From assembly GCF_001275135.1 (NCBI RefSeq), contig NZ_LFQU01000001.1:1-64000 (forward strand): a stretch of DNA of 64,000 nucleotides. The letters are read 5' to 3'. This DNA is from Xylanibacter rarus (GTDB taxonomy: Bacteria; Bacteroidota; Bacteroidia; Bacteroidales; Bacteroidaceae). Within the stretch, counting starts at the first letter, position 1; every line of letters starts with the position of its first letter. Below the pieces are notes generated by a model. It did not search any database. It was not told the DNA's origin and saw only the letters and a list, made by a program, of their open reading frames with translations. The translations under genes and the position numbers were made by a program. Positions 1 through 64,000 of this stretch are shown here, one piece after another.

Positions 1-1079
1 GACTGGAATTCGTGGATAGCTTCAGGTGTACATCCCATGTTAGATACCTCGCAGCAGCACCATGTACCGTTAGCGATAAGTTCTTTAGCGTCGTCACCGT
101 TCAGCTCGTTCTGGAATGCGCAAGGAAGTGCGAGGTCACACTTAACAGACCATGCTTTCTTTCCAGGAGTGAATATTGCCTTGCCAGGGAATTTGTCTGC
201 CATCATAGAAACCTGGTTGCGGTTAGAAGCGCGCATTACCAACATGTAGTCAATCATGTCCTTTGTGATGCCTTCAGGTATCTCGCATACGCCGTCCGGA
301 CCAGATATTGCGATAACTTTTGCACCGAGTTCAACAGCCTTTGTTGCAGCACCCCATGCTACGTTACCGAATCCAGACAATGCAATTGTCAGACCCTTGA
401 TGTCTTTGCCAGCCTTGTGGAGCAAGTGCTGTGTGAAGTAGAGAGCACCGAAACCGGTTGCCTCAGGACGAAGGATAGAACCGCCCCATGTAGAACCCTT
501 ACCTGTTAACACACCTGTGTTGTATTCGCGAGCGAGCTTTTTGTACATTCCGTACAAGAAACCGATTTCACGTCCACCAACACCAACGTCACCTGCAGGA
601 ATATCTGTGTCAGGACCGATGTTCTTCCAAAGTTCGAGCATGAATGCCTGGCAGAAACGCATGATTTCAGCGTCAGACTTGCCTACCGGGTTGAAATCAG
701 AACCACCTTTACCGCCACCCATAGGCAGAGTGGTCAATGCATTCTTGAATGTCTGCTCGAAGCCTAAGAATTTAAGCATAGATACGTTTACAGCCGGGTG
801 GAAACGCAAACCGCCTTTGTACGGGCCGATAGCGCTGTTGAACTGAACGCGGTAACCGAGGTTGTTCTGTACCTCACCTTTATCGTCAACCCATGTTACA
901 CGGAATGTGATGATACGCTCAGGTTCTACCATTCTTTCAACAATCTTGGCTTTCTCAAACTCAGGATGCTGATTGTAAGTGTCTTGAATTGATTCCAACA
1001 CTTCTCTTACGGCTTGTAAGTACTCTTTTTCGCCCGGATGCTTCATTTCCAGGTCTTGCATTATTTTCTGGACTTCCAT
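1..1079 (-). CDS. gdhA: Glutamate dehydrogenase, NADP-type (3' end beyond window)
   Basis: Interconverts 2-oxoglutarate plus ammonia and glutamate in the cytoplasm; the main ammonia-assimilation route in many Bacteroidales. The visible 359 residues begin MEVQKIMQDLEMKHPGEKEY and contain the family hallmarks: the substrate-binding stretch around NSAIGPYKGGLRFHP (residues 81-95), the catalytic-lysine loop PMGGGKGGSDFNP (about 119-131) and the Rossmann dinucleotide fold with SGFGNVAWGAA. Hexameric bacterial GDH is about 445 aa, so roughly 85 C-terminal residues lie outside the window. The ATG at 1079 is chosen because it gives the usual N-terminus and follows a good promoter 45 nt upstream. NADP preference is inferred from family similarity. 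Confidence 0.96.
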   Translation of the reverse strand, partial: MEVQKIMQDLEMKHPGEKEYLQAVREVLESIQDTYNQHPEFEKAKIVERMVEPERIITFRVTWVDDKGEVQNNLGYRVQFNSAIGPYKGGLRFHPAVNVSMLKFLGFEQTFKNALTTLPMGGGKGGSDFNPVGKSDAEIMRFCQAFMLELWKNIGPDTDIPAGDVGVGGREIGFLYGMYKKLAREYNTGVLTGKGSTWGGSILRPEATGFGALYFTQHLLHKAGKDIKGLTIALSGFGNVAWGAATKAVELGAKVIAISGPDGVCEIPEGITKDMIDYMLVMRASNRNQVSMMADKFPGKAIFTPGKKAWSVKCDLALPCAFQNELNGDDAKELIANGTWCCCEVSNMGCTPEAIHEFQ

Positions 1080-1125
1080 AGTATATGTTTTTAGTTAAAC
1101 TAACATTGTGTCGTTTTCTTGATGA

Positions 1126-1156
1126 CAAATGTAGTCTTTTCTTGTGTAACTGCCAA
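1126..1156 (-). promoter_or_regulatory. Promoter of gdhA
   Basis: Reading the minus strand: TTGG (1156-1153), 19 nt, TACATTTG (1133-1126). This matches the Bacteroidetes sigma-ABfr consensus TTTG/TAnnTTTG. The leader to the gdhA ATG is about 40 nt. Confidence 0.7.
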
Positions 1157-1239
1157 GGAAAATCCAATTTATTTGATATATGAAACTTACTTTTTGTACT
1201 TTTTTACATTATAATTGGCATTTTTGCCCCCTAATGGCT

Positions 1240-1281
1240 AAAAATAAGCGGAGGCAACATGTGTTACAATGTCGCCTCCGC
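1240..1281 (-). terminator. Intrinsic terminator of metY
   Basis: GCGGAGGC and GCCTCCGC arms (1274-1281 and 1248-1255 on the minus strand) are extended by ACAT/ATGT pairing and followed in the minus direction by TTATTTTT. It sits 29 nt after the metY stop. Confidence 0.85.
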
Positions 1282-1309
1282 TGTTGTCGCTATATGAAAA
1301 ATGTAACTT

Positions 1310-2596
1310 TTAGTCGATTTTCGACAGAGCCTGCTTCAGGTCGTCAATGAGGTCGTCGGCATCCTCGATACCTATCGACAGACGTATCAGGTCGGGAGCT
1401 ATGCCGGCTTCTTTCAGCTGCTGTTCGCTCAGCTGGCGGTGTGTGTGGCTTGCCGGATGCAGCACGCATGAGCGGGCGTCGGCCACGTGTGTGGCTATGT
1501 TTATAAGCTCGAGCGAGTCCATAAACTTTATTGCTGTGTCGCGGTCGCCCTTCAGTCCGAACGACATTACGCCGCATGAGCCGTTGGGCAGGTACTTGCG
1601 GCCCAGCTCGTAGCTTGCGTCATCCTTCAGTCCGCAGTAGGTTACCCATGCCACGTGCGGGTCATTGTGCAGAAACTCTGCCACCTTCTGGGCGTTGGCG
1701 CAGTGCTGGCGCACGCGCAGTGCGAGTGTCTCGAGGCCGAGGTTGAGCAAGAAGGCATTCTGCGGCGACGGTATAGAGCCGAGATCGCGCATCAGCTGTG
1801 CCGTGAGTTTGGTCATGTAAGCCATCTTGCCGAAGGCCTTTGTGTATGTAAGTCCGTGGTATGACTCGTCGGGAGTGGTCAGTCCGGGGAACTTGTCGGC
1901 ATGCGCGTCCCAGTCGAAGTTGCCGCTGTCAACCACGCAACCGCCCACCTGTGTTGCGTGTCCGTCCATATATTTAGTGGTAGAGTGGGTAACTATGTCG
2001 CATCCCCATTCAAACGGGCGGCAGTTTATTGGTGTTGCAAAGGTGTTGTCTATGATGAGAGGCACGCCGTTCTTGTGTGCGATGCGTGCAAACTTCTCAA
2101 TGTCGAGCACCTTGCAGCCCGGGTTAGATATTGTTTCGCCGAACAGAACCTTTGTGTTAGGTCTGAAAGCCTTCTGTATTTCCTCCTCGCTGCTTTCGGG
2201 GTTGACGAAGGTGCACTCTATGCCGAGCTTCCTCATCGTAACGCCGAACAGGTTGTAGGTTCCGCCGTAAATTTCGTTTGACGTTACGATATGGTCGCCT
2301 GCCTCACAGATGTTGAACACGGCGTAGAAGTTGGCAGCCTGACCTGACGACGTAAGCATTGCGCCGACGCCGCCCTCAAGAGCTGCAATCTTCTTTGCAA
2401 CATTGTCGTTTGTCGGGTTCTGCAGGCGTGTATAGAAATATCCTTCCTTCTTGAGGTCGAACAGCATTGCCATCTCTTCGCTGTTGTCATATTTGAATGT
2501 GGTGCTCTGAACTATCGGCGGCTGCACCGGTTCGCCGTTTTTAGGTTCCCATCCTCCGCGCACGCAGAGTGTAGACGGTTTCAGATTTTTCTTCAT
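1310..2596 (-). CDS. metY: O-acetylhomoserine sulfhydrylase
   Basis: PLP enzyme of the Cys/Met-metabolism family that makes homocysteine (or methionine) from O-acetylhomoserine and sulfide (or methanethiol) in the cytoplasm. It is 428 aa, the expected length for MetY (cystathionine gamma-synthases are nearer 380-400). The PLP lysine is K208 in HSTTKYMDGHATQVGG, preceded by IIDNTFATP; the N-terminus has PPIVQSTTF and YTRLQNPT. The long insertions after the PLP lysine (DAHADKFPGLTTPDESYHGL) are typical of MetY rather than MetB/MetC. It is a single gene with its own terminator and an unusually long leader of about 280 nt, so leader-mediated control is plausible but not proven. Confidence 0.94.
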   Translation of the reverse strand: MKKNLKPSTLCVRGGWEPKNGEPVQPPIVQSTTFKYDNSEEMAMLFDLKKEGYFYTRLQNPTNDNVAKKIAALEGGVGAMLTSSGQAANFYAVFNICEAGDHIVTSNEIYGGTYNLFGVTMRKLGIECTFVNPESSEEEIQKAFRPNTKVLFGETISNPGCKVLDIEKFARIAHKNGVPLIIDNTFATPINCRPFEWGCDIVTHSTTKYMDGHATQVGGCVVDSGNFDWDAHADKFPGLTTPDESYHGLTYTKAFGKMAYMTKLTAQLMRDLGSIPSPQNAFLLNLGLETLALRVRQHCANAQKVAEFLHNDPHVAWVTYCGLKDDASYELGRKYLPNGSCGVMSFGLKGDRDTAIKFMDSLELINIATHVADARSCVLHPASHTHRQLSEQQLKEAGIAPDLIRLSIGIEDADDLIDDLKQALSKID

Positions 2597-2876
2597 CTTT
2601 CCAGTTTTGTTAGTTTATATATGTTATGCTTTTTTGTTATCCTCTATGCAGCGGCCTGTTGCTGAGGGACTGTCTTCAGCGGCATAATGATGTGCCGCTC
2701 ATGTCCAGGGGCCGTTCTGCCGGGTTGTTACCTATTGTTTGCTTTGTCGTCGCCGTTGCCTTATTGTCAGCATAAGTGTGCTTATGTTTGTCAAAATGCC
2801 ATGTGCGTTGCTTAAAATATAATGACATTTAAACGGTATGCACGCTTTGTCTTACATGGCTGACAGCTGGGTTAAG
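2597..2876 (-). promoter_or_regulatory. Long structured 5' leader of metY (riboswitch candidate)
   Basis: The promoter at 2882-2912 implies about 280 nt of untranslated RNA before metY. Read on the minus strand it contains perfect hairpins CATAAG-caca-CTTATG and GCGGCA...TGCCGC (about 2676-2695). I looked for the SAM-I core and did not find it. Sulfur-amino-acid genes commonly carry SAM-sensing leaders, so a regulatory RNA is plausible but the class is unknown. Confidence 0.4.
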
Positions 2877-2881
2877 TGTTG

Positions 2882-2912
2882 CAAAGTTAGCATAAAAAAT
2901 TGATTGAACGAA
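2882..2912 (-). promoter_or_regulatory. Promoter of metY
   Basis: Minus strand: TTCG (2912-2909), 19 nt, TAACTTTG (2889-2882). The -7 element is an exact TAnnTTTG; the -33 element has one mismatch. Confidence 0.65.
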
Positions 2913-3212
2913 TATTCTATGGCTTAATTGACTTTTGTTATGATGCGTTTACGCATTACTAATATTATAATAAGGTGTAAATGCCGCCGCATGAACTTTT
3001 CGCTGCTTATGGTCGGATAAAATAAAAAAAGCAGAAAATAATCTCATATTTTCCTGATTTTTCAGATTGTTTTCAGATTCGGTTGCTTTATTTGCAAAAA
3101 ACAAAGGGAGAATATATGCCGCGCGGCGATGTTGCCGAGGGACAGACAAGGCTCCTCTGAGAAAAATAAATGTAAAAAAGAAACAACAGTATAAACAGAA
3201 AAAAGGATTATT

Positions 3213-4085
3213 ATGAGAACAATTGATTTTTTGAAGATGACAGCAATCTGCGCTTTCGGCGCACTGGTTACAACATCCTGCAATGACGACGACGATGACG
3301 ACAAGGTTCAGGTGCCTGGCGTTGTGCAGGAAGCCTTCAGTCAGAAATATGCCGGAGTGCAGCATGTAGAGTGGGAGATGGAGGCCAACGGATATCTCGT
3401 TGCCGAGTTTATCAAGGACAGCAAGGAGCATGATGCATGGTATATGGGCGACGGAACATGGATGATGACCGAGGTTGACCACGGCCGCGACCTTACGGCT
3501 CTGCCACAGGCTGTGCAGGACGGATATGCACTTACGGTGTATGCGCAGCAGCAGTGGACTGTGGACGACATCGACGAAATACAGCGCAAGGGCTATGAGA
3601 CAATTTACAAGATTGAGGTGGAGAAAGCCGGACAGCCCGACCACGACCTCTACTTTGACGTAGCCGGAACACTGTTCAGAGACGTTCAGGACCAGGACGA
3701 CGACCGCAACGAAGGACTGCTGCCGGGACAGATGCCAGCCGAAATACAGGCTTATGTAGACGCCAACTATGCAGGAGCCATGGTGGTTGACTTTGAGAAG
3801 GAGCGCAACGGATACGAGCTTGACATACGCCACGGCGGCAAGAGCATAGAGATACGCTTTGACAGCTCATACAACTGGGTGCAGACTTCAACCGACTGCA
3901 AGAGAGACATTCCTGCCAACATCCTTGCTGCTGTCAACGCCGCATATCCCGGAAAGGTGATTGACGACTGCGACTATATCGAGACTGCAGCCGGAGAGGC
4001 TTATTATCTGATTGATCTCGACAACTATGACAAAGACCTTAAGGTTACCGCCGACGGCGCTATAACCGAGGTGATAGATTACTAA
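3213..4085 (+). CDS. PepSY-like-domain surface lipoprotein
   Basis: A secreted lipoprotein of 290 aa. The signal peptide ends TTSC at Cys24 and is followed at once by NDDDDDDK. An acidic run directly after the lipid-modified cysteine resembles the lipoprotein export signal of Bacteroidetes, so surface display is inferred. The rest appears to contain two or more copies of the BLIP/PepSY-like fold: P..V...F...YAG...VEWE near residues 35-60, then P.EIQAYVDANYAGAMVVDFEKE near 175-200, and P.NILAAVNAAYPGKVIDDCDY near 245-270. These proteins are widespread in gut Bacteroidales and their function is unknown; ligand or protease-inhibitor roles have been suggested for related folds. It is a single gene with a strong terminator. 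Confidence 0.85.
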   Translation: MRTIDFLKMTAICAFGALVTTSCNDDDDDDKVQVPGVVQEAFSQKYAGVQHVEWEMEANGYLVAEFIKDSKEHDAWYMGDGTWMMTEVDHGRDLTALPQAVQDGYALTVYAQQQWTVDDIDEIQRKGYETIYKIEVEKAGQPDHDLYFDVAGTLFRDVQDQDDDRNEGLLPGQMPAEIQAYVDANYAGAMVVDFEKERNGYELDIRHGGKSIEIRFDSSYNWVQTSTDCKRDIPANILAAVNAAYPGKVIDDCDYIETAAGEAYYLIDLDNYDKDLKVTADGAITEVIDY

Positions 4086-4104
4086 ATAATTTTAACGCTG
4101 CGGG

Positions 4105-4138
4105 CGGGGGCACATGTTTGTGCCTCCGTTCGTTTTTT
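4105..4138 (+). terminator. Intrinsic terminator after the PepSY-like gene
   Basis: CGGGGGCACA (4105-4114), TGTT loop, TGTGCCTCCG (4119-4128), then TTCGTTTTTT. A 10-bp stem with one G-U pair. Confidence 0.9.
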
Positions 4139-4194
4139 AGTGGGATAATGTCAAAAAACTTTGATATTGTTTCACTCTTTTCTTACTTTATTAG

Positions 4195-4202
4195 TATCTT
4201 TG
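4195..4202 (+). promoter_or_regulatory. Promoter (-7 box) of the 4446-7634 operon
   Basis: TATCTTTG is an exact TAnnTTTG box. No good TTTG lies 19-21 nt upstream. Transcription would start near 4209 and give a leader of about 235 nt. Confidence 0.5.
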
Positions 4203-4238
4203 CGGAAAAAGACTTTTAACCCAAATCGTTATTAGTAT

Positions 4239-4416
4239 TCGGTCAGGATTTTGCTTAATATAGAGCGGCTTTTCGTTAGATTTTTTCAGGCATAGCGTGC
4301 TATGTCAAGAAGAAGCCGGCAAAAAGACGCTATTAGAGACAAAAATACGGGCTGAAAGCATGAAAGCACAAAATAGGTAAAGCTATGTGCGGTCTAATGA
4401 CCGGTTGGGGTTTAAT
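4239..4416 (+). promoter_or_regulatory. Structured leader element, copy A
   Basis: About 180 nt that align along their length with 62369-62543 (copy B). The two share 25 identical nt at 4290-4314 and 62422-62446, which include the small hairpin CATAG-cgtg-CTATG followed by TCAAGAAGAA. A downstream GGCTGAAAGCA block is followed by a hairpin whose arms are GGTC-taat-GACC here but GACC-aac-GGTC in copy B. The sequence is swapped while pairing is kept, which argues for a conserved RNA structure. The element lies in the 5' leader of the small membrane protein and receiver/ATP-grasp operon. Confidence 0.6.
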
Positions 4417-4445
4417 CTTGTCTAATCTGAGAAAGACTGTAAAGT

Positions 4446-4655
4446 ATGGGCTTGTTTAAGTTTTATTCGCATTTAGCCAAGCCGGTGGCACGTCGCCGTG
4501 AGCTGTTCCTGCTGCTTTTGGGCGCAGCCATGCCAGCCCTGTTGCTGCTGCCTTTTGTCGGCAGTTTCAGCCTGTTTGTCATTATTCTCATGTTCTGGTG
4601 CATGCTTGTAGCCACGCTTTATTGTCTTTATAAGGAGAAAAAACATAATAACTGA
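4446..4655 (+). CDS. Small two-helix membrane protein
   Basis: A 69-aa protein not recognised by family. It has a basic N-terminus (KPVARRRE), then two hydrophobic helices at about residues 19-38 and 41-62, and a charged tail KEKKHNN, so it should sit in the inner membrane with both ends cytoplasmic. It is the first gene after the structured leader and ends 9 nt before the receiver/ATP-grasp gene, so the two are almost surely co-transcribed. A membrane partner for that protein is a reasonable guess only. Confidence 0.65.
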   Translation: MGLFKFYSHLAKPVARRRELFLLLLGAAMPALLLLPFVGSFSLFVIILMFWCMLVATLYCLYKEKKHNN

Positions 4656-4664
4656 CATAACGAT

Positions 4665-7634
4665 ATGAGCGAAAACGAGCCACAGCAGTGGAAAAAATTT
4701 TATCTGAAGGATGTGTCGTTCATGAACCTTATGACACATCGCATATTCAATGTGCTTATAGTTGCCAATCCGTATGATGCCTTCATGCTTGAGGACGATG
4801 GCCGTGTTGACGAAAAGATATTCAACGAATACACCGAGCTAGGTCTTCGCTATCCGCCGACGTTCACCCAGGTGAGCACCACGGAGGAGGCTGCCGAGGT
4901 GCTGGCCTCTACCAGCATCGACCTCGTGATATGCATGCCCGGTAATGCAGACAACGACGCCTTCACGGTGGCACGTTCCGTAAAGGCAAAGTTTCCCGAT
5001 ATTCCCTGCGTCGTTCTTACGCCCTTCTCTCACGGCATAACGCGCCGCATGGTCAACGAAGACCTGTCAATCTTTGAGTATGTGTTCTGCTGGCTGGGCA
5101 ACACCAACCTGATTTTGTCCATCATAAAACTGATAGAGGACAAGATGAACCTTGAACACGACATTGCCGAGGCAGGCGTGCAGATGATTCTGCTCGTGGA
5201 GGACAGCATACGCTTCTATTCGTCTTTGCTGCCCACTCTCTACAGCTTTATCCTCGCCCAGAGCCAAAGCTTCGCCACGGAGGCACTCAACCCCCACAGC
5301 GCCGCGCTGCGAATGAGGGGCAGGCCTAAGGTGGTGCTGGCAAGAAACTACGATGAGGCTATGGAGCTCTACACGAAATACCGCGACAATACGCTCGGAA
5401 TAATCTCTGACTGCCGCTTCCCGAAGGGCGAAGAGAAAGACCCCGAGGCAGGACTGAAGCTGCTCCGCGAGATAAGGAAGGACAACGAATACATACCGCT
5501 GATACTGCAAAGCAGCGAGAGCGAAAACCGCAAGAAGGCCGAGGCCGAACGTTTCCTGTTTATTGACAAGAACTCAAAGAAGATGAACCTCGACCTGCGC
5601 AGACTCATGGAGGAGCACATGGGCTTCGGCGACTTCATATTCCGCGACCCGAAGACGCATGAGGAAGTGATGCGCGTGCGCACGCTGAAGGAGCTGCAGG
5701 ACAATATCTTCAAGATACCTTACGACTCGATGCTCTATCACATATCCCGAAACCACATGAGCCGATGGCTGTGTGCCAGGGCGATATTCCCCGTTTCGGA
5801 GTTTCTGAAGAACGTTACGTGGCACAAGCTGCAGGATGTTGACCTTCACCGCAAGATTATCTTTGAGGCCATTGTGCAGTATCGCCACATGAAGAACATA
5901 GGTGTCGTGGCTGTGTTCGACCGCGGAAAGTTCGACCGCTACGCCCACTTTGCACGTATCGGCGACGGCTCTCTTGGCGGAAAAGGCCGCGGACTGGCTT
6001 TCCTCGACAATATAATAAAGAGCCATCCTGAGTTTAGCGAGCGCGAAGGCGTCAAGGTGTCGATACCCAAGACCGTGGTGCTCTGCACCGATGTGTTCGA
6101 CAGGTTCATGGAGAGCAACAACCTCTATCAGATAGCCCTGAGTGATGCCAGCGACGAGGAAATACTGCACCACTTCCTGAAGGCGCAGCTTCCGGACAAG
6201 TATATATCAGACTTCCTCACCTTCTTCGAGGCAACCGACCGTCCTATTGCCATACGTTCGTCGAGCCTGCTCGAAGACTCTCACTATCAGCCCTTTGCCG
6301 GCATATATTCGACATATATGATACCGAAGCTCGACGACAAGTATCAGATGCTGCAGATGCTTGCCGCCGCCATAAAGAGTGTGTATGCCTCGGTCTACTA
6401 TCGCGACTCGAAGGCATACATGACGGCCACGAGCAACGTGATAGACCAGGAGAAGATGGCTGTAGTGCTGCAGGAAGTGGTCGGCAAACAATATGGAGAC
6501 CGCTATTATCCTAATATATCAGGCGTGTTGCGTTCCATCAACTATTATCCTGTAGGCAACGAGACATCAGAGCAGGGCATTGCGAGTCTTGCGCTCGGAC
6601 TGGGTAAGTATATCGTAGACGGAGGACAGACGCTGCGCGTAAGTCCGTATCATCCTGACCATGTCATGCAGACAAGTAAGGTTGAGCTTGCGCTTAGTCA
6701 GACGCAGACACAGTTTTATGCTCTTGACATGAAGGACGTAGGCGACGACTTTAAGGTTGACGACGGATTTAATATTCTCAAGCTTGACGTGGCTGATGCC
6801 GACAAGGACGGCGCCCTGACATACATAGCCTCTACTTTCGATCCTTATAACAATATGCTGCGCAAGGGGGCATATGATGAAGGCTGGAAGGTGGTTTCGT
6901 TCTGCGGCGTCTTGCAGAACGGGGCTTTCCCGCTGCCCGAACTGATGCAAATGGCTATGAAATACGGAGCCGAGGGCATGAGGCGTCCGGTTGAGATAGA
7001 GTTCGCATGCAATATAAACAACGACCGCACGGGAGAATTCTATCTGCTGCAGATGCGTCCTATCGTAGACTGCAAGCAGATGCTTGACGAAGACTTGACC
7101 AAGATTGACGACAAGCGATGCCTGCTGCGTTCTCACAATTCGCTCGGACATGGCGTCAGCAACGAGATAATGGACATAGTATACGTTAAGGCTGACGAGA
7201 ATTTCACGGCGGCAAACAATCCGCTCATTGCAAGTGAAATAGAGCATATCAACCATAAGTTTGTTGAGGAAAACAAGAACTACATTCTTATCGGACCGGG
7301 CCGCTGGGGCTCTAGCGACTCATGGCTTGGCGTTCCCGTAAAGTGGGCATACATCAGTGCTGCCTGTCTGATTGTTGAGGCCGGACTGGCAAACTATCGC
7401 ATCGATCCGAGTCAGGGCTCACATTTCTTCCAGAACGTAACAAGTCTTGGCGTTGGCTATTTTACCATTGACGATTACAAAGACGACGGTATCTACCGTA
7501 AGGATTTGCTCGACGCCATGCCGGCAGTGTACGAAACGGAGTCTGTGCGCCACGTGCGCTTCAGCCGTCCGCTTAAGATAATGATGGACGGCATGAAGCA
7601 GGAGGGCATCGTTCTGCTGCCTGAAGATGACTGA
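4665..7634 (+). CDS. Receiver-PEP/pyruvate-binding ATP-grasp fusion protein
   Basis: 989 aa, cytoplasmic. Residues about 27-155 look like a degenerate receiver domain with no phospho-acceptor Asp (IDLVICMPG). Residues about 173-310 form a second receiver that keeps the key residues: acidic pair E179/D180, acceptor D249 (GIISDC), S283/S284 and K302 (FIDKNS). From about residue 430 comes the PPDK/PEP-synthase nucleotide-binding domain: GDGSLGGKGRG (GGKG at 438-441), PIAIRSSSLLEDS, FAGIYST and LALGLGKYIVDG. The swivelling phosphohistidine domain and PEP-binding barrel of true PEP synthase are absent; instead there is a C-terminal part with IGPGRWGSSDSWLGVP. It is often labelled PEP synthase in databases, but by domain content it should not complete that reaction. 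A phosphorelay-controlled phosphotransferase is inference. Confidence 0.8.
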   Translation: MSENEPQQWKKFYLKDVSFMNLMTHRIFNVLIVANPYDAFMLEDDGRVDEKIFNEYTELGLRYPPTFTQVSTTEEAAEVLASTSIDLVICMPGNADNDAFTVARSVKAKFPDIPCVVLTPFSHGITRRMVNEDLSIFEYVFCWLGNTNLILSIIKLIEDKMNLEHDIAEAGVQMILLVEDSIRFYSSLLPTLYSFILAQSQSFATEALNPHSAALRMRGRPKVVLARNYDEAMELYTKYRDNTLGIISDCRFPKGEEKDPEAGLKLLREIRKDNEYIPLILQSSESENRKKAEAERFLFIDKNSKKMNLDLRRLMEEHMGFGDFIFRDPKTHEEVMRVRTLKELQDNIFKIPYDSMLYHISRNHMSRWLCARAIFPVSEFLKNVTWHKLQDVDLHRKIIFEAIVQYRHMKNIGVVAVFDRGKFDRYAHFARIGDGSLGGKGRGLAFLDNIIKSHPEFSEREGVKVSIPKTVVLCTDVFDRFMESNNLYQIALSDASDEEILHHFLKAQLPDKYISDFLTFFEATDRPIAIRSSSLLEDSHYQPFAGIYSTYMIPKLDDKYQMLQMLAAAIKSVYASVYYRDSKAYMTATSNVIDQEKMAVVLQEVVGKQYGDRYYPNISGVLRSINYYPVGNETSEQGIASLALGLGKYIVDGGQTLRVSPYHPDHVMQTSKVELALSQTQTQFYALDMKDVGDDFKVDDGFNILKLDVADADKDGALTYIASTFDPYNNMLRKGAYDEGWKVVSFCGVLQNGAFPLPELMQMAMKYGAEGMRRPVEIEFACNINNDRTGEFYLLQMRPIVDCKQMLDEDLTKIDDKRCLLRSHNSLGHGVSNEIMDIVYVKADENFTAANNPLIASEIEHINHKFVEENKNYILIGPGRWGSSDSWLGVPVKWAYISAACLIVEAGLANYRIDPSQGSHFFQNVTSLGVGYFTIDDYKDDGIYRKDLLDAMPAVYETESVRHVRFSRPLKIMMDGMKQEGIVLLPEDD

Positions 7635-7658
7635 CGCTTACTTTTTATTATTATATCG

Positions 7659-7695
7659 CGGCTGTTCCACTTAGCGGTGGGGCAGCCGTTTTTTT
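7659..7695 (+). terminator. Intrinsic terminator after the receiver/ATP-grasp gene
   Basis: CGGCTG (7659-7664) pairs with CAGCCG (7683-7688), with inner CCAC/GGTGG pairing, followed by seven or more T. Confidence 0.9.
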
Positions 7696-7699
7696 GTGC

Positions 7700-8410
7700 T
7701 GTCATGTGTTATGGAGGTGCCTGTATGCACATTTGTTAGACGGTTGCGTATTTGCTTCTGATAAGTTCCATGTGTCGTGAGAACAGAAAACTTTGCGGTC
7801 TGAACAAACCGGTTGAGCCCCTGAGACGGCAGTATTTGAAACCGGAATACATTTTGGCGTGAAAACGGCAGAAAATGTGCGGTTTATGTAATTCTCTGAT
7901 ATGTAGTGCTTTACGGCGTTTTTTTTATGGTTTGATAAACTGAAATAATGTCTGTTCCGTTGTGAAATGCAGTCTTTTACATGGCAAAACATGGCCTTTT
8001 ATGTTATGAAAAGCAGTGGATTGCAGTGTGAAAACATATCTTTTTGAGCGTAAAACGTCTTTTATGTGTTAAATACATTAACCTTTCTGCCTTTTGATGT
8101 CAAATGCCTTAACATTTCGTAAGACTTGAATTTCTGTTTCGTCAGAAAACTTTGTAAAAGTTTTTCTTGCCCTTTCTGTACGCCTGCTCCTGTATGTTCA
8201 GTGGCACGTATTGGCCGCTTGTAGTGTCATGGCATGATGTAACGCTTTCATTAAGTAAACGCCCGGCCGGATAAAGGCTGTAGGAAGGCAGCCGGAATGA
8301 TGCTGAAAGGCAAATGAAAGCATTATGGCGCCTGGCGGATGAAAACAATATTAGGCCGGGAGTGCAGATAGGGGTTTAACTCTTTTTACGTAGGCAGATG
8401 CCCCGAAAGC
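7700..8410 (+). other. Intergenic DNA with helically phased A/T tracts
   Basis: About 700 nt without a credible gene. Between 7986 and 8063 there are AAAA or TTTT(T) tracts centred near 7987, 7998, 8010, 8032, 8043, 8053 and 8061, i.e. mostly 10-12 nt (or twice that) apart. This predicts intrinsic bending. Short ORFs here look like by-products of the repeated words. Confidence 0.5.
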
Positions 8411-8423
8411 CGCGTTAAAGCAT

Positions 8424-8431
8424 TATTTTTG
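8424..8431 (+). promoter_or_regulatory. Promoter (-7 box) of the MutS-like gene
   Basis: TATTTTTG matches TAnnTTTG and lies 68 nt before the ATG at 8500. No clear -33 element was found. Confidence 0.45.
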
Positions 8432-8499
8432 CAGTGAAATTAACGCCGTTTTGGTAAAACCGAATACATAATAATAACAATAAAAAGAAAAAACAGAAT

Positions 8500-10329
8500 A
8501 TGGACAACAGACAAGAGTTTTATTCGCGGCAGGTAGAAAGCCTGTCGGCCATGATACAGCGGCTGAAGCGCAAGGGGCGCACCTATGTGGCAATGGAGCT
8601 TGTAACGTTTTGCCTTGCCGTGCTGGCCTTTGTGTTTTTCTGCCTGCGCGGACTGCCCGTAGGTCTGCTTTGCCTTTCCGTGGCGTTTATGGCAGCCTAT
8701 GTAGTGGCTCGCCGTGCCGACGTGCGCAACAGCGAGACCACCGACATGCTGCGCCGCCGGCGCCAGGTGTATGAGAAGGAACTGAGCTATCTGCGCGGCG
8801 ACTACAGCTGCTTTGGCAGCGGAAGCCGCTACATCGACTCGTCGCACGCGTTCACTTACGACATGGACGTGTTCGGCCGCGACTCGCTCTTCAACCGCAT
8901 TAATCGCACGGTAACCACCGGCGGAAGCGACTTTCTGGCTTCATCGTTCCAAAGTCTGCTTAAAGACAAGGCTGAGATAGAGGCACGCCGCCGCGCCATA
9001 GCCGAACTGGCGGGCATGGAGAGCTGGCGCACGGAGTTTCTGGCGCTCGGTCAGCGCCTGGCGTCGGACACAAAGAAGAAGGGCGAAGCCATAGACACGG
9101 CGATGATAAATCGTGTTGTCAGTGAGATTAGCGCCATGAACATTGCTCCTCAGGCAGGCAGCATGCTTGCCCTCGTGGTGGCGTGGGCGGCCATAGCAGG
9201 CTTCATTGCCGTCATGGTATTGGCAATAGTGGGCATTGTCCCGTCGTCGCTTGCCGTCATGTGGGGTGTGGTGCAGATGTTCCTCGTCATAGCCCTCAAC
9301 ATGAGGTCGCTGCGCCAGATAAGCCGCGCCGTCGAGAAGTTGCATGCACATCTGCACGACTATATCGGACTGATACGCCACATAGGCAGTGAAGAGTTTG
9401 AGAGCGAATGCCTGCGCGACTTGCGCAACAGGCTGACATCGGGCGACGACGGCGCGCTGACTTCGTTTGGAGAGCTGTCAGATATTCTGAAAAGTCTCGA
9501 CCGTCGTGGTAACTTCATCGGACTTATTCTGTTCAACATGTTTGCCCTGAGCGACTTTTTCCTCGTGCGCCGTTTCCTCAGATGGCAGCGCCACTATATG
9601 GAGCGTATAGCCGACTGGACCGGATGCGTGAGCCAGATCGACGCTCTTGTGTCGATGGCCGTATACAGCTACAACGAGCAGCAGGCTGTTGTGGCAGAGG
9701 TGGTTGAGGCCGCCGGAGTGGTGTATGAGGCCAAGGGCATTTATCATCCCTTCCTTGGAGCCAAGGCCGTGCGCAACGATTTCACCATTGATGACGGCAA
9801 CTATTATATCGTAACCGGTGCAAACATGGCCGGCAAGAGCACCTTCCTGCGCTCTATCGGCGTCAACTACATTCTAGCAATGAACGGAATGCCCGTGTTT
9901 GCCGAGTCGCTGCGCGTGTCGGTGTTCAACCTTTTCAGCAGCATGCGCACCGCCGACGACCTGAGCCGCGGCATATCCTACTTCAACGCCGAGCTGCTCC
10001 GTCTGCGCCAGTTGATAGAGAGCTGCAAGCATGCAGCCCGCACGCTGATAATACTCGACGAGATTCTGAAGGGCACCAACTCGCTCGACAAGCTCAACGG
10101 CTCGCGTCTTTTCCTTCAGGAGATATCCCGCCTGCCCGTGTCAGGCATAATAGCCACCCACGACCTCGAACTGTCGAAGATGGAGGACGACGCCCCGTCG
10201 CGCTTCCACAACTGGTGCTTTGAGATAGAGCTGGGCGGCAACATAACCTACACCTACAAGATAACGCCCGGCGTGGCACGCAACCAGAACGCCACGTATC
10301 TGCTGAAGAAGATAATAGAGGAGATATAG
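8500..10329 (+). CDS. Membrane-anchored MutS-like ATPase
   Basis: 609 aa. The C-terminal 190 residues are a MutS domain V ATPase: Walker A TGANMAGKSTFL (about 438-449), signature region SSMRTADDLSRGISYFNAEL, Walker B LIILDEIL (about 517-524), and the switch histidine in IIATHDLEL. The N-terminal half lacks MutS mismatch-recognition domains. It carries two hydrophobic segments (about 30-68) and two more (about 228-268), which predicts inner-membrane anchoring. Proteins of this shape are common in Bacteroidetes and annotated as mismatch repair by homology; membrane location and the missing DNA-binding domains make a role in mismatch repair doubtful. Single gene with its own promoter. Confidence 0.85.
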   Translation: MDNRQEFYSRQVESLSAMIQRLKRKGRTYVAMELVTFCLAVLAFVFFCLRGLPVGLLCLSVAFMAAYVVARRADVRNSETTDMLRRRRQVYEKELSYLRGDYSCFGSGSRYIDSSHAFTYDMDVFGRDSLFNRINRTVTTGGSDFLASSFQSLLKDKAEIEARRRAIAELAGMESWRTEFLALGQRLASDTKKKGEAIDTAMINRVVSEISAMNIAPQAGSMLALVVAWAAIAGFIAVMVLAIVGIVPSSLAVMWGVVQMFLVIALNMRSLRQISRAVEKLHAHLHDYIGLIRHIGSEEFESECLRDLRNRLTSGDDGALTSFGELSDILKSLDRRGNFIGLILFNMFALSDFFLVRRFLRWQRHYMERIADWTGCVSQIDALVSMAVYSYNEQQAVVAEVVEAAGVVYEAKGIYHPFLGAKAVRNDFTIDDGNYYIVTGANMAGKSTFLRSIGVNYILAMNGMPVFAESLRVSVFNLFSSMRTADDLSRGISYFNAELLRLRQLIESCKHAARTLIILDEILKGTNSLDKLNGSRLFLQEISRLPVSGIIATHDLELSKMEDDAPSRFHNWCFEIELGGNITYTYKITPGVARNQNATYLLKKIIEEI

Positions 10330-10338
10330 TTCCGTTTA

Positions 10339-10489
10339 AGGAGTTAAAGTAGTTAGAGGAGTCAGAGTAGTTAAAGTCATTAGTATTCAGGTTATGTCCG
10401 GTTTGTAAAGATAGCAGAAAATTTATTGAAATATATCAACAAAACCAATGACTTTAACTACTCTGACTCCTCTAACTACTTTAACTCCT
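10339..10489. repeat. 43-bp perfect inverted repeat built of 9-nt units
   Basis: The left arm 10339-10381 and right arm 10447-10489 are exact reverse complements, separated by 65 AT-rich nt. Each arm is itself made of degenerate 9-mers (right arm: CTTTAACTA, CTCTGACTC, CTCTAACTA, CTTTAACTC). The same 9-mers occur as tandem arrays at 56518-56544 and 56951-57003. It starts 10 nt after the MutS-like stop, so the RNA would end in a very long hairpin. Confidence 0.9.
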
Positions 10490-10552
10490 CGCCTTAAATA
10501 TTGATTTAAATCAACAAATCACTGTTATATTGCATTTTATACACTCAAAATA

Positions 10553-10582
10553 TTGCATATTAGTAAAAAATCCGTACCTTTG
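10553..10582 (+). promoter_or_regulatory. Promoter of the candidate small RNA
   Basis: TTG at 10553-10555, 19 nt, TACCTTTG at 10575-10582: a full match to the Bacteroidetes housekeeping promoter. Confidence 0.75.
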
Positions 10583-10588
10583 CATCGT

Positions 10589-10648
10589 GTTTTTCATAGT
10601 ATTAGATTTAAGGTTAACAAGGTTGGAGTACAGCGGTACTCCTTTTTT
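10589..10648 (+). ncRNA. Candidate 60-nt small RNA or attenuated leader
   Basis: A strong promoter is followed within about 40 nt by an intrinsic terminator (GGAGTAC-agcg-GTACTCC, 10625-10642, then seven T). No ORF fits. The body holds the block TTAGATTTAAGGTTAACAAG. Either it is a free-standing RNA or an attenuated leader for the aldolase gene 260 nt downstream, although that gene has its own promoter. Start coordinate is estimated from the -7 box. Confidence 0.55.
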
Positions 10649-10649
10649 T
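10625..10649 (+). terminator. Terminator of the candidate small RNA
   Basis: A 7-bp perfect stem, AGCG tetraloop and a seven-T tract. Confidence 0.85.
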
Positions 10650-10834
10650 ATGCCCTTATCTAAATAACCGTCTTTTAACAGTTTTGCTTCCTTTATGTTT
10701 TTATGCCGCGGCACATGTCTGGCATTCTGCAATTAATTGTAAAACTCACATTGCAAAATATTATGCCGTTTTTGGGCAATGTACAATTAATCTGAAAATT
10801 CACCGGAATGCAACACTAAAAGTTGGATTATTCT

Positions 10835-10865
10835 TTTGTATTGAGAAATTAAAATACTAACTTTG
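10835..10865 (+). promoter_or_regulatory. Promoter of fba
   Basis: TTTG (10835-10838), 19 nt, TAACTTTG (10858-10865). The leader to the ATG at 10912 is about 40 nt. Confidence 0.8.
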
Positions 10866-10911
10866 CGCTGTGTAACAGAACGTTTATTTATAAAACATAA
10901 AAAAAGGTATT

Positions 10912-11922
10912 ATGGTAAGTTATAAGACACTAGGCTTGGTAAACACCCGCGAGATGTTTAAAAGAGCCATTAACGGCGGTTACGCCATTCCGGCATTCAA
11001 CTTCAATAACATGGAGCAGCTTCAGGCTATCATCAAGGCTTCTTCAGAACTGAAGTCTCCGGTAATCCTGCAGGTTTCTAAAGGTGCGCGCAACTATGCC
11101 AACCAGACACTGCTCGAGTATATGGCTCAGGGTGCTGTAGAGTATGCTAAGGAACTTGGCTGCGCTCATCCTGAGATAGCACTTCACCTTGACCACGGTG
11201 ACAGCTTCGAGCTTTGCAAGAGCTGTGTAGACATGGGCTTCTCTTCTGTTATGATAGACGGTTCTGCCCTGCCTTATGACGAGAATGTTGCTCTTACTAA
11301 AAAGGTTGTTGAGTATGCTCATCAGTATGACGTTACTGTAGAGGGTGAGCTCGGTGTGCTCGCCGGCGTTGAGGACGAGGTTGCTTCTGAGGTTTCTCAC
11401 TATACAAAGCCTGAGGAAGTTATCGACTTCACAAGCAAGACAGGCGTTGACTCTCTCGCTATCTCTATCGGTACAAGCCACGGAGCTTACAAGTTTAAGC
11501 CGGAGCAGTGCACACGCGACCCGAAGACAGGCCGCCTGGTTCCTCCTCCATTGGCATTCGATATTCTTGATGCTATCATGCAGCAGCTTCCCGGATTCCC
11601 AATCGTGCTCCACGGTTCTTCTTCAGTTCCTCAGGAATATGTTGACATCATCAACCAGTACGGCGGCAAACTGCCTGACGCTGTTGGTATTCCTGAAGAG
11701 CAGCTTCGCAAGGCTTCTAAGAGCGCCGTTTGCAAGATTAACATCGACTCAGACTCTCGTCTGGCTTTCACAGCTGCTGTTCGTAAGACTTTGGCTGAGA
11801 AACCTGCTGAGTTCGACCCGCGTAAATACTGCGGACCTGCACGCGACCTCATGGAGGAAATGTACAAGCACAAGATCACAAACGTGCTCGGTTCAGACAA
11901 CAAGCTGGCTCAGCTCGACTAA
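10912..11922 (+). CDS. fba: Fructose-bisphosphate aldolase, class II
   Basis: Zinc-dependent cleavage of fructose 1,6-bisphosphate to DHAP and glyceraldehyde 3-phosphate (glycolysis/gluconeogenesis), cytoplasmic. 336 aa. Motifs: AFNFNNMEQLQA near the N-terminus, LHLDHGDS (91-98) with the metal/catalytic H95, VMIDGSALPYDENV, VEGELG with the metal-binding Glu, the phosphate/metal region ISIGTSHGAYK and VLHGSSSVP. The length and the loop after SHGAYKF fit the larger class II type found in Bacteroidetes. Codon use is strongly biased to highly expressed codons compared with neighbours. It has its own promoter and terminator. Confidence 0.96.
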   Translation: MVSYKTLGLVNTREMFKRAINGGYAIPAFNFNNMEQLQAIIKASSELKSPVILQVSKGARNYANQTLLEYMAQGAVEYAKELGCAHPEIALHLDHGDSFELCKSCVDMGFSSVMIDGSALPYDENVALTKKVVEYAHQYDVTVEGELGVLAGVEDEVASEVSHYTKPEEVIDFTSKTGVDSLAISIGTSHGAYKFKPEQCTRDPKTGRLVPPPLAFDILDAIMQQLPGFPIVLHGSSSVPQEYVDIINQYGGKLPDAVGIPEEQLRKASKSAVCKINIDSDSRLAFTAAVRKTLAEKPAEFDPRKYCGPARDLMEEMYKHKITNVLGSDNKLAQLD

Positions 11923-11967
11923 TTCTGACATTCGGCACATTAAGAAATATAAGTGCATAGATATTTA

Positions 11968-12005
11968 TAAAAGTGAAAATTCCACAGTGAATTTTCACTT
12001 TTATT
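11968..12005 (+). terminator. Terminator of fba
   Basis: TAAAAGTGAAAATTC pairs with GAATTTTCACTTTTA around a 6-nt loop. A/U-rich arms on both sides mean it could act in both directions. Confidence 0.8.
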
Positions 12006-12235
12006 GTTTTCAGCCATACCTCTCATCCCATTTCCCGACATTTATAATTGTTGATATCTTGCGGGATATGCCGCGGTGCAGGCATTACTTTCATCTGTAT
12101 ATATGCTGCTATTGCCTGTAAAAGGCACTAAACCGCATTGTGAAACGTGTGCTTTTGCATGCCGGAATACGTCCTTTTGCGTTGCGAAAGCTATGCTTTG
12201 GCATAGGCTGTGGCAAGTGTCGGATTAATTAAAGA

Positions 12236-12402
12236 ATTTTTTTCTTAGAAACTCATCACTCATCACAAGCGCCATTAACGTTTTGACAGTCAGTGAGATA
12301 TGGTGTGATGAGTTGACTTCTCAACTCGTCACACTCTAAAATATTGTGATTCAATATGTTAAGCACTAATGTGATGAGTGATGAGTTTTAAGAAAAATTT
12401 TT
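12236..12402. repeat. Nested palindromic repeat, copy 1
   Basis: The outer arms (about 12236-12266 and 12370-12400) are inverted copies of an ACTCATCACTCATCACA word with T-rich and A-rich ends. Inside lies a second palindrome, GGTGTGATGAGTTG...CAACTCGTCACAC (about 12302-12334). The same architecture and much of the sequence recur at 43648-43816. Both copies lie between convergent genes. Confidence 0.85.
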
Positions 12403-12435
12403 TAGTTCAAGTCTATCCTGATTCTTGTTTCTGAG

Positions 12436-12482
12436 AAATAAAAATGCGGCATCACGTACCTGTTGTGCGTAATGCCGCATTT
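12436..12482 (-). terminator. Terminator of the rod-shape operon
   Basis: AAATGCGGCAT (12482-12472 on the minus strand) pairs with ATGCCGCATTT, followed by TTTTATTT in the minus direction. It lies about 75 nt after the rodA stop. Confidence 0.88.
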
Positions 12483-12554
12483 GTTGCTTTTATAATATAT
12501 TTATTTGCATATAGCCTCGACGGCTTGTTGCCGTGGTTATAGCGGTTTTCTGCG

Positions 12555-14024
12555 TTATGTCCTTATCAGGTTGCGTCCCGCGTCAATTCTAAGGAAAATG
12601 AACAGCAGTATGGTGAAGCCCCATAATGACGAACCTCCATAGCTGAAGAAGGGCAGGGGGATACCTATGACAGGCGTAAGACCGAGCACCATGCCCACGT
12701 TGATGAACACGTGGAAGAGGAATATGCTCAGGACGCAGTAGCCGTAGACACGGCCAAACTTGAACGGCTGCCGTTCGGCCATCTTTATAAGGCGCAGTAT
12801 GAGCGCAAGGAACAGCAGCAGCACGCCTGCCGAACCGAGGAAGCCTTCTTCTTCTCCCACGGTGCAGAAGATGAAGTCGGTGTCCTGTTCGGGCACGAAT
12901 TTCAGCTTGGTCTGTGTGCCGTTCAGGAATCCTTTGCCTTTCAGTCCGCCCGAGCCGATGGCTATCTCGCTCTGGTGGACGTTGTATCCCGCTCCGGCAA
13001 GGTCTTCGTCGAGGCCAAGCAGAACGTTGATACGCACCCTCTGGTGGGGCTCCATGATATTGTTGAGCACATAGTCGGCCGAATAGAAGAAGGCTATTGA
13101 GCCGATTGTGAACAGCAGGATGTAAAGATAGTGCTTTATGCGCCTGTTCATCCATAGGTAGACCAGATATCCCACAAGACCTGCGCTGACAGCCAGCTGC
13201 ACCCATACGATGTCGAACGGGATGACGAACACGGCGAAAAGAAGCGCGAGGAGAGTTATGCCTACAGAGTAGACAAGTATGGTCAGGGCCTGCTGCTTGT
13301 CCTTGCAGTAGACGTAGACCATGCCCGACGTGAATATCTGTACGAGCAGCAGTACGGCAAACTTGCCTATTGATGTCGTAGTGTCGAACATCAGAGCTTC
13401 CTCGTAACGTATGCCCACAACGAAATAGATAACCATTGCAACGCCCGTGAACAGCACGCTGCCGGTCATTCCCTCGCGGTAGAACATGAGGAAGAAGGAT
13501 ATGTAGACCAGTGCCGAGCCGGTTTCTTTCTGTGCCACGATGAAGAGCATCGGCAGCAATACCACCGCGAAGGCAGCCGCCATGTCTTTCCATCTGTGCA
13601 TGTTGAAGCCGTAGGTGCTCATAAGTTTCGACACGGCAAGGGCTGTGGCAAACTTGGCAAACTCGGCAGGCTGCAGTCGCAGCGGGCCAAGCACGAGCCA
13701 TGAGCGCGAGCCTTTTATCTCGTGGGGGTTGAATATCGTTGCAAACAGCAGCAACAGCAGTATGGCATATATGATATAGGCGAACGTGTCGTAGAAGCGG
13801 TCGTCGAGCATCAGCAGCACGAAGCCGAGGCAGATAGACGTGCCTATCCACACTATCTGCATGCCCGAGCGTGTGCTCAGACTGAATATGTCGGTGTCGC
13901 CGTAGGTATAGCTTGCACCGCACACGCTCAGCCAGCCGAATGCCAGCAGAGCCAAATATATGCCTATCGTCCACCAGTCGAGTGAACGAAGTACGCTTGG
14001 TTGTTTATCTGTTTGCTGCCCCAT
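12555..14024 (-). CDS. rodA: Rod shape-determining glycosyltransferase RodA
   Basis: SEDS-family peptidoglycan polymerase that works with PBP2 in cell elongation; inner membrane. 489 aa, longer than the roughly 370 aa of E. coli RodA because of extra membrane helices in the middle (about 215-320), a feature common in Bacteroidetes. Family hallmarks: GSRSWLVLGPLRLQPAEFAK (110-129), FVPEQDTDFIFCTVGEEEGFLG, and the C-terminal GIPLPFFSYGGSSLWGF. It overlaps mrdA by 20 nt and is the last gene of the operon. Confidence 0.95.
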   Translation of the reverse strand: MGQQTDKQPSVLRSLDWWTIGIYLALLAFGWLSVCGASYTYGDTDIFSLSTRSGMQIVWIGTSICLGFVLLMLDDRFYDTFAYIIYAILLLLLFATIFNPHEIKGSRSWLVLGPLRLQPAEFAKFATALAVSKLMSTYGFNMHRWKDMAAAFAVVLLPMLFIVAQKETGSALVYISFFLMFYREGMTGSVLFTGVAMVIYFVVGIRYEEALMFDTTTSIGKFAVLLLVQIFTSGMVYVYCKDKQQALTILVYSVGITLLALLFAVFVIPFDIVWVQLAVSAGLVGYLVYLWMNRRIKHYLYILLFTIGSIAFFYSADYVLNNIMEPHQRVRINVLLGLDEDLAGAGYNVHQSEIAIGSGGLKGKGFLNGTQTKLKFVPEQDTDFIFCTVGEEEGFLGSAGVLLLFLALILRLIKMAERQPFKFGRVYGYCVLSIFLFHVFINVGMVLGLTPVIGIPLPFFSYGGSSLWGFTILLFIFLRIDAGRNLIRT

Positions 14025-15858
14025 AACTTATACGTCTGCGCTGGAAGTCGGTCGCCCTCTTCTCTGATTCGGGCGAGAGCTTGCCTTTGATATACTGTTC
14101 CATCATAAGTGCGCCGATAGGCACACCATAGTCGGCGCCGAATCCGCCGTTTTCAACATACACGGCGATGGCTATCTTAGGATTGTTCATCGGCGCGAAG
14201 CCCATGAAGATAGAGTGGTCTTGTCCGTGGTTCTGTGCCGTACCGGTCTTTCCGCACACCTCATAGTCGGCCCTGTCGGCGGCGCGGCAGGTTCCTCCGG
14301 TTACTGCACGCCTCATGCCTGCCACGATATATTCGTATGCCCTGCGGCTGGCTTTTGTGTAATGTTTCTCTCTGAACTTGGCTTCGAGCTGTTCGCCCTT
14401 CACCTTCTTCACCACGTGCGGTGTGTAGAAGTATCCGCGGTTGGCTATCGTTGCCCCGAGGTTGGCTATTTGCAGCGGCGTAAGCAGCACCTCGCCCTGT
14501 CCTATGGCGATGCTGATTACGGTCAGGGCATTCCATGAACCCCTGTGTGCCTTGTCGTAATATTGTGCGTTTGGTATCAGGCCTCGTTTCTCTCCGGACA
14601 GGTCGATGCCCAGTTTGTAGCCGAATCCCATGCTCACCATGTAGTCGCGCCATGTGTTCATGCCTTCCTGTACATTCTTGTATTTCTTCCTGTTGCCGAG
14701 CATATAGTAGAGTCCCCAGCAGAAGTAGCCGTTGCAGGATGTTCCTATTGCTGGTACAAGGCTTATGGGTGAGGCGTGGCCGTGGCATCCTACGTGGAGT
14801 CCGCGGCAGTAGAATCCGTGATGGCAGGGGAACGATGTGCCCGGACCTATTATGCCTTCGGTAAGGAAGGTGAGGCCTTGTGTGGTCTTGAATGTTGAGC
14901 CCGGAGGATACATACCCATGATAGAACGGTTGAGCAGCGGCTTCCACGGGTTGCGTGAGAGCATGGCGTGCATCTTTCCGCGCTTGCGTCCAGTTACTGT
15001 CCTCGGGTCGTATGTAGGCGATGATACCATGCACAGCACCTCGCCGGTGGACGGCTCGATGGCCACGATGCTGCCTATCTTTCCCTCAAGGAGCCTCTCG
15101 CCCAGTGCCTGCAGTTTTATGTCGAGGCTCAGAGTGAGGTCTTTGCCGGGCACAGGCCTGCGGTCGAACTTTCCGTTCATGTAGCTGCCCTGTATCCGTC
15201 CGTGGGCGTCGCGCAGCATTATCTGCACGCCCTTCTCGCCGCGCAGCTGCTTTTCGTATGACTTCTCCACGCCCATCTTGCCTATGTAGTCGCCGGGCTG
15301 ATAGTAGGAATCTTCCTCTATGTCGGCTGCCGACACTTCAGCCACGTCGCCAAGTACGTGTGCGGCATACGGCATGGTGTATTGTCTTACGCTTCGGCGC
15401 TGTACGTAGAAGCCCGGAAAGCGGTAAATCTTTTCCTGAAATACGCTGAACTCTTTTTCTGACAGCTGGCTCATGAAGAGCTGCTGCGTAAAGCGTGAGT
15501 AGCCAGGATTCTTGTTGCGGTCTTTTATCTCCTCCATTCTCTTGATGAAAAACTCTTTTGTTATGCCAAGAGAATTGCAGAATTCGGTGGTGTCGAGTCT
15601 TCCTTTCTCCTCGTTCATCACCACCATTATGTCGTAGGCATTCTGGTTGTATACAAGCAGTTTGCCGTTTCTGTCGGATATGACGCCACGCGCCGGAAAC
15701 TCAACTTTCTTGAGGAAAGCGTTGCTGTCGGCGTTTTTCTTGTAGTCGTCGCTCATTATCTGCAGCGTGAAAAGGCGTATGATGTAGACGGTGACTATGA
15801 ATATAGCCACTCCCGCAATGACATAACGTCTGTATTCAAGTCCGTATTCCTTGTCCAT
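14005..15858 (-). CDS. mrdA: Penicillin-binding protein 2 (elongation transpeptidase)
   Basis: Peptidoglycan D,D-transpeptidase, RodA's partner, anchored by one N-terminal helix (about 12-32). 617 aa. The N-terminal pedestal starts with FPARGVISDRNGKLL. The catalytic domain has S321-T-F-K (the serine nucleophile), S374-C-N and K537-T-G-T. A Cys/His-rich stretch (C345, H346, H347, C351, C358, H359, H361) sits between the first two motifs, where PBP2 proteins can hold a structural metal ion; metal binding here is inference. It overlaps the rodA start, which suggests translational coupling. Confidence 0.95.
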   Translation of the reverse strand: MDKEYGLEYRRYVIAGVAIFIVTVYIIRLFTLQIMSDDYKKNADSNAFLKKVEFPARGVISDRNGKLLVYNQNAYDIMVVMNEEKGRLDTTEFCNSLGITKEFFIKRMEEIKDRNKNPGYSRFTQQLFMSQLSEKEFSVFQEKIYRFPGFYVQRRSVRQYTMPYAAHVLGDVAEVSAADIEEDSYYQPGDYIGKMGVEKSYEKQLRGEKGVQIMLRDAHGRIQGSYMNGKFDRRPVPGKDLTLSLDIKLQALGERLLEGKIGSIVAIEPSTGEVLCMVSSPTYDPRTVTGRKRGKMHAMLSRNPWKPLLNRSIMGMYPPGSTFKTTQGLTFLTEGIIGPGTSFPCHHGFYCRGLHVGCHGHASPISLVPAIGTSCNGYFCWGLYYMLGNRKKYKNVQEGMNTWRDYMVSMGFGYKLGIDLSGEKRGLIPNAQYYDKAHRGSWNALTVISIAIGQGEVLLTPLQIANLGATIANRGYFYTPHVVKKVKGEQLEAKFREKHYTKASRRAYEYIVAGMRRAVTGGTCRAADRADYEVCGKTGTAQNHGQDHSIFMGFAPMNNPKIAIAVYVENGGFGADYGVPIGALMMEQYIKGKLSPESEKRATDFQRRRISYGAANR

Positions 15859-15885
15859 AATCCGGCCTTTCCTGCTTTTAGAACA

Positions 15886-16386
15886 TTATCTTTTTCTGAC
15901 GTTTTCGATTACAATTATCAGGATTACGGTGAGCACGGTGCTTCCGCCGATGTTTTTGAGCCATTGCAGCCAGTTGAAGAAGTTGAACGACTCAATGGTG
16001 AAGAATATGATGTTGTAAGCGAAAACGCATATTATCGTGTAGTAGATAAATTTTGCCATGCCCAGCGATCTTATCGTAGGCTTGAGGTCTTCAGGCGAGT
16101 CACGCTGTATGAACAGATTGAGAACGTATGGCTGCATCAGGCCGAGCAGTGTGGTCGACGTTGCCGCCACGCCCGGGGTGTTGGAGAAAATGTCGATGCA
16201 GAGACCTGTGAAGAAGCTCCAAAGCAGTGTGCCCCATCGGGGATAGTCGTGTCTGAACAGCAGTATGAAATATACATACAGCAGCGGCGTGGCGCAACCG
16301 AACAAGTTGATGTGGTTGAGCACCAGGGCCTGTGCCAGACATAGGATGATGAATGTGAGAAACTGTTTTATTATTTCTATGTTCAT
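15886..16386 (-). CDS. mreD: Rod shape-determining protein MreD
   Basis: 166 aa, with five or so hydrophobic helices, in the MreD position between mreC and mrdA. The family feature is an N-terminal helix, a short polar loop with HINLFGCATPLLYVYFILL, and acidic residues in the third segment (GLCIDIFSNTPGVAATS). An inner-membrane component of the elongation complex. The sequence is poorly conserved in general, so operon position carries much of the identification. Confidence 0.9.
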   Translation of the reverse strand: MNIEIIKQFLTFIILCLAQALVLNHINLFGCATPLLYVYFILLFRHDYPRWGTLLWSFFTGLCIDIFSNTPGVAATSTTLLGLMQPYVLNLFIQRDSPEDLKPTIRSLGMAKFIYYTIICVFAYNIIFFTIESFNFFNWLQWLKNIGGSTVLTVILIIVIENVRKR

Positions 16387-16402
16387 TCTGTTGTCGTTAT
16401 CC

Positions 16403-17266
16403 TTAGTTCTGCTTTATTTTTAATGAGTCTTCAGCCGAGCGGAGCAGGTTGATGCGCTCCTCCATTGCCGAATTGTCAATGATGCATACATCGCGGATGT
16501 TGCCGAAATCAGTTGTAAGACGCACCTGTATTCTGTAAGAGAGTCCGTCGTGCGAGTTGTATACGTGCAGTATCTGTCCTACGATAATGCCCGGAGGGAA
16601 TATCGAAGAGTAGCCGCTCGTCTCAACAAGGTCGCCGAGGCGGAAGTGTGCGTGGCGCGGGATGTCGTCTACATAGGCCAGCTCTGCCGCACCGCCTGTC
16701 CAGTGCAGATATCCGTAATAGCCGCGCTTCTTGATGGTGACGCTGATGTTCGACTTGGAGTTGAGCACCGGTATGACCACAGAATAATGCTCTGACACCA
16801 TGTAAACTACGCCCACGACGCCGTTTCCACAGGCCACGCCCATGTCCTTGCGCACGCCGTCGGCCGAGCCTTTGTCAAGGGTTATAAAGTTGTCTCTCTT
16901 GTCGATAGAGTTGGTTATAACCTTTGCCGGTATGAGCTTGTAGTCTTTCAGTATCTCCATCTGTGCGCGCTGAAGGCGTGTAGAGTCGCCCGTGTTGCTC
17001 TTTATCTGTTCAGACAGCTTCCTTACTGTCTGCTCGAGATAAAGGTTGCGCGTATTGAGTTGCTGGTTTATCTTTGTCAGGTTGAAGAATGTCTTCACTG
17101 CAGCGTCCCATTCGTATACCTTTCCGGTTACGGCATTGGCCGACGAGAAGAACACGCTGCCCTGATAGCTGTTGAATCTGAACAGCAGCGTCAGGCTGAT
17201 AACTTCAAGTATGACAAAGAGAAACCAGTGGTTATATTTCGCAAGAAATTCCAGTAGGTTGCGCAT
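16403..17266 (-). CDS. mreC: Rod shape-determining protein MreC
   Basis: 287 aa. One N-terminal membrane helix (about 14-30), then a coiled-coil stretch (about 65-110: LNTRNLYLEQTVRKLSEQIK) and the periplasmic beta-barrel domain with the typical AKVITNSIDKRDNFITLDKGSADGVRKDMGVACGNGVVGVV. MreC links MreB to PBP2/RodA. It starts 3 nt after the mreB stop and ends 16 nt before mreD. Confidence 0.95.
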   Translation of the reverse strand: MRNLLEFLAKYNHWFLFVILEVISLTLLFRFNSYQGSVFFSSANAVTGKVYEWDAAVKTFFNLTKINQQLNTRNLYLEQTVRKLSEQIKSNTGDSTRLQRAQMEILKDYKLIPAKVITNSIDKRDNFITLDKGSADGVRKDMGVACGNGVVGVVYMVSEHYSVVIPVLNSKSNISVTIKKRGYYGYLHWTGGAAELAYVDDIPRHAHFRLGDLVETSGYSSIFPPGIIVGQILHVYNSHDGLSYRIQVRLTTDFGNIRDVCIIDNSAMEERINLLRSAEDSLKIKQN

Positions 17267-17269
17267 GGC

Positions 17270-18292
17270 TTATCTCATCAAGAACGAGAAGCGGTCAACG
17301 TTCTTCAATGCAATACCCGCTCCTTTTGCTACGCTGTGCAAAGGATCGTCGGCCACGTGGAACTGGATGTTAATCTTGTCGGTGAGACGTTTGTCGAGAC
17401 CTCTGAGCAGTGCGCCTCCTCCGGTGAGGTAGATACCGTTCTTTACGATGTCGGCATAAAGCTCAGGCGGAGTCTTCTCGAGAGCAGAGAGCACGGCGTT
17501 CTCTATCTTGGCGATGGTGCGGTCAAGACAGTGGGCTATCTCCTGATAGCATACGGGCACCTCCATAGGCAGGGCCGTAATCTTGTTAGGTCCGTGTACT
17601 ACATAGTCTTCGGGAGCTTCTTCTCCAAGGTCTGTCAGTGCCGATCCTACGTGTATCTTGATGCGCTCGGCCATACGTTCGCTGACCTTGACATTGTGCT
17701 GGCGGCTCATGTACTCCTGAATTTCGGCAGTGAGGTCGTCGCCGGCAGTGCGGATAGAGTTGTTCGACACGATGCCTCCGAGAGAAATTACGGCAATCTC
17801 GGTGCTTCCGCCGCCGATGTCGACAATCATGTTACCTTCGGGAGCTTCAACGTCGATGCCGATGCCGATGGCAGCAGCCATAGGCTCGAATATGAGGTAG
17901 ACGTCGCGTCCGTCGGCGTGCTCGGCAGAGTCGCGCACGGCGCGCAGCTCAACTTCGGTAGAGCCAGACGGCACGCCTATCACCATGCGGAGTGAAGGCG
18001 AGAAGAAACGTCTTCCGGTGTGTACCATCTTGATAAGTCCGCGCATCATCTGCTCACAGGCAGTGAAGTCGGCTATGACGCCGTCGCGCAGCGGGCGTAT
18101 CGTGCGGATGTTGTCATGAGTCTTCTCATACATCATCTTAGCCTTTTCGCCTACGGCTATCATTTTGTCTGTGCGGCGGTCGAGCGCTACTACAGACGGC
18201 TCGTCAACAACAATCTTGTCATCACTGATAATGATGGTGTTGGCCGTGCCGAGATCCATTGCGATCTCCTGGATAAAAGAAAAAAATCCCAT
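17270..18292 (-). CDS. mreB: Rod shape-determining actin homologue MreB
   Basis: 340 aa, the expected length. Actin-fold motifs: phosphate-1 region AMDLGTANTII (11-21), DGVIADF, phosphate-2 NMIVDIGGGSTEIAVISLGGIV, and adenosine loop YLTGGGALLRGLDKRL. It directs the elongation machinery under the inner membrane. It is the second gene of the operon, 110 nt after the IMP cyclohydrolase gene; the gap has an 11-bp perfect hairpin but no obvious promoter. Confidence 0.97.
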   Translation of the reverse strand: MGFFSFIQEIAMDLGTANTIIISDDKIVVDEPSVVALDRRTDKMIAVGEKAKMMYEKTHDNIRTIRPLRDGVIADFTACEQMMRGLIKMVHTGRRFFSPSLRMVIGVPSGSTEVELRAVRDSAEHADGRDVYLIFEPMAAAIGIGIDVEAPEGNMIVDIGGGSTEIAVISLGGIVSNNSIRTAGDDLTAEIQEYMSRQHNVKVSERMAERIKIHVGSALTDLGEEAPEDYVVHGPNKITALPMEVPVCYQEIAHCLDRTIAKIENAVLSALEKTPPELYADIVKNGIYLTGGGALLRGLDKRLTDKINIQFHVADDPLHSVAKGAGIALKNVDRFSFLMR

Positions 18293-18350
18293 TACTTGAT
18301 AAAGTTTATAGCTATAAATATAATTTTATTGTCTCTTCTTGAAGTCTTGC

Positions 18351-18376
18351 GTCTTTCGCCCGGCAGGGCGAAAGAC
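18351..18376 (-). promoter_or_regulatory. 11-bp hairpin between IMP cyclohydrolase and mreB
   Basis: GTCTTTCGCCC and GGGCGAAAGAC are perfect inverted arms around a 4-nt loop. No T-run follows on the minus strand, so it is not a standard terminator. It may limit read-through, block RNA decay or mark an RNA-processing point between the two genes. Confidence 0.6.
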
Positions 18377-18402
18377 GTCGAGCGGATTGTCTTGTCTGTG
18401 TC

Positions 18403-18996
18403 TTATTTTTCAAACCATTCGTGAATGGCGGTGTCGTAGTGGCTGCTTACGCCGAAGGCGCGTGTAGCCAGCATGCGGCGGTCTTCGATGTCGGTCTGTG
18501 CGCCCTTCTTGTTGAGGATGTCGAGCAGCACGCCATATTCAGCCTTGCTGGGCACGATCACCACGTCTTTGAAGTTCTTTGCTCCGGCGCGTATCAGAGA
18601 TATTCCGCCAATGTCTATCTTTTCGATTATGTCGGCCTCAGAAGCTCCGCTTGCAACGGTCTGCTCGAAAGGATAGAGGTCTACGATAACTAGGTCGATT
18701 TCAGGTATTTCATACTGCTTCATCTGCTCCTGGTCGCCTTCGTTGTCGCGGCGGCCGAGGATGCCTCCGAATACTTTGGGGTGAAGAGTCTTCACGCGTC
18801 CTCCCAGGATAGAGGGATATGTCGTTACGCTCTCTACGGCCTGGCATTCATATCCGAGCGACTCGATAAACTTCTGTGTGCCGCCTGTAGATAAAAACTT
18901 TACTCCTTCTTCGTTCAGCTTAGCCAGCAGCTCGTCGAGTCCGTCTTTGTGAAACACGGACACGAGTGCGGTCTTGATTCTTTTTGTTTCAGCCAT
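18403..18996 (-). CDS. purH: IMP cyclohydrolase (stand-alone PurH N-terminal domain)
   Basis: Closes FAICAR to IMP, the last step of purine synthesis. 197 aa from MAETKRIKTALVSVF; the in-frame upstream Met (19029) overlaps the promoter box, so 18996 is preferred. MGS-like fold with LSTGGTQKFIESLG, SILGGRVKTLHPKVFGGILGRR, VIVDLYPFEQTV and IDIGGISLIRAGAKNF, all N-terminal PurH motifs. The usual AICAR transformylase half is missing; the gene ends cleanly with SSHYDTAIHEWFEK. The other half is encoded at 40191-41372. It is the first gene of the mre/rod operon. Confidence 0.93.
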   Translation of the reverse strand: MAETKRIKTALVSVFHKDGLDELLAKLNEEGVKFLSTGGTQKFIESLGYECQAVESVTTYPSILGGRVKTLHPKVFGGILGRRDNEGDQEQMKQYEIPEIDLVIVDLYPFEQTVASGASEADIIEKIDIGGISLIRAGAKNFKDVVIVPSKAEYGVLLDILNKKGAQTDIEDRRMLATRAFGVSSHYDTAIHEWFEK

Positions 18997-19026
18997 GTCT
19001 TTAAAAATTATCTGTTTTTTAGAGTG

Positions 19027-19057
19027 CAAAGTTACTAAAAAACGTTGATTTTACAAT
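19027..19057 (-). promoter_or_regulatory. Promoter of the IMP cyclohydrolase-mre-rod operon
   Basis: Minus strand: ATTG (19057-19054), 19 nt, TAACTTTG (19034-19027), about 30 nt before the chosen ATG. Confidence 0.75.
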
Positions 19058-19059
19058 AT

Positions 19060-20020
19060 ATTTCAACCAAAAATTATAAATGTTTTGATTTAGGACAATA
19101 AATGCGGGCAGTGCATGGTGTTTTGGCGTTTGAAATGTGTCTCGCCGGGTTATGCCGGGCCTTTCCGGCTTTGGCTGCGCCGGACTTGCCTTCTTGTAGT
19201 CTGTTGCGTTATGTCCGTATCGTGTTTTGCGTGTATGTTATGGCACGTTGCTGTGCATCTTATGACCTGATACCAAGTGATTTGGCAGTCTTCCGTCCGT
19301 ATGTTTTGATGCTTGTTTCTGTTCCGGCTGTTGTCTGCCTGCGGTCAGGTTCTGTGTCGTAGGGTGTAAGCATTATGGCTGTTTTATGGTGCAATGTGTC
19401 ATTGTGATTTTGTACGCGTTTCTGCTCGAAATAGAATTTGTGCAGCCGTTGTTTTGCGGCTTGTTCGGAATTTTCTTTACTAAACAATGCAAAAGCATAG
19501 GTTTCACATTTCCGTTTGATGCCTTTCGCTTTGTAAAAGGCAAGTTTTCGCGTCCGTATTGACCGGCTTTTGTTGCTTGAAATGTGGATTTTCGTGCTGC
19601 TTTCCGGTGATTTTTGTTGCACATTTTATCTGTGTCCTTCGTATCGTCCGGTATTACAGTGCTTTATGATTGCACACGATTTGCGCGTTATTTTAAGCCG
19701 TATGCGTGTCTGTTTCTGAAAAGCTGAGTTCTGGAGCCTTGTTGTAAATCAAAATGCAAGCGTTTTGGGGCTTATTCTGTCAATGTGTCGTGTGTTGCTG
19801 TGGCTTGCCTGATGGTGGTTCACCTGTTACTGCTTGATTTTATTGTCTGTTGTGGTCGTCTTGTCTTGTTGTCTATTTTGTGCTTTGTCTGCTTCGGGGT
19901 TTCTTTTGTGTGAGCGGCAACTTGTTTTACGTGCAGGCTTTGTCCGTTCATGCGTTGACCGGTTGCCGGCCTTTTTTGTTGGTGCGTGTGGGGAGGGTTG
20001 AGGCTTAAATTGGCTTAAGA
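19060..20020. other. About 1 kb of gene-free DNA
   Basis: No ORF with plausible composition on either strand. The part from 19380 to 19640 repeats short TTTTG/CAAAA-type words at roughly helical spacing, like 7986-8063 and 55970-56220. I see no promoter pair or mobile-element end. Confidence 0.5.
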
Positions 20021-20061
20021 GAATATAAAATAAAAGAGCCGCAACGTCTGTTGCGGCTCTT
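20021..20061 (-). terminator. Terminator of tRNA-Met
   Basis: AAGAGCCGCAAC (minus strand 20061-20050) pairs with GTTGCGGCTCTT around a 4-nt loop, followed in the minus direction by TTATTTTATATTC. It begins 5 nt after the tRNA 3' end. Confidence 0.88.
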
Positions 20062-20065
20062 GTTG

Positions 20066-20139
20066 TAGCGGGGGTGGGACCCGAACCCACGACCTCCGGA
20101 TTATGAATCCGACGCTCTAACCAGCTGAGCTACCCCGCC
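20066..20139 (-). tRNA. tRNA-Met (anticodon CAT)
   Basis: The minus strand folds as a complete cloverleaf of 74 nt: acceptor GGCGGGG/CCCCGCT (G1-U72 wobble), D arm GCTC...GAGC, anticodon arm CGGAT-TCATAA-TCCG with CAT, T arm GTGGG-TTCGGGT-CCCAC, discriminator A. CCA is not encoded. CAT could also mark a lysidine-modified tRNA-Ile; the acceptor and loop fit elongator Met better, but sequence alone does not settle it. Confidence 0.93.
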
Positions 20140-20159
20140 ATCATTTTTCTTTGCGGTTG

Positions 20160-20190
20160 CAAAGGTAATACAATTTCTTTAAACACCAAA
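20160..20190 (-). promoter_or_regulatory. Promoter of tRNA-Met
   Basis: Minus strand: TTTG (20190-20187), 19 nt, TACCTTTG (20167-20160), about 20 nt upstream of the tRNA. Confidence 0.8.
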
Positions 20191-20230
20191 AAATATTTCA
20201 ACTTTTTATCAAAATCTTATGCGAAAGACG

Positions 20231-20238
20231 TAAATTTG
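20231..20238 (+). promoter_or_regulatory. Promoter (-7 box) of the START-like gene
   Basis: TAAATTTG, an exact TAnnTTTG, 31 nt before the ATG at 20270. The -33 region is only T-rich. Confidence 0.5.
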
Positions 20239-20269
20239 TGGCAAATAACCAATGAAATGCCTTTAAACT

Positions 20270-20668
20270 ATGGAGAAAAACAAAGTAAACATTGAACATG
20301 AGCTGCGTTCTAAGTCGGCCGGATTTATATGGTCGATGCTGAGCACGCCTGAAGGATTGGCCAAATGGCTTTCGGATGAAGTAAGGCTTAATGGCGATTT
20401 GTTTACCTTCACATGGGGTAACGTGTGGAGCGACCATGAGATTAGAACTTCGGCTGTGATAGACAAGAAGAAGTTCGACTATATACGCTTCAGATGGTGC
20501 GGCGAGGAGTATAAGGACACGTATTGGGAACTGAAAATGAACAAAAGTGACGTAACGGGTGATTTTGTCCTGATGATAACCGACTTTGCCCCCGAGGGCG
20601 AAAAGGATACCGTGGTGGATATCTGGCAGGCAAATCTCAGTGCGCTTAGACGGGCTACGGGGCTTTAG
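20270..20668 (+). CDS. START-like (SRPBCC-fold) domain protein
   Basis: 132 aa, a single small domain. The opening pattern VNIEHELRSKSAGFIWSMLSTPEGLAKWLSDEV is the typical SRPBCC/AHSA1-type start (a beta strand, then the W..LS.PEGL..W helices), followed by FTFTWG and hydrophobic strands ending in a long C-terminal helix VVDIWQANLSALRRATG. These proteins bind hydrophobic ligands or partner proteins, but the specific role of this Bacteroidetes branch is not known. It is a single gene, and the stop codon lies inside the loop of its own terminator hairpin. Confidence 0.85.
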   Translation: MEKNKVNIEHELRSKSAGFIWSMLSTPEGLAKWLSDEVRLNGDLFTFTWGNVWSDHEIRTSAVIDKKKFDYIRFRWCGEEYKDTYWELKMNKSDVTGDFVLMITDFAPEGEKDTVVDIWQANLSALRRATGL

Positions 20669-20690
20669 CGGCTTCGTAGCCTTTGTTTTT
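20653..20690 (+). terminator. Terminator overlapping the START-like stop codon
   Basis: GGCTACG (20653-20659) pairs with CGTAGCC (20675-20681), followed by TTTGTTTTTTTTG. The TAG stop (20666-20668) lies in the loop, so ribosomes completing the gene would cover the hairpin. Confidence 0.75.
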
Positions 20691-20892
20691 TTTGTGTCCG
20701 TCATCCCGCGTTGCGCGGCTTCGCGGCTCTCGCCGGCATATTGTTTCATGCCGGTGTCCGTGGCTTTGGCATGCCGTTTGCATGCGCTTTTAGGGCGCGG
20801 TTCCGTACCTTGTGCTGTTGATTGCTTTGCGTTGCGGCGTGGCAGGATGGCGGTGCCATATACATCTTTTATTAAATAAAAAACGCAAAACG

Positions 20893-20924
20893 TTGTGGTT
20901 TGTGATATTTTTGTGCTAATTTTG
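20893..20924 (+). promoter_or_regulatory. Promoter of the lptF-like/ribBA pair
   Basis: TTG (20893-20895), 21 nt, TAATTTTG (20917-20924), 44 nt before the ATG. The rest of the 20690-20968 spacer shows only GC-rich inverted words and no gene. Confidence 0.55.
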
Positions 20925-20968
20925 CAAGCTGGTAAATCTGCTGTATAAATGTCAGAATTAGCATAAAA

Positions 20969-22891
20969 ATGATTCTTAGAGTCAAAAAATTAGATAAATT
21001 TATCGCAAAACAGTTCGGACTCCTCTTTGTCGGAACGTTCTTTATATGTCAGTTCGTGCTGATGATGCAGTTTCTTTGGCGCTATGTCGACCAGCTCATC
21101 GGTAAGGGTCTGACCATGGACGTGCTGGCCCAGTTCTTCTGGTATATGAGTCTTATGCTCGTGCCGCAGGCGCTTCCGCTGGCCATCCTGCTTTCGTCGC
21201 TTATCGCCTTCGGTAACTTGGGCGAGAGCAGCGAGCTTACGGCCATCAAGGCTGCGGGCATATCGCTTATGCAGGCGTTCCGCTCGCTTGTGGTCATCGT
21301 CATATTCATAGCCTTGGGCTCTTTCTATTTTCAGGACGTAGTGGCTCCGAGTGCCAACATGTCGTTCTCGAGGCTGCTCCTTTCCATGAAGCAGAAGAGT
21401 CCCGAACTGGAGATTCCCGAGGGTATATTCTATGACGGCATTCCGCAGTGTAACCTGTATGTGCAGAAAAAGGACATAAAGACAGGCATGCTCTACGGTG
21501 TGATGATTTATAAGATGACCGACAGCTATGACGATGCCGCCATAATTCTGGCCGACTCGGGCATGCTGCAGTCTACGGCAGAGAAAAAGCATCTTGTGCT
21601 TACGCTGCACAGCGGCGAATGGTTTGAAAACATGAAGTCGCAGGAGTTTTCGGCAGGCGTAAGCGTGCCTTATCGCCGCGAGACCTTTGTCAAGAAGAGG
21701 ATAGTGCTCGATTTCGATGCCGACTTTAACGTTGCCGACGCAAGTGCGCTCTCGAACAACGCACGCGGAAAGAGCATCGGACAGATCAACCGCGACGTCG
21801 ATTCGCTTAACCACGTGTACGACAGCGTCGGCCGTGTGTTCTACAAAGATGCCAAGATGTCGTATTATTCTCCCGTGGCTGTGTCAAAGAAAGACTCTCT
21901 GAGAGCCGTCAAGATGGCCGGGACAAAGACTTACAGCTTCGACTCTGTCTATTCGAGACTTTCTGCCGACAGAAAGCTTGAGGCTGTTGATGCGGCCCTC
22001 AGCAAGGTGCAGCGCGAAATGAACGACCTCGACTTTAAGGGCATGATAACGGCAGACGGCGACAAGCTTATACGACAGCACAAGATAGAGGCCATCAACA
22101 AGTTTACATTGTCGCTTTCGTGCCTGATATTCTTCTTTATCGGTGCGCCCCTGGGTGCCATCATCCGTAAGGGCGGACTTGGCGTTCCGGTGATTATCTC
22201 CGTGCTGGTGTTCATCGTGTATTATATTTTCGAGAATACAGGCTACCGCATGTCGCGAGGCGGTATGTGGGCAATATGGTTCGGTAAGAGCATCGCTACG
22301 GCTGTGCTTACGCCGCTCGCAATATTCTTCACATACAAGGCCAACAACGACTCTGTCGTGTTCAATCTCGACCTCTACCGCAACTTCTTCATGAAGATAT
22401 TCGGACTCAGGATAAAGCGTGCCGTGTTCAAGAAGGAGGTTATAATAACCGATCCCGACTATGCGGCCGACTCGGCAACTCTGACCGAAGTGAACCGTGA
22501 GATTGGCGACTATGCCCGCGAACACAATCTTTGGCTTGCGCCTAATATAATTAAGGTGTTCTTCAAGTACAGGCCTGACCATACAATCGAGGAAATCAAC
22601 GAGAAGATAGAGACTGTCATCGAGGATTTGTCGAACACGAAGGACAAGGTGATACTTTCATGTCTTAACGCTTATCCTTTCATGGCAGTAAAGGCGCATA
22701 CGCGCCCGTTCGACCGCAAATGGATGAATGTGGTTGCGGCAATCATCGTTCCGGTGGGCCTGTTCCTCTATTTGCGCATGTGGCGCTTCCGCCTGCGGCT
22801 CATGCGCGACCTGAAGGTCATCAGACAGACCAATGATGCCGTGATAGCACGTATAGAAGAGTTAAATAGCTCAGGCACGTCAAAGGCCTGA
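20969..22891 (+). CDS. LptF/LptG-family permease (LPS export)
   Basis: YjgP/YjgQ-family inner-membrane subunit of the LPS transport ABC complex, which extracts lipopolysaccharide from the inner membrane. 640 aa, much longer than the roughly 360 aa of E. coli LptF/G. The first three helices (about 16-120) are followed by the periplasmic beta-jellyroll (about 130-340), then helices at 373-460 with FFIGAPLGAIIRKGGLGVPV, a family signature. A C-terminal extension of about 170 aa carries a further hydrophobic segment (WMNVVAAIIVPVGLFLYLRMW). The long form is usual in Bacteroidetes. LptF versus LptG cannot be told apart from the sequence. ribBA follows after 26 nt. Confidence 0.9.
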   Translation: MILRVKKLDKFIAKQFGLLFVGTFFICQFVLMMQFLWRYVDQLIGKGLTMDVLAQFFWYMSLMLVPQALPLAILLSSLIAFGNLGESSELTAIKAAGISLMQAFRSLVVIVIFIALGSFYFQDVVAPSANMSFSRLLLSMKQKSPELEIPEGIFYDGIPQCNLYVQKKDIKTGMLYGVMIYKMTDSYDDAAIILADSGMLQSTAEKKHLVLTLHSGEWFENMKSQEFSAGVSVPYRRETFVKKRIVLDFDADFNVADASALSNNARGKSIGQINRDVDSLNHVYDSVGRVFYKDAKMSYYSPVAVSKKDSLRAVKMAGTKTYSFDSVYSRLSADRKLEAVDAALSKVQREMNDLDFKGMITADGDKLIRQHKIEAINKFTLSLSCLIFFFIGAPLGAIIRKGGLGVPVIISVLVFIVYYIFENTGYRMSRGGMWAIWFGKSIATAVLTPLAIFFTYKANNDSVVFNLDLYRNFFMKIFGLRIKRAVFKKEVIITDPDYAADSATLTEVNREIGDYAREHNLWLAPNIIKVFFKYRPDHTIEEINEKIETVIEDLSNTKDKVILSCLNAYPFMAVKAHTRPFDRKWMNVVAAIIVPVGLFLYLRMWRFRLRLMRDLKVIRQTNDAVIARIEELNSSGTSKA

Positions 22892-22917
22892 TATATATAA
22901 TAAGGTAAACGCTGTTT

Positions 22918-24126
22918 ATGGAAAATTTAAAAATTAATACAATCGAAGAAGCTCTTGAGGACTTCAAGAGAGGCGAGTTTGTAATTGTCGTAGACGATGA
23001 AGACCGCGAAAATGAGGGCGATCTTATTATTGCCGCTGAAAAAATTACAGCAGAGAAGGTTAATTTCATGCTGAAGCATGCTCGTGGCGTGCTCTGTGCG
23101 CCGATAACGATAAGCAGATGCGATGAGCTTGACCTTCCGCGTCAGGTTGTAGAAAACACATCAGTGTTGGGCACTCCTTTCACTGTTACAGTGGATAAGC
23201 TCGATGGCTGTTCTACCGGCGTGTCGGCTCACGACAGGGCCGAGACAATCAAGGCTCTTGCCGATCCGGAGGCTACGCCAAGGACATTCGGACGCCCTGG
23301 CCACGTAAATCCGCTTTATGCACAGGACAACGGCGTGCTCAGAAGAAGCGGACACACGGAGGCAACAATAGACCTCTGCAAGCTCTCTGGCCTTTATCCG
23401 GCAGGTGCGCTGATGGAGATAATGAACGACGACGGTACGATGGCACGTCTTCCGCAACTCGTGGAGTTCGCAGCAAAATATAATCTTAAAGTCATAACAA
23501 TTAAGGACCTCATTGCATACAGACTGCAGCGAGAGTCGCTGATAAGCGTAGGCACTATGGTGGATATGCCGACTGAATACGGACATTTCAAGCTTGTTCC
23601 GTTCCGTCAGACCAGCAGCGGACTCGAGCACATGGCCCTGATAAAGGGTGAGTGGAAAGAAGACGAGCCTGTGCTCGTGCGTGTTCATTCTTCATGCGCC
23701 ACCGGAGATGTGTTCGGAAGCATGCGCTGCGATTGCGGACAGCAGCTGCACAAGGCCATGCAGATGATAGAGAAAGAAGGCAAGGGCGTGCTGATATATA
23801 TGCAGCAGGAAGGACGCGGCATAGGACTTATGAACAAGATTGAGGCCTATAAGCTGCAGGAAGAAGGCCTTGATACCGTTGATGCAAACATACATCTCGG
23901 ATTCAAGCCCGATGAGCGCGACTACGGCTGCGGCGCGCAGATGCTGCGCAAGCTCGGCGTGCACAAGATGCGACTTATCACCAACAATCCTACAAAGCGT
24001 GTAGGCCTTGAGGCTTACGGCCTTGAAATTGTTGAAAATGTTCCAATCGAAATAACGCCTAACGAGTACGATTATAAGTACTTGAAGACAAAAAAAGACC
24101 GCATGGGACATACTTTACATTTGTAA
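22918..24126 (+). CDS. ribBA: Bifunctional DHBP synthase / GTP cyclohydrolase II
   Basis: Makes the two precursors of riboflavin: 3,4-dihydroxy-2-butanone 4-phosphate from ribulose 5-phosphate (N-terminal half), and the diaminopyrimidine from GTP (C-terminal half). 402 aa. RibB motifs: [12 protein letters not shown] (about 25-36) and [17 protein letters not shown]. RibA motifs: zinc cysteines in [18 protein letters not shown] (about 260-277) and [12 protein letters not shown]. Probably co-transcribed with the permease upstream. No FMN riboswitch is seen, and the 26-nt gap would be too short for one. Confidence 0.96.
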
Positions 24127-24214
24127 TTGTAAAAAAAACATTTGTAAAAAAATCATTTTAATAATTGGAATAAAAATATAACATCATTTATTTTTATAGA
24201 ACGAATAAATTGCT

Positions 24215-24222
24215 TAAATTTG
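24215..24222 (+). promoter_or_regulatory. Promoter (-7 box) of the aminotransferase gene
   Basis: TAAATTTG, an exact match, 21 nt before the ATG at 24243. The upstream half is T-rich without a clear TTTG. Confidence 0.5.
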
Positions 24223-24242
24223 CAGGAGCATAAATTTAATAT

Positions 24243-25442
24243 ATGACAATGGCACAATTATCAGACCGTCTTAATCGCTTGGCACCTTCAGCCACTCTCG
24301 CCATGTCACAGAAAAGTGGCGAGATGAAAGCACAAGGTATTGACGTTATTAATATGAGCGTGGGTGAACCAGACTTTAACACACCTGACCACATTAAGGA
24401 CGCTGCCAAGAAGGCTGTTGACAACAACTTCTCAAGATATTCACCTGTTCCGGGATACATGGATTTGAGAGAGGCTATTGTTGCAAAGCTTAAGAATGAG
24501 AACGGCTTAACATATACAGTCAATGAAGTATTGGTGTCTAACGGCGCAAAGCAGAGCGTTTGCAACGCTGTGATGGCACTCGTTAATGAAGGTGACGAAG
24601 TTATCATACCGGCACCATATTGGGTTAGTTATCCGCAGATGGTTAAACTGGCAGGAGGAGAGCCTGTAATTGTAGAGGCAGGGTTTGAACAGAACTTCAA
24701 GATGACTCCGCAGCAGCTTGAGGCGGCTATTACACCTAAAACTAAAATGCTGATATTGTGCTCTCCGAGTAATCCTACTGGAAGCGTCTATTCAAAGGAA
24801 GAGCTCGAAGGACTGGCTGAGGTCATAAAAAGACATGAAGACCTGTATGTCATTGCCGACGAGATTTATGAGCATATCAACTATATTGGCAAGCATAACA
24901 GTATAGCGCTTGTTCCCGGAATGAAGGAGAGGACAATTATCGTAAATGGTGTGTCAAAGGCTTATGCAATGACCGGATGGCGTATCGGATATATTGCTGC
25001 TCCCGAATGGATCGTGAAAGGCTGCAACAAGCTTCAGGGACAGTACACCAGCGGTCCTTGCTCAGTTAGCCAGAAGGCTGCAGTTGAGGCATACACTGCT
25101 TCGCAGGAGTGTGTCGAGACAATGAGACAGGCATTCCACCGCCGTCGTGACCTTATAGTAAAACTTGCAAAGGAGATTCCGGGCCTTGAGGTTAATGTTC
25201 CCGAAGGAGCTTTCTACCTGTTCCCGAAGTGCAGTAATTTCTTCGGCAAGAGCTATGAAGGACATGTCATAAATACTTCTACAGACCTTGCGATGTATCT
25301 GCTCGAAGTGGCTCACGTAGCTACAGTGGCAGGCGATGCTTTCGGCGATCCTGCTTGTTTCAGAATGAGCTATGCCACAAGCGACGAGAATATTTGTGAG
25401 GCTATGAGGCGTATAAAGGAGGCGCTGGCTAAGCTTAAATAA
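24243..25442 (+). CDS. aspC: Class I aspartate aminotransferase
   Basis: PLP-dependent transfer of the amino group between aspartate/2-oxoglutarate and oxaloacetate/glutamate. 399 aa, the length of the Ib (thermophile-type) AspAT branch. Motifs: INMSVGEPDFNTPDHI near the N-terminus, YSPVPGYMDLREAI, LCSPSNPTGSVYS, IADEIYEHI, and the PLP lysine K239 in NGVSKAYAMTGWRIGY; the substrate-carboxylate arginine is in CFRMSYAT. A Met at 24249 is an alternative start. Substrate range (Asp versus aromatic or prephenate) cannot be fixed from the sequence. Single gene. Confidence 0.9.
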   Translation: MTMAQLSDRLNRLAPSATLAMSQKSGEMKAQGIDVINMSVGEPDFNTPDHIKDAAKKAVDNNFSRYSPVPGYMDLREAIVAKLKNENGLTYTVNEVLVSNGAKQSVCNAVMALVNEGDEVIIPAPYWVSYPQMVKLAGGEPVIVEAGFEQNFKMTPQQLEAAITPKTKMLILCSPSNPTGSVYSKEELEGLAEVIKRHEDLYVIADEIYEHINYIGKHNSIALVPGMKERTIIVNGVSKAYAMTGWRIGYIAAPEWIVKGCNKLQGQYTSGPCSVSQKAAVEAYTASQECVETMRQAFHRRRDLIVKLAKEIPGLEVNVPEGAFYLFPKCSNFFGKSYEGHVINTSTDLAMYLLEVAHVATVAGDAFGDPACFRMSYATSDENICEAMRRIKEALAKLK

Positions 25443-25540
25443 CAGCCGAGATAACGATTGCACAAATATATTTTAATGTAAAATACAGAGGAAACGCTGT
25501 TAAAACTTATTAATAAATCTTCTTATTGATCATTAATTGT

Positions 25541-25548
25541 TATCTTTG
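25541..25548 (+). promoter_or_regulatory. Promoter (-7 box) of the exbB-tonB operon
   Basis: TATCTTTG is an exact -7 match; the -33 element is weak. The leader to exbB would be about 105 nt. Confidence 0.5.
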
Positions 25549-25657
25549 TGCAGTCTTATTTGGGATCTTGTTTGCAAATATAGGGAAAAACTGTAATTTC
25601 ATTAATCGGAAACTTTATAACTTAAATTATTAATAACTAAAATTTAAATTCAAAATT

Positions 25658-26491
25658 ATGGCAACTACACAAAAAGCAGCAAGCCCTACAAAGAAAAATC
25701 AGGGCTTCCAAGGTATTAGAGCAGCGATCTGGGTTATCGTTGTATGTTTCGTTATTGCGCTTTGCATTTTCAAGTATCTGCTTGGTAATCCGGCAAACTT
25801 CGCAGGTAACGATCCCGCAGGTCACCCGACAAACTTGCTCGGTACAATTTACAAAGGTGGTGTTATCGTGCCTATCATCCAGACACTTTTGCTTACTGTA
25901 ATCGCTCTGAGCATCGAGCGTTGGATCGCTCTTCGTTCTGCATTCGGAACTGGCTCACTTGCTAAGTTCGTTCTTAACGTTAAGGCTGCTGTAAGCAAAG
26001 GCGACTTCGCTGAAGCACAGCGCATCTGCGACAAGCAGAGAGGTTCTGTTGCTAACGTTGTTTCTGCTTCTATCCGCGCTTACAAGGAAATGGAAGCTAC
26101 AACAGGTATGAAGAAGGCTCAGAAGGTTTCTAAGATCCAGCAGGCTCACGAAGAGGCTACTCAGCTTGAGATGCCTACACTGCAGATGAACCTTCCTATC
26201 ATCGCAACTATCGTTACACTCGGTACTCTTACCGGTCTTCTCGGTACCGTTATCGGTATGATTCGTTCATTCCAGGCTTTGGCTGCCGGTGGTGGTGGTG
26301 ACTCTCTGGCATTGTCTACAGGTATTTCTGAGGCTTTGATCAACACCGCATTCGGTATTTTGACTTCTTGGGTTGCTGTTATTTCTTATAACACATTCAC
26401 AAACAAGATCGACAAGCTGACATACGCCCTTGATGAGGTTGGTTATTCAATTGCTCAGACATACGAAGCCAATCACGCAGACGAAGCTTAA
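25658..26491 (+). CDS. exbB: ExbB/TolQ-type proton channel
   Basis: Inner-membrane proton channel that powers TonB. 277 aa. An extra N-terminal helix (about 25-45) precedes the three classic ones: 70-93, then 178-200 (LPIIATIVTLGTLTGLLGTVIGMIRSF, the most conserved ExbB motif), and 224-245 (ISEALINTAFGILTSWVAVISY). The large cytoplasmic loop is basic. Codon use is highly biased, which suggests strong expression. First gene of a six-gene cluster. Confidence 0.95.
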   Translation: MATTQKAASPTKKNQGFQGIRAAIWVIVVCFVIALCIFKYLLGNPANFAGNDPAGHPTNLLGTIYKGGVIVPIIQTLLLTVIALSIERWIALRSAFGTGSLAKFVLNVKAAVSKGDFAEAQRICDKQRGSVANVVSASIRAYKEMEATTGMKKAQKVSKIQQAHEEATQLEMPTLQMNLPIIATIVTLGTLTGLLGTVIGMIRSFQALAAGGGGDSLALSTGISEALINTAFGILTSWVAVISYNTFTNKIDKLTYALDEVGYSIAQTYEANHADEA

Positions 26492-26520
26492 TTTTACTAA
26501 CCCTTTAAAATTTTATTACT

Positions 26521-27132
26521 ATGGGTAAAGTAAAAATTAAGAAAAAAGCGATCTGGATCGATATGACTCCGATGAGCGACGTGATGGTCCTCTTGCTTAC
26601 ATTCTTCATGTTGACATCAACATTCGTTAAGAATGAGGCAGTTAAGGTTCTCACGCCGGGTTCGGTATCGGAGCTAAAGGTTCCGGAGAATAACGTCTTG
26701 AGCATACTGATCGACAGTAGGGGCAAGGTGTTCTTGGGCTGGGACAAACCTGGCGATATGGAGGCCGCGCTCAGCACTATGGCTGATCAGTTTGGCGTAA
26801 GCCTTAACGGCACTCAGATGAAAAACTCTCGCAGCGCAACCAATATCGGTGTGTCTATGGAAGATATGGGCGCATTCCTGAGTCAGGATGCAGCTCACAT
26901 GAACGACTATCAGAAAGATAAGGGCGTTCCTACAGACAGTATCGACGGCGGTATGAGCGAGTTCCAGTTGTGGGTTAAGACAGTTACTGACAACAACTCA
27001 GATATGAAACTGGCTATCAAGGCTGACGAGAAGACACCCTATAAGGTTATCAAGAAAGTAATGTCTGAACTTCAGGACATGAATCAGAATCGTTACTATC
27101 TTATCACTTCTTACAAAAAAGTGGAGGAATAA
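26521..27132 (+). CDS. exbD: ExbD-family protein, first copy
   Basis: Partner of ExbB; one N-terminal helix and a periplasmic domain. 203 aa. The N-terminus IDMTPMSDVMVLLLTFFMLTSTF contains the helix and its conserved Asp (MSD), which takes part in proton flow. The periplasmic part has two insertions (around SMEDMGAFLSQDAAHMND) not seen in E. coli ExbD. It begins 29 nt after exbB and ends 3 nt before the second exbD. Confidence 0.93.
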   Translation: MGKVKIKKKAIWIDMTPMSDVMVLLLTFFMLTSTFVKNEAVKVLTPGSVSELKVPENNVLSILIDSRGKVFLGWDKPGDMEAALSTMADQFGVSLNGTQMKNSRSATNIGVSMEDMGAFLSQDAAHMNDYQKDKGVPTDSIDGGMSEFQLWVKTVTDNNSDMKLAIKADEKTPYKVIKKVMSELQDMNQNRYYLITSYKKVEE

Positions 27133-27135
27133 GTC

Positions 27136-27783
27136 ATGGCAAAGCAGAAAGAAAGCAAACAGAAGAAGATTGACCTACGCGTAGACTTTACGCCTATGGT
27201 GGACATGATGATGCTTCTTATCACATTCTTCATGCTGTGTACGTCATTGAGCAAGCCTCAGACAATGCAGCTGACGATGCCAAGTAACGATGAGAACGTG
27301 CAGAAAGAGGACAGAACTGCTACCAAGGCTTCGCAGACTATTACAATCTACGTTGCAGGTAATGACAAAATTTACTACGTAGCAGGTATTCCTAATTACA
27401 ATGATCCTAATTGCCTTAAAGAAACAACTTGGGGCAAGGAAGGTATCCGTAAGGTCCTTATCAACCATGTCACTGAAGACGGTACCATACCGGTGTCTAC
27501 GATTATGAAGGCTAAGGCCGAGCTCGACAGCAAAAAGTTGAGCAATCCTGGAAAATACCCAGATTCTGTATATAATAGAGAATTGGAGAAGCTGAAGAAT
27601 GGTGAAGTTGACGGGCAGAAGATTCCTACCCTGACAATCATTATCAAGGCAACTGACAATGCTTCTTATAAGAATTTGGTTGATGCTCTGGATGAGATGC
27701 AGATTTGCAGTATAGGTAAGTATGTCATCGATAACATTACTCCTGAAGACAAAGGCCTTCTTACTAAAAAAGGAGTGAAGTAA
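27136..27783 (+). CDS. exbD: ExbD-family protein, second copy
   Basis: 215 aa. A second, divergent ExbD: VDFTPMVDMMMLLITFFMLCTSLS contains the membrane helix and conserved Asp. The periplasmic region is longer and includes PTLTIIIKATDNASYKNLVDALDEMQI. Two exbD genes in tandem is a usual Bacteroidetes arrangement; the pair may form mixed ExbD dimers in the channel (inference). Confidence 0.93.
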   Translation: MAKQKESKQKKIDLRVDFTPMVDMMMLLITFFMLCTSLSKPQTMQLTMPSNDENVQKEDRTATKASQTITIYVAGNDKIYYVAGIPNYNDPNCLKETTWGKEGIRKVLINHVTEDGTIPVSTIMKAKAELDSKKLSNPGKYPDSVYNRELEKLKNGEVDGQKIPTLTIIIKATDNASYKNLVDALDEMQICSIGKYVIDNITPEDKGLLTKKGVK

Positions 27784-27813
27784 TCGTTGAGTAACATTTA
27801 AAATGAAAAGACA

Positions 27814-28641
27814 ATGTCAAAAATAGATCTTATATCTAATGCATGGTGTGACCTCGTGTTCGAGGGAAAGAACCAGGCATATGGAGCATACAAGCTCCGT
27901 AAGGGTACCGCAAAACGTAACCTTTGGTCTATCATTATCGTACTTATTGCTGCAGTTGCTATTTTCTCGGCTATAGCTATTAAGAATGTTATTGAGGCGA
28001 ACCAAAAAGTTGCGATTGTCACTGAGGCTAAATTGTCTAAAATAGACAAGACGCCGAAAGTTGAGAAGAAAAAGGTAACTCCTAAAATCGAGCAGCCCAA
28101 AGTTGTAGAGAAGGTAAAGAGCTCTATCAAGTTTACTGCTCCTGTTATCAAGAAGGACTCTGAGGTAAAGCCTGAGGAGGAAATGAAAACTCAGGAAGAC
28201 CTTCAGAAGACAAAAACTACTATCGGTGCGTTCAACGTAGTTGGTAATGACGAATTTGACGGCGAAGTGCTCAAAGCTAAGGAAGAAATTGCCCAGCCTG
28301 AACCTCCAAAGAACGAGGAGGAGAATAAGGTGTTTGACGTGGTTGAAGAGCAGCCTTCATTCCCTGGTGGACAGGGCGCTTTGATGGCTTGGCTGAGAGA
28401 CAACATCAAATATCCGGTTGTTGCTGCTGAGAACGGTATCCAGGGTAAGGTTATTGTACAGTTCGTTGTAGGTAAGAATGGTTCTATTTCTAATGTGAAA
28501 GTCCTGAGGTCTGTTGACCCGTCTCTCGACAGAGAGGCTGTGCGTGTTGTTAGCAGCATGCCTAACTGGACTCCTGGAAAGCAGAACGGTACGTCGGTTA
28601 ACGTAAGATATACGTTGCCAGTAACATTCAAACTGCAGTAA
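27814..28641 (+). CDS. tonB: TonB energy-transducing protein
   Basis: 275 aa. A short cytoplasmic N-terminus with GKNQAYGAYKLRKG (a Bacteroidetes TonB signature), one membrane helix (about 38-58), a Lys/Glu/Pro-rich periplasm-spanning linker (about 68-170) and the C-terminal TonB fold FPGGQGALMAWLRDNIKYP... ending in YTLPVTFKLQ. It transmits the ExbBD proton force to outer-membrane receptors such as those at 47628 and 53458. Confidence 0.95.
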   Translation: MSKIDLISNAWCDLVFEGKNQAYGAYKLRKGTAKRNLWSIIIVLIAAVAIFSAIAIKNVIEANQKVAIVTEAKLSKIDKTPKVEKKKVTPKIEQPKVVEKVKSSIKFTAPVIKKDSEVKPEEEMKTQEDLQKTKTTIGAFNVVGNDEFDGEVLKAKEEIAQPEPPKNEEENKVFDVVEEQPSFPGGQGALMAWLRDNIKYPVVAAENGIQGKVIVQFVVGKNGSISNVKVLRSVDPSLDREAVRVVSSMPNWTPGKQNGTSVNVRYTLPVTFKLQ

Positions 28642-28650
28642 TTACGTGAT

Positions 28651-29610
28651 ATGAGAAGAAAACTATTCTACAATTTGGTAGGATTGATGCTGCTGTCGGG
28701 CATGTTGGCCGCTTGTGCCGACAAACCCAAAAGCGGCAGAACAGATACTTATTCGTCAGGAGCGATTTCGTTCGCTTCTGACGAAAGTTTTAGTCCTATA
28801 ATCGACGAAGAAGTTCAGGTCTTCGAAAGTATATATCGGGATGCCAAGCTTACTCCGATTTATACAAATGAGTATGATGCTATAAAGATGCTGATGAATG
28901 ACAGTCTGCAGCTGGTTATTGCATCAAGAAATTTCACAAAAAATGAGTTGGAGAATCTAAAGTCACGCAATTATTTGCCCGTGGCTATACCTTTGGCTTA
29001 TGATGGCTTGTCGCTTATCATAAACAGAGAGAATAAAGATTCTTGTATTTCTGTCAAGAACATAAAGCGTGTTCTCAGCGGAGAGGCAAAGAAATGGAGC
29101 GATATAGTTCCCGGTTCAAGTCGCGGCGAGATACTTGTGGTGTTTGACAACAGCAAGTCGAGTACGGTTTCATTCTGTGTTGACTCGATATTGGACGGAA
29201 AGCTGATAAACAGTCCGAACATTGTTGCCACAAACACGAGCAAGGAGGTTATCGATTATGTCGAGAAAACTCCTAATGCCATTGGTATCATCGGTTCAAA
29301 TTGGCTTAATGACAAGCGCGACACAACGAACACTACATTCAAGAAGAATATAACTGTTATGTCGGTAAGCAGGTTTGACTCGGCTACAGCCATGAATAGC
29401 TGGAAACCATACCAGGCATACTTACTCGACGGACGTTATCCGTTGGTAAGAACGATATATGCATTGCTTAATGACCCTATCAATGGTCTTCCATGGGGCT
29501 TTGCCCATTTTATAGAGCAGCCTAAGGGACAGCTGATAATATTCAAGTCAGGCTTGTTGCCTGTACGTGGTGATATTACAATAAGGTCAGTAAATGTAGG
29601 TGATGATTAA
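28651..29610 (+). CDS. Phosphate-binding-like periplasmic lipoprotein
   Basis: 319 aa. Signal peptide with lipobox LAAC (Cys22), then a PstS-like class II solute-binding fold: GAISFASDESFSPIIDEEVQVFESIY at the start, VIASRNFTKNELENL, the hinge region IPLAYDGLSLIIN, and IKRVLSGEAKKWSDI. True PstS phosphate-loop residues are not obvious. It lies between tonB and the TPR gene, as in other Bacteroidetes TonB clusters, so a link to TonB-dependent uptake is more likely than classic phosphate ABC import; no pstCAB genes are nearby. Confidence 0.8.
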   Translation: MRRKLFYNLVGLMLLSGMLAACADKPKSGRTDTYSSGAISFASDESFSPIIDEEVQVFESIYRDAKLTPIYTNEYDAIKMLMNDSLQLVIASRNFTKNELENLKSRNYLPVAIPLAYDGLSLIINRENKDSCISVKNIKRVLSGEAKKWSDIVPGSSRGEILVVFDNSKSSTVSFCVDSILDGKLINSPNIVATNTSKEVIDYVEKTPNAIGIIGSNWLNDKRDTTNTTFKKNITVMSVSRFDSATAMNSWKPYQAYLLDGRYPLVRTIYALLNDPINGLPWGFAHFIEQPKGQLIIFKSGLLPVRGDITIRSVNVGDD

Positions 29611-29714
29611 ACCTTTGCATCCTGAGGCAGTCAATATTAATAAAGGCTGCCTTGTTTATGCAAACGGTTCTGAGTGAGAAAACTTAAACTATTTACAATT
29701 TAATTATAGCGATT

Positions 29715-31121
29715 ATGAATGCGATTAAATATTTATTGGCTGGAGCCGCTCTCACATTGTTTTCGGCTCCTATGATGGCGCAGGACGTACAGTCTCAGAT
29801 TGACGCCATTACTAAAGTTATTGTTAACAGCAAGTCTAATCCTGATGCTGCTAAGGACCAGGTTAAGGACTTTATCAAGGAAAACAAGAAGAATGCAGTT
29901 GCTATTGCAGGTGTTGGCCGTGCATATCTCGACATTAAGGACACTCTTAATGCCAAGAAATATGCAGAGATGGCTATCGACCGTGACAAGAACAACGCTG
30001 CCGGTTATCTCCTTATGGGTGATATCGAGGTTGTAAACAATGATGGCGGTGCTGCTGCAACATGGTATCAGCAGGCTACTCTGATGGATCCGAAGAATCC
30101 TCAGGGCTACATCAAGTATGCAAATATTTACCGTAAGCGCAGCCCGGAGCTTTCTGTCCAGATGCTCGAGAAACTTCGTACAGTTCAGCCTGATTATCCT
30201 GTAGATGCTGAAGCAGGACACTTCTTTTATACAGCTAACCGCTTTGACAAGGCCATTGAATATTTCTCAAAGGTTGATCTGGGCAAATTCAATGAGAACT
30301 ATCTGACAGAGTATGCAACTGCCACATATCTTTCTTCTGATTCAAAGAAGAGCCTTGAGATTTCTCAGTATGGTGTTCAGAAGAATCCGCGTGACGCAGC
30401 CATGAACCGTCTCTGCTTCTATAACTACACAGACCTCAAGGATTATCCTAATGCCTTGAAGTATGCTGATGCACTTTTCAACAAGTCAGACAGCGCTAAG
30501 TTCTCTGCTCGTGACTATCAGTATTACGGATATGCACTGATGGGTGACAGCGCTTTCGACCAGGCTATTGCTCAGTTTGAGAAGGCACTTGAGCTTAACT
30601 CTTCACTCAATGATGTTAAGAAGCAGCTTTCTGATGCATATATTGCAAAGAAAGATTATGTTAAGGGACTTGCTCTTTATGATGAATATCTGAAAGCTGT
30701 TGAGAAACCTTCTGTAGGTGATATCGACGGATTGGCTAAACTTTATGCTGATCAGGCTGCAAGTATTGCAACTCTTAACGAAGAGAAGATTGCTGCTTTG
30801 AAGAAGGCTGATGAGGTTTATGGCATGCTCGGAGAGAAATATCCTACCAACCTGCTTTATGCAACAATAATGAGAGCACGTATCAACTCACAGCTTGACC
30901 CGGAAACAACTCAGGGCTTGGCTAAACCTTATTATGAGCAGTATATCGAGTTGGCTAAGAAGGAGAATCCTGATAATCCGAAGCTTCTTATTGAGCCTTA
31001 CTCATATCTCGGATATTATTATTACATAAAAGAGGACAAGGCTAATTCTGATAAGTATTGGAAACTTATCCTCGAGATAGATCCTAATAACACTACTGCA
31101 AAGCAGGCATTGGGTATCTAA
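29715..31121 (+). CDS. Periplasmic TPR-repeat protein
   Basis: 468 aa. A signal peptide (MNAIKYLLAGAALTLFSAPMMA, cleavage after A22) is followed by degenerate tetratricopeptide repeats along most of the length, for example NAVAIAGVGRAYLDIKDTLNAKKYAEMAI, NPQGYIKYANIYRKRSP and DYQYYGYALMGDSAFDQAIAQFEKALEL. Probably a scaffold in the periplasm. Strong codon bias, last gene of the exbB cluster, followed by a terminator. The specific partner is unknown. Confidence 0.88.
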   Translation: MNAIKYLLAGAALTLFSAPMMAQDVQSQIDAITKVIVNSKSNPDAAKDQVKDFIKENKKNAVAIAGVGRAYLDIKDTLNAKKYAEMAIDRDKNNAAGYLLMGDIEVVNNDGGAAATWYQQATLMDPKNPQGYIKYANIYRKRSPELSVQMLEKLRTVQPDYPVDAEAGHFFYTANRFDKAIEYFSKVDLGKFNENYLTEYATATYLSSDSKKSLEISQYGVQKNPRDAAMNRLCFYNYTDLKDYPNALKYADALFNKSDSAKFSARDYQYYGYALMGDSAFDQAIAQFEKALELNSSLNDVKKQLSDAYIAKKDYVKGLALYDEYLKAVEKPSVGDIDGLAKLYADQAASIATLNEEKIAALKKADEVYGMLGEKYPTNLLYATIMRARINSQLDPETTQGLAKPYYEQYIELAKKENPDNPKLLIEPYSYLGYYYYIKEDKANSDKYWKLILEIDPNNTTAKQALGI

Positions 31122-31159
31122 TAAAGTAGTAACAACAATATGTGGTTTACATAAATATA

Positions 31160-31199
31160 GCCTCTGGCGCATTTTAATGCACCAGAGGCTTTTATTTTT
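31160..31199 (+). terminator. Terminator of the exbB-tonB-TPR operon
   Basis: GCCTCTGG-c-GCAT pairs with ATGC-a-CCAGAGGC, followed by TTTTATTTTT. Confidence 0.9.
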
Positions 31200-31583
31200 G
31201 TATTGTATGGGTAATTTTATATATGGCAGCTATTTGGCTGATGCAGAAAAGAAAATCCACCATTTCCCGAAAGATGAGAAAAGGTGGATTTTGTTATATT
31301 TATACCTTAATGTGTATTTGACAGCCAATTTTGACTTTTACTCCAAATTGTCTTTATGTTTCGGCCGGATTGCCTGTTTTATATAGATTTTATTGCCGTT
31401 TGCTTATTTCGGGCGTAAGCCATGTCAAGACGAAGCAGATTGTATGCCCGCTATGTGGGATAAAAGCTGTATGAAACTTCTTAAAAACTGAAAAATCAAA
31501 CTATAGATGCCTAGATAAACTCTTAGTTTGCAGAGTGAAGCGTTCGGGCTTAAATTCCTTTTAGGTATTTAGGTGCCCTATGT
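31200..31583. other. Intergenic spacer between convergent operons
   Basis: No credible gene. It holds a 10-bp inverted pair AAAATCCACC/GGTGGATTTT (31252-31261, 31283-31292) and, near 31376-31440, a weak partial match to the structured leader element (TATATAGA...GCCGTTTGCTT, then ATGTCAAGACGAAG). Confidence 0.4.
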
Positions 31584-32054
31584 TCAGCGCTTTGATATCT
31601 TCAGTCCTATGTCCGAAATGCCGGGCATAATCTCGCGCTTCATGATATGGCGGACGCATATATGAAGCGAATCGCCTTTGCGCAAGTCTATGTCAGAAAC
31701 AATGAAACTATACTGAAAGCAGCTTACACCACGTCCGAGCACGTTGCCTTTGTCATCAGCCAGCCTGCAGTTCACGGTGTCTGTATATAGCATGTGTCCC
31801 GGTTCTACGGTGCGGTCTACAACAAGGCTCAGGCCGGTGAAGGGGAACGAGGTGCTGGTGCGAAGTCCAAGTTCAAGACGGTAACGGCCAGACTCCTTCA
31901 TTGGAGGTACGTCGAAGGCCAGAGTATCGTTCTTTTCCCATCCTGTCAGCTGAGTATGGTTGTATTTGTCGTACACAACATCGCTGTTACATGAGCACAA
32001 AGCCATGGCCACGCAGGCCATGGCTGTAAGTATATGTAATCTTAATCTCGTCAT
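31584..32054 (-). CDS. gldH: Gliding-motility-type lipoprotein GldH
   Basis: 156 aa lipoprotein; the signal peptide ends ALCSC (Cys22). The sequence after it (NSDVVYDKYNHTQLTGWEKNDTLAFDVPPMKESGRYRLELGLRTSTSFPFTGLSLVV) follows the GldH pattern of a short beta-sandwich. In gliding Bacteroidetes GldH is needed for motility; here, with no gliding genes in view, it is more probably a housekeeping relative in the holB-ricT-gldH cluster. It overlaps ricT by 4 nt. Confidence 0.82.
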   Translation of the reverse strand: MTRLRLHILTAMACVAMALCSCNSDVVYDKYNHTQLTGWEKNDTLAFDVPPMKESGRYRLELGLRTSTSFPFTGLSLVVDRTVEPGHMLYTDTVNCRLADDKGNVLGRGVSCFQYSFIVSDIDLRKGDSLHICVRHIMKREIMPGISDIGLKISKR

Positions 32055-33271
32055 TGCTTGTCTGCCTTCTCTTGCTTTTCGGCTCCATGAGGCTTCTGCT
32101 GTCCTTTCTCGGCCTGAGCCTTGCCGCGGCCTTTTGCTGAAGCCTGTCGTGCCGGGCGGTTCTTTGAACGGCGCTTTTTCTTGCTCTTGTCAAAACGCGT
32201 AAGACTCTCGTTGGCCAGCAGGTCAGCAGGATGACTGCTCTGTTCCTTTATGTTGCCGTCGCTCTGCAGCGACATGGGCTTTTCGCCCCTTCTGTTCATG
32301 TCTATTATGTCGAGCGCTCTCTTGGCTGTTATTGTCTCGAGGTTGGCCGGCACCTTCTTGTCTGATGAATATGTTACAAGTCCGGCAAGGATGTCAGACT
32401 TGAACAGATAATATTCGCCGTCTTGTGTCTCAAGCACAACTTCGCGGCTTGGCAGCCTGCGGCTCGCCTCGATATAGTTGTCAACCTCGTAGTTAAGACA
32501 GCATTTCAGTTTTGCACACATACCTGCCAACTTTTGCGGGTTGAGTGATATTTCCTGATAGCGGGCTGCACCAGTGCTTACCGACACAAAGTTTTTCATC
32601 CAGGTGGCGCAGCACAGTTCACGGCCGCACGGACCTGTGCCGCCAATACGTCCTGCCTCCTGACGCGCTCCGATCTGTTTCATCTCTATGCGCACGTGGA
32701 ATGTCTCTGCCAGCACCTTGATAAGCTGGCGGAAGTCTACTCGCTCGTCTGCTATATAATAGAATATAGCCTTGTTGCCGTCGCCCTGATATTCAACGTC
32801 GCCAATCTTCATCTGCAGATTAAGGTTCTTGGCTATCTGTCGGCTCTGTATCATCGTAGCGTGCTCGCGGCTTTTTGCCTCGCGGTATTTTTCCATGTCC
32901 ACGGGCTTTGCTATGCGGTATATGCGCTTGATGTCGTCGGCCGATTTCAGGTTGGCCTTCTTTATCTGCAGCTCTACCAGTTTGCCGGTAAGCGTAACTA
33001 CGCCGATGTCGTGTCCCGGGTTTGCCTCTACGGCAACGATGTCACCCTTTCTGAGGTCAAGGTTGTTGACGTTGTGATAATATCCTTTGCGGGTGTTCTT
33101 AAACTGCACCTCAACAAGGTCAGTACTTTGGGCGTTGCCCGGTACGTCTGCCAGCCAGTCGTAGGTGTTCAGCTGGCGGTCCTGCCGGCCACATCCTCTC
33201 AGGCACAGACCACGGTCGCACCCGTTGTATATAAAGAATTTCTTGTTTTTATAATCCATCTGCTGTTGCAA
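32051..33271 (-). CDS. ricT: PSP1-domain protein, RicT/YaaT family
   Basis: 406 aa. The PSP1 core spans about 60-290: VEVQFKNTRKGYYHN, GDIVAVEA..GHDIGVV, and the Cys-rich run GPCGRELCCATWMKNF...KLAGMCAKLKCCLNYE. An N-terminal cysteine cluster (CDRGLCLRGCG) precedes it. In Bacillus, RicT belongs to an Fe-S-containing complex acting on RNA maturation; an equivalent role here is inference. The last 60 residues are a Lys/Ala/Gln-rich, disordered-looking tail. The start MQQQMDYKNKKF could also be the second Met (33259). It overlaps gldH (ATGA-type overlap). Confidence 0.88.
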   Translation of the reverse strand: MQQQMDYKNKKFFIYNGCDRGLCLRGCGRQDRQLNTYDWLADVPGNAQSTDLVEVQFKNTRKGYYHNVNNLDLRKGDIVAVEANPGHDIGVVTLTGKLVELQIKKANLKSADDIKRIYRIAKPVDMEKYREAKSREHATMIQSRQIAKNLNLQMKIGDVEYQGDGNKAIFYYIADERVDFRQLIKVLAETFHVRIEMKQIGARQEAGRIGGTGPCGRELCCATWMKNFVSVSTGAARYQEISLNPQKLAGMCAKLKCCLNYEVDNYIEASRRLPSREVVLETQDGEYYLFKSDILAGLVTYSSDKKVPANLETITAKRALDIIDMNRRGEKPMSLQSDGNIKEQSSHPADLLANESLTRFDKSKKKRRSKNRPARQASAKGRGKAQAEKGQQKPHGAEKQEKADKQ

Positions 33272-33304
33272 TTAAAAAATATATATGTTATTTCGGCATA
33301 AAGC

Positions 33305-34444
33305 CTACGGTTTTCTGATAAGTGAAACTATGATGTGCGTTGCCATATCGAAGAACACTATTTTCGGATTTGCGTTTTGTCCGATGTCTCTTATGGCGCG
33401 GCTCATTAGTTCAGAGAGCTCAATGACATTGGCCTCGTTGACAAAGCGTGCAAAGTTTCGCGCAAAGTTTTCCTCGTCCTGCGTCATATAGTTGAGTTCG
33501 CCTATGCGGAAGTTGTAGACAAAGTTTTCGCGAATCAGGTGTACAAAATATGTGAGCATCCTGCGCTGGCGTTCACGCCCGTATGCCGCAGCCGTATCGC
33601 TCCATTTGCGCAGCTCCTTGATGTTGCGCGTATAGGCAAGTCTCATCAGGCTGACAAACATGTCGAGAAATAGCTTTTTCTCACTGTCTGAGTTGAGAGC
33701 CTCAAGGGCGTTAAGCCAACTTCCGTTTGCGGCTCGTGCTATGCGGCGCGCTGCGTCTGCATCTATGCCCCTGCGGTCAACGAGAGCTGTCTCGATGCTT
33801 TCTGTCTCAATGCGCTTAATGTCTATGCGCTGAGCGCGACTCCTTATGGTGTCCAGCAGCTTTTCGGGCTCTTCGCACACCATTATGAACACTGTCTTGT
33901 GTGGAGGTTCCTCTATAATTTTCAGCATCTTGTTGGCGCATTCGGCGTTCATGCGTTCAGGCAGCCATATTATGCACACCTTATATCCGCCCTGACTCGA
34001 CTTCAGACTAAGCGCACGCATCACCACATCGCTCTCGCCCACACCCATCTGAGCCTGTTGGTTTGCCGCACCCATGGCAGCAAGCCATTGGTCCATTGTG
34101 AAGTATGGTCCCTGAGACAGCAGGTGGCGCCACTCGCCCGTAAAGTCCTCACTCGACATCTTGTGTTCAGAGCCGGTGCCCGACGGGCGTATGACAGGGT
34201 AGGAGAAATGAAGGTCGGGATGAGCCAGCTTGTCTGTCATGACGCACTGTCGGCAAGATCCGCAGCAGTCGTCGCCCGAATTGTTCTCGCACAACAGATA
34301 TGAAGCAAAGGCAAGGGCCAGAGCCATCTTGCCGCAGCCTTGCGGGCCGCACAGCATAATGGCATGAGGCACACGGTTTTCTGCAACCATCTGCCGCAGA
34401 CGCTCTTTGGCGTCGTCCTGTCCGATAACTTCGCTGAACTTCAT
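33305..34444 (-). CDS. holB: DNA polymerase III delta' subunit (clamp loader)
   Basis: 379 aa from MKFSEVIGQDDAKERL; the upstream Met (34471) would put codons in the promoter box. AAA+ clamp-loader subunit: Walker A-like GPQGCGKMAL, zinc-type cysteines in CCGSCRQC, VCIIWLPERMNAECANKMLKIIEEPP and the sensor FIMVCEEPEKLLDTIRSRAQ. The C-terminal collar domain is helical. First gene of holB-ricT-gldH, a conserved Bacteroidetes order. Confidence 0.92.
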   Translation of the reverse strand: MKFSEVIGQDDAKERLRQMVAENRVPHAIMLCGPQGCGKMALALAFASYLLCENNSGDDCCGSCRQCVMTDKLAHPDLHFSYPVIRPSGTGSEHKMSSEDFTGEWRHLLSQGPYFTMDQWLAAMGAANQQAQMGVGESDVVMRALSLKSSQGGYKVCIIWLPERMNAECANKMLKIIEEPPHKTVFIMVCEEPEKLLDTIRSRAQRIDIKRIETESIETALVDRRGIDADAARRIARAANGSWLNALEALNSDSEKKLFLDMFVSLMRLAYTRNIKELRKWSDTAAAYGRERQRRMLTYFVHLIRENFVYNFRIGELNYMTQDEENFARNFARFVNEANVIELSELMSRAIRDIGQNANPKIVFFDMATHIIVSLIRKP

Positions 34445-34468
34445 GTCTACAAAATATGCAATTTGGTG

Positions 34469-34501
34469 CAAAAATACAGAAAACCGCCGTAATAAACGAA
34501 A
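34469..34501 (-). promoter_or_regulatory. Promoter of holB-ricT-gldH
   Basis: Minus strand: TTCG (about 34500), 20 nt, TATTTTTG (34476-34469), 25 nt before the ATG. The -33 box has one mismatch. The rest of the spacer to 34746 holds a 7-bp palindrome TGCCGAT/ATCGGCA (34609-34623) and a near -7 box TACCTTTA (34551-34558) that may serve the sugar transporter. Confidence 0.55.
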
Positions 34502-34746
34502 AAATAAATTAATAATGAATAATTATGACAACCGGTAGCGCGAAATTTATTACCTTTACAGGCAGAATAAACACAAGTGGTACGCCCTTCTCCTTGCAAT
34601 ACATCGTCTGCCGATAATCGGCAAGATGCTGTGTCAAATACAAAAATACATCGAAACACACAATAAAACATAGGGATTAGGGTTTTATAAACGTAATAAA
34701 ACGGAATAATATTTATCTTTAACTATAATTAAAATCTAATCAAACA

Positions 34747-36222
34747 ATGAATCAAGACAAAGGCGGTAGCAAGGCCTACCTATTTTCAATTGTGCTTGTG
34801 GCTGTATTGGGAGGACTCCTCTTCGGATACGACACGGCTGTAATTTCAGGAGCCGAAAAAGGACTTCAGGCATTTTTCTTAGGAGCAACTGACTTCAGAT
34901 ATACAGATGCCATACATGGCTTTACATGTGCCAGCGCTCTTATTGGCTGTATCATCGGAAGCGGAATATCAGGCTATCTGGCATCAAACTGGGGACGAAA
35001 AAAGTCGCTCATCTTTGCCGGAATAATGTTTTTCATTTCTGCGTTAGGCTCAATGGAGCCCGAGTTTCTGATTTATGAGCATGGCGTACCGACATACTCA
35101 CTTCTCGTAACATTCAACATCTATCGTGTCATCGGCGGCGTGGGCGTTGGTCTGGCTTCAGCCATCTGCCCTATGTATATAGCTGAGGTCGCTCCGTCTA
35201 ACATCCGCGGAACGCTCGTTTCATGGAACCAGTTTGCCATTATTTTCGGCCAGCTGGTAGTATATATGGTAAACTTCTGCATACTCGGTGACCATACCAA
35301 CCCCGTAATCGAGTCTATCGGACAAGGTTTCAATGCCGTTGCTCCGGGCAGCGATCCCTGGACAATTTCTACAGGCTGGCGTTATATGTTCGGAAGCGAG
35401 GCTGTGCCGGCAGGACTTTTTGCCATATTGATATGCTTCGTACCCGAGACTCCGCGCTATCTCGTTATGGCAGGGCGCGACAGCAAGGCTCTGTCTGTAC
35501 TGCAGAAAATCAATGGTGTGGCTGAAGGACAGAAAATTCTCAATGAGATAAAGAATACTATTACAGAAAAGACCGAAAAGGTGTTCACCTATGGTGTGCT
35601 GGTTATCTTTGTCGGCATAATGCTCAGCGTGTTCCAGCAGGCTGTCGGCATCAACGCCGTGCTCTATTACGCACCGCGAATATTCGGCGACATGGGTATG
35701 GAGAATCCTATGGTGCAGACCGTCATCATGGGCGTTGTGAACATCCTGTTTACGCTTGTTGCCGTGTTCACTGTTGAGAAGTGGGGCCGCAAGCCGCTGC
35801 TTATCACCGGTTCAATAGGCATGGCCATTGGCGCTTTCGGTGTTGCCCTCACATTCGGCAACATGGACATGGCCGTCGTAACAATGGTCAGCATCATGAT
35901 CTACAGTGCATCGTTCATGATGTCGTGGGGCCCTATTTGCTGGGTGCTCATTGCTGAGATATTCCCCAACACCATCCGCGGCGCAGCCGTAGCCATAGCC
36001 GTTGCATTCCAGTGGATTTTCAACTGGATTGTCAGTGCTTCGTTTGTGCCCATGTTCAACATGCAGCTCGAGAGCGACGCCAACTTCGGCCACTGGTTTA
36101 CTTACGGTCTTTACGGTACAATCTGCGTTCTCGCTGCTCTGTTCGTATGGCGACTTGTGCCTGAGACAAAAGGCAAGACGCTTGAAGATATGTCTAAACT
36201 CTGGAAGAAGGAAGACAAATAA
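34747..36222 (+). CDS. xylE: Sugar:proton symporter, MFS (XylE-like)
   Basis: 491 aa with 12 helices, inner membrane. Sugar-porter signatures: GGLLFGYDTAVISGAEKGL (22-40), NWGRKKSLIFAG, RVIGGVGVGLASAICPMYIAEVAP, the QQAVGINAVLYYAPRIF motif that contacts hexose or pentose, GRKPLL, and the C-terminal PETKGKTLEDM. Closest in pattern to the D-xylose permease XylE; the extra loop between helices 3-4 (EPEFLIYEHGVPTYSLL) supports that branch. Xylose as substrate is family-based; glucose or other sugars are possible. No xylose catabolic genes lie next to it. Confidence 0.87.
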   Translation: MNQDKGGSKAYLFSIVLVAVLGGLLFGYDTAVISGAEKGLQAFFLGATDFRYTDAIHGFTCASALIGCIIGSGISGYLASNWGRKKSLIFAGIMFFISALGSMEPEFLIYEHGVPTYSLLVTFNIYRVIGGVGVGLASAICPMYIAEVAPSNIRGTLVSWNQFAIIFGQLVVYMVNFCILGDHTNPVIESIGQGFNAVAPGSDPWTISTGWRYMFGSEAVPAGLFAILICFVPETPRYLVMAGRDSKALSVLQKINGVAEGQKILNEIKNTITEKTEKVFTYGVLVIFVGIMLSVFQQAVGINAVLYYAPRIFGDMGMENPMVQTVIMGVVNILFTLVAVFTVEKWGRKPLLITGSIGMAIGAFGVALTFGNMDMAVVTMVSIMIYSASFMMSWGPICWVLIAEIFPNTIRGAAVAIAVAFQWIFNWIVSASFVPMFNMQLESDANFGHWFTYGLYGTICVLAALFVWRLVPETKGKTLEDMSKLWKKEDK

Positions 36223-36268
36223 GCCGGTGTCAGTTGGTTTGTATCCGAATGTGATAATTTATATATGT

Positions 36269-36304
36269 GGGTTGCTTAATCATTTTAAGCAACCCTATTT
36301 TTTA
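36269..36304 (+). terminator. Terminator of the sugar transporter
   Basis: GGGTTGCTTAA pairs with TTTAAGCAACCC around a short loop, followed by TATTTTTTATT. Confidence 0.9.
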
Positions 36305-36410
36305 TTCAGCATGACTATAGTGAACATCATGTCTAGTTGGATGCGTTATAGGCCGGTCTGACAATAATGAACGGCTTTGCTTCATATCTTTCCGTTCATA
36401 GCCAACTTTA

Positions 36411-37562
36411 TTACAGCATTGTCGTGTTGCCATATAATTTATTTATCCACATGGCAAAAAGTTTGTCATTTAAAGAATAAACTTTGTTTCTCTCTGTTAT
36501 AATATCCTTTTCAAGCAATTTTTTTGTAGCCGACTGCACTGAGCTGGCTGAAGTCAGTCTGTGGCGCTTTATGAATTCTGCCGATGTTATCTGTTCAGCC
36601 TTTCCGTCTTTCGCAATGGCATAGAGCAGTTCTTTCTGCTTTTCAGGGATATTCGACAATATCTCCCTGAAGATAGTGTCGTTTGACGCTATGATGTTAT
36701 TAATGGCCGTGCGTATTGTGTCAAGTGTGCAAACTTCACCCTCACGGGTGTCTGCAAACGATTCGTTAAATGTTTTTTGGATGTAAAAGGTATGCCCGTT
36801 AAACAAATCGTAAACTCTTTTTACATCAGATGCGTCTATGTGCCTGTTGGTTGCTTCAAAATGGCCGACAATAAAGGGGACATACTTTTCTGCATCAATA
36901 GCATTCAGTTCAAGCACGTCGGCGCTGTGATAAAACGGCCGGGCAGCCGACATGAACATTTCCTGCATCATGTGGCGCTCACTTCCCGCAAATATGAAGT
37001 TGCTGTTATCGAGTTTCTGTATGTGTGTCCTGAGCAATGCCTCTATGTTATGCTCCGGATATTTTGCTATCTGTTGAAACTCGTCTATGGCCACAATGCA
37101 GGGCTTGTCGGCGTGGCTCAGATAGCTGAAAATCTCGTCGAGTGTATATTCGGGCTGTTCGATATCGCCCAGTTCGATGTTGAACGTAGGCAAGTTGTTT
37201 GCCGGGTCAAATCCAAATTTACCGCTTATCGACTTTATCGTCTGAATAAACAGTTTTATCATTTTACGGCTTCTTGGCAGCAGTGTTTCATAGATCTGTC
37301 TGCCGAGCAGATAGGTAAACTCCCGCAAGCTAGATGTGTGAAGTATGTCGATGAAGAATGTATAATATTCCTCACGTATTTCAGGCTTGTCGTAACAAAA
37401 CTGTATCAGTCCGGTCTTTCCCATGCGGCGTGGTGAAATAATCACGAGATTGTTGCCGTTGGTAACCGATTTTATCAGCCGTGCCGATTCTTCAACGCGG
37501 TCGCAAAAATATTCTGGTGCAATCTTGCCTGTAACTACAAACGGGTTTCTTATTCTTGCCAT
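36411..37562 (-). CDS. AAA+ ATPase of the archaeal/MNS type with C-terminal winged helix
   Basis: 383 aa, cytoplasmic. It opens with NPFVVTGKIAPEYFCDRVEE, the typical start of this ATPase family. Walker A SPRRMGKTGL (about 43-52), Walker B CIVAIDEFQQI (about 152-162), sensor FIFAGSERHMMQEMF. The C-terminal 90 residues form a winged-helix-like region (AEQITSAEFIKRHRLTSASSVQSATKKLLEKDII). Such proteins are frequent accessory genes in Bacteroidales; substrates are unknown, and transfer or defence roles have been proposed for relatives. Single gene flanked by long non-coding spacers. Confidence 0.85.
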   Translation of the reverse strand: MARIRNPFVVTGKIAPEYFCDRVEESARLIKSVTNGNNLVIISPRRMGKTGLIQFCYDKPEIREEYYTFFIDILHTSSLREFTYLLGRQIYETLLPRSRKMIKLFIQTIKSISGKFGFDPANNLPTFNIELGDIEQPEYTLDEIFSYLSHADKPCIVAIDEFQQIAKYPEHNIEALLRTHIQKLDNSNFIFAGSERHMMQEMFMSAARPFYHSADVLELNAIDAEKYVPFIVGHFEATNRHIDASDVKRVYDLFNGHTFYIQKTFNESFADTREGEVCTLDTIRTAINNIIASNDTIFREILSNIPEKQKELLYAIAKDGKAEQITSAEFIKRHRLTSASSVQSATKKLLEKDIITERNKVYSLNDKLFAMWINKLYGNTTML

Positions 37563-37576
37563 ATCTTGTTTTTATG

Positions 37577-37608
37577 CAAAAATAATTATTTAAATAGAAT
37601 TATGCAAA
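37577..37608 (-). promoter_or_regulatory. Promoter of the AAA ATPase gene
   Basis: Minus strand: TTTG (37608-37605), 20 nt, TATTTTTG (37584-37577), 15 nt before the ATG, so the leader is very short. Confidence 0.7.
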
Positions 37609-37872
37609 TAAAATAATCGTATATTTTCCTTGCATTAAGCCCTTCGTGATTGTTTGGGGTGTATGTGTTCTCTATGCTGAAGGCTGATGCCTGCTTTTAT
37701 TCGTCTATATGTTTTCCGTTATCGTCTTGCCGTCTGATTTTTCTTGATATACCGGTAGAAGCCGTACAAAGTTTTTCGTTTATCGTCTTTTTCATCCCGG
37801 CTTGCACGGCAAGACTGCGTCAGACATAAAATAAACCTATGGTTTGCGTATAGAAAACGAGCCACTTTCACA

Positions 37873-37910
37873 TAAAAAGTGGCCGAGTTTTGGGTTGTAA
37901 CTCGGCCACT
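37873..37910 (-). terminator. Strong terminator downstream of the MATE gene
   Basis: AGTGGCCGAGTT and AACTCGGCCACT form a 12-bp perfect stem; on the minus strand it is followed by TTTTTATG. On the plus strand an alternative hairpin (GCCACTTT/AAAGTGGC, 37861-37883) competes for the same arm. It lies about 240 nt after the MATE stop. The remaining 37609-38152 sequence shows no gene. Confidence 0.8.
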
Positions 37911-38152
37911 AACAGTTTGAAAGTAAACGAATGTGGTTGCCTTAATAGATTGCTGCTAAATGCTGTGTAGGCTTTCTGTATAAAACATATTAAGGCAGAT
38001 AAGTTACGGTTTTCAGAGCCTTTTGGCTTTCATTGGTCATGATGCCATATGAAACAGGCTGATTTCGCCTTGTAGGGCAATGGATTATTATGGCCGGCTT
38101 TGCCGTGGGGATGGTTCTATGTTATTTATAGATTTGCGCCTTACCGCGTTTC

Positions 38153-39490
38153 TCAGTCATCACGTAAAGCCTTAAATCCGCTCATGGCTATAGGCACTGC
38201 AAGGCCGAAAGACAATACGTCGGCCCATGCCTGGCACATCTCTACGCCAAGAAGACCGAAGAAATGGGGCAGGATGATTATCAGCGGAATGAAGAACAGG
38301 CCGCTGCGGGCAGATGCGAGCACATTGGCCTGCCATGGCTTGCGGATGGTCTGCATCATCATGTTGGTGTACATGACGATGGCACCCAACGGAAGTGTGG
38401 CCAGCTGCCAGCGCAAGGCAACTGTGCCGATAGAAACAACGTCGGGATCGCGGCGGAACACGTCGATGCATTCCTCGCTGAAGAAGAAACCGAGCACAGC
38501 GCATACGGCCATAAACAGAAAGCCTACACGCACTATGAACCAATAGCCTTCGCGCACACGTGCGTATAATTTTGCGCCATAACAGAAGCCGCACATAGGC
38601 TGGAATCCCTGTCCGAGGCCAATCATGGCGGCAAATATCACGAAGGCTATGCGGTTGACGATAGACATGGCCGCTATGGCGGCATCACCGTAAGCTCCGG
38701 CTGCCACGTTGAGCAGTGCAACGCTGATGCTGGCCATGCCCTGGCGCGTCAGCGAAGGCGTGCCTCCGGCAAATATCTCTTTCAGCATAGCCACGCTTGG
38801 CGTAAAGTTGCGGTGGCTGATATGTATGTTGCGCTTCATGCGGCTCATCCACAACAGCACAAGCATGCTGCACGACTCACCCGTAAACGTGGATATGCCG
38901 GCACCGGTTATGCCCATGTCGAACACAAATATAAGGATAGGAGCCAGCACGACGTTGATGCATGCTCCCGTAAGTATGCCGAACATTGAATAAGCTGCGT
39001 TGCCCTGAAAGCGCATCTGGTTGTTCAGGCATAAGGCACCGCACATGAACGGTGCAGCCATAAGCACAAACGACAGATAGGTTTCGGCATAGGGCAATAT
39101 TGTCGGCGTTGAGCCTAAGAGCAACGCGAGCGGACGCAGAAATATCAGTCCGATAAGGGCGATGACAAATCCTGTCCCTACGGCAAGAAAGAAGCCCGTG
39201 GAGGCCATGCGGCATGCGTTGTCGTGTCGCTGCGCGCCAAGTTCGCGCGATATGTAGTTGCCCGAGCCCTGCCCGAAGGTGAAGCCTATGGCTTGTATGA
39301 TGGCCATAACCGAGAAGGCTATGCCCACGGCGGCAGTGGCCTGTGTGCTGATGCGGCCAACGTAGAATGTGGTTACGATGTTGTAGATACTGGTAACGAG
39401 CATACTGATAATGGTCGGAACAGCCATTACTAGCACTACATGATGAACAGGTGCAGAAGTTAGAAACGTAAAATTATCCCTGTCTTTCAT
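38153..39490 (-). CDS. MATE-family multidrug efflux transporter
   Basis: 445 aa with 12 predicted helices; inner-membrane drug/cation antiporter. The start at MKDRDNFTFLTSAPVHHVV is preferred to the Met 14 codons upstream, because it places the family N-terminal motif LTSAPVHHVVLVMAVPTIISMLVTSIYN correctly and leaves the promoter outside the gene. Other motifs: AVGIAFSVMAIIQAIGFTFGQGSGNYISRELGA and, in the second half, FVIFAAMIGLGQGFQPMCGFCYGAKLYARVREG. Closest in pattern to the NorM/DinF-like 'MepA' branch. Substrates cannot be inferred. Confidence 0.92.
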   Translation of the reverse strand: MKDRDNFTFLTSAPVHHVVLVMAVPTIISMLVTSIYNIVTTFYVGRISTQATAAVGIAFSVMAIIQAIGFTFGQGSGNYISRELGAQRHDNACRMASTGFFLAVGTGFVIALIGLIFLRPLALLLGSTPTILPYAETYLSFVLMAAPFMCGALCLNNQMRFQGNAAYSMFGILTGACINVVLAPILIFVFDMGITGAGISTFTGESCSMLVLLWMSRMKRNIHISHRNFTPSVAMLKEIFAGGTPSLTRQGMASISVALLNVAAGAYGDAAIAAMSIVNRIAFVIFAAMIGLGQGFQPMCGFCYGAKLYARVREGYWFIVRVGFLFMAVCAVLGFFFSEECIDVFRRDPDVVSIGTVALRWQLATLPLGAIVMYTNMMMQTIRKPWQANVLASARSGLFFIPLIIILPHFFGLLGVEMCQAWADVLSFGLAVPIAMSGFKALRDD

Positions 39491-39586
39491 AAAACTTGCA
39501 GCATTCAAATAGACAAGAGCGCACGCAGCCAAAAATAGAGAATATGATCAAGGACATGCGCTTTGACACTGCAAAATTAAGAAAAA

Positions 39587-39617
39587 CAAAGTTATCTGCA
39601 AAATTTTACTGACAATT
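39587..39617 (-). promoter_or_regulatory. Promoter of the MATE gene
   Basis: Minus strand: TTG near 39616-39614, about 19 nt, TAACTTTG (39594-39587). A second box TAATTTTG (39579-39572) lies closer to the gene. Nothing else is seen in 39620-39876. Confidence 0.6.
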
Positions 39618-39876
39618 ACCTTCCCTGATGCAGGGTTAAGTTGAGTTAAAATCCCTCTGCAAGATATATGTCAAGTAGCTGTAATTGTCTGTAAAACAAT
39701 CAGTTATTTAAGTTATGCACAATAGGGACACAACAATGGATAAACCACGTTACAGAAAAGAACATAACTCAAAAAGCAAGAAAAATGGCGCATAGGAACA
39801 ACCAGCATAAGCAATGCCGGTCTTATGCCACATAAACATAAACGGCAAACACAAACCGGCCGCGCCCAGGCAGCCG

Positions 39877-40068
39877 TTATTTGTGTTTGCGGTTGGCGCG
39901 TGCTTCGCGGTATTTGGCTTTCTGTCGTGCCGAGCCGCTGCCATGAGCGCCGGTGATATATTTCTTCTTCTTGGCCTTGGTCTTCACCTTGCCGTCATTG
40001 CCGTTGTCTGTCTTTGCCTTTCGGAACACTATTCCGCCACCGGCAATTATGTCGTCGATATCGCTCAT
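39877..40068 (-). CDS. Small Lys/Arg-rich protein
   Basis: 63 aa, not recognised. The N-terminus is acidic (MSDIDDIIAGGGIVFRK) and the rest strongly basic (KVKTKAKKKKYITGAHGSGSARQKAKYREARANRKHK), which suggests nucleic-acid or ribosome contact, though this is only composition. It follows AICAR transformylase by about 120 nt with a terminator-like hairpin between. Codon use is like that of neighbours. Confidence 0.5.
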   Translation of the reverse strand: MSDIDDIIAGGGIVFRKAKTDNGNDGKVKTKAKKKKYITGAHGSGSARQKAKYREARANRKHK

Positions 40069-40099
40069 AAAATGTAAAAAACCTAATTATGCTTAATGA

Positions 40100-40172
40100 G
40101 AAAAAGAGCCGGGAGACAGACTCTTGATATGGGGCAAGCCTTGTGCCGCCCTTGAGAATGATGACTCCCGGC
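40100..40172 (-). terminator. Terminator or branched hairpin after AICAR transformylase
   Basis: GCCGGGAG (minus strand 40172-40165) pairs with CTCCCGGC (40115-40108), with an inner GGGCGGC...GCCC helix, and TCTTTTTCTC follows in the minus direction. The long, branched loop is unusual for a plain terminator. Confidence 0.65.
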
Positions 40173-40190
40173 GCTGAAAAAAACAGTTTA

Positions 40191-41372
40191 TCAATGATGG
40201 AACAGACGAACGCCGGTGAAGGCCATTGCTATTCCGTATTTGTCGCAGGTCTCGATGACATTGTCGTCGCGTACAGAGCCTCCGGCCTGAGCTATATACT
40301 CAACGCCGCTCTTGTGTGCGCGCTCAATGTTGTCGCCGAACGGGAAGAATGCGTCGCTGCCCAGAGCCACCTTGGTGTTCTTGGCTATCCATTCCTTCTT
40401 CTCCTCCATGGTCAGCACTTCGGGTTTCTCCTTGAAGAGTCTCTGCCATGTTCCTTCGGCCAGCACGTCGTCGTGCTCGTCGCTGATATACACGTCGATG
40501 GTGTTATCGCGGTCAGCGCGGCGTATGCCGTCAACGAAAGGCAGGTTCATCACTTTCGGATGCTGGCGCAGCCACCATATGTCGGCCTTGTTGCCTGCCA
40601 GACGTGTGCAGTGTATGCGGCTCTGCTGTCCGGCGCCGATGCCTATGGCCTGTCCGTCCTTCACGTAGCATACAGAGTTGCTCTGAGTATATTTCAGCGT
40701 GATAAGACTTATTATAAGGTCGCGCTTAGCCTCTTCGGTGAATGTCTTGTTCTGTGTGGGTATATTCTCAAAGAGTGACGGGTCGTCGAGCTTAATCTCG
40801 TTGCGTCCCTGTTCGAATGTTATGCCGAACACCTGCTTGTGTTCAACTGGAGCCGGAACATATTCGGGATCAATCTTTATTACGTTGTATGTGCCCTTGC
40901 GCTTGTCTTTCAGTATCTCGAGGGCTTCGGGGGTGTAGCCCGGTGCAATCACGCCGTCGCTCACCTCACGCTTGATCAGCGTTGCGGTAGCCTCGTCGCA
41001 TACGTCGCTCAGAGCCACAAAGTCGCCGTAGCTGCTCATGCGGTCGGCGCCGCGTGCGCGTGCATAGGCACATGCCAGGGGCGAAAGCTCAATCTTTACG
41101 TCGTCTACAAAATAAATCTTCTTCAAAGTGTCGCTGAGCGGCAGACCCACTGCGGCTCCTGCGGGCGAAACATGCTTGAAGCTGGCTGCTGCAGGCAGTC
41201 CTGTTGCGGCTTTAAGCTCCTTTACAAGTTGCCAACTGTTAAGTGCATCGAGGAAGTTGATGTAGCCCGGACGGCCATTCAGCACCTCAATAGGCAGTTC
41301 ACCTTCTTCCATGTATATGCGCGAAGGTTTCTGATTCGGATTGCATCCGTACTTTAATGCTAATTCTTTCAT
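40191..41372 (-). CDS. purH: AICAR transformylase (stand-alone PurH C-terminal domain)
   Basis: Formylates AICAR to FAICAR with 10-formyl-THF, the step before IMP cyclohydrolase. 393 aa from MKELALKYGCNPNQKPSRI; the 47 upstream in-frame codons include the promoter and are excluded. AICAR-Tfase motifs: catalytic K-H in ASFKHVSPAGAAVG, SPLACAYARARGADRMSSYGDFVALSD, SNSVCYVKDGQAIGIGAGQQSRIHCTRLAGNKAD, ALGSDAFFPFGDNIERAHKSGVEYIAQAGGSVRD and the C-terminal MAFTGVRLFHH. There is no cyclohydrolase domain at the N-terminus; that half is the separate gene at 18403-18996. Confidence 0.95.
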   Translation of the reverse strand: MKELALKYGCNPNQKPSRIYMEEGELPIEVLNGRPGYINFLDALNSWQLVKELKAATGLPAAASFKHVSPAGAAVGLPLSDTLKKIYFVDDVKIELSPLACAYARARGADRMSSYGDFVALSDVCDEATATLIKREVSDGVIAPGYTPEALEILKDKRKGTYNVIKIDPEYVPAPVEHKQVFGITFEQGRNEIKLDDPSLFENIPTQNKTFTEEAKRDLIISLITLKYTQSNSVCYVKDGQAIGIGAGQQSRIHCTRLAGNKADIWWLRQHPKVMNLPFVDGIRRADRDNTIDVYISDEHDDVLAEGTWQRLFKEKPEVLTMEEKKEWIAKNTKVALGSDAFFPFGDNIERAHKSGVEYIAQAGGSVRDDNVIETCDKYGIAMAFTGVRLFHH

Positions 41373-41398
41373 GCTCGATAAAATTTCTTCTTCGGCTG

Positions 41399-41429
41399 CA
41401 AAGATAGTGCAAATTGGGCGCAATACAAA
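41399..41429 (-). promoter_or_regulatory. Promoter of AICAR transformylase
   Basis: Minus strand: TTTG (41429-41426), 19 nt, TATCTTTG (41406-41399), 26 nt before the ATG; a full consensus match. No purine riboswitch-like fold could be recognised. The 41430-41790 spacer shows no gene. Confidence 0.8.
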
Positions 41430-41792
41430 ATAAATGTCGATTAAACCCCTGCCGGCGGCCGGCTTTTTGCCGTTTCTTGCCTTGCCGGATGTGAATAAAA
41501 GAACATACGGCACATGTGCCCGGCGGCAGCCCGGTGTGCGGATATATCAATAAATCAGGCATATAGCATCTGTCTGCCAGGCATGGCAGATATGCGCCGA
41601 GGCGACAAAAAGAACAGAAAATGCACCAAAGTAGTTAAATAATGAAAGACTTATTTCTTAAAGAATGTAAAGAAAAATGGTTGAACCTTTTTTGTAGTTA
41701 TTTTGGTCTAAATTACACTATAACAACACTTAACGGCTTGCGGAGCTTTGCCGTGGCATGCTTTTTGCTTATCCCAAAAGATGTAAACAAAC

Positions 41793-41823
41793 TTTGATTT
41801 CCGGCATTTTTTCGTTAACTTCG
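41793..41823 (+). promoter_or_regulatory. Promoter of the NlpC/P60-CapA pair
   Basis: TTTG (41793-41796), 19 nt, TAACTTCG (41816-41823; one mismatch), 54 nt before the ATG. Confidence 0.65.
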
Positions 41824-41877
41824 CAATCGTAAAATCAAGAAAACCCCTTCATTATACTATTACAGAAAACATCGAAC

Positions 41878-42432
41878 ATGAAGAACCTGAAAATATTTGC
41901 CGTTGCCATGATGCTGTTGACCGCAGGAACGCCTGTGATGGCCGACAACGAGAAGGACGGCGACAATAAGGAACAGCAATGCGAAGAAATAGATAACTAC
42001 GATTTTCTTTATAACAACGAGAATTATGACGAGGACTTCGAGTTTGAGCCTATAAACGACGTGCTCGACGAGGCCTTCTCGCACATGGGCGCACGCTACC
42101 GCTCAGGTCAGGCAGGTCCTAACGCCTTCGACTGCTCAGGATTCACGAGCTATGTGTTCAAGAACATGGGCATAGACCTCAACCGCTCGTCGCGCGCGCA
42201 GTTTAATCAGGGCGACCCTGTTGACAAGGACAAGCTGCAGATAGGCGACCTGGTGTTCTTCACCAGTCCGCGTTCGGGCCGCTCCATAGGCCATGTAGGC
42301 ATCGTGGTCGACGTTGATCCGATAAGCGGAAGCTTCAACTTCATACATGCAAGCACCAAGGGCGTAAAGGTAAGCAACTCTAACGAAAGATATTATTCAC
42401 GCAGATACGTAGGAGCACGCCGCGTAATGTAA
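41878..42432 (+). CDS. NlpC/P60-family cell-wall peptidase
   Basis: Secreted cysteine peptidase expected to cut peptidoglycan stem peptides. 184 aa: signal peptide (1-22, cleavage after VMA), an acidic linker (about 23-60), then the NlpC/P60 domain with catalytic C86 (FDCSGF), H139 (GHVGIV) and third residue H157 (FIHAS). It lacks SH3 or other binding modules. The CapA-like gene starts 1 nt after its stop, so the two are translated together. Confidence 0.92.
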   Translation: MKNLKIFAVAMMLLTAGTPVMADNEKDGDNKEQQCEEIDNYDFLYNNENYDEDFEFEPINDVLDEAFSHMGARYRSGQAGPNAFDCSGFTSYVFKNMGIDLNRSSRAQFNQGDPVDKDKLQIGDLVFFTSPRSGRSIGHVGIVVDVDPISGSFNFIHASTKGVKVSNSNERYYSRRYVGARRVM

Positions 42433-42433
42433 C

Positions 42434-43558
42434 ATGAAACCACATATTTTTATTATATCTTTGCTTATATGCGGGTCGGCTGTGGCCTGCACTACAACGG
42501 GTACCGGCAAAAAGCTGCCGGTGCCCGTTGTCGATATTGACAGCGCAGAGCAGAAAGCTGAGGACAGCATACTGAGTCATATTCAGGACACGTTCACGAT
42601 AGCCATGGCCGGCGACATCATGATGGGCACCACTTACCCCAAGCCTGCGCTGCCGGCAGACGAGGGCAGGGCGCTGTTCAGAGACGTAAGGCACATCCTG
42701 CACAGGGCCGACATCGCCGTGGGAAACCTTGAGGGAACGCTGTGCGACAGTGCCGAGAACAAGAAGGAGAAGTCGGTTTACAACTATTCGTTCCGCACGC
42801 CGCTGAGCTTTGCGCCACGCCTGAAGGAGGCCGGGTTCGACTTTCTGAGCATGGCCAACAACCATGCCTTCGACTTCGGCATAGAGGGAGTCAGGTCAAC
42901 GGAGTGCGCCTTAAGGGATATAGGCATAAAATATGCCGGACTGAGGGGCAGGACAGACGCCGCCATAATAGAGCGCAACGGCATAAGATACGGCATGTGT
43001 GCGTTCGGCCACAACTCTTACACGCTGAAGCACAAGGAACTGTGGACGGTGAAGGGCATACTTGACAGCCTGCGGGCCAATGCCGACGTGGTGATAGTGT
43101 CGTTCCACGGCGGAGCCGAAGGCAAGCAGTACAGCCATCTGCCATACGGCAAGGAAGAGTATCTTGAGGAAGACCGCGGCTCGCTGCGCGACTTTGCACA
43201 CTTCTGCATAGATAACGGCGCCGACATAGTTTATGGCCACGGCCCGCATGTGGTAAGATGTGTCGAGGTTTATAAGGGCAAGTTTATAGCCTACAGCCTG
43301 GGCAACTTCTGCACGCCTTACGGAATAAGCATAACAGGAATATCGGGCTATGCGCCGGTGATAGAGGCAAAGGTGAACCGCAGGGGCGACTTCATTGAAG
43401 GCAAGATCCACTCGTTCATACAGCGTCGCGGCCTCGGTCCGCGCAAGGACACGGCCAACGCCGTGGCCCAGCAGATAAAGCGGCTCACACAGAGCGACAT
43501 AAAGGACAGCAAGATAACCATTAGTGCCGACGGAACGATAAGGCTGAAAAGAAATTGA
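42434..43558 (+). CDS. CapA/PgsA-family lipoprotein (metallophosphatase fold)
   Basis: 374 aa. Lipobox VAC (Cys19), then a capsule-synthesis CapA domain of the calcineurin-like fold: AMAGDIMMGTTYP (metal-binding D), AVGNLEGTLCD, FDFLSMANNHAFDFG, VVIVSFHGGAEG, VYGHGPHVVRCVEVYKGKFIAYSLGNF. In Bacillus CapA/PgsA takes part in poly-gamma-glutamate export, but most homologues occur without capB/capC, as here, and their role is unknown. Translational coupling to an NlpC/P60 enzyme points to a cell-wall function (inference). Confidence 0.87.
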   Translation: MKPHIFIISLLICGSAVACTTTGTGKKLPVPVVDIDSAEQKAEDSILSHIQDTFTIAMAGDIMMGTTYPKPALPADEGRALFRDVRHILHRADIAVGNLEGTLCDSAENKKEKSVYNYSFRTPLSFAPRLKEAGFDFLSMANNHAFDFGIEGVRSTECALRDIGIKYAGLRGRTDAAIIERNGIRYGMCAFGHNSYTLKHKELWTVKGILDSLRANADVVIVSFHGGAEGKQYSHLPYGKEEYLEEDRGSLRDFAHFCIDNGADIVYGHGPHVVRCVEVYKGKFIAYSLGNFCTPYGISITGISGYAPVIEAKVNRRGDFIEGKIHSFIQRRGLGPRKDTANAVAQQIKRLTQSDIKDSKITISADGTIRLKRN

Positions 43559-43647
43559 TAAATGAGAGAAACTAGGTTTGGCTCAGGCCGTTTGTGGCTT
43601 GCCTTACCGTCAGGGCTTTGCTGTTGATTGAGCCAATGTCCGGAAAA

Positions 43648-43816
43648 AGATTTTGTTAAAAAACTCGTCACTCGTCACATCGCATTATAATGTTTTGTAA
43701 ATCAGATAGTTACGGTGTGACGAGTTGCCGTTTCAACTCGTCACACCGTAATGTGTTGTCTGTCAGGAGCTTATGCCCGAATGTGACGAGTGATGAGTTT
43801 ATAAGAAAAACTTTTT
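43648..43816. repeat. Nested palindromic repeat, copy 2
   Basis: Same architecture as 12236-12402: outer arms AACTCGTCACTCGTCACAT and ATGTGACGAGTGATGAGTT, inner palindrome GGTGTGACGAGTTG...CAACTCGTCACACC (43714-43747). Many A/G and C/T differences from copy 1 keep the pairing. It lies between the converging CapA-like and rplS genes. Confidence 0.85.
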
Positions 43817-44039
43817 ATGCTTATTGTCGGCCTGTTTTCCTTATTTCGGTTGACTTCAAACATACATTTTCCTGGTTAGAGTTTACTCCGCTTAGGCTTA
43901 TGCCTGCTGTAAGCCGGTTCTTTCGTTATTTCAATACATACCCTTTCATGCTGCGAAAGGCCTTCTTTCAGCGTGCAAAAGCATACATTTCGCGATGTAA
44001 TTAGCCATGTTTTACAAAAGCTCGATATTATGTATTATT

Positions 44040-44087
44040 ACAAATAACAAAGAAGCAGACCTGACGCAAGGACAAGTCTGCTTCTTT
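44040..44087 (-). terminator. Terminator of rplS
   Basis: AAAGAAGCAGAC (minus strand 44087-44076) pairs with GTCTGCTTCTTT (44060-44049), followed by GTTATTTG. The arms allow action in both directions. Confidence 0.8.
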
Positions 44088-44112
44088 ATTTCTTAAAGAT
44101 AAGATTTCAGAA

Positions 44113-44478
44113 TTAGTTTTTCTTCTCTGTGATAACCTTCTTCTCAGCGATACGAGCTTTCTTACCTGTAAGTTTACGGAGGTAATAAAGTTTAGCGCGT
44201 CTTACCTTACCGTGCTTGTTAACCTCAATGCTGTCGATGTTCGGAGACTCGATAGGGAAGATACGCTCTACACCTACTGTACCTGACATCTTGCGCACTG
44301 TGAAACGCTTCTTGTCACCATGACCAGAAATGCGGATTACTACACCACGATAGAGCTGGATACGCTCTTTTGAACCCTCAACGATTTTGTAAGCGACAGT
44401 GATAGTGTCACCTGACTTGAACTCAGGGAACTTCTTGCCGGTTGCAAATGCTTCTTCAGCAACTTTAATTAAATCCAT
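44113..44478 (-). CDS. rplS: 50S ribosomal protein L19
   Basis: 121 aa, full length. The L19 core is clear: [55 protein letters not shown] and [34 protein letters not shown] component of the large subunit at the interface with 16S rRNA. Here it is a single gene with its own promoter and a leader of about 85 nt; in many other bacteria it sits with rpsP-rimM-trmD. Codon use is highly biased. Confidence 0.98.
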
Positions 44479-44567
44479 TATTATTTGATAATTAAATTTG
44501 TTTATCGTTCCGGCGTAACATAACTAGGCTACTCTTCTTCCTGTCAGCGATTACGCGGAAAGCGGTG

Positions 44568-44599
44568 CAAAGTTACTACTTTTTCGTTTCTCTTCCAAA
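44568..44599 (-). promoter_or_regulatory. Promoter of rplS
   Basis: Minus strand: TTTG (44599-44596), 20 nt, TAACTTTG (44575-44568). It lies back to back with the promoter of the 5'-nucleotidase genes. Confidence 0.8.
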
Positions 44600-44625
44600 T
44601 ATGCGAGGTTTTTTTTATCTTTTTC

Positions 44626-44656
44626 TTTGACTTAATAGCGTTTTTAACTAACTTTG
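44626..44656 (+). promoter_or_regulatory. Promoter of the split 5'-nucleotidase operon
   Basis: TTTG (44626-44629), 19 nt, TAACTTTG (44649-44656); full consensus, 24 nt before the ATG at 44681. Confidence 0.8.
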
Positions 44657-44680
44657 CATCACTTTTCTAAGATTATCCTT

Positions 44681-45451
44681 ATGTATAAGAAGTTGATTTT
44701 ATGCGAATTGGCATCACTTGCGATGCTTCTTGCATCATGCTCATCACACTATCAGCTCACTGGCGTGAGCCGTTCGAGAATACTCATTGACAGCACTTAC
44801 GACAGCAGGCCCGACGACAGGGCATGGAGCTTCATAGCTCCCTACAAGCAGAAGGTGGACAGCATAATGAGCCCCGTGGTGGGCAGGGCTGCCTCATATC
44901 TGAATGCCGAAAGGCCCGAGAGTAAGCTCTCCAACCTGCTTGCCGACATACTCGTATGGTGCGGCGGCAGCTACGGCGAGAAGCCCGACTTTGCCGTTTA
45001 CAACATCGGCGGTATGCGCTCGGCATTTGCCAAGGGCGACATAACATACGGCGACGTGCTCGACGTGGCGCCGTTTGAAAACAAGATATGCTTCGTAACG
45101 CTAAAGGGCAGCAAGGTGATCGAGCTGTTCGGCCAGATAGCATCAGTGGGCGGCGAGGCCGTGAGCCACGGCGTCAACCTGGTTATCAGCAAAGACGGCA
45201 AGCTGCTGTCGGCCAAGCTTAACGGAAAGGACATCGACCCCGAGGCCGACTATAGGGTGGCTACGATAGACTATGTTGCGCAGGGCAACGACAAGCTTGA
45301 GGCCTTTAAAAGCGCCACCGGGATGAAATCGCCATCGGGTGCCGACGACAACGTGCGCCAGGTAATAGTGAAATACATGAAGGCTAAGATGGCTCAGGGC
45401 GAAGACATCGACTCAAAGATTGAAGGACGAATAATAATAGCAGACAAATGA
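44681..45451 (+). CDS. 5'-nucleotidase C-terminal (substrate-binding) domain lipoprotein
   Basis: 256 aa from MYKKLILCELASLAML; the Met nine codons upstream overlaps the promoter. Lipobox LLASC. It matches the 5_nucleotid_C domain alone: ESKLSNLLADILVWCGG, FAVYNIGGMRSAFAKGDITYGDVLDVAPFENKICFVTLKG, and YRVATIDYVAQGNDKLEAF. In UshA-type enzymes this domain follows the metallophosphatase domain; here it is a separate protein encoded first. The stop overlaps the next start (ATGA), so the two halves are translated together and probably form a complex. Confidence 0.9.
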   Translation: MYKKLILCELASLAMLLASCSSHYQLTGVSRSRILIDSTYDSRPDDRAWSFIAPYKQKVDSIMSPVVGRAASYLNAERPESKLSNLLADILVWCGGSYGEKPDFAVYNIGGMRSAFAKGDITYGDVLDVAPFENKICFVTLKGSKVIELFGQIASVGGEAVSHGVNLVISKDGKLLSAKLNGKDIDPEADYRVATIDYVAQGNDKLEAFKSATGMKSPSGADDNVRQVIVKYMKAKMAQGEDIDSKIEGRIIIADK

Positions 45452-46290
45452 AACGCATACTTACAATACTGACAATAGCCGTGGCCGTAACCCTTACGGC
45501 GGCTGCAAAGGGCAGACAGCTGCTCATTCTGCACACCAACGACACTCACAGCTGCGTGCTTCCGCTCAACCCTAACCTTGCCGACACCATGCTCGCCGGC
45601 CGTGGCGGCTTCTTGCGCCGTGCAGCCATGATTGACCAGATGCGCAAGGAGGACAAGGACCTGCTGCTGCTCGACAGCGGCGACTTCTCGCAGGGCTCGC
45701 CATATTACACCATGTTCAAAGGCGACGTTGAGACAGAGCTGATGAACATCATGGGATACGATGCGGCAACGATAGGCAACCACGAGTTCGACTTCGGTCT
45801 CGAAAACATGGCAAGAATATTCAGAAAGGCAAAGTTCCCCATCGTCTGCGCCAACTACGACTTTACGGGCACCGTGGTAGAAGGCCTTGTTAAGCCCTAC
45901 GTCATAATAAAGCGCAAAGGAGTGAGGATAGGCATCTTCGGACTTTCGCCAAAGCTCGATGGTCTGGTCATGGCAAGCACCTGCGCCGGAGTCAGATACA
46001 GCGACCCGATAAAGACGGCAAACGCAGTGGCCGACAAGCTGAAGAACGAGGAGAAGTGCGACGTGGTGATATGTCTGTCTCACCTCGGATGGGACGAGGC
46101 CGGACTCAACGACATGGAGATGATGGCAAAGACACGAAACATCGACCTCGTGCTGGGCGGCCACTCTCACTCTTATTTTAAGATGCTCAACCATGTGCGC
46201 AACCTCGACGGCAAGGACGTTCCTAACGACCAGAACGGCAAGCACGGCATATTTGTGGGCAAGATAACGCTCAGCCTCGAGAAGAGATAA
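45448..46290 (+). CDS. 5'-nucleotidase N-terminal metallophosphatase domain
   Basis: 280 aa with signal peptide (about 1-20) but no lipobox. Calcineurin-like metal-binding motifs are all present: HTNDTHS (29-35), LLLDSGDFSQGS, TIGNHEFDFG, LSHLG and GGHSHSYF. It catalyses hydrolysis of nucleotides or related phosphoesters in the periplasm; without the partner at 44681 it would lack the nucleoside-binding domain. The order is the reverse of the domain order in the one-chain enzyme. Confidence 0.92.
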   Translation: MKRILTILTIAVAVTLTAAAKGRQLLILHTNDTHSCVLPLNPNLADTMLAGRGGFLRRAAMIDQMRKEDKDLLLLDSGDFSQGSPYYTMFKGDVETELMNIMGYDAATIGNHEFDFGLENMARIFRKAKFPIVCANYDFTGTVVEGLVKPYVIIKRKGVRIGIFGLSPKLDGLVMASTCAGVRYSDPIKTANAVADKLKNEEKCDVVICLSHLGWDEAGLNDMEMMAKTRNIDLVLGGHSHSYFKMLNHVRNLDGKDVPNDQNGKHGIFVGKITLSLEKR

Positions 46291-46403
46291 CCCCCGCCGG
46301 TGCACTTACGTCATGGCTTATGACATGTGCCGGGATGTCATTTTTATGCCTTTTTCACACAGCCGGATGTAATATCGGCGTCAATAAATCGTTATATTAT
46401 CAA

Positions 46404-47147
46404 ATGAAAAGACTGTTCACCATAATAACCGTCCTGACAGCTGCACTATGCGCCATGGCACAGGGCAAGACCGTTCAAAACAGACCTTACACCGACCTGA
46501 GGCCGTTTCACTTCGGAGTGGTGGTAGGCATGCACCTTCAGGACATCGAGTTTATGAACGTCGGTCCGCAGATTATTACAGGCGCCGACGGGACAACGGC
46601 CGAAAAAGTCATCACCTGCGACCAGGACAGATGGGACCCGGGATTCACCGTGGGCGTGCTGGGCGAGTTCCGCCTGAGCAATAATTTCGCGTTCCGCATA
46701 GCTCCCGCCATGTATTTCGGCAACAGACACATCACCCTGACTAACCTCACCGACAAGCTTGAGAACGGTGAATATGTCACGCAGAGACAGGATCTTAAGA
46801 CGGTGTATATATCATCGGCACTCAATCTGCTGTTCAGCGCCCCCAGACTCAACAACACGCGTCCGTATCTCATGGCCGGAATAAACCCCATGATAAACCT
46901 TTCGGGCAAGGACAACGACTACATAAAGCTGAAGCGTTACGACGTGTTCCTCGAATTTGGTCTGGGCTGCGACTTCTATCTGCCTTATTTCAAGCTGCGC
47001 CCCGAACTGAAGTTCTGCTATGGACTGATCAACAGTCTCGACACCAGCCATCCCGACAAGCTGAAAGACCAGAACATGATCATGTATGCCAAGTCGGTCA
47101 AGGAGGCACGCAGCAAGATGATAGTATTGTCGTTCTATTTTGAATAG
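46404..47147 (+). CDS. PorT-like outer-membrane beta-barrel protein
   Basis: 247 aa from MKRLFTIITVLTAALCAMAQ; 28 upstream in-frame codons are rejected because they do not make a signal peptide. After the signal peptide comes the PorT pattern RPFHFGVVVGMHLQDIEFMN, VGVLGEFRLSNNFAFRIAPAMYFGNR and the closing strand SKMIVLSFYFE with C-terminal aromatic. Length equals the PorT of Porphyromonas, which is needed for type IX secretion. The orthology is likely but not certain, since small barrels look alike; no other por/spr genes are nearby. Confidence 0.78.
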   Translation: MKRLFTIITVLTAALCAMAQGKTVQNRPYTDLRPFHFGVVVGMHLQDIEFMNVGPQIITGADGTTAEKVITCDQDRWDPGFTVGVLGEFRLSNNFAFRIAPAMYFGNRHITLTNLTDKLENGEYVTQRQDLKTVYISSALNLLFSAPRLNNTRPYLMAGINPMINLSGKDNDYIKLKRYDVFLEFGLGCDFYLPYFKLRPELKFCYGLINSLDTSHPDKLKDQNMIMYAKSVKEARSKMIVLSFYFE

Positions 47148-47213
47148 ACAGACTGCAATCGTTAAATAAATTAAAAACAGATACCTAAAATTAGGTATTT
47201 AAAATAAAAGCAC

Positions 47214-47221
47214 TACCTTTG
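47214..47221 (+). promoter_or_regulatory. Promoter (-7 box) of the ferredoxin gene
   Basis: TACCTTTG is an exact -7 match, 55 nt before the ATG. A small palindrome (ACCTAAAATTAGGT, 47183-47196) sits where the -33 element would be and could be an operator. Confidence 0.55.
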
Positions 47222-47276
47222 CAATGTACGAAAATAGGTACAAAAACATTATTAATTAAATAAAAACAAGATTATC

Positions 47277-47444
47277 ATGGCTTACGTAATTGGTGACGAT
47301 TGTATCGCTTGCGGTACATGTATCGACGAATGTCCGGCAGGAGCTATTTCTGAAGGCGAAAAATATTCTATCAATCCTGACATGTGCACAGAGTGTGGCA
47401 CTTGCGCAGATGTTTGTCCTTCAGAGGCTATCAGCCTTCCTTAA
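47277..47444 (+). CDS. fdx: 2[4Fe-4S] ferredoxin, 55 aa
   Basis: A short cytoplasmic electron carrier, MAYVIGDDCIACGTCIDECP at its start. Two complete cluster motifs: C9-x2-C12-x2-C15-x3-C19-P and C37-x2-C40-x2-C43-x3-C47-P, the clostridial type. It probably serves pyruvate:ferredoxin oxidoreductase or hydrogenase-type enzymes encoded elsewhere (inference). Codon bias is strong, and it has its own promoter and terminator, so it is expressed alone and probably at a high level. Confidence 0.96.
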   Translation: MAYVIGDDCIACGTCIDECPAGAISEGEKYSINPDMCTECGTCADVCPSEAISLP

Positions 47445-47468
47445 GGAATTGCTCCAGGAAATTCTATT

Positions 47469-47506
47469 AAGGCGGTCCGTTTATTACGGCCGCCTTATTT
47501 TATTTT
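47469..47506 (+). terminator. Terminator of the ferredoxin gene
   Basis: AAGGCGGtCCGT pairs with TACGGcCGCCTT, followed by ATTTTATTTTA. Confidence 0.9.
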
Positions 47507-47627
47507 ATGCCTCTACACGGCCGTCAACGCTTAAATTATGGGTACAGACTTGTTATTCTTTTGACACAATCATATTACCTATAAAAACACTTTTGTAAAT
47601 TTTTTGGGAAAATAACAGCAAACAGAT

Positions 47628-49715
47628 ATGAAAATAAAAGTATTGTGCGGCATATTCAGCCTTTCTGCACTTACATGTGCGGCACAGACTGCAACACCCG
47701 ACGATTCGCTGCGGATGGACAGCATCATACACAATCTGCCGGAAGTGATGGTGAGCGGCGAACGCCCCATGGTAAAGGTGAAAGGCAGCGCACTGGTGTA
47801 TGATATCAAGCGAATAACCGAAAAGAAGCCCGTGGACAACGCATACGACGCGCTGAAGGAACTGCCGGGCGTGGTGGAAATGAACGGACAGCTGACGCTT
47901 GGCGGACAGGGCGCCACGGTGATATTGGACGGACAGGTGACAAACCTTACACAGGAACAGCTCACGCAGGTGCTGAAGAGCGTACCCGAAGACAGACTCG
48001 CAGATGTTGAGATAATGTATAACGCACCGGCTAAATATAACGTAAGAGGTGCGTGCATAAACATAAACTTCCTGCATGAGACGGCACAGGAACAGAGACT
48101 GACGGGCGAGGTGTTCGGTGTTTACGACCAAAGTCACGACGCTGCGTTTCAGGAACGTGCCAGTCTGGTGTACGTCGGCAAGAAGATGAGCATCGACTTC
48201 ATGTACTCGCACGACCACGGAAATTCGTACAAGACAACTGAAACCGACTCGCACCATAGTCTTAACGACGGCAACGTGTATGACATCTCGACATTTCAAC
48301 GCAGCCGTACACGCGGACATAACCATCAGATGCGCCTGTCGATGGGATATAACTTTGCCGAAAACCATAACCTAAACGTTACTTACTACGGCTCTTACGC
48401 TCCGGGACATACAAAACAGGAAACCACGGGGTCAATAAATTCAAAATACGGCATCGACTCTGACCCGTGGACTCATGACATTGCCGTCGACTACAAGATG
48501 CCGTTCGGCACTAACATCGGCGCTGAATATACGTTCTATAAGGCTCCGCAGACGCAGACACAAAGCAGCGTATTGACTGACGGCTCGCTCGACTATGTGT
48601 CTGACAGCCGGCAGAAGCTGAACATCTGGAAGGTGTATGTAAAGCAAGACCATACGCTGAAGAACGGATGGGGACTGAACTACGGCGCGACTTATTCTAC
48701 AAGTTCGGACAACAGTTATCAGAATTACCTTAGCACGGTAAACAGGCCTCAGGACCTGCCTGACAATATCAGCGCAAGCAAGCGCGAGAACATCGTGAAC
48801 ATATACGCCGGATTCAACAAGAACTTCAATAACAAGCTGATAATAGACGCGTCGCTGGCTGCCGAATATTATAACAATCCTTCATGGAACGAATGGAACT
48901 GGTTGCCTACCGTCAACGCAACATGGATTCCGTCGCAGGGACACATCCTTCAGTTCGGCTTCAGCAGCTACAGCACTTATCCCGAATATTGGGCAGTGCA
49001 GAACTTCATGAGCTACAACAACGGCGGATATGGTGTGATTGTGGGCAATCCGGAACTTAAGCCCATGCGCGAATATTCGGCACAGCTCACTTATGTGTTG
49101 AAAAACAAATATGTGTTCAGAGGATGGTTTACGCATACTGACGACCTGTTCATGCAGACTCTTTATCAGCAGCCTGACGTGCTGAGAGAAACCTTTAAGG
49201 TGATGAACTTCGACTTCCAGCAGCAGGCAGGACTCATGGCGGCTGTTCCGCTGAAACTTGGCAAATGGTATAGTGCCAACCTTACAGCCTTGGGTGTATG
49301 GCTCAGACAGAAAGACTCCGACTTCTACGACATTCCGTTCGACCGCGACATCGTGTACGGAATGTTCACGCTGCGCAACGACTTCCACATTTCGTCGCAG
49401 CCAGAAATAACGCTTTCTGTAAACGGCATGGTGCGAACCAAGGCACTTCAGGCCGACTATGATCTGCCTGCATCGGGCAACGTGGACGCAGCCCTGCAGA
49501 TAAAGTTCCTGAAGAACAAGCGTGCAACGCTGAAACTCTACTGTGCTGATATATTCGAGACGGCGCAGATTAATCCCTACATCAACTTCAAGGGGCAGCG
49601 TCTTGACATGGACATGTCGAGCTATCGCCATTTCGGCGTGTCGTTCAGCTATGCTTTCGGCAATTATAAAGAAAAAGAACACAAAAAAGTTGACACATCG
49701 AGATTCCTGAAATAG
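47628..49715 (+). CDS. TonB-receptor-like outer-membrane beta-barrel protein
   Basis: 695 aa. Signal peptide (1-19, AQ at the cleavage site) followed directly by a plug-like domain: LPEVMVSGERPMVKVKGSALVYDIKRI, AYDALKELPGVVEMNGQLTLGGQGATVILDG, VEIMYNAPAKYNVRG. The remainder is a 22-strand-type barrel ending in FGVSFSYAFGNY plus a charged tail. The N-terminal carboxypeptidase-like domain of SusC-type and STN-type receptors is missing. It fits the OMP_b-brl_3 group of unknown substrate. No SusD partner is nearby. It is preceded by the ferredoxin terminator. Confidence 0.87.
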   Translation: MKIKVLCGIFSLSALTCAAQTATPDDSLRMDSIIHNLPEVMVSGERPMVKVKGSALVYDIKRITEKKPVDNAYDALKELPGVVEMNGQLTLGGQGATVILDGQVTNLTQEQLTQVLKSVPEDRLADVEIMYNAPAKYNVRGACININFLHETAQEQRLTGEVFGVYDQSHDAAFQERASLVYVGKKMSIDFMYSHDHGNSYKTTETDSHHSLNDGNVYDISTFQRSRTRGHNHQMRLSMGYNFAENHNLNVTYYGSYAPGHTKQETTGSINSKYGIDSDPWTHDIAVDYKMPFGTNIGAEYTFYKAPQTQTQSSVLTDGSLDYVSDSRQKLNIWKVYVKQDHTLKNGWGLNYGATYSTSSDNSYQNYLSTVNRPQDLPDNISASKRENIVNIYAGFNKNFNNKLIIDASLAAEYYNNPSWNEWNWLPTVNATWIPSQGHILQFGFSSYSTYPEYWAVQNFMSYNNGGYGVIVGNPELKPMREYSAQLTYVLKNKYVFRGWFTHTDDLFMQTLYQQPDVLRETFKVMNFDFQQQAGLMAAVPLKLGKWYSANLTALGVWLRQKDSDFYDIPFDRDIVYGMFTLRNDFHISSQPEITLSVNGMVRTKALQADYDLPASGNVDAALQIKFLKNKRATLKLYCADIFETAQINPYINFKGQRLDMDMSSYRHFGVSFSYAFGNYKEKEHKKVDTSRFLK

Positions 49716-49806
49716 CATCTTTGCCAAGTTGCCCATGCTTCAGTTATGCTGACGGCACGCGCAGCTGATGCGGTCATATAGATAATATTTACAGAATCAT
49801 CACGCA

Positions 49807-49850
49807 ACAGGCATCCTGCTTCATCGTCAGTAGAATGCCTGTTTTTGTTT
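49807..49850 (+). terminator. Terminator of the 47628 receptor-like gene
   Basis: ACAGGCAT (49807-49814) pairs with ATGCCTGT (49835-49842) and TTTTGTTTT follows. Downstream, 49925-49975 holds a weak match to the structured leader element (CTTTATATCGAGC...CGTTCGCTTT) upstream of the LpxH-like gene; the rest to 50125 shows nothing. Confidence 0.85.
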
Positions 49851-50125
49851 TACACAAACCATAATAAAGCATATTCCGTATTGCCGTTTTATCCAAAATC
49901 AGGCATCAGGATACAGTCTGTATTTTGCTTTATATCGAGCTTATTGCCGTTCGCTTTAACCCCATCGCAATATGTGCCAACACAATTTTACCTAAATGTA
50001 ATTTGTTCAACATATCATTGACACATCTATTTTGCAACTTTGCGGCAGAAACATTTAGAACGTAACGAAGCGGCTGTTGCCGTCTGCGGCAGCCGGCATT
50101 CGCTCGAAATATACTTTATGACATT

Positions 50126-50914
50126 ATGCGTCTGCGTAAATTTTATTCAACGATAGTGCTGTCCGACATACATCTTGGCACGACACACTCAAAGACAACA
50201 GAAGTTACTGATTTTCTGAAGTCGGTCAACTGCCGCCGCCTCATTCTCGACGGCGACATAATAGACGGCTGGGCACTGCGCAAGGGCGGCACGCGCAAAT
50301 GGCAGCCCAAACACACCGACTTCTTCAAGGTGATAATGAAGATGATGGAGAAACAGGGCACCGAAATAATATACGTCAGGGGCAACCACGACGACTTTAT
50401 CGACAGCATGGTGCCGTTCACGTTCTACAATATACGCTTCGTCAAGGACTTTATACACGAGAGCCACGGCCGTCGCTATTATGTTACTCACGGCGACATC
50501 TTCGACACTGTCACCAGCAACATGAAGTGGCTTGCCATGCTCGGCGACGTGGGCTATACGTTTCTGTTGTGGCTTAACAAGATATACAACAACTACCGCA
50601 CCGCCCACGGCAAGCCTTACTATTCGCTGTCGCAGGCCATCAAGCAGAAAGTGAAGTCGGCTGTGTCTTATATATCCGACTTTGAGCAGGAGCTTGTAAG
50701 GCTCGCGAGGGCACGCCGCTGCGACGGAGTTATTTGCGGACACATACACCATCCGGCCGACACATATTATGGCGACATCCACTATCTCAACTCTGGCGAC
50801 TGGGTTGAAACGATGTCGGCACTTGCCGAAGACGAAAACGGCAACTGGTCGGTGATAAGATACGGCGACATGCTTGCCGGCAACCGCATGCCTGAAAGGC
50901 AGATAGCATCGTGA
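50126..50914 (+). CDS. LpxH-like UDP-2,3-diacylglucosamine diphosphatase / metallophosphoesterase
   Basis: 262 aa, a single calcineurin-like phosphoesterase domain. Metal ligands: LSDIHLG (12-18), DGDIIDGW (41-48), RGNHDD (92-97), VTHGDIFD and GHIHHPAD. The set and spacing fit the LpxH/YbbF group, which cuts UDP-diacylglucosamine in lipid A synthesis, with an N-terminal FYSTIVLSDIHLGTTHSKT. Many Bacteroidetes have such a protein besides other lipid A enzymes, so substrate is inferred. It is cytoplasmic or membrane-associated; no signal peptide. Confidence 0.83.
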   Translation: MRLRKFYSTIVLSDIHLGTTHSKTTEVTDFLKSVNCRRLILDGDIIDGWALRKGGTRKWQPKHTDFFKVIMKMMEKQGTEIIYVRGNHDDFIDSMVPFTFYNIRFVKDFIHESHGRRYYVTHGDIFDTVTSNMKWLAMLGDVGYTFLLWLNKIYNNYRTAHGKPYYSLSQAIKQKVKSAVSYISDFEQELVRLARARRCDGVICGHIHHPADTYYGDIHYLNSGDWVETMSALAEDENGNWSVIRYGDMLAGNRMPERQIAS

Positions 50915-51073
50915 CGGCTGTGCAGTGGGGCTGTACGTGCGCAGAAGATGCTGCGCGATAAGCAATATTCAGATTCTTTTCCTCCCGGCTGTGACAGTCG
51001 GATTATCACTATACTGATTTTTTATTGGTACAAGACTTGTGGCTGATTGCATGTTCTTGTTATGACAGACGGC

Positions 51074-51113
51074 CGTGCTCCGCTGGATTTTTCCTCGGGG
51101 CACGCCTTTTTCT
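51074..51113 (+). terminator. Terminator after the LpxH-like gene
   Basis: CGTGCTCCG pairs with CGGGGCACG (one G-U), followed by CCTTTTTCTT. It lies 160 nt after the stop. The rest of 50915-51292 has no gene and no clear -7 box for the next one. Confidence 0.65.
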
Positions 51114-51292
51114 TGCCGTTTCTGTAACGGCTTTTTCCCTCTGTTTTTCCCTTTTATACAAGGCTTTCCACTGTCTGCAAACATTTTTCTGAAAAAAATG
51201 CGGAAACAGGATAGGGGTATTTTGTTGAGGCTGCGTTATAGGAGCAAAGAGAGACAAAAGTAAATAATATTAACAATAAAAAATCGAGCATT

Positions 51293-51895
51293 ATGAAATT
51301 TAAAGTATTTGTATTATCTTTGTGCATTTTCGCAGGTGTCAACATGGCTAACGCCCAGGACAACAGACATGAGATACGTGTTTCGGTGAGTGACGGACTG
51401 ACACAGAGCGCAGTCGATGTGCTTGGACTCGGACTTGCAGATGCCGTTACCGGCAGCAAGCGCACAGACGAGAAAGCCTCGATAGTTTACGGACTCGGCT
51501 ACCGCTATGCCGTCGGACGCTTCCGCGTAGGTGCCGACCTCGGCTTCGCCCACACAACAAGCAAGCTGACGCTCTTGGGCGACAAGATGCCTTCGATAAA
51601 AGAACGCGAGCTCAACTTCATGATACTGCCCACGGCAGAGTTTGTTTATCTTAAAAGCAGACTTGTTGAGCTTTACGGAAATGCGTCGGCCGGAGTGAGC
51701 CTGAAACGCCACACCGAAACCGGACTGACAGAAGCCGGAAAGGCTGCTGCCGCCAAAGCCGACCTTAACACGTCGTTTGCATATCAGGTTAATCCTATAG
51801 CGCTGCGTGTTGGCAACGAGACGATAGGTGCGTTCGTTGAGGCCGGACTCGGTCACAAGGGCTTCGTTACAGCCGGCTTGAGCTTCAGATTTTAG
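51293..51895 (+). CDS. Small outer-membrane beta-barrel protein
   Basis: 200 aa. Signal peptide (1-21, NAQ at cleavage), then alternating strands: HEIRVSVSDGLTQSAVD, IVYGLGYRYAVGRFRVGADLGFAHTTSKL, and the last strand AGLGHKGFVTAGLSFRF ending in the C-terminal Phe required for barrel assembly. No family recognised. Its stop is 25 nt before the sigma-factor start, so it is probably co-transcribed with, or regulated by, the signalling cassette that follows. Confidence 0.8.
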   Translation: MKFKVFVLSLCIFAGVNMANAQDNRHEIRVSVSDGLTQSAVDVLGLGLADAVTGSKRTDEKASIVYGLGYRYAVGRFRVGADLGFAHTTSKLTLLGDKMPSIKERELNFMILPTAEFVYLKSRLVELYGNASAGVSLKRHTETGLTEAGKAAAAKADLNTSFAYQVNPIALRVGNETIGAFVEAGLGHKGFVTAGLSFRF

Positions 51896-51920
51896 TTATT
51901 TGTAATTATATGCGTACGCA

Positions 51921-52487
51921 ATGATGAAAGTCAGTAGAAAAGAGCTTTTTAAATCGAGATTTCTGAAACATTATCCGAGGCTATGCTGCATAGCCTACGG
52001 ATATGTTTCAGACAGGGCCGACTCTGAAGACATTGTTCAGGAGCTGTTCGTCAGCGTGTGGGACAAGAATCTCGACGACATGCCTGAAAATGAGTTTGCC
52101 GCATACATAACCACAGCCGTGCGAAACCGCTGCATTTCGTTCTTGCGTAAGCGTACATGCGACATTGTGCCGATTGACGGCCGGCAGGTAAGCGCCGAGA
52201 CAATGGCTGCCGACGAAGTACATTGCAGCGATGAACCTACTATGGAGGAGAGGCTCGAGGCCGCCTTGGCTACGTTGCCCACGCGGTGCAGGGACATCTT
52301 CATGATGGCTAAGCTGCACGGAATGAAGTACCGCGAGATAGCCTCGAGCCTTAACCTGTCGGAAAAGACTGTCGAAAACCAGATGACAAAGGCTCTGAAG
52401 CTGCTGCGTCAGTATGCCGCCGCCAACAGTTTTGTAGTGACGGTTCTTGTAACAATCATTTTATCAATTATTTTAAATCGGGAATAA
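51921..52487 (+). CDS. ECF-type RNA polymerase sigma factor
   Basis: 188 aa. Region 2 (about 10-75): FLKHYPRLCCIAYGYVSDRADSEDIVQELFVSVWDK. Region 4 (about 115-165): LATLPTRCRDIFMMAKLHGMKYREIASSLNLSEKTVENQMTKALKLLR. It matches the FecI-like Bacteroidetes group. After region 4 there is a hydrophobic tail, NSFVVTVLVTIILSIILNRE, long enough to cross or dip into the membrane. The FecR gene starts 2 nt after the stop. A second Met is the second codon; either could be used. Confidence 0.94.
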   Translation: MMKVSRKELFKSRFLKHYPRLCCIAYGYVSDRADSEDIVQELFVSVWDKNLDDMPENEFAAYITTAVRNRCISFLRKRTCDIVPIDGRQVSAETMAADEVHCSDEPTMEERLEAALATLPTRCRDIFMMAKLHGMKYREIASSLNLSEKTVENQMTKALKLLRQYAAANSFVVTVLVTIILSIILNRE

Positions 52488-52489
52488 AG

Positions 52490-53461
52490 ATGAACAGCAA
52501 TGAAGATATCAACGGGTTGCTTGCGAGGCATTTTGCCCATGAAGGGCTTACGCCGAGGCAGCAGAGCGTGCTCGACAGCTGGATAAAGGCTAATGAAGGA
52601 GAGTATGAAAAGCTGAAGAAGCTTATGGGTGCGCCTGTTGCCACGCCCGACCCGGCCACATTCGATGCCGGTGCTGCCTGGCGCAAGGTTGAGCCGCGGC
52701 TCAGCGGCAGCCGTTTATGGCACGGTCTGCACCGCAGGGCTATGCTTATTGTGTCGGTGGCGGCTGCGCTGCTGCTCATGGTTGTCCTTGCGCTGCCGTA
52801 TCTTTCGGGCAGCCGCGGCTCGGACGTTATGCAGTATGCCAACAACGGAACCGTGGAGCAGCACATCATCCTGCCCGACAGTTCGGAGGTGCTGCTCTAT
52901 CCTGAAGCCACGCTGGCCTACAGCGACAAGGGTGTCGACAGGGTGCGCACAGCCCGCCTGAGCGGCAAGGCCTTCTTCAAGGTCAAGAAGCTGCACGGCG
53001 CAAGCTTTAAGGTAGAGACCGGCGTGATGAACGTTACGGTGATGGGCACCTCGTTTCTTGTAGACGCCACTCATGGCGGCCACGCCGGAGTGTATGTCAA
53101 GACCGGAAAGGTTAAGGTTGCCACTGATCGCGCAAGCGTTGTCATAGAGGCAAACGAGAAGGCCGAGCTCATAGACGGAGAACTGCGCACCGGAGTGATA
53201 GGCTCGCCCGCCACGCGTTTCGGCAGCGATGATGCCGACGTGTCGATGGTGTTCAGCAACGAGCCTCTGCCAAAGGTGGTGAGCGAGATAGAGAGCAACA
53301 CCGGCATACGCATTGACCTCGGTGCTGGCCTTGACGACAACTTCATAACAACCCGCATCGACGGTGCCGACGGCGACGAGATAGTGAAGGAACTGGCATT
53401 TGTCTGCGGATGCAAGTATAAGACGGTGGTGGCCGGTAAACATTACATGCTATATAAATGA
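52490..53461 (+). CDS. FecR-type anti-sigma factor
   Basis: 323 aa. N-terminal cytoplasmic sigma-binding part (1-80: LLARHFAHEGLTPRQQSVLDSWI), one membrane helix (about 84-103), then the periplasmic FecR domain: VEQHIILPDSSEVLLYPEATLAYSDKG, SGKAFFKVKKLHGASFKVETGVMNVTVMGTSFLVDA, and the C-terminal secretin/TonB-like LPKVVSEIESNTGIRIDLGAGLDDNFITTRIDG. It holds the sigma factor until the receptor is occupied. It overlaps the receptor gene by 4 nt. Confidence 0.94.
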   Translation: MNSNEDINGLLARHFAHEGLTPRQQSVLDSWIKANEGEYEKLKKLMGAPVATPDPATFDAGAAWRKVEPRLSGSRLWHGLHRRAMLIVSVAAALLLMVVLALPYLSGSRGSDVMQYANNGTVEQHIILPDSSEVLLYPEATLAYSDKGVDRVRTARLSGKAFFKVKKLHGASFKVETGVMNVTVMGTSFLVDATHGGHAGVYVKTGKVKVATDRASVVIEANEKAELIDGELRTGVIGSPATRFGSDDADVSMVFSNEPLPKVVSEIESNTGIRIDLGAGLDDNFITTRIDGADGDEIVKELAFVCGCKYKTVVAGKHYMLYK

Positions 53462-55887
53462 ACATACGAAGAATACTGTGGGTATTAGTCCCTATTCTGT
53501 TTCGGATAACTCTGGCGCACGCGCAGACAACGGACAATGCGCGTGCGCTTACCGAAGAGACTTTGCGCGTTGAAGCCTCTTCTGCCACCGTGCAGCAGTG
53601 GCTGTCAAGGATAGAGACCGGCCTCGGTATCGTCATTTCATATAACCCCGCACAGATCGACGTCGATAAGGTCAGGCGCATCGACCGTCCGGGCGTCTAC
53701 ACCGTGGGAGCTCTGCTCTCTAAGGTGCTCGACGGATATAAGGTGCGCACGGCCTTTGTGCCTCCGCGCAAGCTGCTGATTCAGGCAGAGAAGATAGAGA
53801 ACGTATGCCTTGGCGGAACGGTGCTCGAGGAGGAGAGCGGCGAGCGCCTTTACGGTGCCGTTGTAAGTATCGACAACGGCGTGGGCAGGCGCACGGCTGC
53901 CATTACCGACGCCAACGGCGTTTACCGCCTTTACGTTCCGCCTGGCACTTATTTGCTCAATGTTTCTTATATGGGATATGCCCCCTCAAGCCGCCGCATA
54001 AGTGTGAGCGGCAATTGTCATATTGTTACGCATCTTGAGCCTTTGCCGTTTGAGATAGAAGAGATAACCGTAGAGACATCCAGGCGCGACGGCGAACTGG
54101 GCGAGACAACGCCCTCAAGCATGCTCTCGTTCAGCCGCAACGACCTCTTTTCGCAGATATGGATTCTGCCCGGAGTGATATCGTCGATGGCAGGTAGCAA
54201 CCTGCAGGTGGACGGCGGCAGCAACGACGAAAACCTGTTTCTGCTCGACGGCGTGCCCGTGTTCCATCCGGGACATCTCAACTCGCTGCTGCCCATATTC
54301 AACGGCGACGCCGTAAAGAATGTGGTGTTCCATAAGGGTTTCTTTTCCACTCGCTTTGAAGGGAGGCTCTCGTCGGTTACTGAGGTTAATCTTAAAGACG
54401 GCAACAAAAACGAATTTGTCAACACCCTCTCGCTCGACATGCCCGCCGCATCGGTAACACTTGAAGGACCTATCGTGAAGGACAAACTTTCATATATGGT
54501 GGGCGCACGGAGAAGCTGGCTCGACTTCTTCGACAACATGCGGTCGGAAGACGACCGCCTTAACCATTCTGCCTACGACTACAATGCCAAGCTGTCTTAT
54601 TCAATATCGCCGCAGACATCGCTCAGCGCCATGGCCTACGGCGCGCGCGACGACTATCACATGCCGCTGTATGACGGCGAGACCGGCACGGTGCTCAGAT
54701 GGAGCAACGACATCTGCCAGCTTTCGTTCAACACGCAGGCGGGCAAGCTGGGCAACACCACGTCGCTCTTTTACTCCGGACATACCAACCGCGCGCGTAT
54801 AGACATGCTCGGAGTCGACTCTACGGGCTACGTCAGAAGCGGCATACGCTCGTTTAACGCCTCTACAGAGTTCAGCTACACTCTCGACAACGTTTACAGT
54901 GCGCGCTGGGGCGCCAAGTATTCTTACGACACCTACCGCATTGCGGCCTTCGGCAGCGACGTCCGCACCCGGCGCGAGCTTATCAGTCAGGCGTCAGTGT
55001 TCTATGACAACCACATACGTGTGTCGCAGCGTCTCTCGGTTCAGGTGGGTGTCCACGGCGTAGGCTATTTTCCTCACGGCAACAAAGACTATTACAGCAT
55101 ACAGCCGCGCCTGTCTGTCAGATATTTCCCTACAGACAGCGACCTGCTCTATCTGCATTTCTCAAAGATGGAGCAGTTTTATCATTGCCTGCGGCTTTAC
55201 AACTGGGACCTGCCTACCGACTTCCGCATGCCCAGCATAGACGGCTACAAGCCGCGTTCGTCGGAGCATTATGAGGTGGGGTGGAAGCATTTCCTTACCG
55301 GCGGTCTGTTTGAACTGTCGGCTTTCTATAAGACACGCCGCAACGTAGTGGCCATGCGCCCTGATATTTTTGTTGACGACGGCGGCTGGGATCAGTATGT
55401 CATGGTGGGCAGCGGCGACAGCTATGGCCTCCGCCTTTATCTCAACAAGAGCTGGAGGCGCTGGATGCTTCAGTTCTCGTATGCCTTTTCGCGCAGCCGC
55501 GAGTGGTTTGACGACATGCCCGAACGCGGCCGCATGCCGTCGCTCTATGACGTTCCCCATCAGTTGGCAGCTGCCTTGTCGTATAAGCTCAATGCCCATT
55601 CGCTCGTTTCCGTCGGCGGCATGATGCGCTCCGGCAAGGTGCTTGAGTTTGGTGATGATTTCAACACACCGCCCGAGGAGCAGTTCCGCACCATGCGCGA
55701 GCCGCTGGTTTATCGTGTCGACGTGGGCTATTCGTTCGAGAAGGCCTTCGGCCGCAAGCTCCTTGCCCTGCGCTGCGGTCTGTATAATGTGGTGGGCCGT
55801 CCGTCAGATGAGGATGTCCTCAGCTTTTATTCTGCCACATGGCACGGCAACTGTCTGCCTTATGCGAGCATCAGCTTTAAGTTTTGA
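53458..55887 (+). CDS. TonB-dependent receptor with STN signalling domain
   Basis: 809 aa. Signal peptide (1-22), then an STN domain (about 35-110: LRVEASSATVQQWLSRIETGLGIVISYNPAQI), a carboxypeptidase-like beta-sandwich (about 118-195: LGGTVLEEESGERLYGAVVSIDNG), a plug (about 205-325) and a barrel to the closing strand ASISFKF. An STN domain marks receptors that signal to FecR across the periplasm, which fits the gene order sigma, FecR, receptor. Unlike most Bacteroidetes cassettes it has no SusD-like lipoprotein or degradative enzymes; substrate unknown. Confidence 0.93.
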   Translation: MNIRRILWVLVPILFRITLAHAQTTDNARALTEETLRVEASSATVQQWLSRIETGLGIVISYNPAQIDVDKVRRIDRPGVYTVGALLSKVLDGYKVRTAFVPPRKLLIQAEKIENVCLGGTVLEEESGERLYGAVVSIDNGVGRRTAAITDANGVYRLYVPPGTYLLNVSYMGYAPSSRRISVSGNCHIVTHLEPLPFEIEEITVETSRRDGELGETTPSSMLSFSRNDLFSQIWILPGVISSMAGSNLQVDGGSNDENLFLLDGVPVFHPGHLNSLLPIFNGDAVKNVVFHKGFFSTRFEGRLSSVTEVNLKDGNKNEFVNTLSLDMPAASVTLEGPIVKDKLSYMVGARRSWLDFFDNMRSEDDRLNHSAYDYNAKLSYSISPQTSLSAMAYGARDDYHMPLYDGETGTVLRWSNDICQLSFNTQAGKLGNTTSLFYSGHTNRARIDMLGVDSTGYVRSGIRSFNASTEFSYTLDNVYSARWGAKYSYDTYRIAAFGSDVRTRRELISQASVFYDNHIRVSQRLSVQVGVHGVGYFPHGNKDYYSIQPRLSVRYFPTDSDLLYLHFSKMEQFYHCLRLYNWDLPTDFRMPSIDGYKPRSSEHYEVGWKHFLTGGLFELSAFYKTRRNVVAMRPDIFVDDGGWDQYVMVGSGDSYGLRLYLNKSWRRWMLQFSYAFSRSREWFDDMPERGRMPSLYDVPHQLAAALSYKLNAHSLVSVGGMMRSGKVLEFGDDFNTPPEEQFRTMREPLVYRVDVGYSFEKAFGRKLLALRCGLYNVVGRPSDEDVLSFYSATWHGNCLPYASISFKF

Positions 55888-56372
55888 GCCTTGTTATGTA
55901 CTTATTCCGTTATGTTAAAATGTAAAATAAACGGATTGTTTTCGACCGTTTGACGCTCTCAGAATGCCGTCCTTCATCACGGTTCAGTCTTTTCTTCTTA
56001 AAAATGTCATAATTTCTGCGTTTTAGTTAAGCTGTTGATTTACAGCTGATTATGCCGTTTTAAGAAGAAATGGCAACAGTTAAAAAATGTTACTCTGCCG
56101 TTTACGGTGCAAAAGTGGCCCGTTTACGTTCTGAAACAGCCCCTTTTGTTAGTCAAAATCCATTGATTTGGCCAACAAAATCATCCTTTTTATGGCAAAA
56201 TAGCGACATAAACGTAAATGTATGTTAATGGAATGTCGCTATAAGTATGCACATATTAACATCCGTTATATATTTATTTTCTATTTCCCAAAAATCTTTT
56301 GTCCTGATTTTTCCGTTAAAATTTTTATTCAAAAGAGTAATGTTTTGTTTGATTTATATCGAACATTAATTA
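55888..56372. other. Gene-free spacer with A/T-tract words
   Basis: No gene. From about 55970 to 56220 it contains recurring AAAA/TTTT words in short G/C-containing context at roughly helical spacing. I see no terminator for the receptor operon. Confidence 0.4.
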
Positions 56373-56614
56373 TTTCAATCCGCTTATCTTCCTATGTAAT
56401 ATGCATTTCGGATCACAGATCCTTATACTTAATTCCGGCAGATTGCAAATCAGCCGGCACATTAGCCTTGTTGCGAAACAATTTCTTATAGCTGTAATTA
56501 TCCAACATAGCATTTGACTTTAACTCCTTTAACTCCTTTAACTCCTAATAATAAAAGCATTTGTCTTAACTCCTAAATAATAAAAATTCCCTTTCTTTTC
56601 TCAATTATTTTTCT
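56373..56614 (+). repeat. Tandem repeat unit R1 of a duplicated spacer
   Basis: It matches 56705-57072 in order: TTTCAATCCGCTTA, a GGATCACAGAT block, ATTCCGGCAGATT, GCAAATCAGCCGGCACATTA, the TTTGACTTTAACTC array, AATAATAAAAGC and a T/C-rich end CTCAATTATTTTTCT. It contains three perfect tandem 9-mers CTTTAACTC at 56518-56544. Copy R1 lacks the promoter that ends R2. Confidence 0.8.
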
Positions 56615-56704
56615 AGTAGCATGTAATATTAGGCTCTGTTGTTTAGAATCCGCAAAGCAAATGTTCTGCCGGATATGTTATCCGGCAACATAAAATATAA
56701 GGAT

Positions 56705-57072
56705 TTTCAATCCGCTTAACTTCCTTTTTATAAATAAATTGTATTAATTTCAGGATCACAGATTCTGATATTCAATTCCGGCAGATTAATTTTATTGATT
56801 GTCGGCTGCGCTCGGCATAACCAAATGAGATTTGCTTCTGCTCTCGCTTGCACGACAATTGCAAATCAGCCGGCACATTAAAGTGAAAAACTAAGAGTGA
56901 AAAGTGAAAAATCCAATTGCTGAACTGGTTTATAGCAACAAAACATTTGACTTTAACTCCTAGCCAAATTGTTGGCGATAACTACTCTAACTCCTTTAAC
57001 TCCTAATAATAAAAGCTTTTGTCTTAACTCCTAAATAATAAAAATTCTCTTTCCTTTCTCAATTATTTTTCT
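56705..57072 (+). repeat. Tandem repeat unit R2, with an inserted element
   Basis: Same blocks as R1, but 73 nt (56788-56860) split the GATT|GCAAATC junction, and a small GCCAA...TTGGC hairpin (56963-56976) splits the 9-mer array. It runs directly into the -7 box of the AmmeMemo gene. Confidence 0.8.
56798..56859. mobile_element. 62-nt MITE-like insert in repeat R2
   Basis: Bounded by a 7-bp inverted terminal pair ATTGTCG/CGACAAT and absent from the otherwise matching place in R1 (between 56444 and 56445). The inside is GCTGCGCTCGGCATAACC followed by AAATGAGATTTGC and CTGCTCTCGCTTGCA. No ORF. Recognised by comparison of the two copies only. Confidence 0.5.
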
Positions 57073-57080
57073 TATTTTTG
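57073..57080 (+). promoter_or_regulatory. Promoter (-7 box) of the AmmeMemoRadiSam genes
   Basis: TATTTTTG is an exact match at the end of repeat R2. It rules out the TTG at 57078 as start codon, because transcription would begin near 57087. Confidence 0.5.
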
Positions 57081-57143
57081 CGATATAAGAATAATTTATT
57101 CACAACACCCTTGAAAGCAAAACTGTTAATTATACTGATTATT

Positions 57144-58625
57144 ATGGCAACACACATTTCTCAGTCATGCTCACGCAGTGCAGACGATATACGTAAGCCG
57201 GCCGTTGCCGGGCAGTTTTATTCAGCCTCGGCAGACACGCTTGCCAATGATGTCGACGGCTTTCTGAAGTCAGCCGGAGTAAGTCATGCCGACGACGTGC
57301 GCGCCGTCATCGTGCCCCATGCAGGCTATGTCTTTTCGGGAGCTATGGCGGCAAAGGCATATATGCGCATAAATCCGGCAAGAGAATATAAGCGGGTGTT
57401 CCTGTTGGGACCGAGCCATAAGGCAGCCTTCGACGGCGCTTCGGTCGACAACCAGTTCGGCGCTTATGCCACGCCGCTTGGCAACGTGGAGATAGACATC
57501 AACGTGTGCAATGATCTGTTGTGTGCCGACAGCGTGTTCTGCTGTCTGCCCAAGGCACACGACGGCGAGCACTGCCTTGAGGTGCAGTTGCCTTTTCTGC
57601 AGCGCCATATGGACAAGATGCCGCCCATAGTGCCAATAATAATAGGTACGCAGGATCTTGACAAACTGCAGCGCGTGGCCAAGGCCCTGCAGCCATACTT
57701 CACCGCCGACAACCTGTTTGTCATAAGCAGCGACTTCTCTCATTATCCACGTTATGACGATGCCGTTGAGGTGGACGGCATAACAGGGCAAGCCATAGAG
57801 AAGGCCTCGCTGACAGAGTTTGTAGGTGCGATTAACGACAACGCCTCGCGCAACATTTCCAACCTCTACACAAGTGCCTGCGGACAGTCGCCCATAGCCG
57901 TGCTGCTCATGATGATGAGTGATGGAGGCGGCCTGACCATGGAGCATCTGGGATATTGCAACTCGGGCGACTCACCTTACGGCGACCACGACGGCGTGGT
58001 GGGCTATCACGCCTTTGCCGTTACGGGCGGAAAAGCCGAAGGTGGCGGAGCAGAAAAGGATGCGGCGTTCGGTCTTACGGCAGACGAGATGCGTACCTTG
58101 CTCGGCATTGCGCGCCGGACAATAGAGAATACGCTTAACGGAAACGGCGGACAGCCGTGCGACACAACCAAACTAAGTGAAACGCTGAAGGCACGCTGCG
58201 GAGCCTTCGTAACGCTGACGTCAGGCGGCCGTCTGCGCGGATGCATAGGCAATCTTGTAGGTTACAGGCCGCTGTATGTCACGGTTGAGGAGATGGCTAA
58301 GTCGGCAGCTTTTGAAGATCCGCGCTTTTATCCCGTGCGCAAGGATGAGCTTAATGACATTAAGATAGAGATATCCGTGCTGTCGCCGCTGCGCCGCATA
58401 TCGTCGATAGACGAGTTTCAGCTCGGCCGCCACGGTCTGTATATTGTCAAGGGTGCCAGCTCGGGCACGTTCCTGCCGCAGGTGGCAGATGAGACTGACT
58501 GGACTAAGGAAGAGTTCTTCGGCCACTGCTCGCGCGACAAGGCCGGACTTGGCTGGGACGGATGGCGCGATGCCGAGCTGTATGTTTATGAAGCCGAAGT
58601 GTTCGGCGAGGCCGGCGGCGAATAA
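57144..58625 (+). CDS. AmmeMemoRadiSam system protein, MEMO1-AMMECR1 fusion
   Basis: 493 aa from the ATG. The N-terminal half is the Memo (AmmeMemoRadiSam B) domain: IRKPAVAGQFYSAS, AVIVPHAGYVFSGAMAAKAY, VFLLGPSHKAAFDGASV, EHCLEVQLPFLQ, VISSDFSHYPRYDDA. The C-terminal half (about 320-493) is AMMECR1 (A): CGAFVTLTSGGRLRGCIGN, PRFYPVRKDELNDIKIEISVLSPL, HGLYIVKG, FLPQVA. A TTG at 57111 in frame would add KAKLLIILII before MATHISQSC and so create a lipoprotein-type signal peptide; start and location are therefore unsettled. The radical SAM partner starts 11 nt downstream. The biochemical function of this system is not established to my knowledge. Confidence 0.9.
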   Translation: MATHISQSCSRSADDIRKPAVAGQFYSASADTLANDVDGFLKSAGVSHADDVRAVIVPHAGYVFSGAMAAKAYMRINPAREYKRVFLLGPSHKAAFDGASVDNQFGAYATPLGNVEIDINVCNDLLCADSVFCCLPKAHDGEHCLEVQLPFLQRHMDKMPPIVPIIIGTQDLDKLQRVAKALQPYFTADNLFVISSDFSHYPRYDDAVEVDGITGQAIEKASLTEFVGAINDNASRNISNLYTSACGQSPIAVLLMMMSDGGGLTMEHLGYCNSGDSPYGDHDGVVGYHAFAVTGGKAEGGGAEKDAAFGLTADEMRTLLGIARRTIENTLNGNGGQPCDTTKLSETLKARCGAFVTLTSGGRLRGCIGNLVGYRPLYVTVEEMAKSAAFEDPRFYPVRKDELNDIKIEISVLSPLRRISSIDEFQLGRHGLYIVKGASSGTFLPQVADETDWTKEEFFGHCSRDKAGLGWDGWRDAELYVYEAEVFGEAGGE

Positions 58626-58636
58626 ATATTAAGGAT

Positions 58637-59695
58637 ATGGAGCACGAAGCAGAATTTTATGAAGCCGCTGAAGGCGGCAGGGTGGTGTGCCGCCTGTGCC
58701 CTCATGGTTGCCGTCTGGCAGAGGGCGAGCGGGGAAAGTGCCGCAGCAGGGTATGCCGCGGCGGGCGTCTCGTGGCAGAAAACTACGGTCGTGTGTGCGC
58801 ATTGCAGATAGACCCGGTGGAGAAGAAGCCGCTGCTGCATTTTCATCCCGGCGGCAGCTGTCTGTCGCTGGCTGCGGCGGGCTGCAACCTTTCGTGCCTT
58901 AACTGCCAGAACTGGGACATATCGCAGGCGTCGACGGCCGACGTGCCTTACAGACAGCTTGGTGCTGCCGACGTGGCGCGGCTGGCTGAAACGAACGGAT
59001 GCCGTATGGTGGCATATACTTACACCGAGCCGCTGACATGGCTAGAGTACACGCGCGACTGTGCCGTGGCGTGCCGTGAGCGCGGACTGAAGAACATACT
59101 GGTTACGGCAGGCTATGTCAACGCATGTCCGCTGGCAGGTCTGCTGCCGTATATCGACGCCGCCAACGTAGACCTCAAGTCGTTCTCCGACGACATCTAC
59201 CGCTCTGTCAGCGGTGTGCGGCTTGCCCCTGTCCTGCATACGCTCAAAAGTATGCTCGATGCCGGCGTGTGGATAGAGATAACCAACCTCTTGATACCCG
59301 GCGTCAACGATGACATGGACATGATAGCCCGTATGTGCCGCTGGCTTGTCGACAACGGCTTTGCCGACTGTCCGCTCCATTTCAGCCGTTTTTTCCCGCA
59401 GTATAAGATGCAGGGTCCCATGTCGGTGCTTGCCGTTACGCCCATGGGCGTTAAGGATGCAGGCGCGAGCTTTGTGCCGACGCCCTTGCCGCTACTCGTT
59501 GAAGCACGCCGTGTGGCCATAAGTCAGGGCATGCGCCATGTCTATCTCGGCAATGTCTCGCTTCCCGGAGCCGAAGACACCCTTTGCCCCCGTTGCGGCT
59601 CTGTCCTCATACGCCGCACAGGCTATGACGTAGATCTTGGCAACTTCAGCGGCGTCTGCCCTAAGTGCGGCAGCAAGATTGCCGGTGTGTGGTGA
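58637..59695 (+). CDS. AmmeMemoRadiSam system radical SAM enzyme
   Basis: 352 aa, cytoplasmic. Radical SAM cluster C83-x3-C87-x2-C90 (CNLSCLNC) preceded by a cysteine-rich N-terminus (CRLCPHGC, residues 18-25, and C35, C40). The core holds TYTEPLTWLEYTRDCA, NILVTAGYVNACPL and IDAANVDLKSFSDDIY. The C-terminus has a zinc-ribbon pair CPRCGS...CPKCGS. It resembles pyruvate-formate-lyase activating enzymes, but PFL is not nearby; the fusion gene just upstream assigns it to the AmmeMemoRadiSam trio, whose target is unknown. Confidence 0.93.
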   Translation: MEHEAEFYEAAEGGRVVCRLCPHGCRLAEGERGKCRSRVCRGGRLVAENYGRVCALQIDPVEKKPLLHFHPGGSCLSLAAAGCNLSCLNCQNWDISQASTADVPYRQLGAADVARLAETNGCRMVAYTYTEPLTWLEYTRDCAVACRERGLKNILVTAGYVNACPLAGLLPYIDAANVDLKSFSDDIYRSVSGVRLAPVLHTLKSMLDAGVWIEITNLLIPGVNDDMDMIARMCRWLVDNGFADCPLHFSRFFPQYKMQGPMSVLAVTPMGVKDAGASFVPTPLPLLVEARRVAISQGMRHVYLGNVSLPGAEDTLCPRCGSVLIRRTGYDVDLGNFSGVCPKCGSKIAGVW

Positions 59696-59825
59696 TGCAT
59701 CAGCATTAGTTTGCGTAAAGGGCAGAATAAGAGTTAAAAGAAATAAAACAAGATGCATAGGTGTATGAAAACAATATAGGAAAAAAGAAAAAATATGATA
59801 TTTATATTGAATTAAAAATATAAAT

Positions 59826-61034
59826 ATGATATCTGTTAAACTTAAATTCAGACCTTCTGTAAACATAGACAAAGAAGGCTCATTGGTGTTTCAGCTTATT
59901 CACGGACGTTTAGTCCGCAGAATAACCAGCAAGTACAAGATTTTCAGCAGCGAATGGGACGAACGCAACGGTTGCATCATTCTCCCCATGAAGTCATCGC
60001 CGCGCTATGAGCAGCTAAGTCTTATCCGCTTTAATGTGGAATGGGAACTGCGGCGGATAAACAGCATCATCCGGGACACTGTCGTTGACGGCAGTCAGTT
60101 GTGCGTTGACGATGTCATCAGCCGGTTTTTGCTTTGTGATGATATTAAGCAAAGCGTGTTTAACTTTATCCGTACCCAGATTATGCATAAACAGAAGCTG
60201 GGCAAGATACGTTCAAGCGAGACCTATAAGTCGACGTTAAACAGCTTCATGCACTTCAGGAAAGGTGTCGACCTGCCTTTTAACATGATTGATTCAGAGC
60301 TGCTTGAACTTTATGAGGCGCAGATGAGATACCGCGGCTTGTCGCGCAACACGACATCGTTCTACATGAGAATTCTGCGCACCAACTATAAGATGGCGGT
60401 AGAGAAAGGCCTGACTAAAGACTGCCACCCGTTCAGGCATGTCTATTGCGGCATGGACAAGACCATAAAGCGGAGCATATCCTTTGTTGAGATTAAGAGG
60501 ATAAAGGACCTCGATCTGTCGAGAAAACCCATTTGGGACTATGCCCGCGACATGTTCATCTTCAGCTTTTGCACCAGGGGCATGTCTTTTGTAGACATGG
60601 CATACCTGAAGAAGAAAGACCTGCGCAACGGCTATCTTACTTACCGTCGTAAGAAAACGGGACAGCTGCTCATAATAGAGTGGACACGCCAGATGCAGGA
60701 TATCCTTGATAAGTATGAGCCTAACAAGACAAAATATCTGCTGCCGATAATAATGCGTGAAGACGGAAAAGAGCGGCAGCAATACCTTAATCAGATGATG
60801 AGAATAAACAGACATCTGAAGGAGATTGCCGGCTTGGCCAATCTGTCAGTGCCATTGTCTTTATATTACAGCCGTCACAGCTGGGCAACCATAGCACGCG
60901 GCAAGGACATCCCCCTGGCTGTGATAAGCGAAGGGCTGGGGCACGAGTCGGAAGCTACCACCCAGATATATTTAGATTCGATTAAATCTTATGAGGTGGA
61001 TGAGGCAAACAGGAAAATATTAAACGGTCTCTAA
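59826..61034 (+). CDS. Tyrosine site-specific recombinase
   Basis: 402 aa. N-terminal arm-binding-like part (1-95), SAM-like core-binding domain (about 105-205: TYKSTLNSFMHFRKGVDLPFNMI) and catalytic domain with R251 (CTRGMSF), K276/K277 (YRRKKTGQ), R350-H351 (YYSRHSWAT; the first box-II His is Tyr, as is common in Bacteroidetes integrases), H373 (GLGHES) and nucleophile Y382 (TQIYLDS). It reads toward, and lies 240 nt from, perfect inverted repeats around a promoter. Such recombinases at the start of Bacteroides capsule loci invert promoter segments, which is the likely role here rather than element integration. Confidence 0.92.
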   Translation: MISVKLKFRPSVNIDKEGSLVFQLIHGRLVRRITSKYKIFSSEWDERNGCIILPMKSSPRYEQLSLIRFNVEWELRRINSIIRDTVVDGSQLCVDDVISRFLLCDDIKQSVFNFIRTQIMHKQKLGKIRSSETYKSTLNSFMHFRKGVDLPFNMIDSELLELYEAQMRYRGLSRNTTSFYMRILRTNYKMAVEKGLTKDCHPFRHVYCGMDKTIKRSISFVEIKRIKDLDLSRKPIWDYARDMFIFSFCTRGMSFVDMAYLKKKDLRNGYLTYRRKKTGQLLIIEWTRQMQDILDKYEPNKTKYLLPIIMREDGKERQQYLNQMMRINRHLKEIAGLANLSVPLSLYYSRHSWATIARGKDIPLAVISEGLGHESEATTQIYLDSIKSYEVDEANRKILNGL

Positions 61035-61274
61035 AACTTATTAAACATTGTGGAGGGACATTGGTGTATGTCCGTGCTGTTTGTGCTTAAGGCAAAAGCA
61101 GCATCGCCTAATAAGCATCATTGTCCGAAAATAAAGTTAATTCTTCGATTTATAAACCTCACCATATTTTACACTTTTCAGTAAAGTAACAGACGCAAAT
61201 ACTATTCTTAAAGTCATTCGTTTTTTTGAATGATGTAATCCAAAAAAGACTTGATTCGTTTCACGAAAAAGACC

Positions 61275-61464
61275 ATCTCCTAATAAGAGACGGTCTTTTG
61301 TATGCAAAGGTACAAAAAATAATTACTTATGCAATTATTTTAACAATTTTATTAGATTATTTCACCGCAAACGTTTATTTGCTGATTTTTTCTTTACAAA
61401 TAAAATGTTTGAAAGCCCGTAAATAAAAATGTTTCACGTAAATGACCGTCTCTTATTAGGAGAT
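61275..61464. promoter_or_regulatory. Putative invertible promoter segment (OFF orientation)
   Basis: Inverted repeats at 61275-61295 and 61444-61464 are identical over 21 nt (core TCTCCTAATAAGAGACGGTC). The 148-nt interior is AT-rich and includes a consensus promoter on the minus strand. The left repeat together with outer GACC forms GACC-TCTC...GAGA-GGTC, followed on the minus strand by TTTTT: a terminator 3 nt from the expected start site. Outside the right repeat the flanks (TAAGC) do not complete the hairpin and no T-run follows. The adjoining recombinase and UpxY gene fit a phase switch. Confidence 0.75.
61305..61334 (-). promoter_or_regulatory. Promoter within the invertible segment
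   Basis: Minus strand: TTG (61334-61332), 19 nt, TACCTTTG (61312-61305); full consensus. It points away from upxY now. After inversion the -7 box would lie at about 61427-61434 on the plus strand, 230 nt before upxY. No other -7 match is seen between 61465 and 61666. Confidence 0.8.
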
Positions 61465-61666
61465 AAGCAAAAATAACTAGGTGATAAATAAGCTTTACAC
61501 TGATAAAGTCATTTAAAAAAGCGTTTTAATAATGCTTGACGAGAATGAGAGAAGTCTAGATACAAAAACTTATAACTGCTTGTTATACTGCAATTTACGT
61601 TAACTCGCAGGACTAGAAGGTATGCCTTTAAGGCATTAATATATTATAACCAACACATTGCTGACT

Positions 61667-62230
61667 ATGACTAAAGAAGAGCAAATTATAGCTTTTTCTA
61701 GGAGTGACGCGCCCCAATGGTTCGTTATGCGCGACCTGAAGCGAAACAATGCCAAGCTTCCTGCGTATAAGATGCTTAGCGAGATGAAAATCGAGATATT
61801 CACTCCTATGAAGTGGAAAATTGTGACCAAAGAGAAAAAACGCATCCCCCAGAAAGTTCCTTTTATGCAAGACTTGCTGTTCGTGCATGTCACCAGAAAA
61901 ATTCTTGATCCTATCGTCGAGAGAACCAGTACACTGCAATACCGCTACTTGCGCGACGGATTTAGAACTCCCATGACGGTAAGGGACACGGATATGGAGC
62001 GTTTTATACGTGCAGTTGAATCTGCGGACAATCCGCAGTTTTATGCTCCAAAGGATATCCTTCCTAGTATGATAGGCAAAACTGTGCGCATCATCGGCGG
62101 TCCTCTGAACGACTATGTAGGAAAACTCCAGAAGATGCAAGGCTCAAAAGTGAAGCGCATCTTTATTGAATTGTCTAACCTCTTGACTGCATCTATTGAA
62201 GTGCAGCCTGAATATATACAGATATTATAA
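61667..62230 (+). CDS. UpxY-type NusG-like transcription antiterminator
   Basis: 187 aa from ATG 61667; the TTG three codons earlier is less likely. NusG N-terminal-like domain: APQWFVMRDLKRNNAKLPAYKMLSEMKIEIFTPMKW at residues about 12-48, then PFMQDLLFVHVTRKILDPIV and a KOW-like C-terminal part (MIGKTVRIIGGPLNDYVGKLQKMQGSKVKRIFIEL). UpxY proteins ride with RNA polymerase to prevent premature termination in their own polysaccharide operon. The leader upstream would be about 225 nt in the ON orientation, and a second structured leader follows the gene. Confidence 0.9.
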   Translation: MTKEEQIIAFSRSDAPQWFVMRDLKRNNAKLPAYKMLSEMKIEIFTPMKWKIVTKEKKRIPQKVPFMQDLLFVHVTRKILDPIVERTSTLQYRYLRDGFRTPMTVRDTDMERFIRAVESADNPQFYAPKDILPSMIGKTVRIIGGPLNDYVGKLQKMQGSKVKRIFIELSNLLTASIEVQPEYIQIL

Positions 62231-62368
62231 GAAATAACGAATCTTTATCTTATGCCATTTTGTTGTTTCTGCTGGCGCCAACAGGCAGAAATTGTTATGA
62301 TGAAACTACTTTCGTAAATCCCATAAAACGAAAATATATAAATACAAAACCCGAGCCGGGCGTTATGG

Positions 62369-62543
62369 TTCAGCCGGTATCTTCGCTTTATATTGAACAG
62401 ACTTTCGTTCGCTCTTTAGCAGCATAGCGTGCTATGTCAAGAAGAAACATACGGAACTCAATAGTAAACAAAAAGACGGCTGAAAGCAGAAATACACAAA
62501 AGAGATAAAACGATATGCAGACCAACGGTCGGTTTGTGCTAAA
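62369..62543 (+). promoter_or_regulatory. Structured leader element, copy B
   Basis: It aligns with 4239-4416 (see there), including 25 identical nt at 62422-62446 and the covarying hairpin GACC-aac-GGTC (62520-62530). It lies between upxY and the flippase gene, ending 21 nt before its ATG. The upstream part (62231-62368) has a TTTCTG...CAGAAA hairpin and no ORF. It could be the site where polymerase pauses and UpxY acts (inference). Confidence 0.6.
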
Positions 62544-62564
62544 TTATTGATGTAAATAAATTAA

Positions 62565-64000
62565 ATGACCACGCAACAGGAAAATACAAAACGGATTGCA
62601 AAGAATACATTGATGCTATATGTCCGCATGCTTTTTGGCATGTTGATATCATTATACACTTCGCGTGTGGTTTTGCAGGCCTTGGGCGTTGAAGACTATG
62701 GCATCTATAATGTCGTAGGCGGTGTGGTTGCTATGTTTTCGATGGTTTCCAGTTCTTTGTCTTCATCTGTCAGCAGATTCCTGACTTTTGAGTTGGGAAA
62801 AGGAGACATGGAAGGTCTCAAAAAAGTTTTTTCCACATCATTAAGTATTCAGCTTGTTTTGTCAGGCATAATAATAATCCTTGCAGAAACAATAGGCCTT
62901 TGGTTCCTGAATACTCACATGACAATTCCCGATAACAGGTTGTATGCTGCCAATTGGGTGTTTCATGCGTCAGTACTTACATTTGTGATAAACCTTTTGA
63001 GTGTTCCGTTCAGTGCATCAATCGTATCTCATGAACGTATGAGTGCGTTTGCCTATATAGGTATACTTGACATAATCCTGCGTCTGCTGATTGTGTTGTT
63101 TATAGCTTATTCCGGGTTAACTTTCGATCGTCTGATTGTATATGCATTGCTTTTAGTGGGAGTGGTTTGCATCATGCAGGCAATTTATTGGAGTTATTGC
63201 ACTCGTAATTTTGAGGAATGTAAATTAAAACTGAGCTTTGATGTCAGCTATTGGAAAGAGATGAGCTCTTTTGCAGGCTGGAATTTCATTGGAGGTACGG
63301 CCAGCTTGTTGAAGGATCAAGGTGTGAATGTATTGTTAAATCTATTTATGGGACCGGTTGTTAATGCTGCGCGTGGAATAGCCAATACCGTGAATAATGT
63401 ATTATCATCATTTGCAAGTAATTTTATGACAGCTCTTAAACCGCAGATTACGAAATCCTATGCAGCAGGCGATTATGACTATATGATTTCACTAGTAGAG
63501 AGAGGTTCAAGATTTTCTTACTATATACTTTTGTTGTTTGCTTTGCCGATGATGTTTGAGACGGAGTTTGTGCTGACTTTGTGGCTTAAACATTATCCAG
63601 AACATACGGTTAATTTCGTGAGGCTTATTCTAATTGTAACAATGTGTGACGTCTTGTCTAATACATTGATTCAATTAAAGGCTGCAACAGGCAAGGTTCG
63701 TAATTATCAGATTGTCGTAGGCGGTATGCTTCTGATGAATTTTCCATTATCATACCTTTGCTTGAAAGTTGGTTTCCCGCCGGAATCAACTTTAATAGTT
63801 GCTTTAATAGTTGCAGTTTCTTGTCTGTTGTTAAGATTATTGTTTTTACGAAGTATTACAGATTTCTCAATGAAACGCTATATATATAATGTATGTGGAA
63901 ATGTTTTATTTGTAACGTTAATATCTATGATATTGCCTTTACTTCTTTATATGCAGATGTCAGATGGTATTGTGCGTTTCTTTTTGATTTGTTTGTTAAC
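62565..64000 (+). CDS. Polysaccharide flippase, Wzx/MATE-like (3' end beyond window)
   Basis: 478 codons are visible, open to the window end. It starts MTTQQENTKRIAKNTLMLYV. Many helices, with the family pattern RMLFGMLISLYTSRVVLQALGVEDYGIYNVVGGVVAMFSMVSSSLSSSVSRFLTFELGKG, then FAGWNFIGGTASLLKDQGVNVLLNLFMGPVVNAARGIANTVN and LKPQITKSYAAGDY. This is the Bacteroidetes branch of lipid-linked oligosaccharide flippases. G+C content is clearly lower than in the 40-60 kb genes, as usual for capsule or O-antigen loci, which are often exchanged. First structural gene of the polysaccharide operon. Confidence 0.9.
   Translation, partial: MTTQQENTKRIAKNTLMLYVRMLFGMLISLYTSRVVLQALGVEDYGIYNVVGGVVAMFSMVSSSLSSSVSRFLTFELGKGDMEGLKKVFSTSLSIQLVLSGIIIILAETIGLWFLNTHMTIPDNRLYAANWVFHASVLTFVINLLSVPFSASIVSHERMSAFAYIGILDIILRLLIVLFIAYSGLTFDRLIVYALLLVGVVCIMQAIYWSYCTRNFEECKLKLSFDVSYWKEMSSFAGWNFIGGTASLLKDQGVNVLLNLFMGPVVNAARGIANTVNNVLSSFASNFMTALKPQITKSYAAGDYDYMISLVERGSRFSYYILLLFALPMMFETEFVLTLWLKHYPEHTVNFVRLILIVTMCDVLSNTLIQLKAATGKVRNYQIVVGGMLLMNFPLSYLCLKVGFPPESTLIVALIVAVSCLLLRLLFLRSITDFSMKRYIYNVCGNVLFVTLISMILPLLLYMQMSDGIVRFFLICLL

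Follow-up and report, generated by a model that had tools for sequence, protein, structure and literature searches.

Organization of the Locus

The window analyzed here spans the first 64,000 nucleotides of contig NZ_LFQU01000001.1 from Xylanibacter rarus. Near its right end, a predicted invertible-promoter switch lies between a tyrosine recombinase gene and upxY. The promoter is called OFF when it faces away from upxY and ON when it reads toward it. The features are as follows.

59826..61034, plus strand: tyrosine recombinase with Phage_int_SAM_5 (PF13102, E 4e-17) and Phage_integrase (PF00589, E 2e-7) domains, the presumed invertase
61258..61274, plus strand: left-outer element, GTTTCACGAAAAAGACC, which combines a half-site extension with the motif conserved on the recombinase side; within it, the A5 run (61266-61270) corresponds to the U5 of the OFF RNA
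61266..61299, minus strand: predicted intrinsic terminator that the OFF promoter would meet, hairpin plus U5 (-21.2 kcal/mol, d +9)
61275..61295, no strand: left arm and left recombination site, with a TCTC-7 nt-GAGA core
61296..61443, no strand: invertible segment of 148 bp between the arms
61305..61335, minus strand: promoter, ATTG-N19-TACCTTTG, facing left and hence OFF as assembled
61431..61443, plus strand: right-inner copy of the left-outer element, GTTTCACGTAAAT, a direct repeat
61444..61464, no strand: right arm, with an outer flank (AAGC) that yields no terminator
61658..62230, plus strand: upxY transcription antiterminator (NF033644, 126.9 bits, cut-off 100)
62565..64000, plus strand: MatE-family (PF01554) multi-span protein, running off the window

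The recombinase gene is intact (402 aa), lies upstream of the switch, and reads towards it, with its stop codon ~240 nt before the left dyad. Linkage of such a tyrosine recombinase to the switch recurs among relatives, and we presume from sequence and position that the enzyme is the invertase of the window switch. The locus is not of the Mpi type, which employs a serine recombinase, as the window has a tyrosine recombinase and its arm lacks CGTTCG. Just before the recombinase, positions 57078-59695 encode a Memo-AMMECR1 fusion (515 aa) and then a radical SAM protein (352 aa). A second recombinase of like type (46%) occurs in the same genome (G000:C49:1028-1870), with no inverton called beside it. 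On the other side of the switch, the upxY reading frame opens at TTG 61658, with an ATG at 61667, and the MatE-family protein beyond it is probably a Wzx-type flippase.

The repeat arms extend over 25 nt with 96% identity (61275-61299 and 61440-61464), of which the inner 21 bp (61275-61295 and 61444-61464) are perfect. No copy with up to 3 mismatches was found beyond these two sites in the 3.79-Mb genome (85 contigs). A search for exact copies of the arm in viral contigs, a search for similar DNA in a phage collection, and an Rfam search of 59700-62700 likewise returned nothing. Between the arms, the minus strand carries TACCTTTG at 61312-61305 and ATTG at 61335-61332, spaced 19 nt apart and 9 nt from the left arm. 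The consensus for Bacteroidales promoters is TAnnTTTG (-7) and TTTG (-33) (PMC7366714). TACCTTTG matches TAnnTTTG exactly and ATTG matches TTTG in three of four positions, so the promoter is of the Bacteroidales type and is enclosed by inverted repeats. Repeat and promoter analysis therefore confirmed the original prediction of 21-bp perfect inverted repeats around a consensus promoter pointing away from upxY, and the UpxY and flippase-like genes downstream support its placement of a promoter switch, with the recombinase adjacent, before a polysaccharide locus.

Relatives of the Switch and Evidence for Inversion

To place the switch in an evolutionary context, relatives of the recombinase were sought in 398 genomes of the genus, of which 51 matched at E<=1e-85, and in 399 genomes of the family, of which at least 121 matched. 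The family-level search contributed 29 new loci and 60 further places, among the matches listed; two genus-level places, in G520 and G405, were left out. Among the matches listed, 164 loci yielded 87 invertons downstream of a recombinase, which became 76 after 11 near-duplicates were dropped. An inverton was called when the repeat had an effective length of at least 13, a promoter score of at least 6 was reached within 30 nt of an arm, no N was present, and 45 nt of flank was available, a rule that 77 of the 164 loci failed. Across relatives, the core site consists of a TCTC half-site, ~7 nt, and GAGA; element alignment and nearest-relative T-run counts used only the 64 of 76 invertons with a regular core. 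The window switch is one of a family of invertible promoters linked to tyrosine recombinases, with 76 nonredundant relatives among the matches listed.

Both orientations are observed between related species within this family. When L235 was compared with L225, L229, L236, L238, and L240, the outer flanks were 95-100% alike and the inner segment aligned at 92-94% as its reverse complement versus 50-52% directly. L182 and L184 gave the same picture, with outer flanks at 94 and 99% and an inner segment that is 95% identical inverted versus 49% direct. Because orthologous loci occur in opposite orientations, inversion in this recombinase-linked family is well supported.

The assemblies offer some further observations. 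In 14 of the 164 loci (L014, L015, L022, L144, L149, L151, L157, L158, L199, L202, L204, L213, L228, and L262), the contig breaks off no more than 200 nt past the recombinase, as expected with assemblers that meet both orientations; as this count has no matched control, we do not treat it as evidence. L014 and L144 look like one contig, and the L204 contig ends inside the recombinase gene. L152 has a run of N within the repeat, as expected if both orientations were met in assembly.

A Terminator-like Dyad at the Left Arm

The dyad at the left arm is extended by GACC (61271-61274) and GGTC (61292-61295) and, in minus-strand RNA, is followed by U5 from the A-run at 61266-61270. This RNA folds into an unbroken stem of 15 bp at -21.2 kcal/mol (z -6.97; 0 of 200 shuffles as good), in which the A61275/C61291 pair becomes G-U. 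The plus-strand RNA of the same arm reaches -14.0 kcal/mol with a mismatch (0 of 200 shuffles as good), and the outward RNA of the right arm reaches -5.6 kcal/mol (11 of 200 shuffles as good). Terminators were scored as d, using a d'Aubenton-Carafa-type formula. The OFF exit scores +9, a value that 0 of 500 dinucleotide shuffles reached; the score of the ON exit is undefined, as there is no T-tract. The larger palindrome and the five T on the minus strand were thus both as described in the original prediction, and its claim that the right repeat forms neither a full hairpin nor a T-run also held.

A stable hairpin followed directly by a U-tract is the form of an intrinsic terminator, and the left arm has it, though a simple scan of 59000-63000 (loop of 3-8, at least 5 T in 8) returned 6 hits and missed this site. 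Counted against termination, the hairpin of the OFF RNA would begin no more than ~6 nt from the 5' end of the transcript.

A Conserved Element on the Recombinase Side

The original prediction overlooked a 33-nt direct repeat, 82% identical, that relates the left-outer flank (61258-61290) to the right-inner flank (61431-61463). Its presence implies that the dyad and the A-run belong to a longer site. In the left-outer flanks of the 64 aligned invertons, a conserved TTTTTGCTAAAC-like element occurs on the recombinase side only, at a constant distance from the core. Counted from the core, the OFF-flank consensus is TTGACATTTTTGCTAAACAAAT, with T fractions of 0.80, 0.83, and 0.69 at positions 9-11 versus 0.34, 0.30, and 0.44 on the ON flank (n = 64). 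A strict form of the motif was found in the left-outer position in 34 of 76 invertons, where shuffling led us to expect 0.2, and in the right-inner position in 8, with none in the left-inner or right-outer positions. The T-tract of the window is part of this element. Comparison across the 76 invertons thereby reveals a conserved element immediately beyond the repeat on the recombinase side, which studies of the repeat alone would miss.

Inversion in the window would bring both copies of the element to the left site, forming a palindrome of approximately -25 kcal/mol, and leave none at the right. The two states would then show an asymmetry between them like that of attP/attB.

The Predicted OFF-Exit Terminator across Relatives

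As a test of generality, we first took 59 UpxY-linked invertons from 110 regions in other genera (L034-L143). These carry other repeat types, and none of the 59 had d>0 at either exit. Within the recombinase-linked set, the OFF exit had d>0 in 5 of 76 invertons (the window, L276, L178, L024, and L197) and the ON exit in none; in paired comparison, the OFF exit scored better 43 times and the ON exit 25 times (p 0.002). Just outside the arm, 40 of 76 invertons had a T-run of at least 4 on the OFF side, compared with 9 of 76 on the ON side (discordant pairs 34 versus 3, p 1e-7). Among the matches listed, the nine nearest scorable relatives (recombinase at least 65% identical) had such runs in eight OFF flanks and no ON flank.

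Other comparisons count against a general terminator. A d>0 OFF terminator is lacking in 71 of the 76 relatives, and the asymmetry weakens under looser rules (20 OFF versus 11 ON with a relaxed terminator rule; 9 versus 3 at d>-20). Mean hairpin energies are alike (-9.1 for OFF, -10.0 for ON, p 0.14). L016 has the same gene order as the window (recombinase, inverton, UpxY, MatE-like gene; recombinase 68% identical), and there the ON-side hairpin is the stronger one (-17.2 versus -11.8).

The closest recombinase relative among the matches listed, L015 (81% over residues 108-402), has a stem C-G pair changed to G-C and retains the U5; no promoter is visible in it before the contig end. Its leftward RNA has A-C where the window has G-U. 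The proposal that this pair forms only in minus-strand RNA is therefore correct for the window fold and does not extend to a conserved trait. The idea of the left repeat as an orientation-dependent terminator met a similar fate: it held as a prediction for the window, where the OFF exit scores and the ON exit does not, and not as a general property of relatives. At the end of its contig (4402-4517), L015 also has a pair of consecutive core sites that point the same way and are spaced ~80 nt apart; they may reflect a switch with several sites or an error of assembly.

Interpretation and Alternatives

The best reading of these sequences is that the left recombination site, here and in a few relatives, doubles as a terminator for the OFF promoter. 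We consider it probable that the window holds an invertible promoter whose left site, joined in this lineage with a T-tract, would also serve as an intrinsic terminator, and the built-in OFF terminator that had been proposed is partly supported by the comparisons above. In the mechanism that we envision, the adjacent tyrosine recombinase would act on the two inverted TCTC-7 nt-GAGA cores and flip the 148 bp between them. In the ON state, the TAnnTTTG promoter would read into upxY and the polysaccharide operon; in the OFF state, as assembled, it would face the 3' end of the recombinase gene. The OFF transcript, an estimated 35-40 nt, would fold as an intrinsic terminator and halt transcription before antisense entry into the recombinase gene ~240 nt away. 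After inversion, the promoter would cross the right arm, where no terminator is predicted to form.

The dyad and T-tract are nonetheless explained first by recombination, because the conserved recombinase-side element includes the T-run and dyad extension is seen on the ON side too; they would be, before anything else, parts of the recombination site, namely the GACC half-site extension and the TTTTTGCTAAAC-like element. At both arms, own flanks extend the stem beyond what swapped flanks give (OFF -8.84 versus -7.37; ON -9.76 versus -7.48), so the dyad belongs above all to the recombination site. It is a serious possibility, which we rate somewhat short of an even chance, that the palindrome and T-run are recombination-site elements only (half-site symmetry plus an accessory element), with an incidental likeness to a terminator and no effect on expression. 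The lengthened stems, the constant spacing of the TTGACATTTTTGCTAAACAAAT consensus from the core across the 64 aligned invertons, and the excess of left-outer motifs (34 of 76 against 0.2) all fit this account. It fares less well when outer flanks are swapped among invertons: with T-rich OFF flanks exchanged, the number of OFF exits with d>0 drops from 5 to 0.95 on average, with at most 4 in any of 60 permutations, which indicates that stem and T-tract match better than two independent elements would. Invertons without the strict motif still show the T-run asymmetry (20 versus 4 of 35, several of which look like degenerate motif copies), and ON exits with d>0 are missing from all 76 invertons.

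The left dyad might instead be the recombinase gene's own plus-strand terminator, shielding upxY from read-through. The plus-strand hairpin is followed by UUUU in the OFF state, and the recombinase stop codon lies ~240 nt upstream. In the plus direction, however, the window scores -18 (OFF) and -55 (ON), an A-run of at least 4 on the OFF flank occurs in only 3 of 76 invertons, and recombinase read-through gives d>0 in 0 of 76 in the OFF state and 1 of 76 in the ON state. As read-through almost never scores, the terminator signal points the way of the OFF promoter, and we find a recombinase terminator very improbable. It is also very unlikely, in our view, that the repeat is a fixed remnant that no longer inverts, leaving the locus locked OFF in this strain. 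The window locus is known in one orientation (OFF), and loci of other species are mostly assembled OFF as well (67 OFF and 20 ON among 87 invertons); against a remnant stand the perfect 21-bp arms, the intact recombinase, and the opposite orientations in relatives. We infer from these features that the segment in the window inverts in this strain.

If the left-site terminator works, it would answer what becomes of an OFF invertible promoter, which in this arrangement is aimed at the gene for its own recombinase. A single site for recombination and termination would tie switch state to recombinase expression, and the commensal that carries it is tractable. A bolder extension, which we regard as rather doubtful, would give the site nearest the recombinase gene a second role in several lineages of one recombinase family. 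There it would have been co-opted as an orientation-dependent intrinsic terminator that silences the OFF promoter after 35-40 nt, shielding the recombinase gene from antisense transcription and coupling switch state to recombinase supply, with the asymmetry of the element also biasing the direction of switching. Each site would carry one copy of the element in the OFF state, and the left site would carry both in the ON state where a right-inner copy exists, as in the window. The substrates for ON-to-OFF and OFF-to-ON inversion would then differ, as attP/attB differ from attL/attR, and switching would be biased in direction.

Comparison with Known Systems

The switch appears to be of a well-known type, and an OFF-state terminator formed by the flipping site itself is its plausible twist. 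In Bacteroides fragilis, Tsr19 (BF2766) flips the promoter that drives an extracellular-polysaccharide locus (PMC4747536, PMC3090145). Both systems have a local tyrosine recombinase upstream, an invertible TAnnTTTG promoter, and polysaccharide genes downstream, and both are mostly OFF. The TCTC-7-GAGA core probably distinguishes the window switch from that of Tsr19. The accessible text on Tsr19 does not mention an OFF-exit terminator, whereas the window has a predicted one.

Orientation-dependent termination has precedents elsewhere. For Clostridioides difficile cwpV, an intrinsic terminator was proposed at the junction of left repeat and inversion, in OFF transcripts only (PMC2784873). The window resembles this case in that a terminator is predicted in OFF transcripts alone (d +9 for OFF, none for ON). 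It differs in the place of the promoter, which the cwpV inverton does not contain, so that switching there is done by the terminator itself; the window promoter lies inside (61305-61335), and termination would be secondary. The E. coli fim system, as recounted in the same paper (PMC2784873), has a phase-variable, orientation-dependent Rho terminator after fimE. Here too, a tyrosine recombinase inverts a promoter and termination is tied to orientation beside a recombinase gene; termination at fimE is Rho-dependent and acts on recombinase mRNA, whereas that predicted in the window is intrinsic and would act on OFF-promoter RNA. A survey of gut invertons reports tyrosine invertase genes oriented beyond the reach of the inverton promoter and leaves terminators to future work (PMC11892184). 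Within the portions of the open literature that we searched, no invertible promoter of the Bacteroidales was described as having an OFF-state terminator.

The UpxY-linked invertons of other genera likewise place an invertible promoter before UpxY, with other repeat sequences. They fall mainly into two repeat classes, a GTTACTTCTTAGGTAACGGA-like (GTTAC-type) class with 34 of 59 members and a CGTTCG-containing class with 23 of 59, the latter of which we take to be Mpi-type PS promoters. T-runs on the OFF versus the ON side number 5 versus 0 of 34 in the GTTAC class and 11 versus 14 of 23 in the CGTTCG class.
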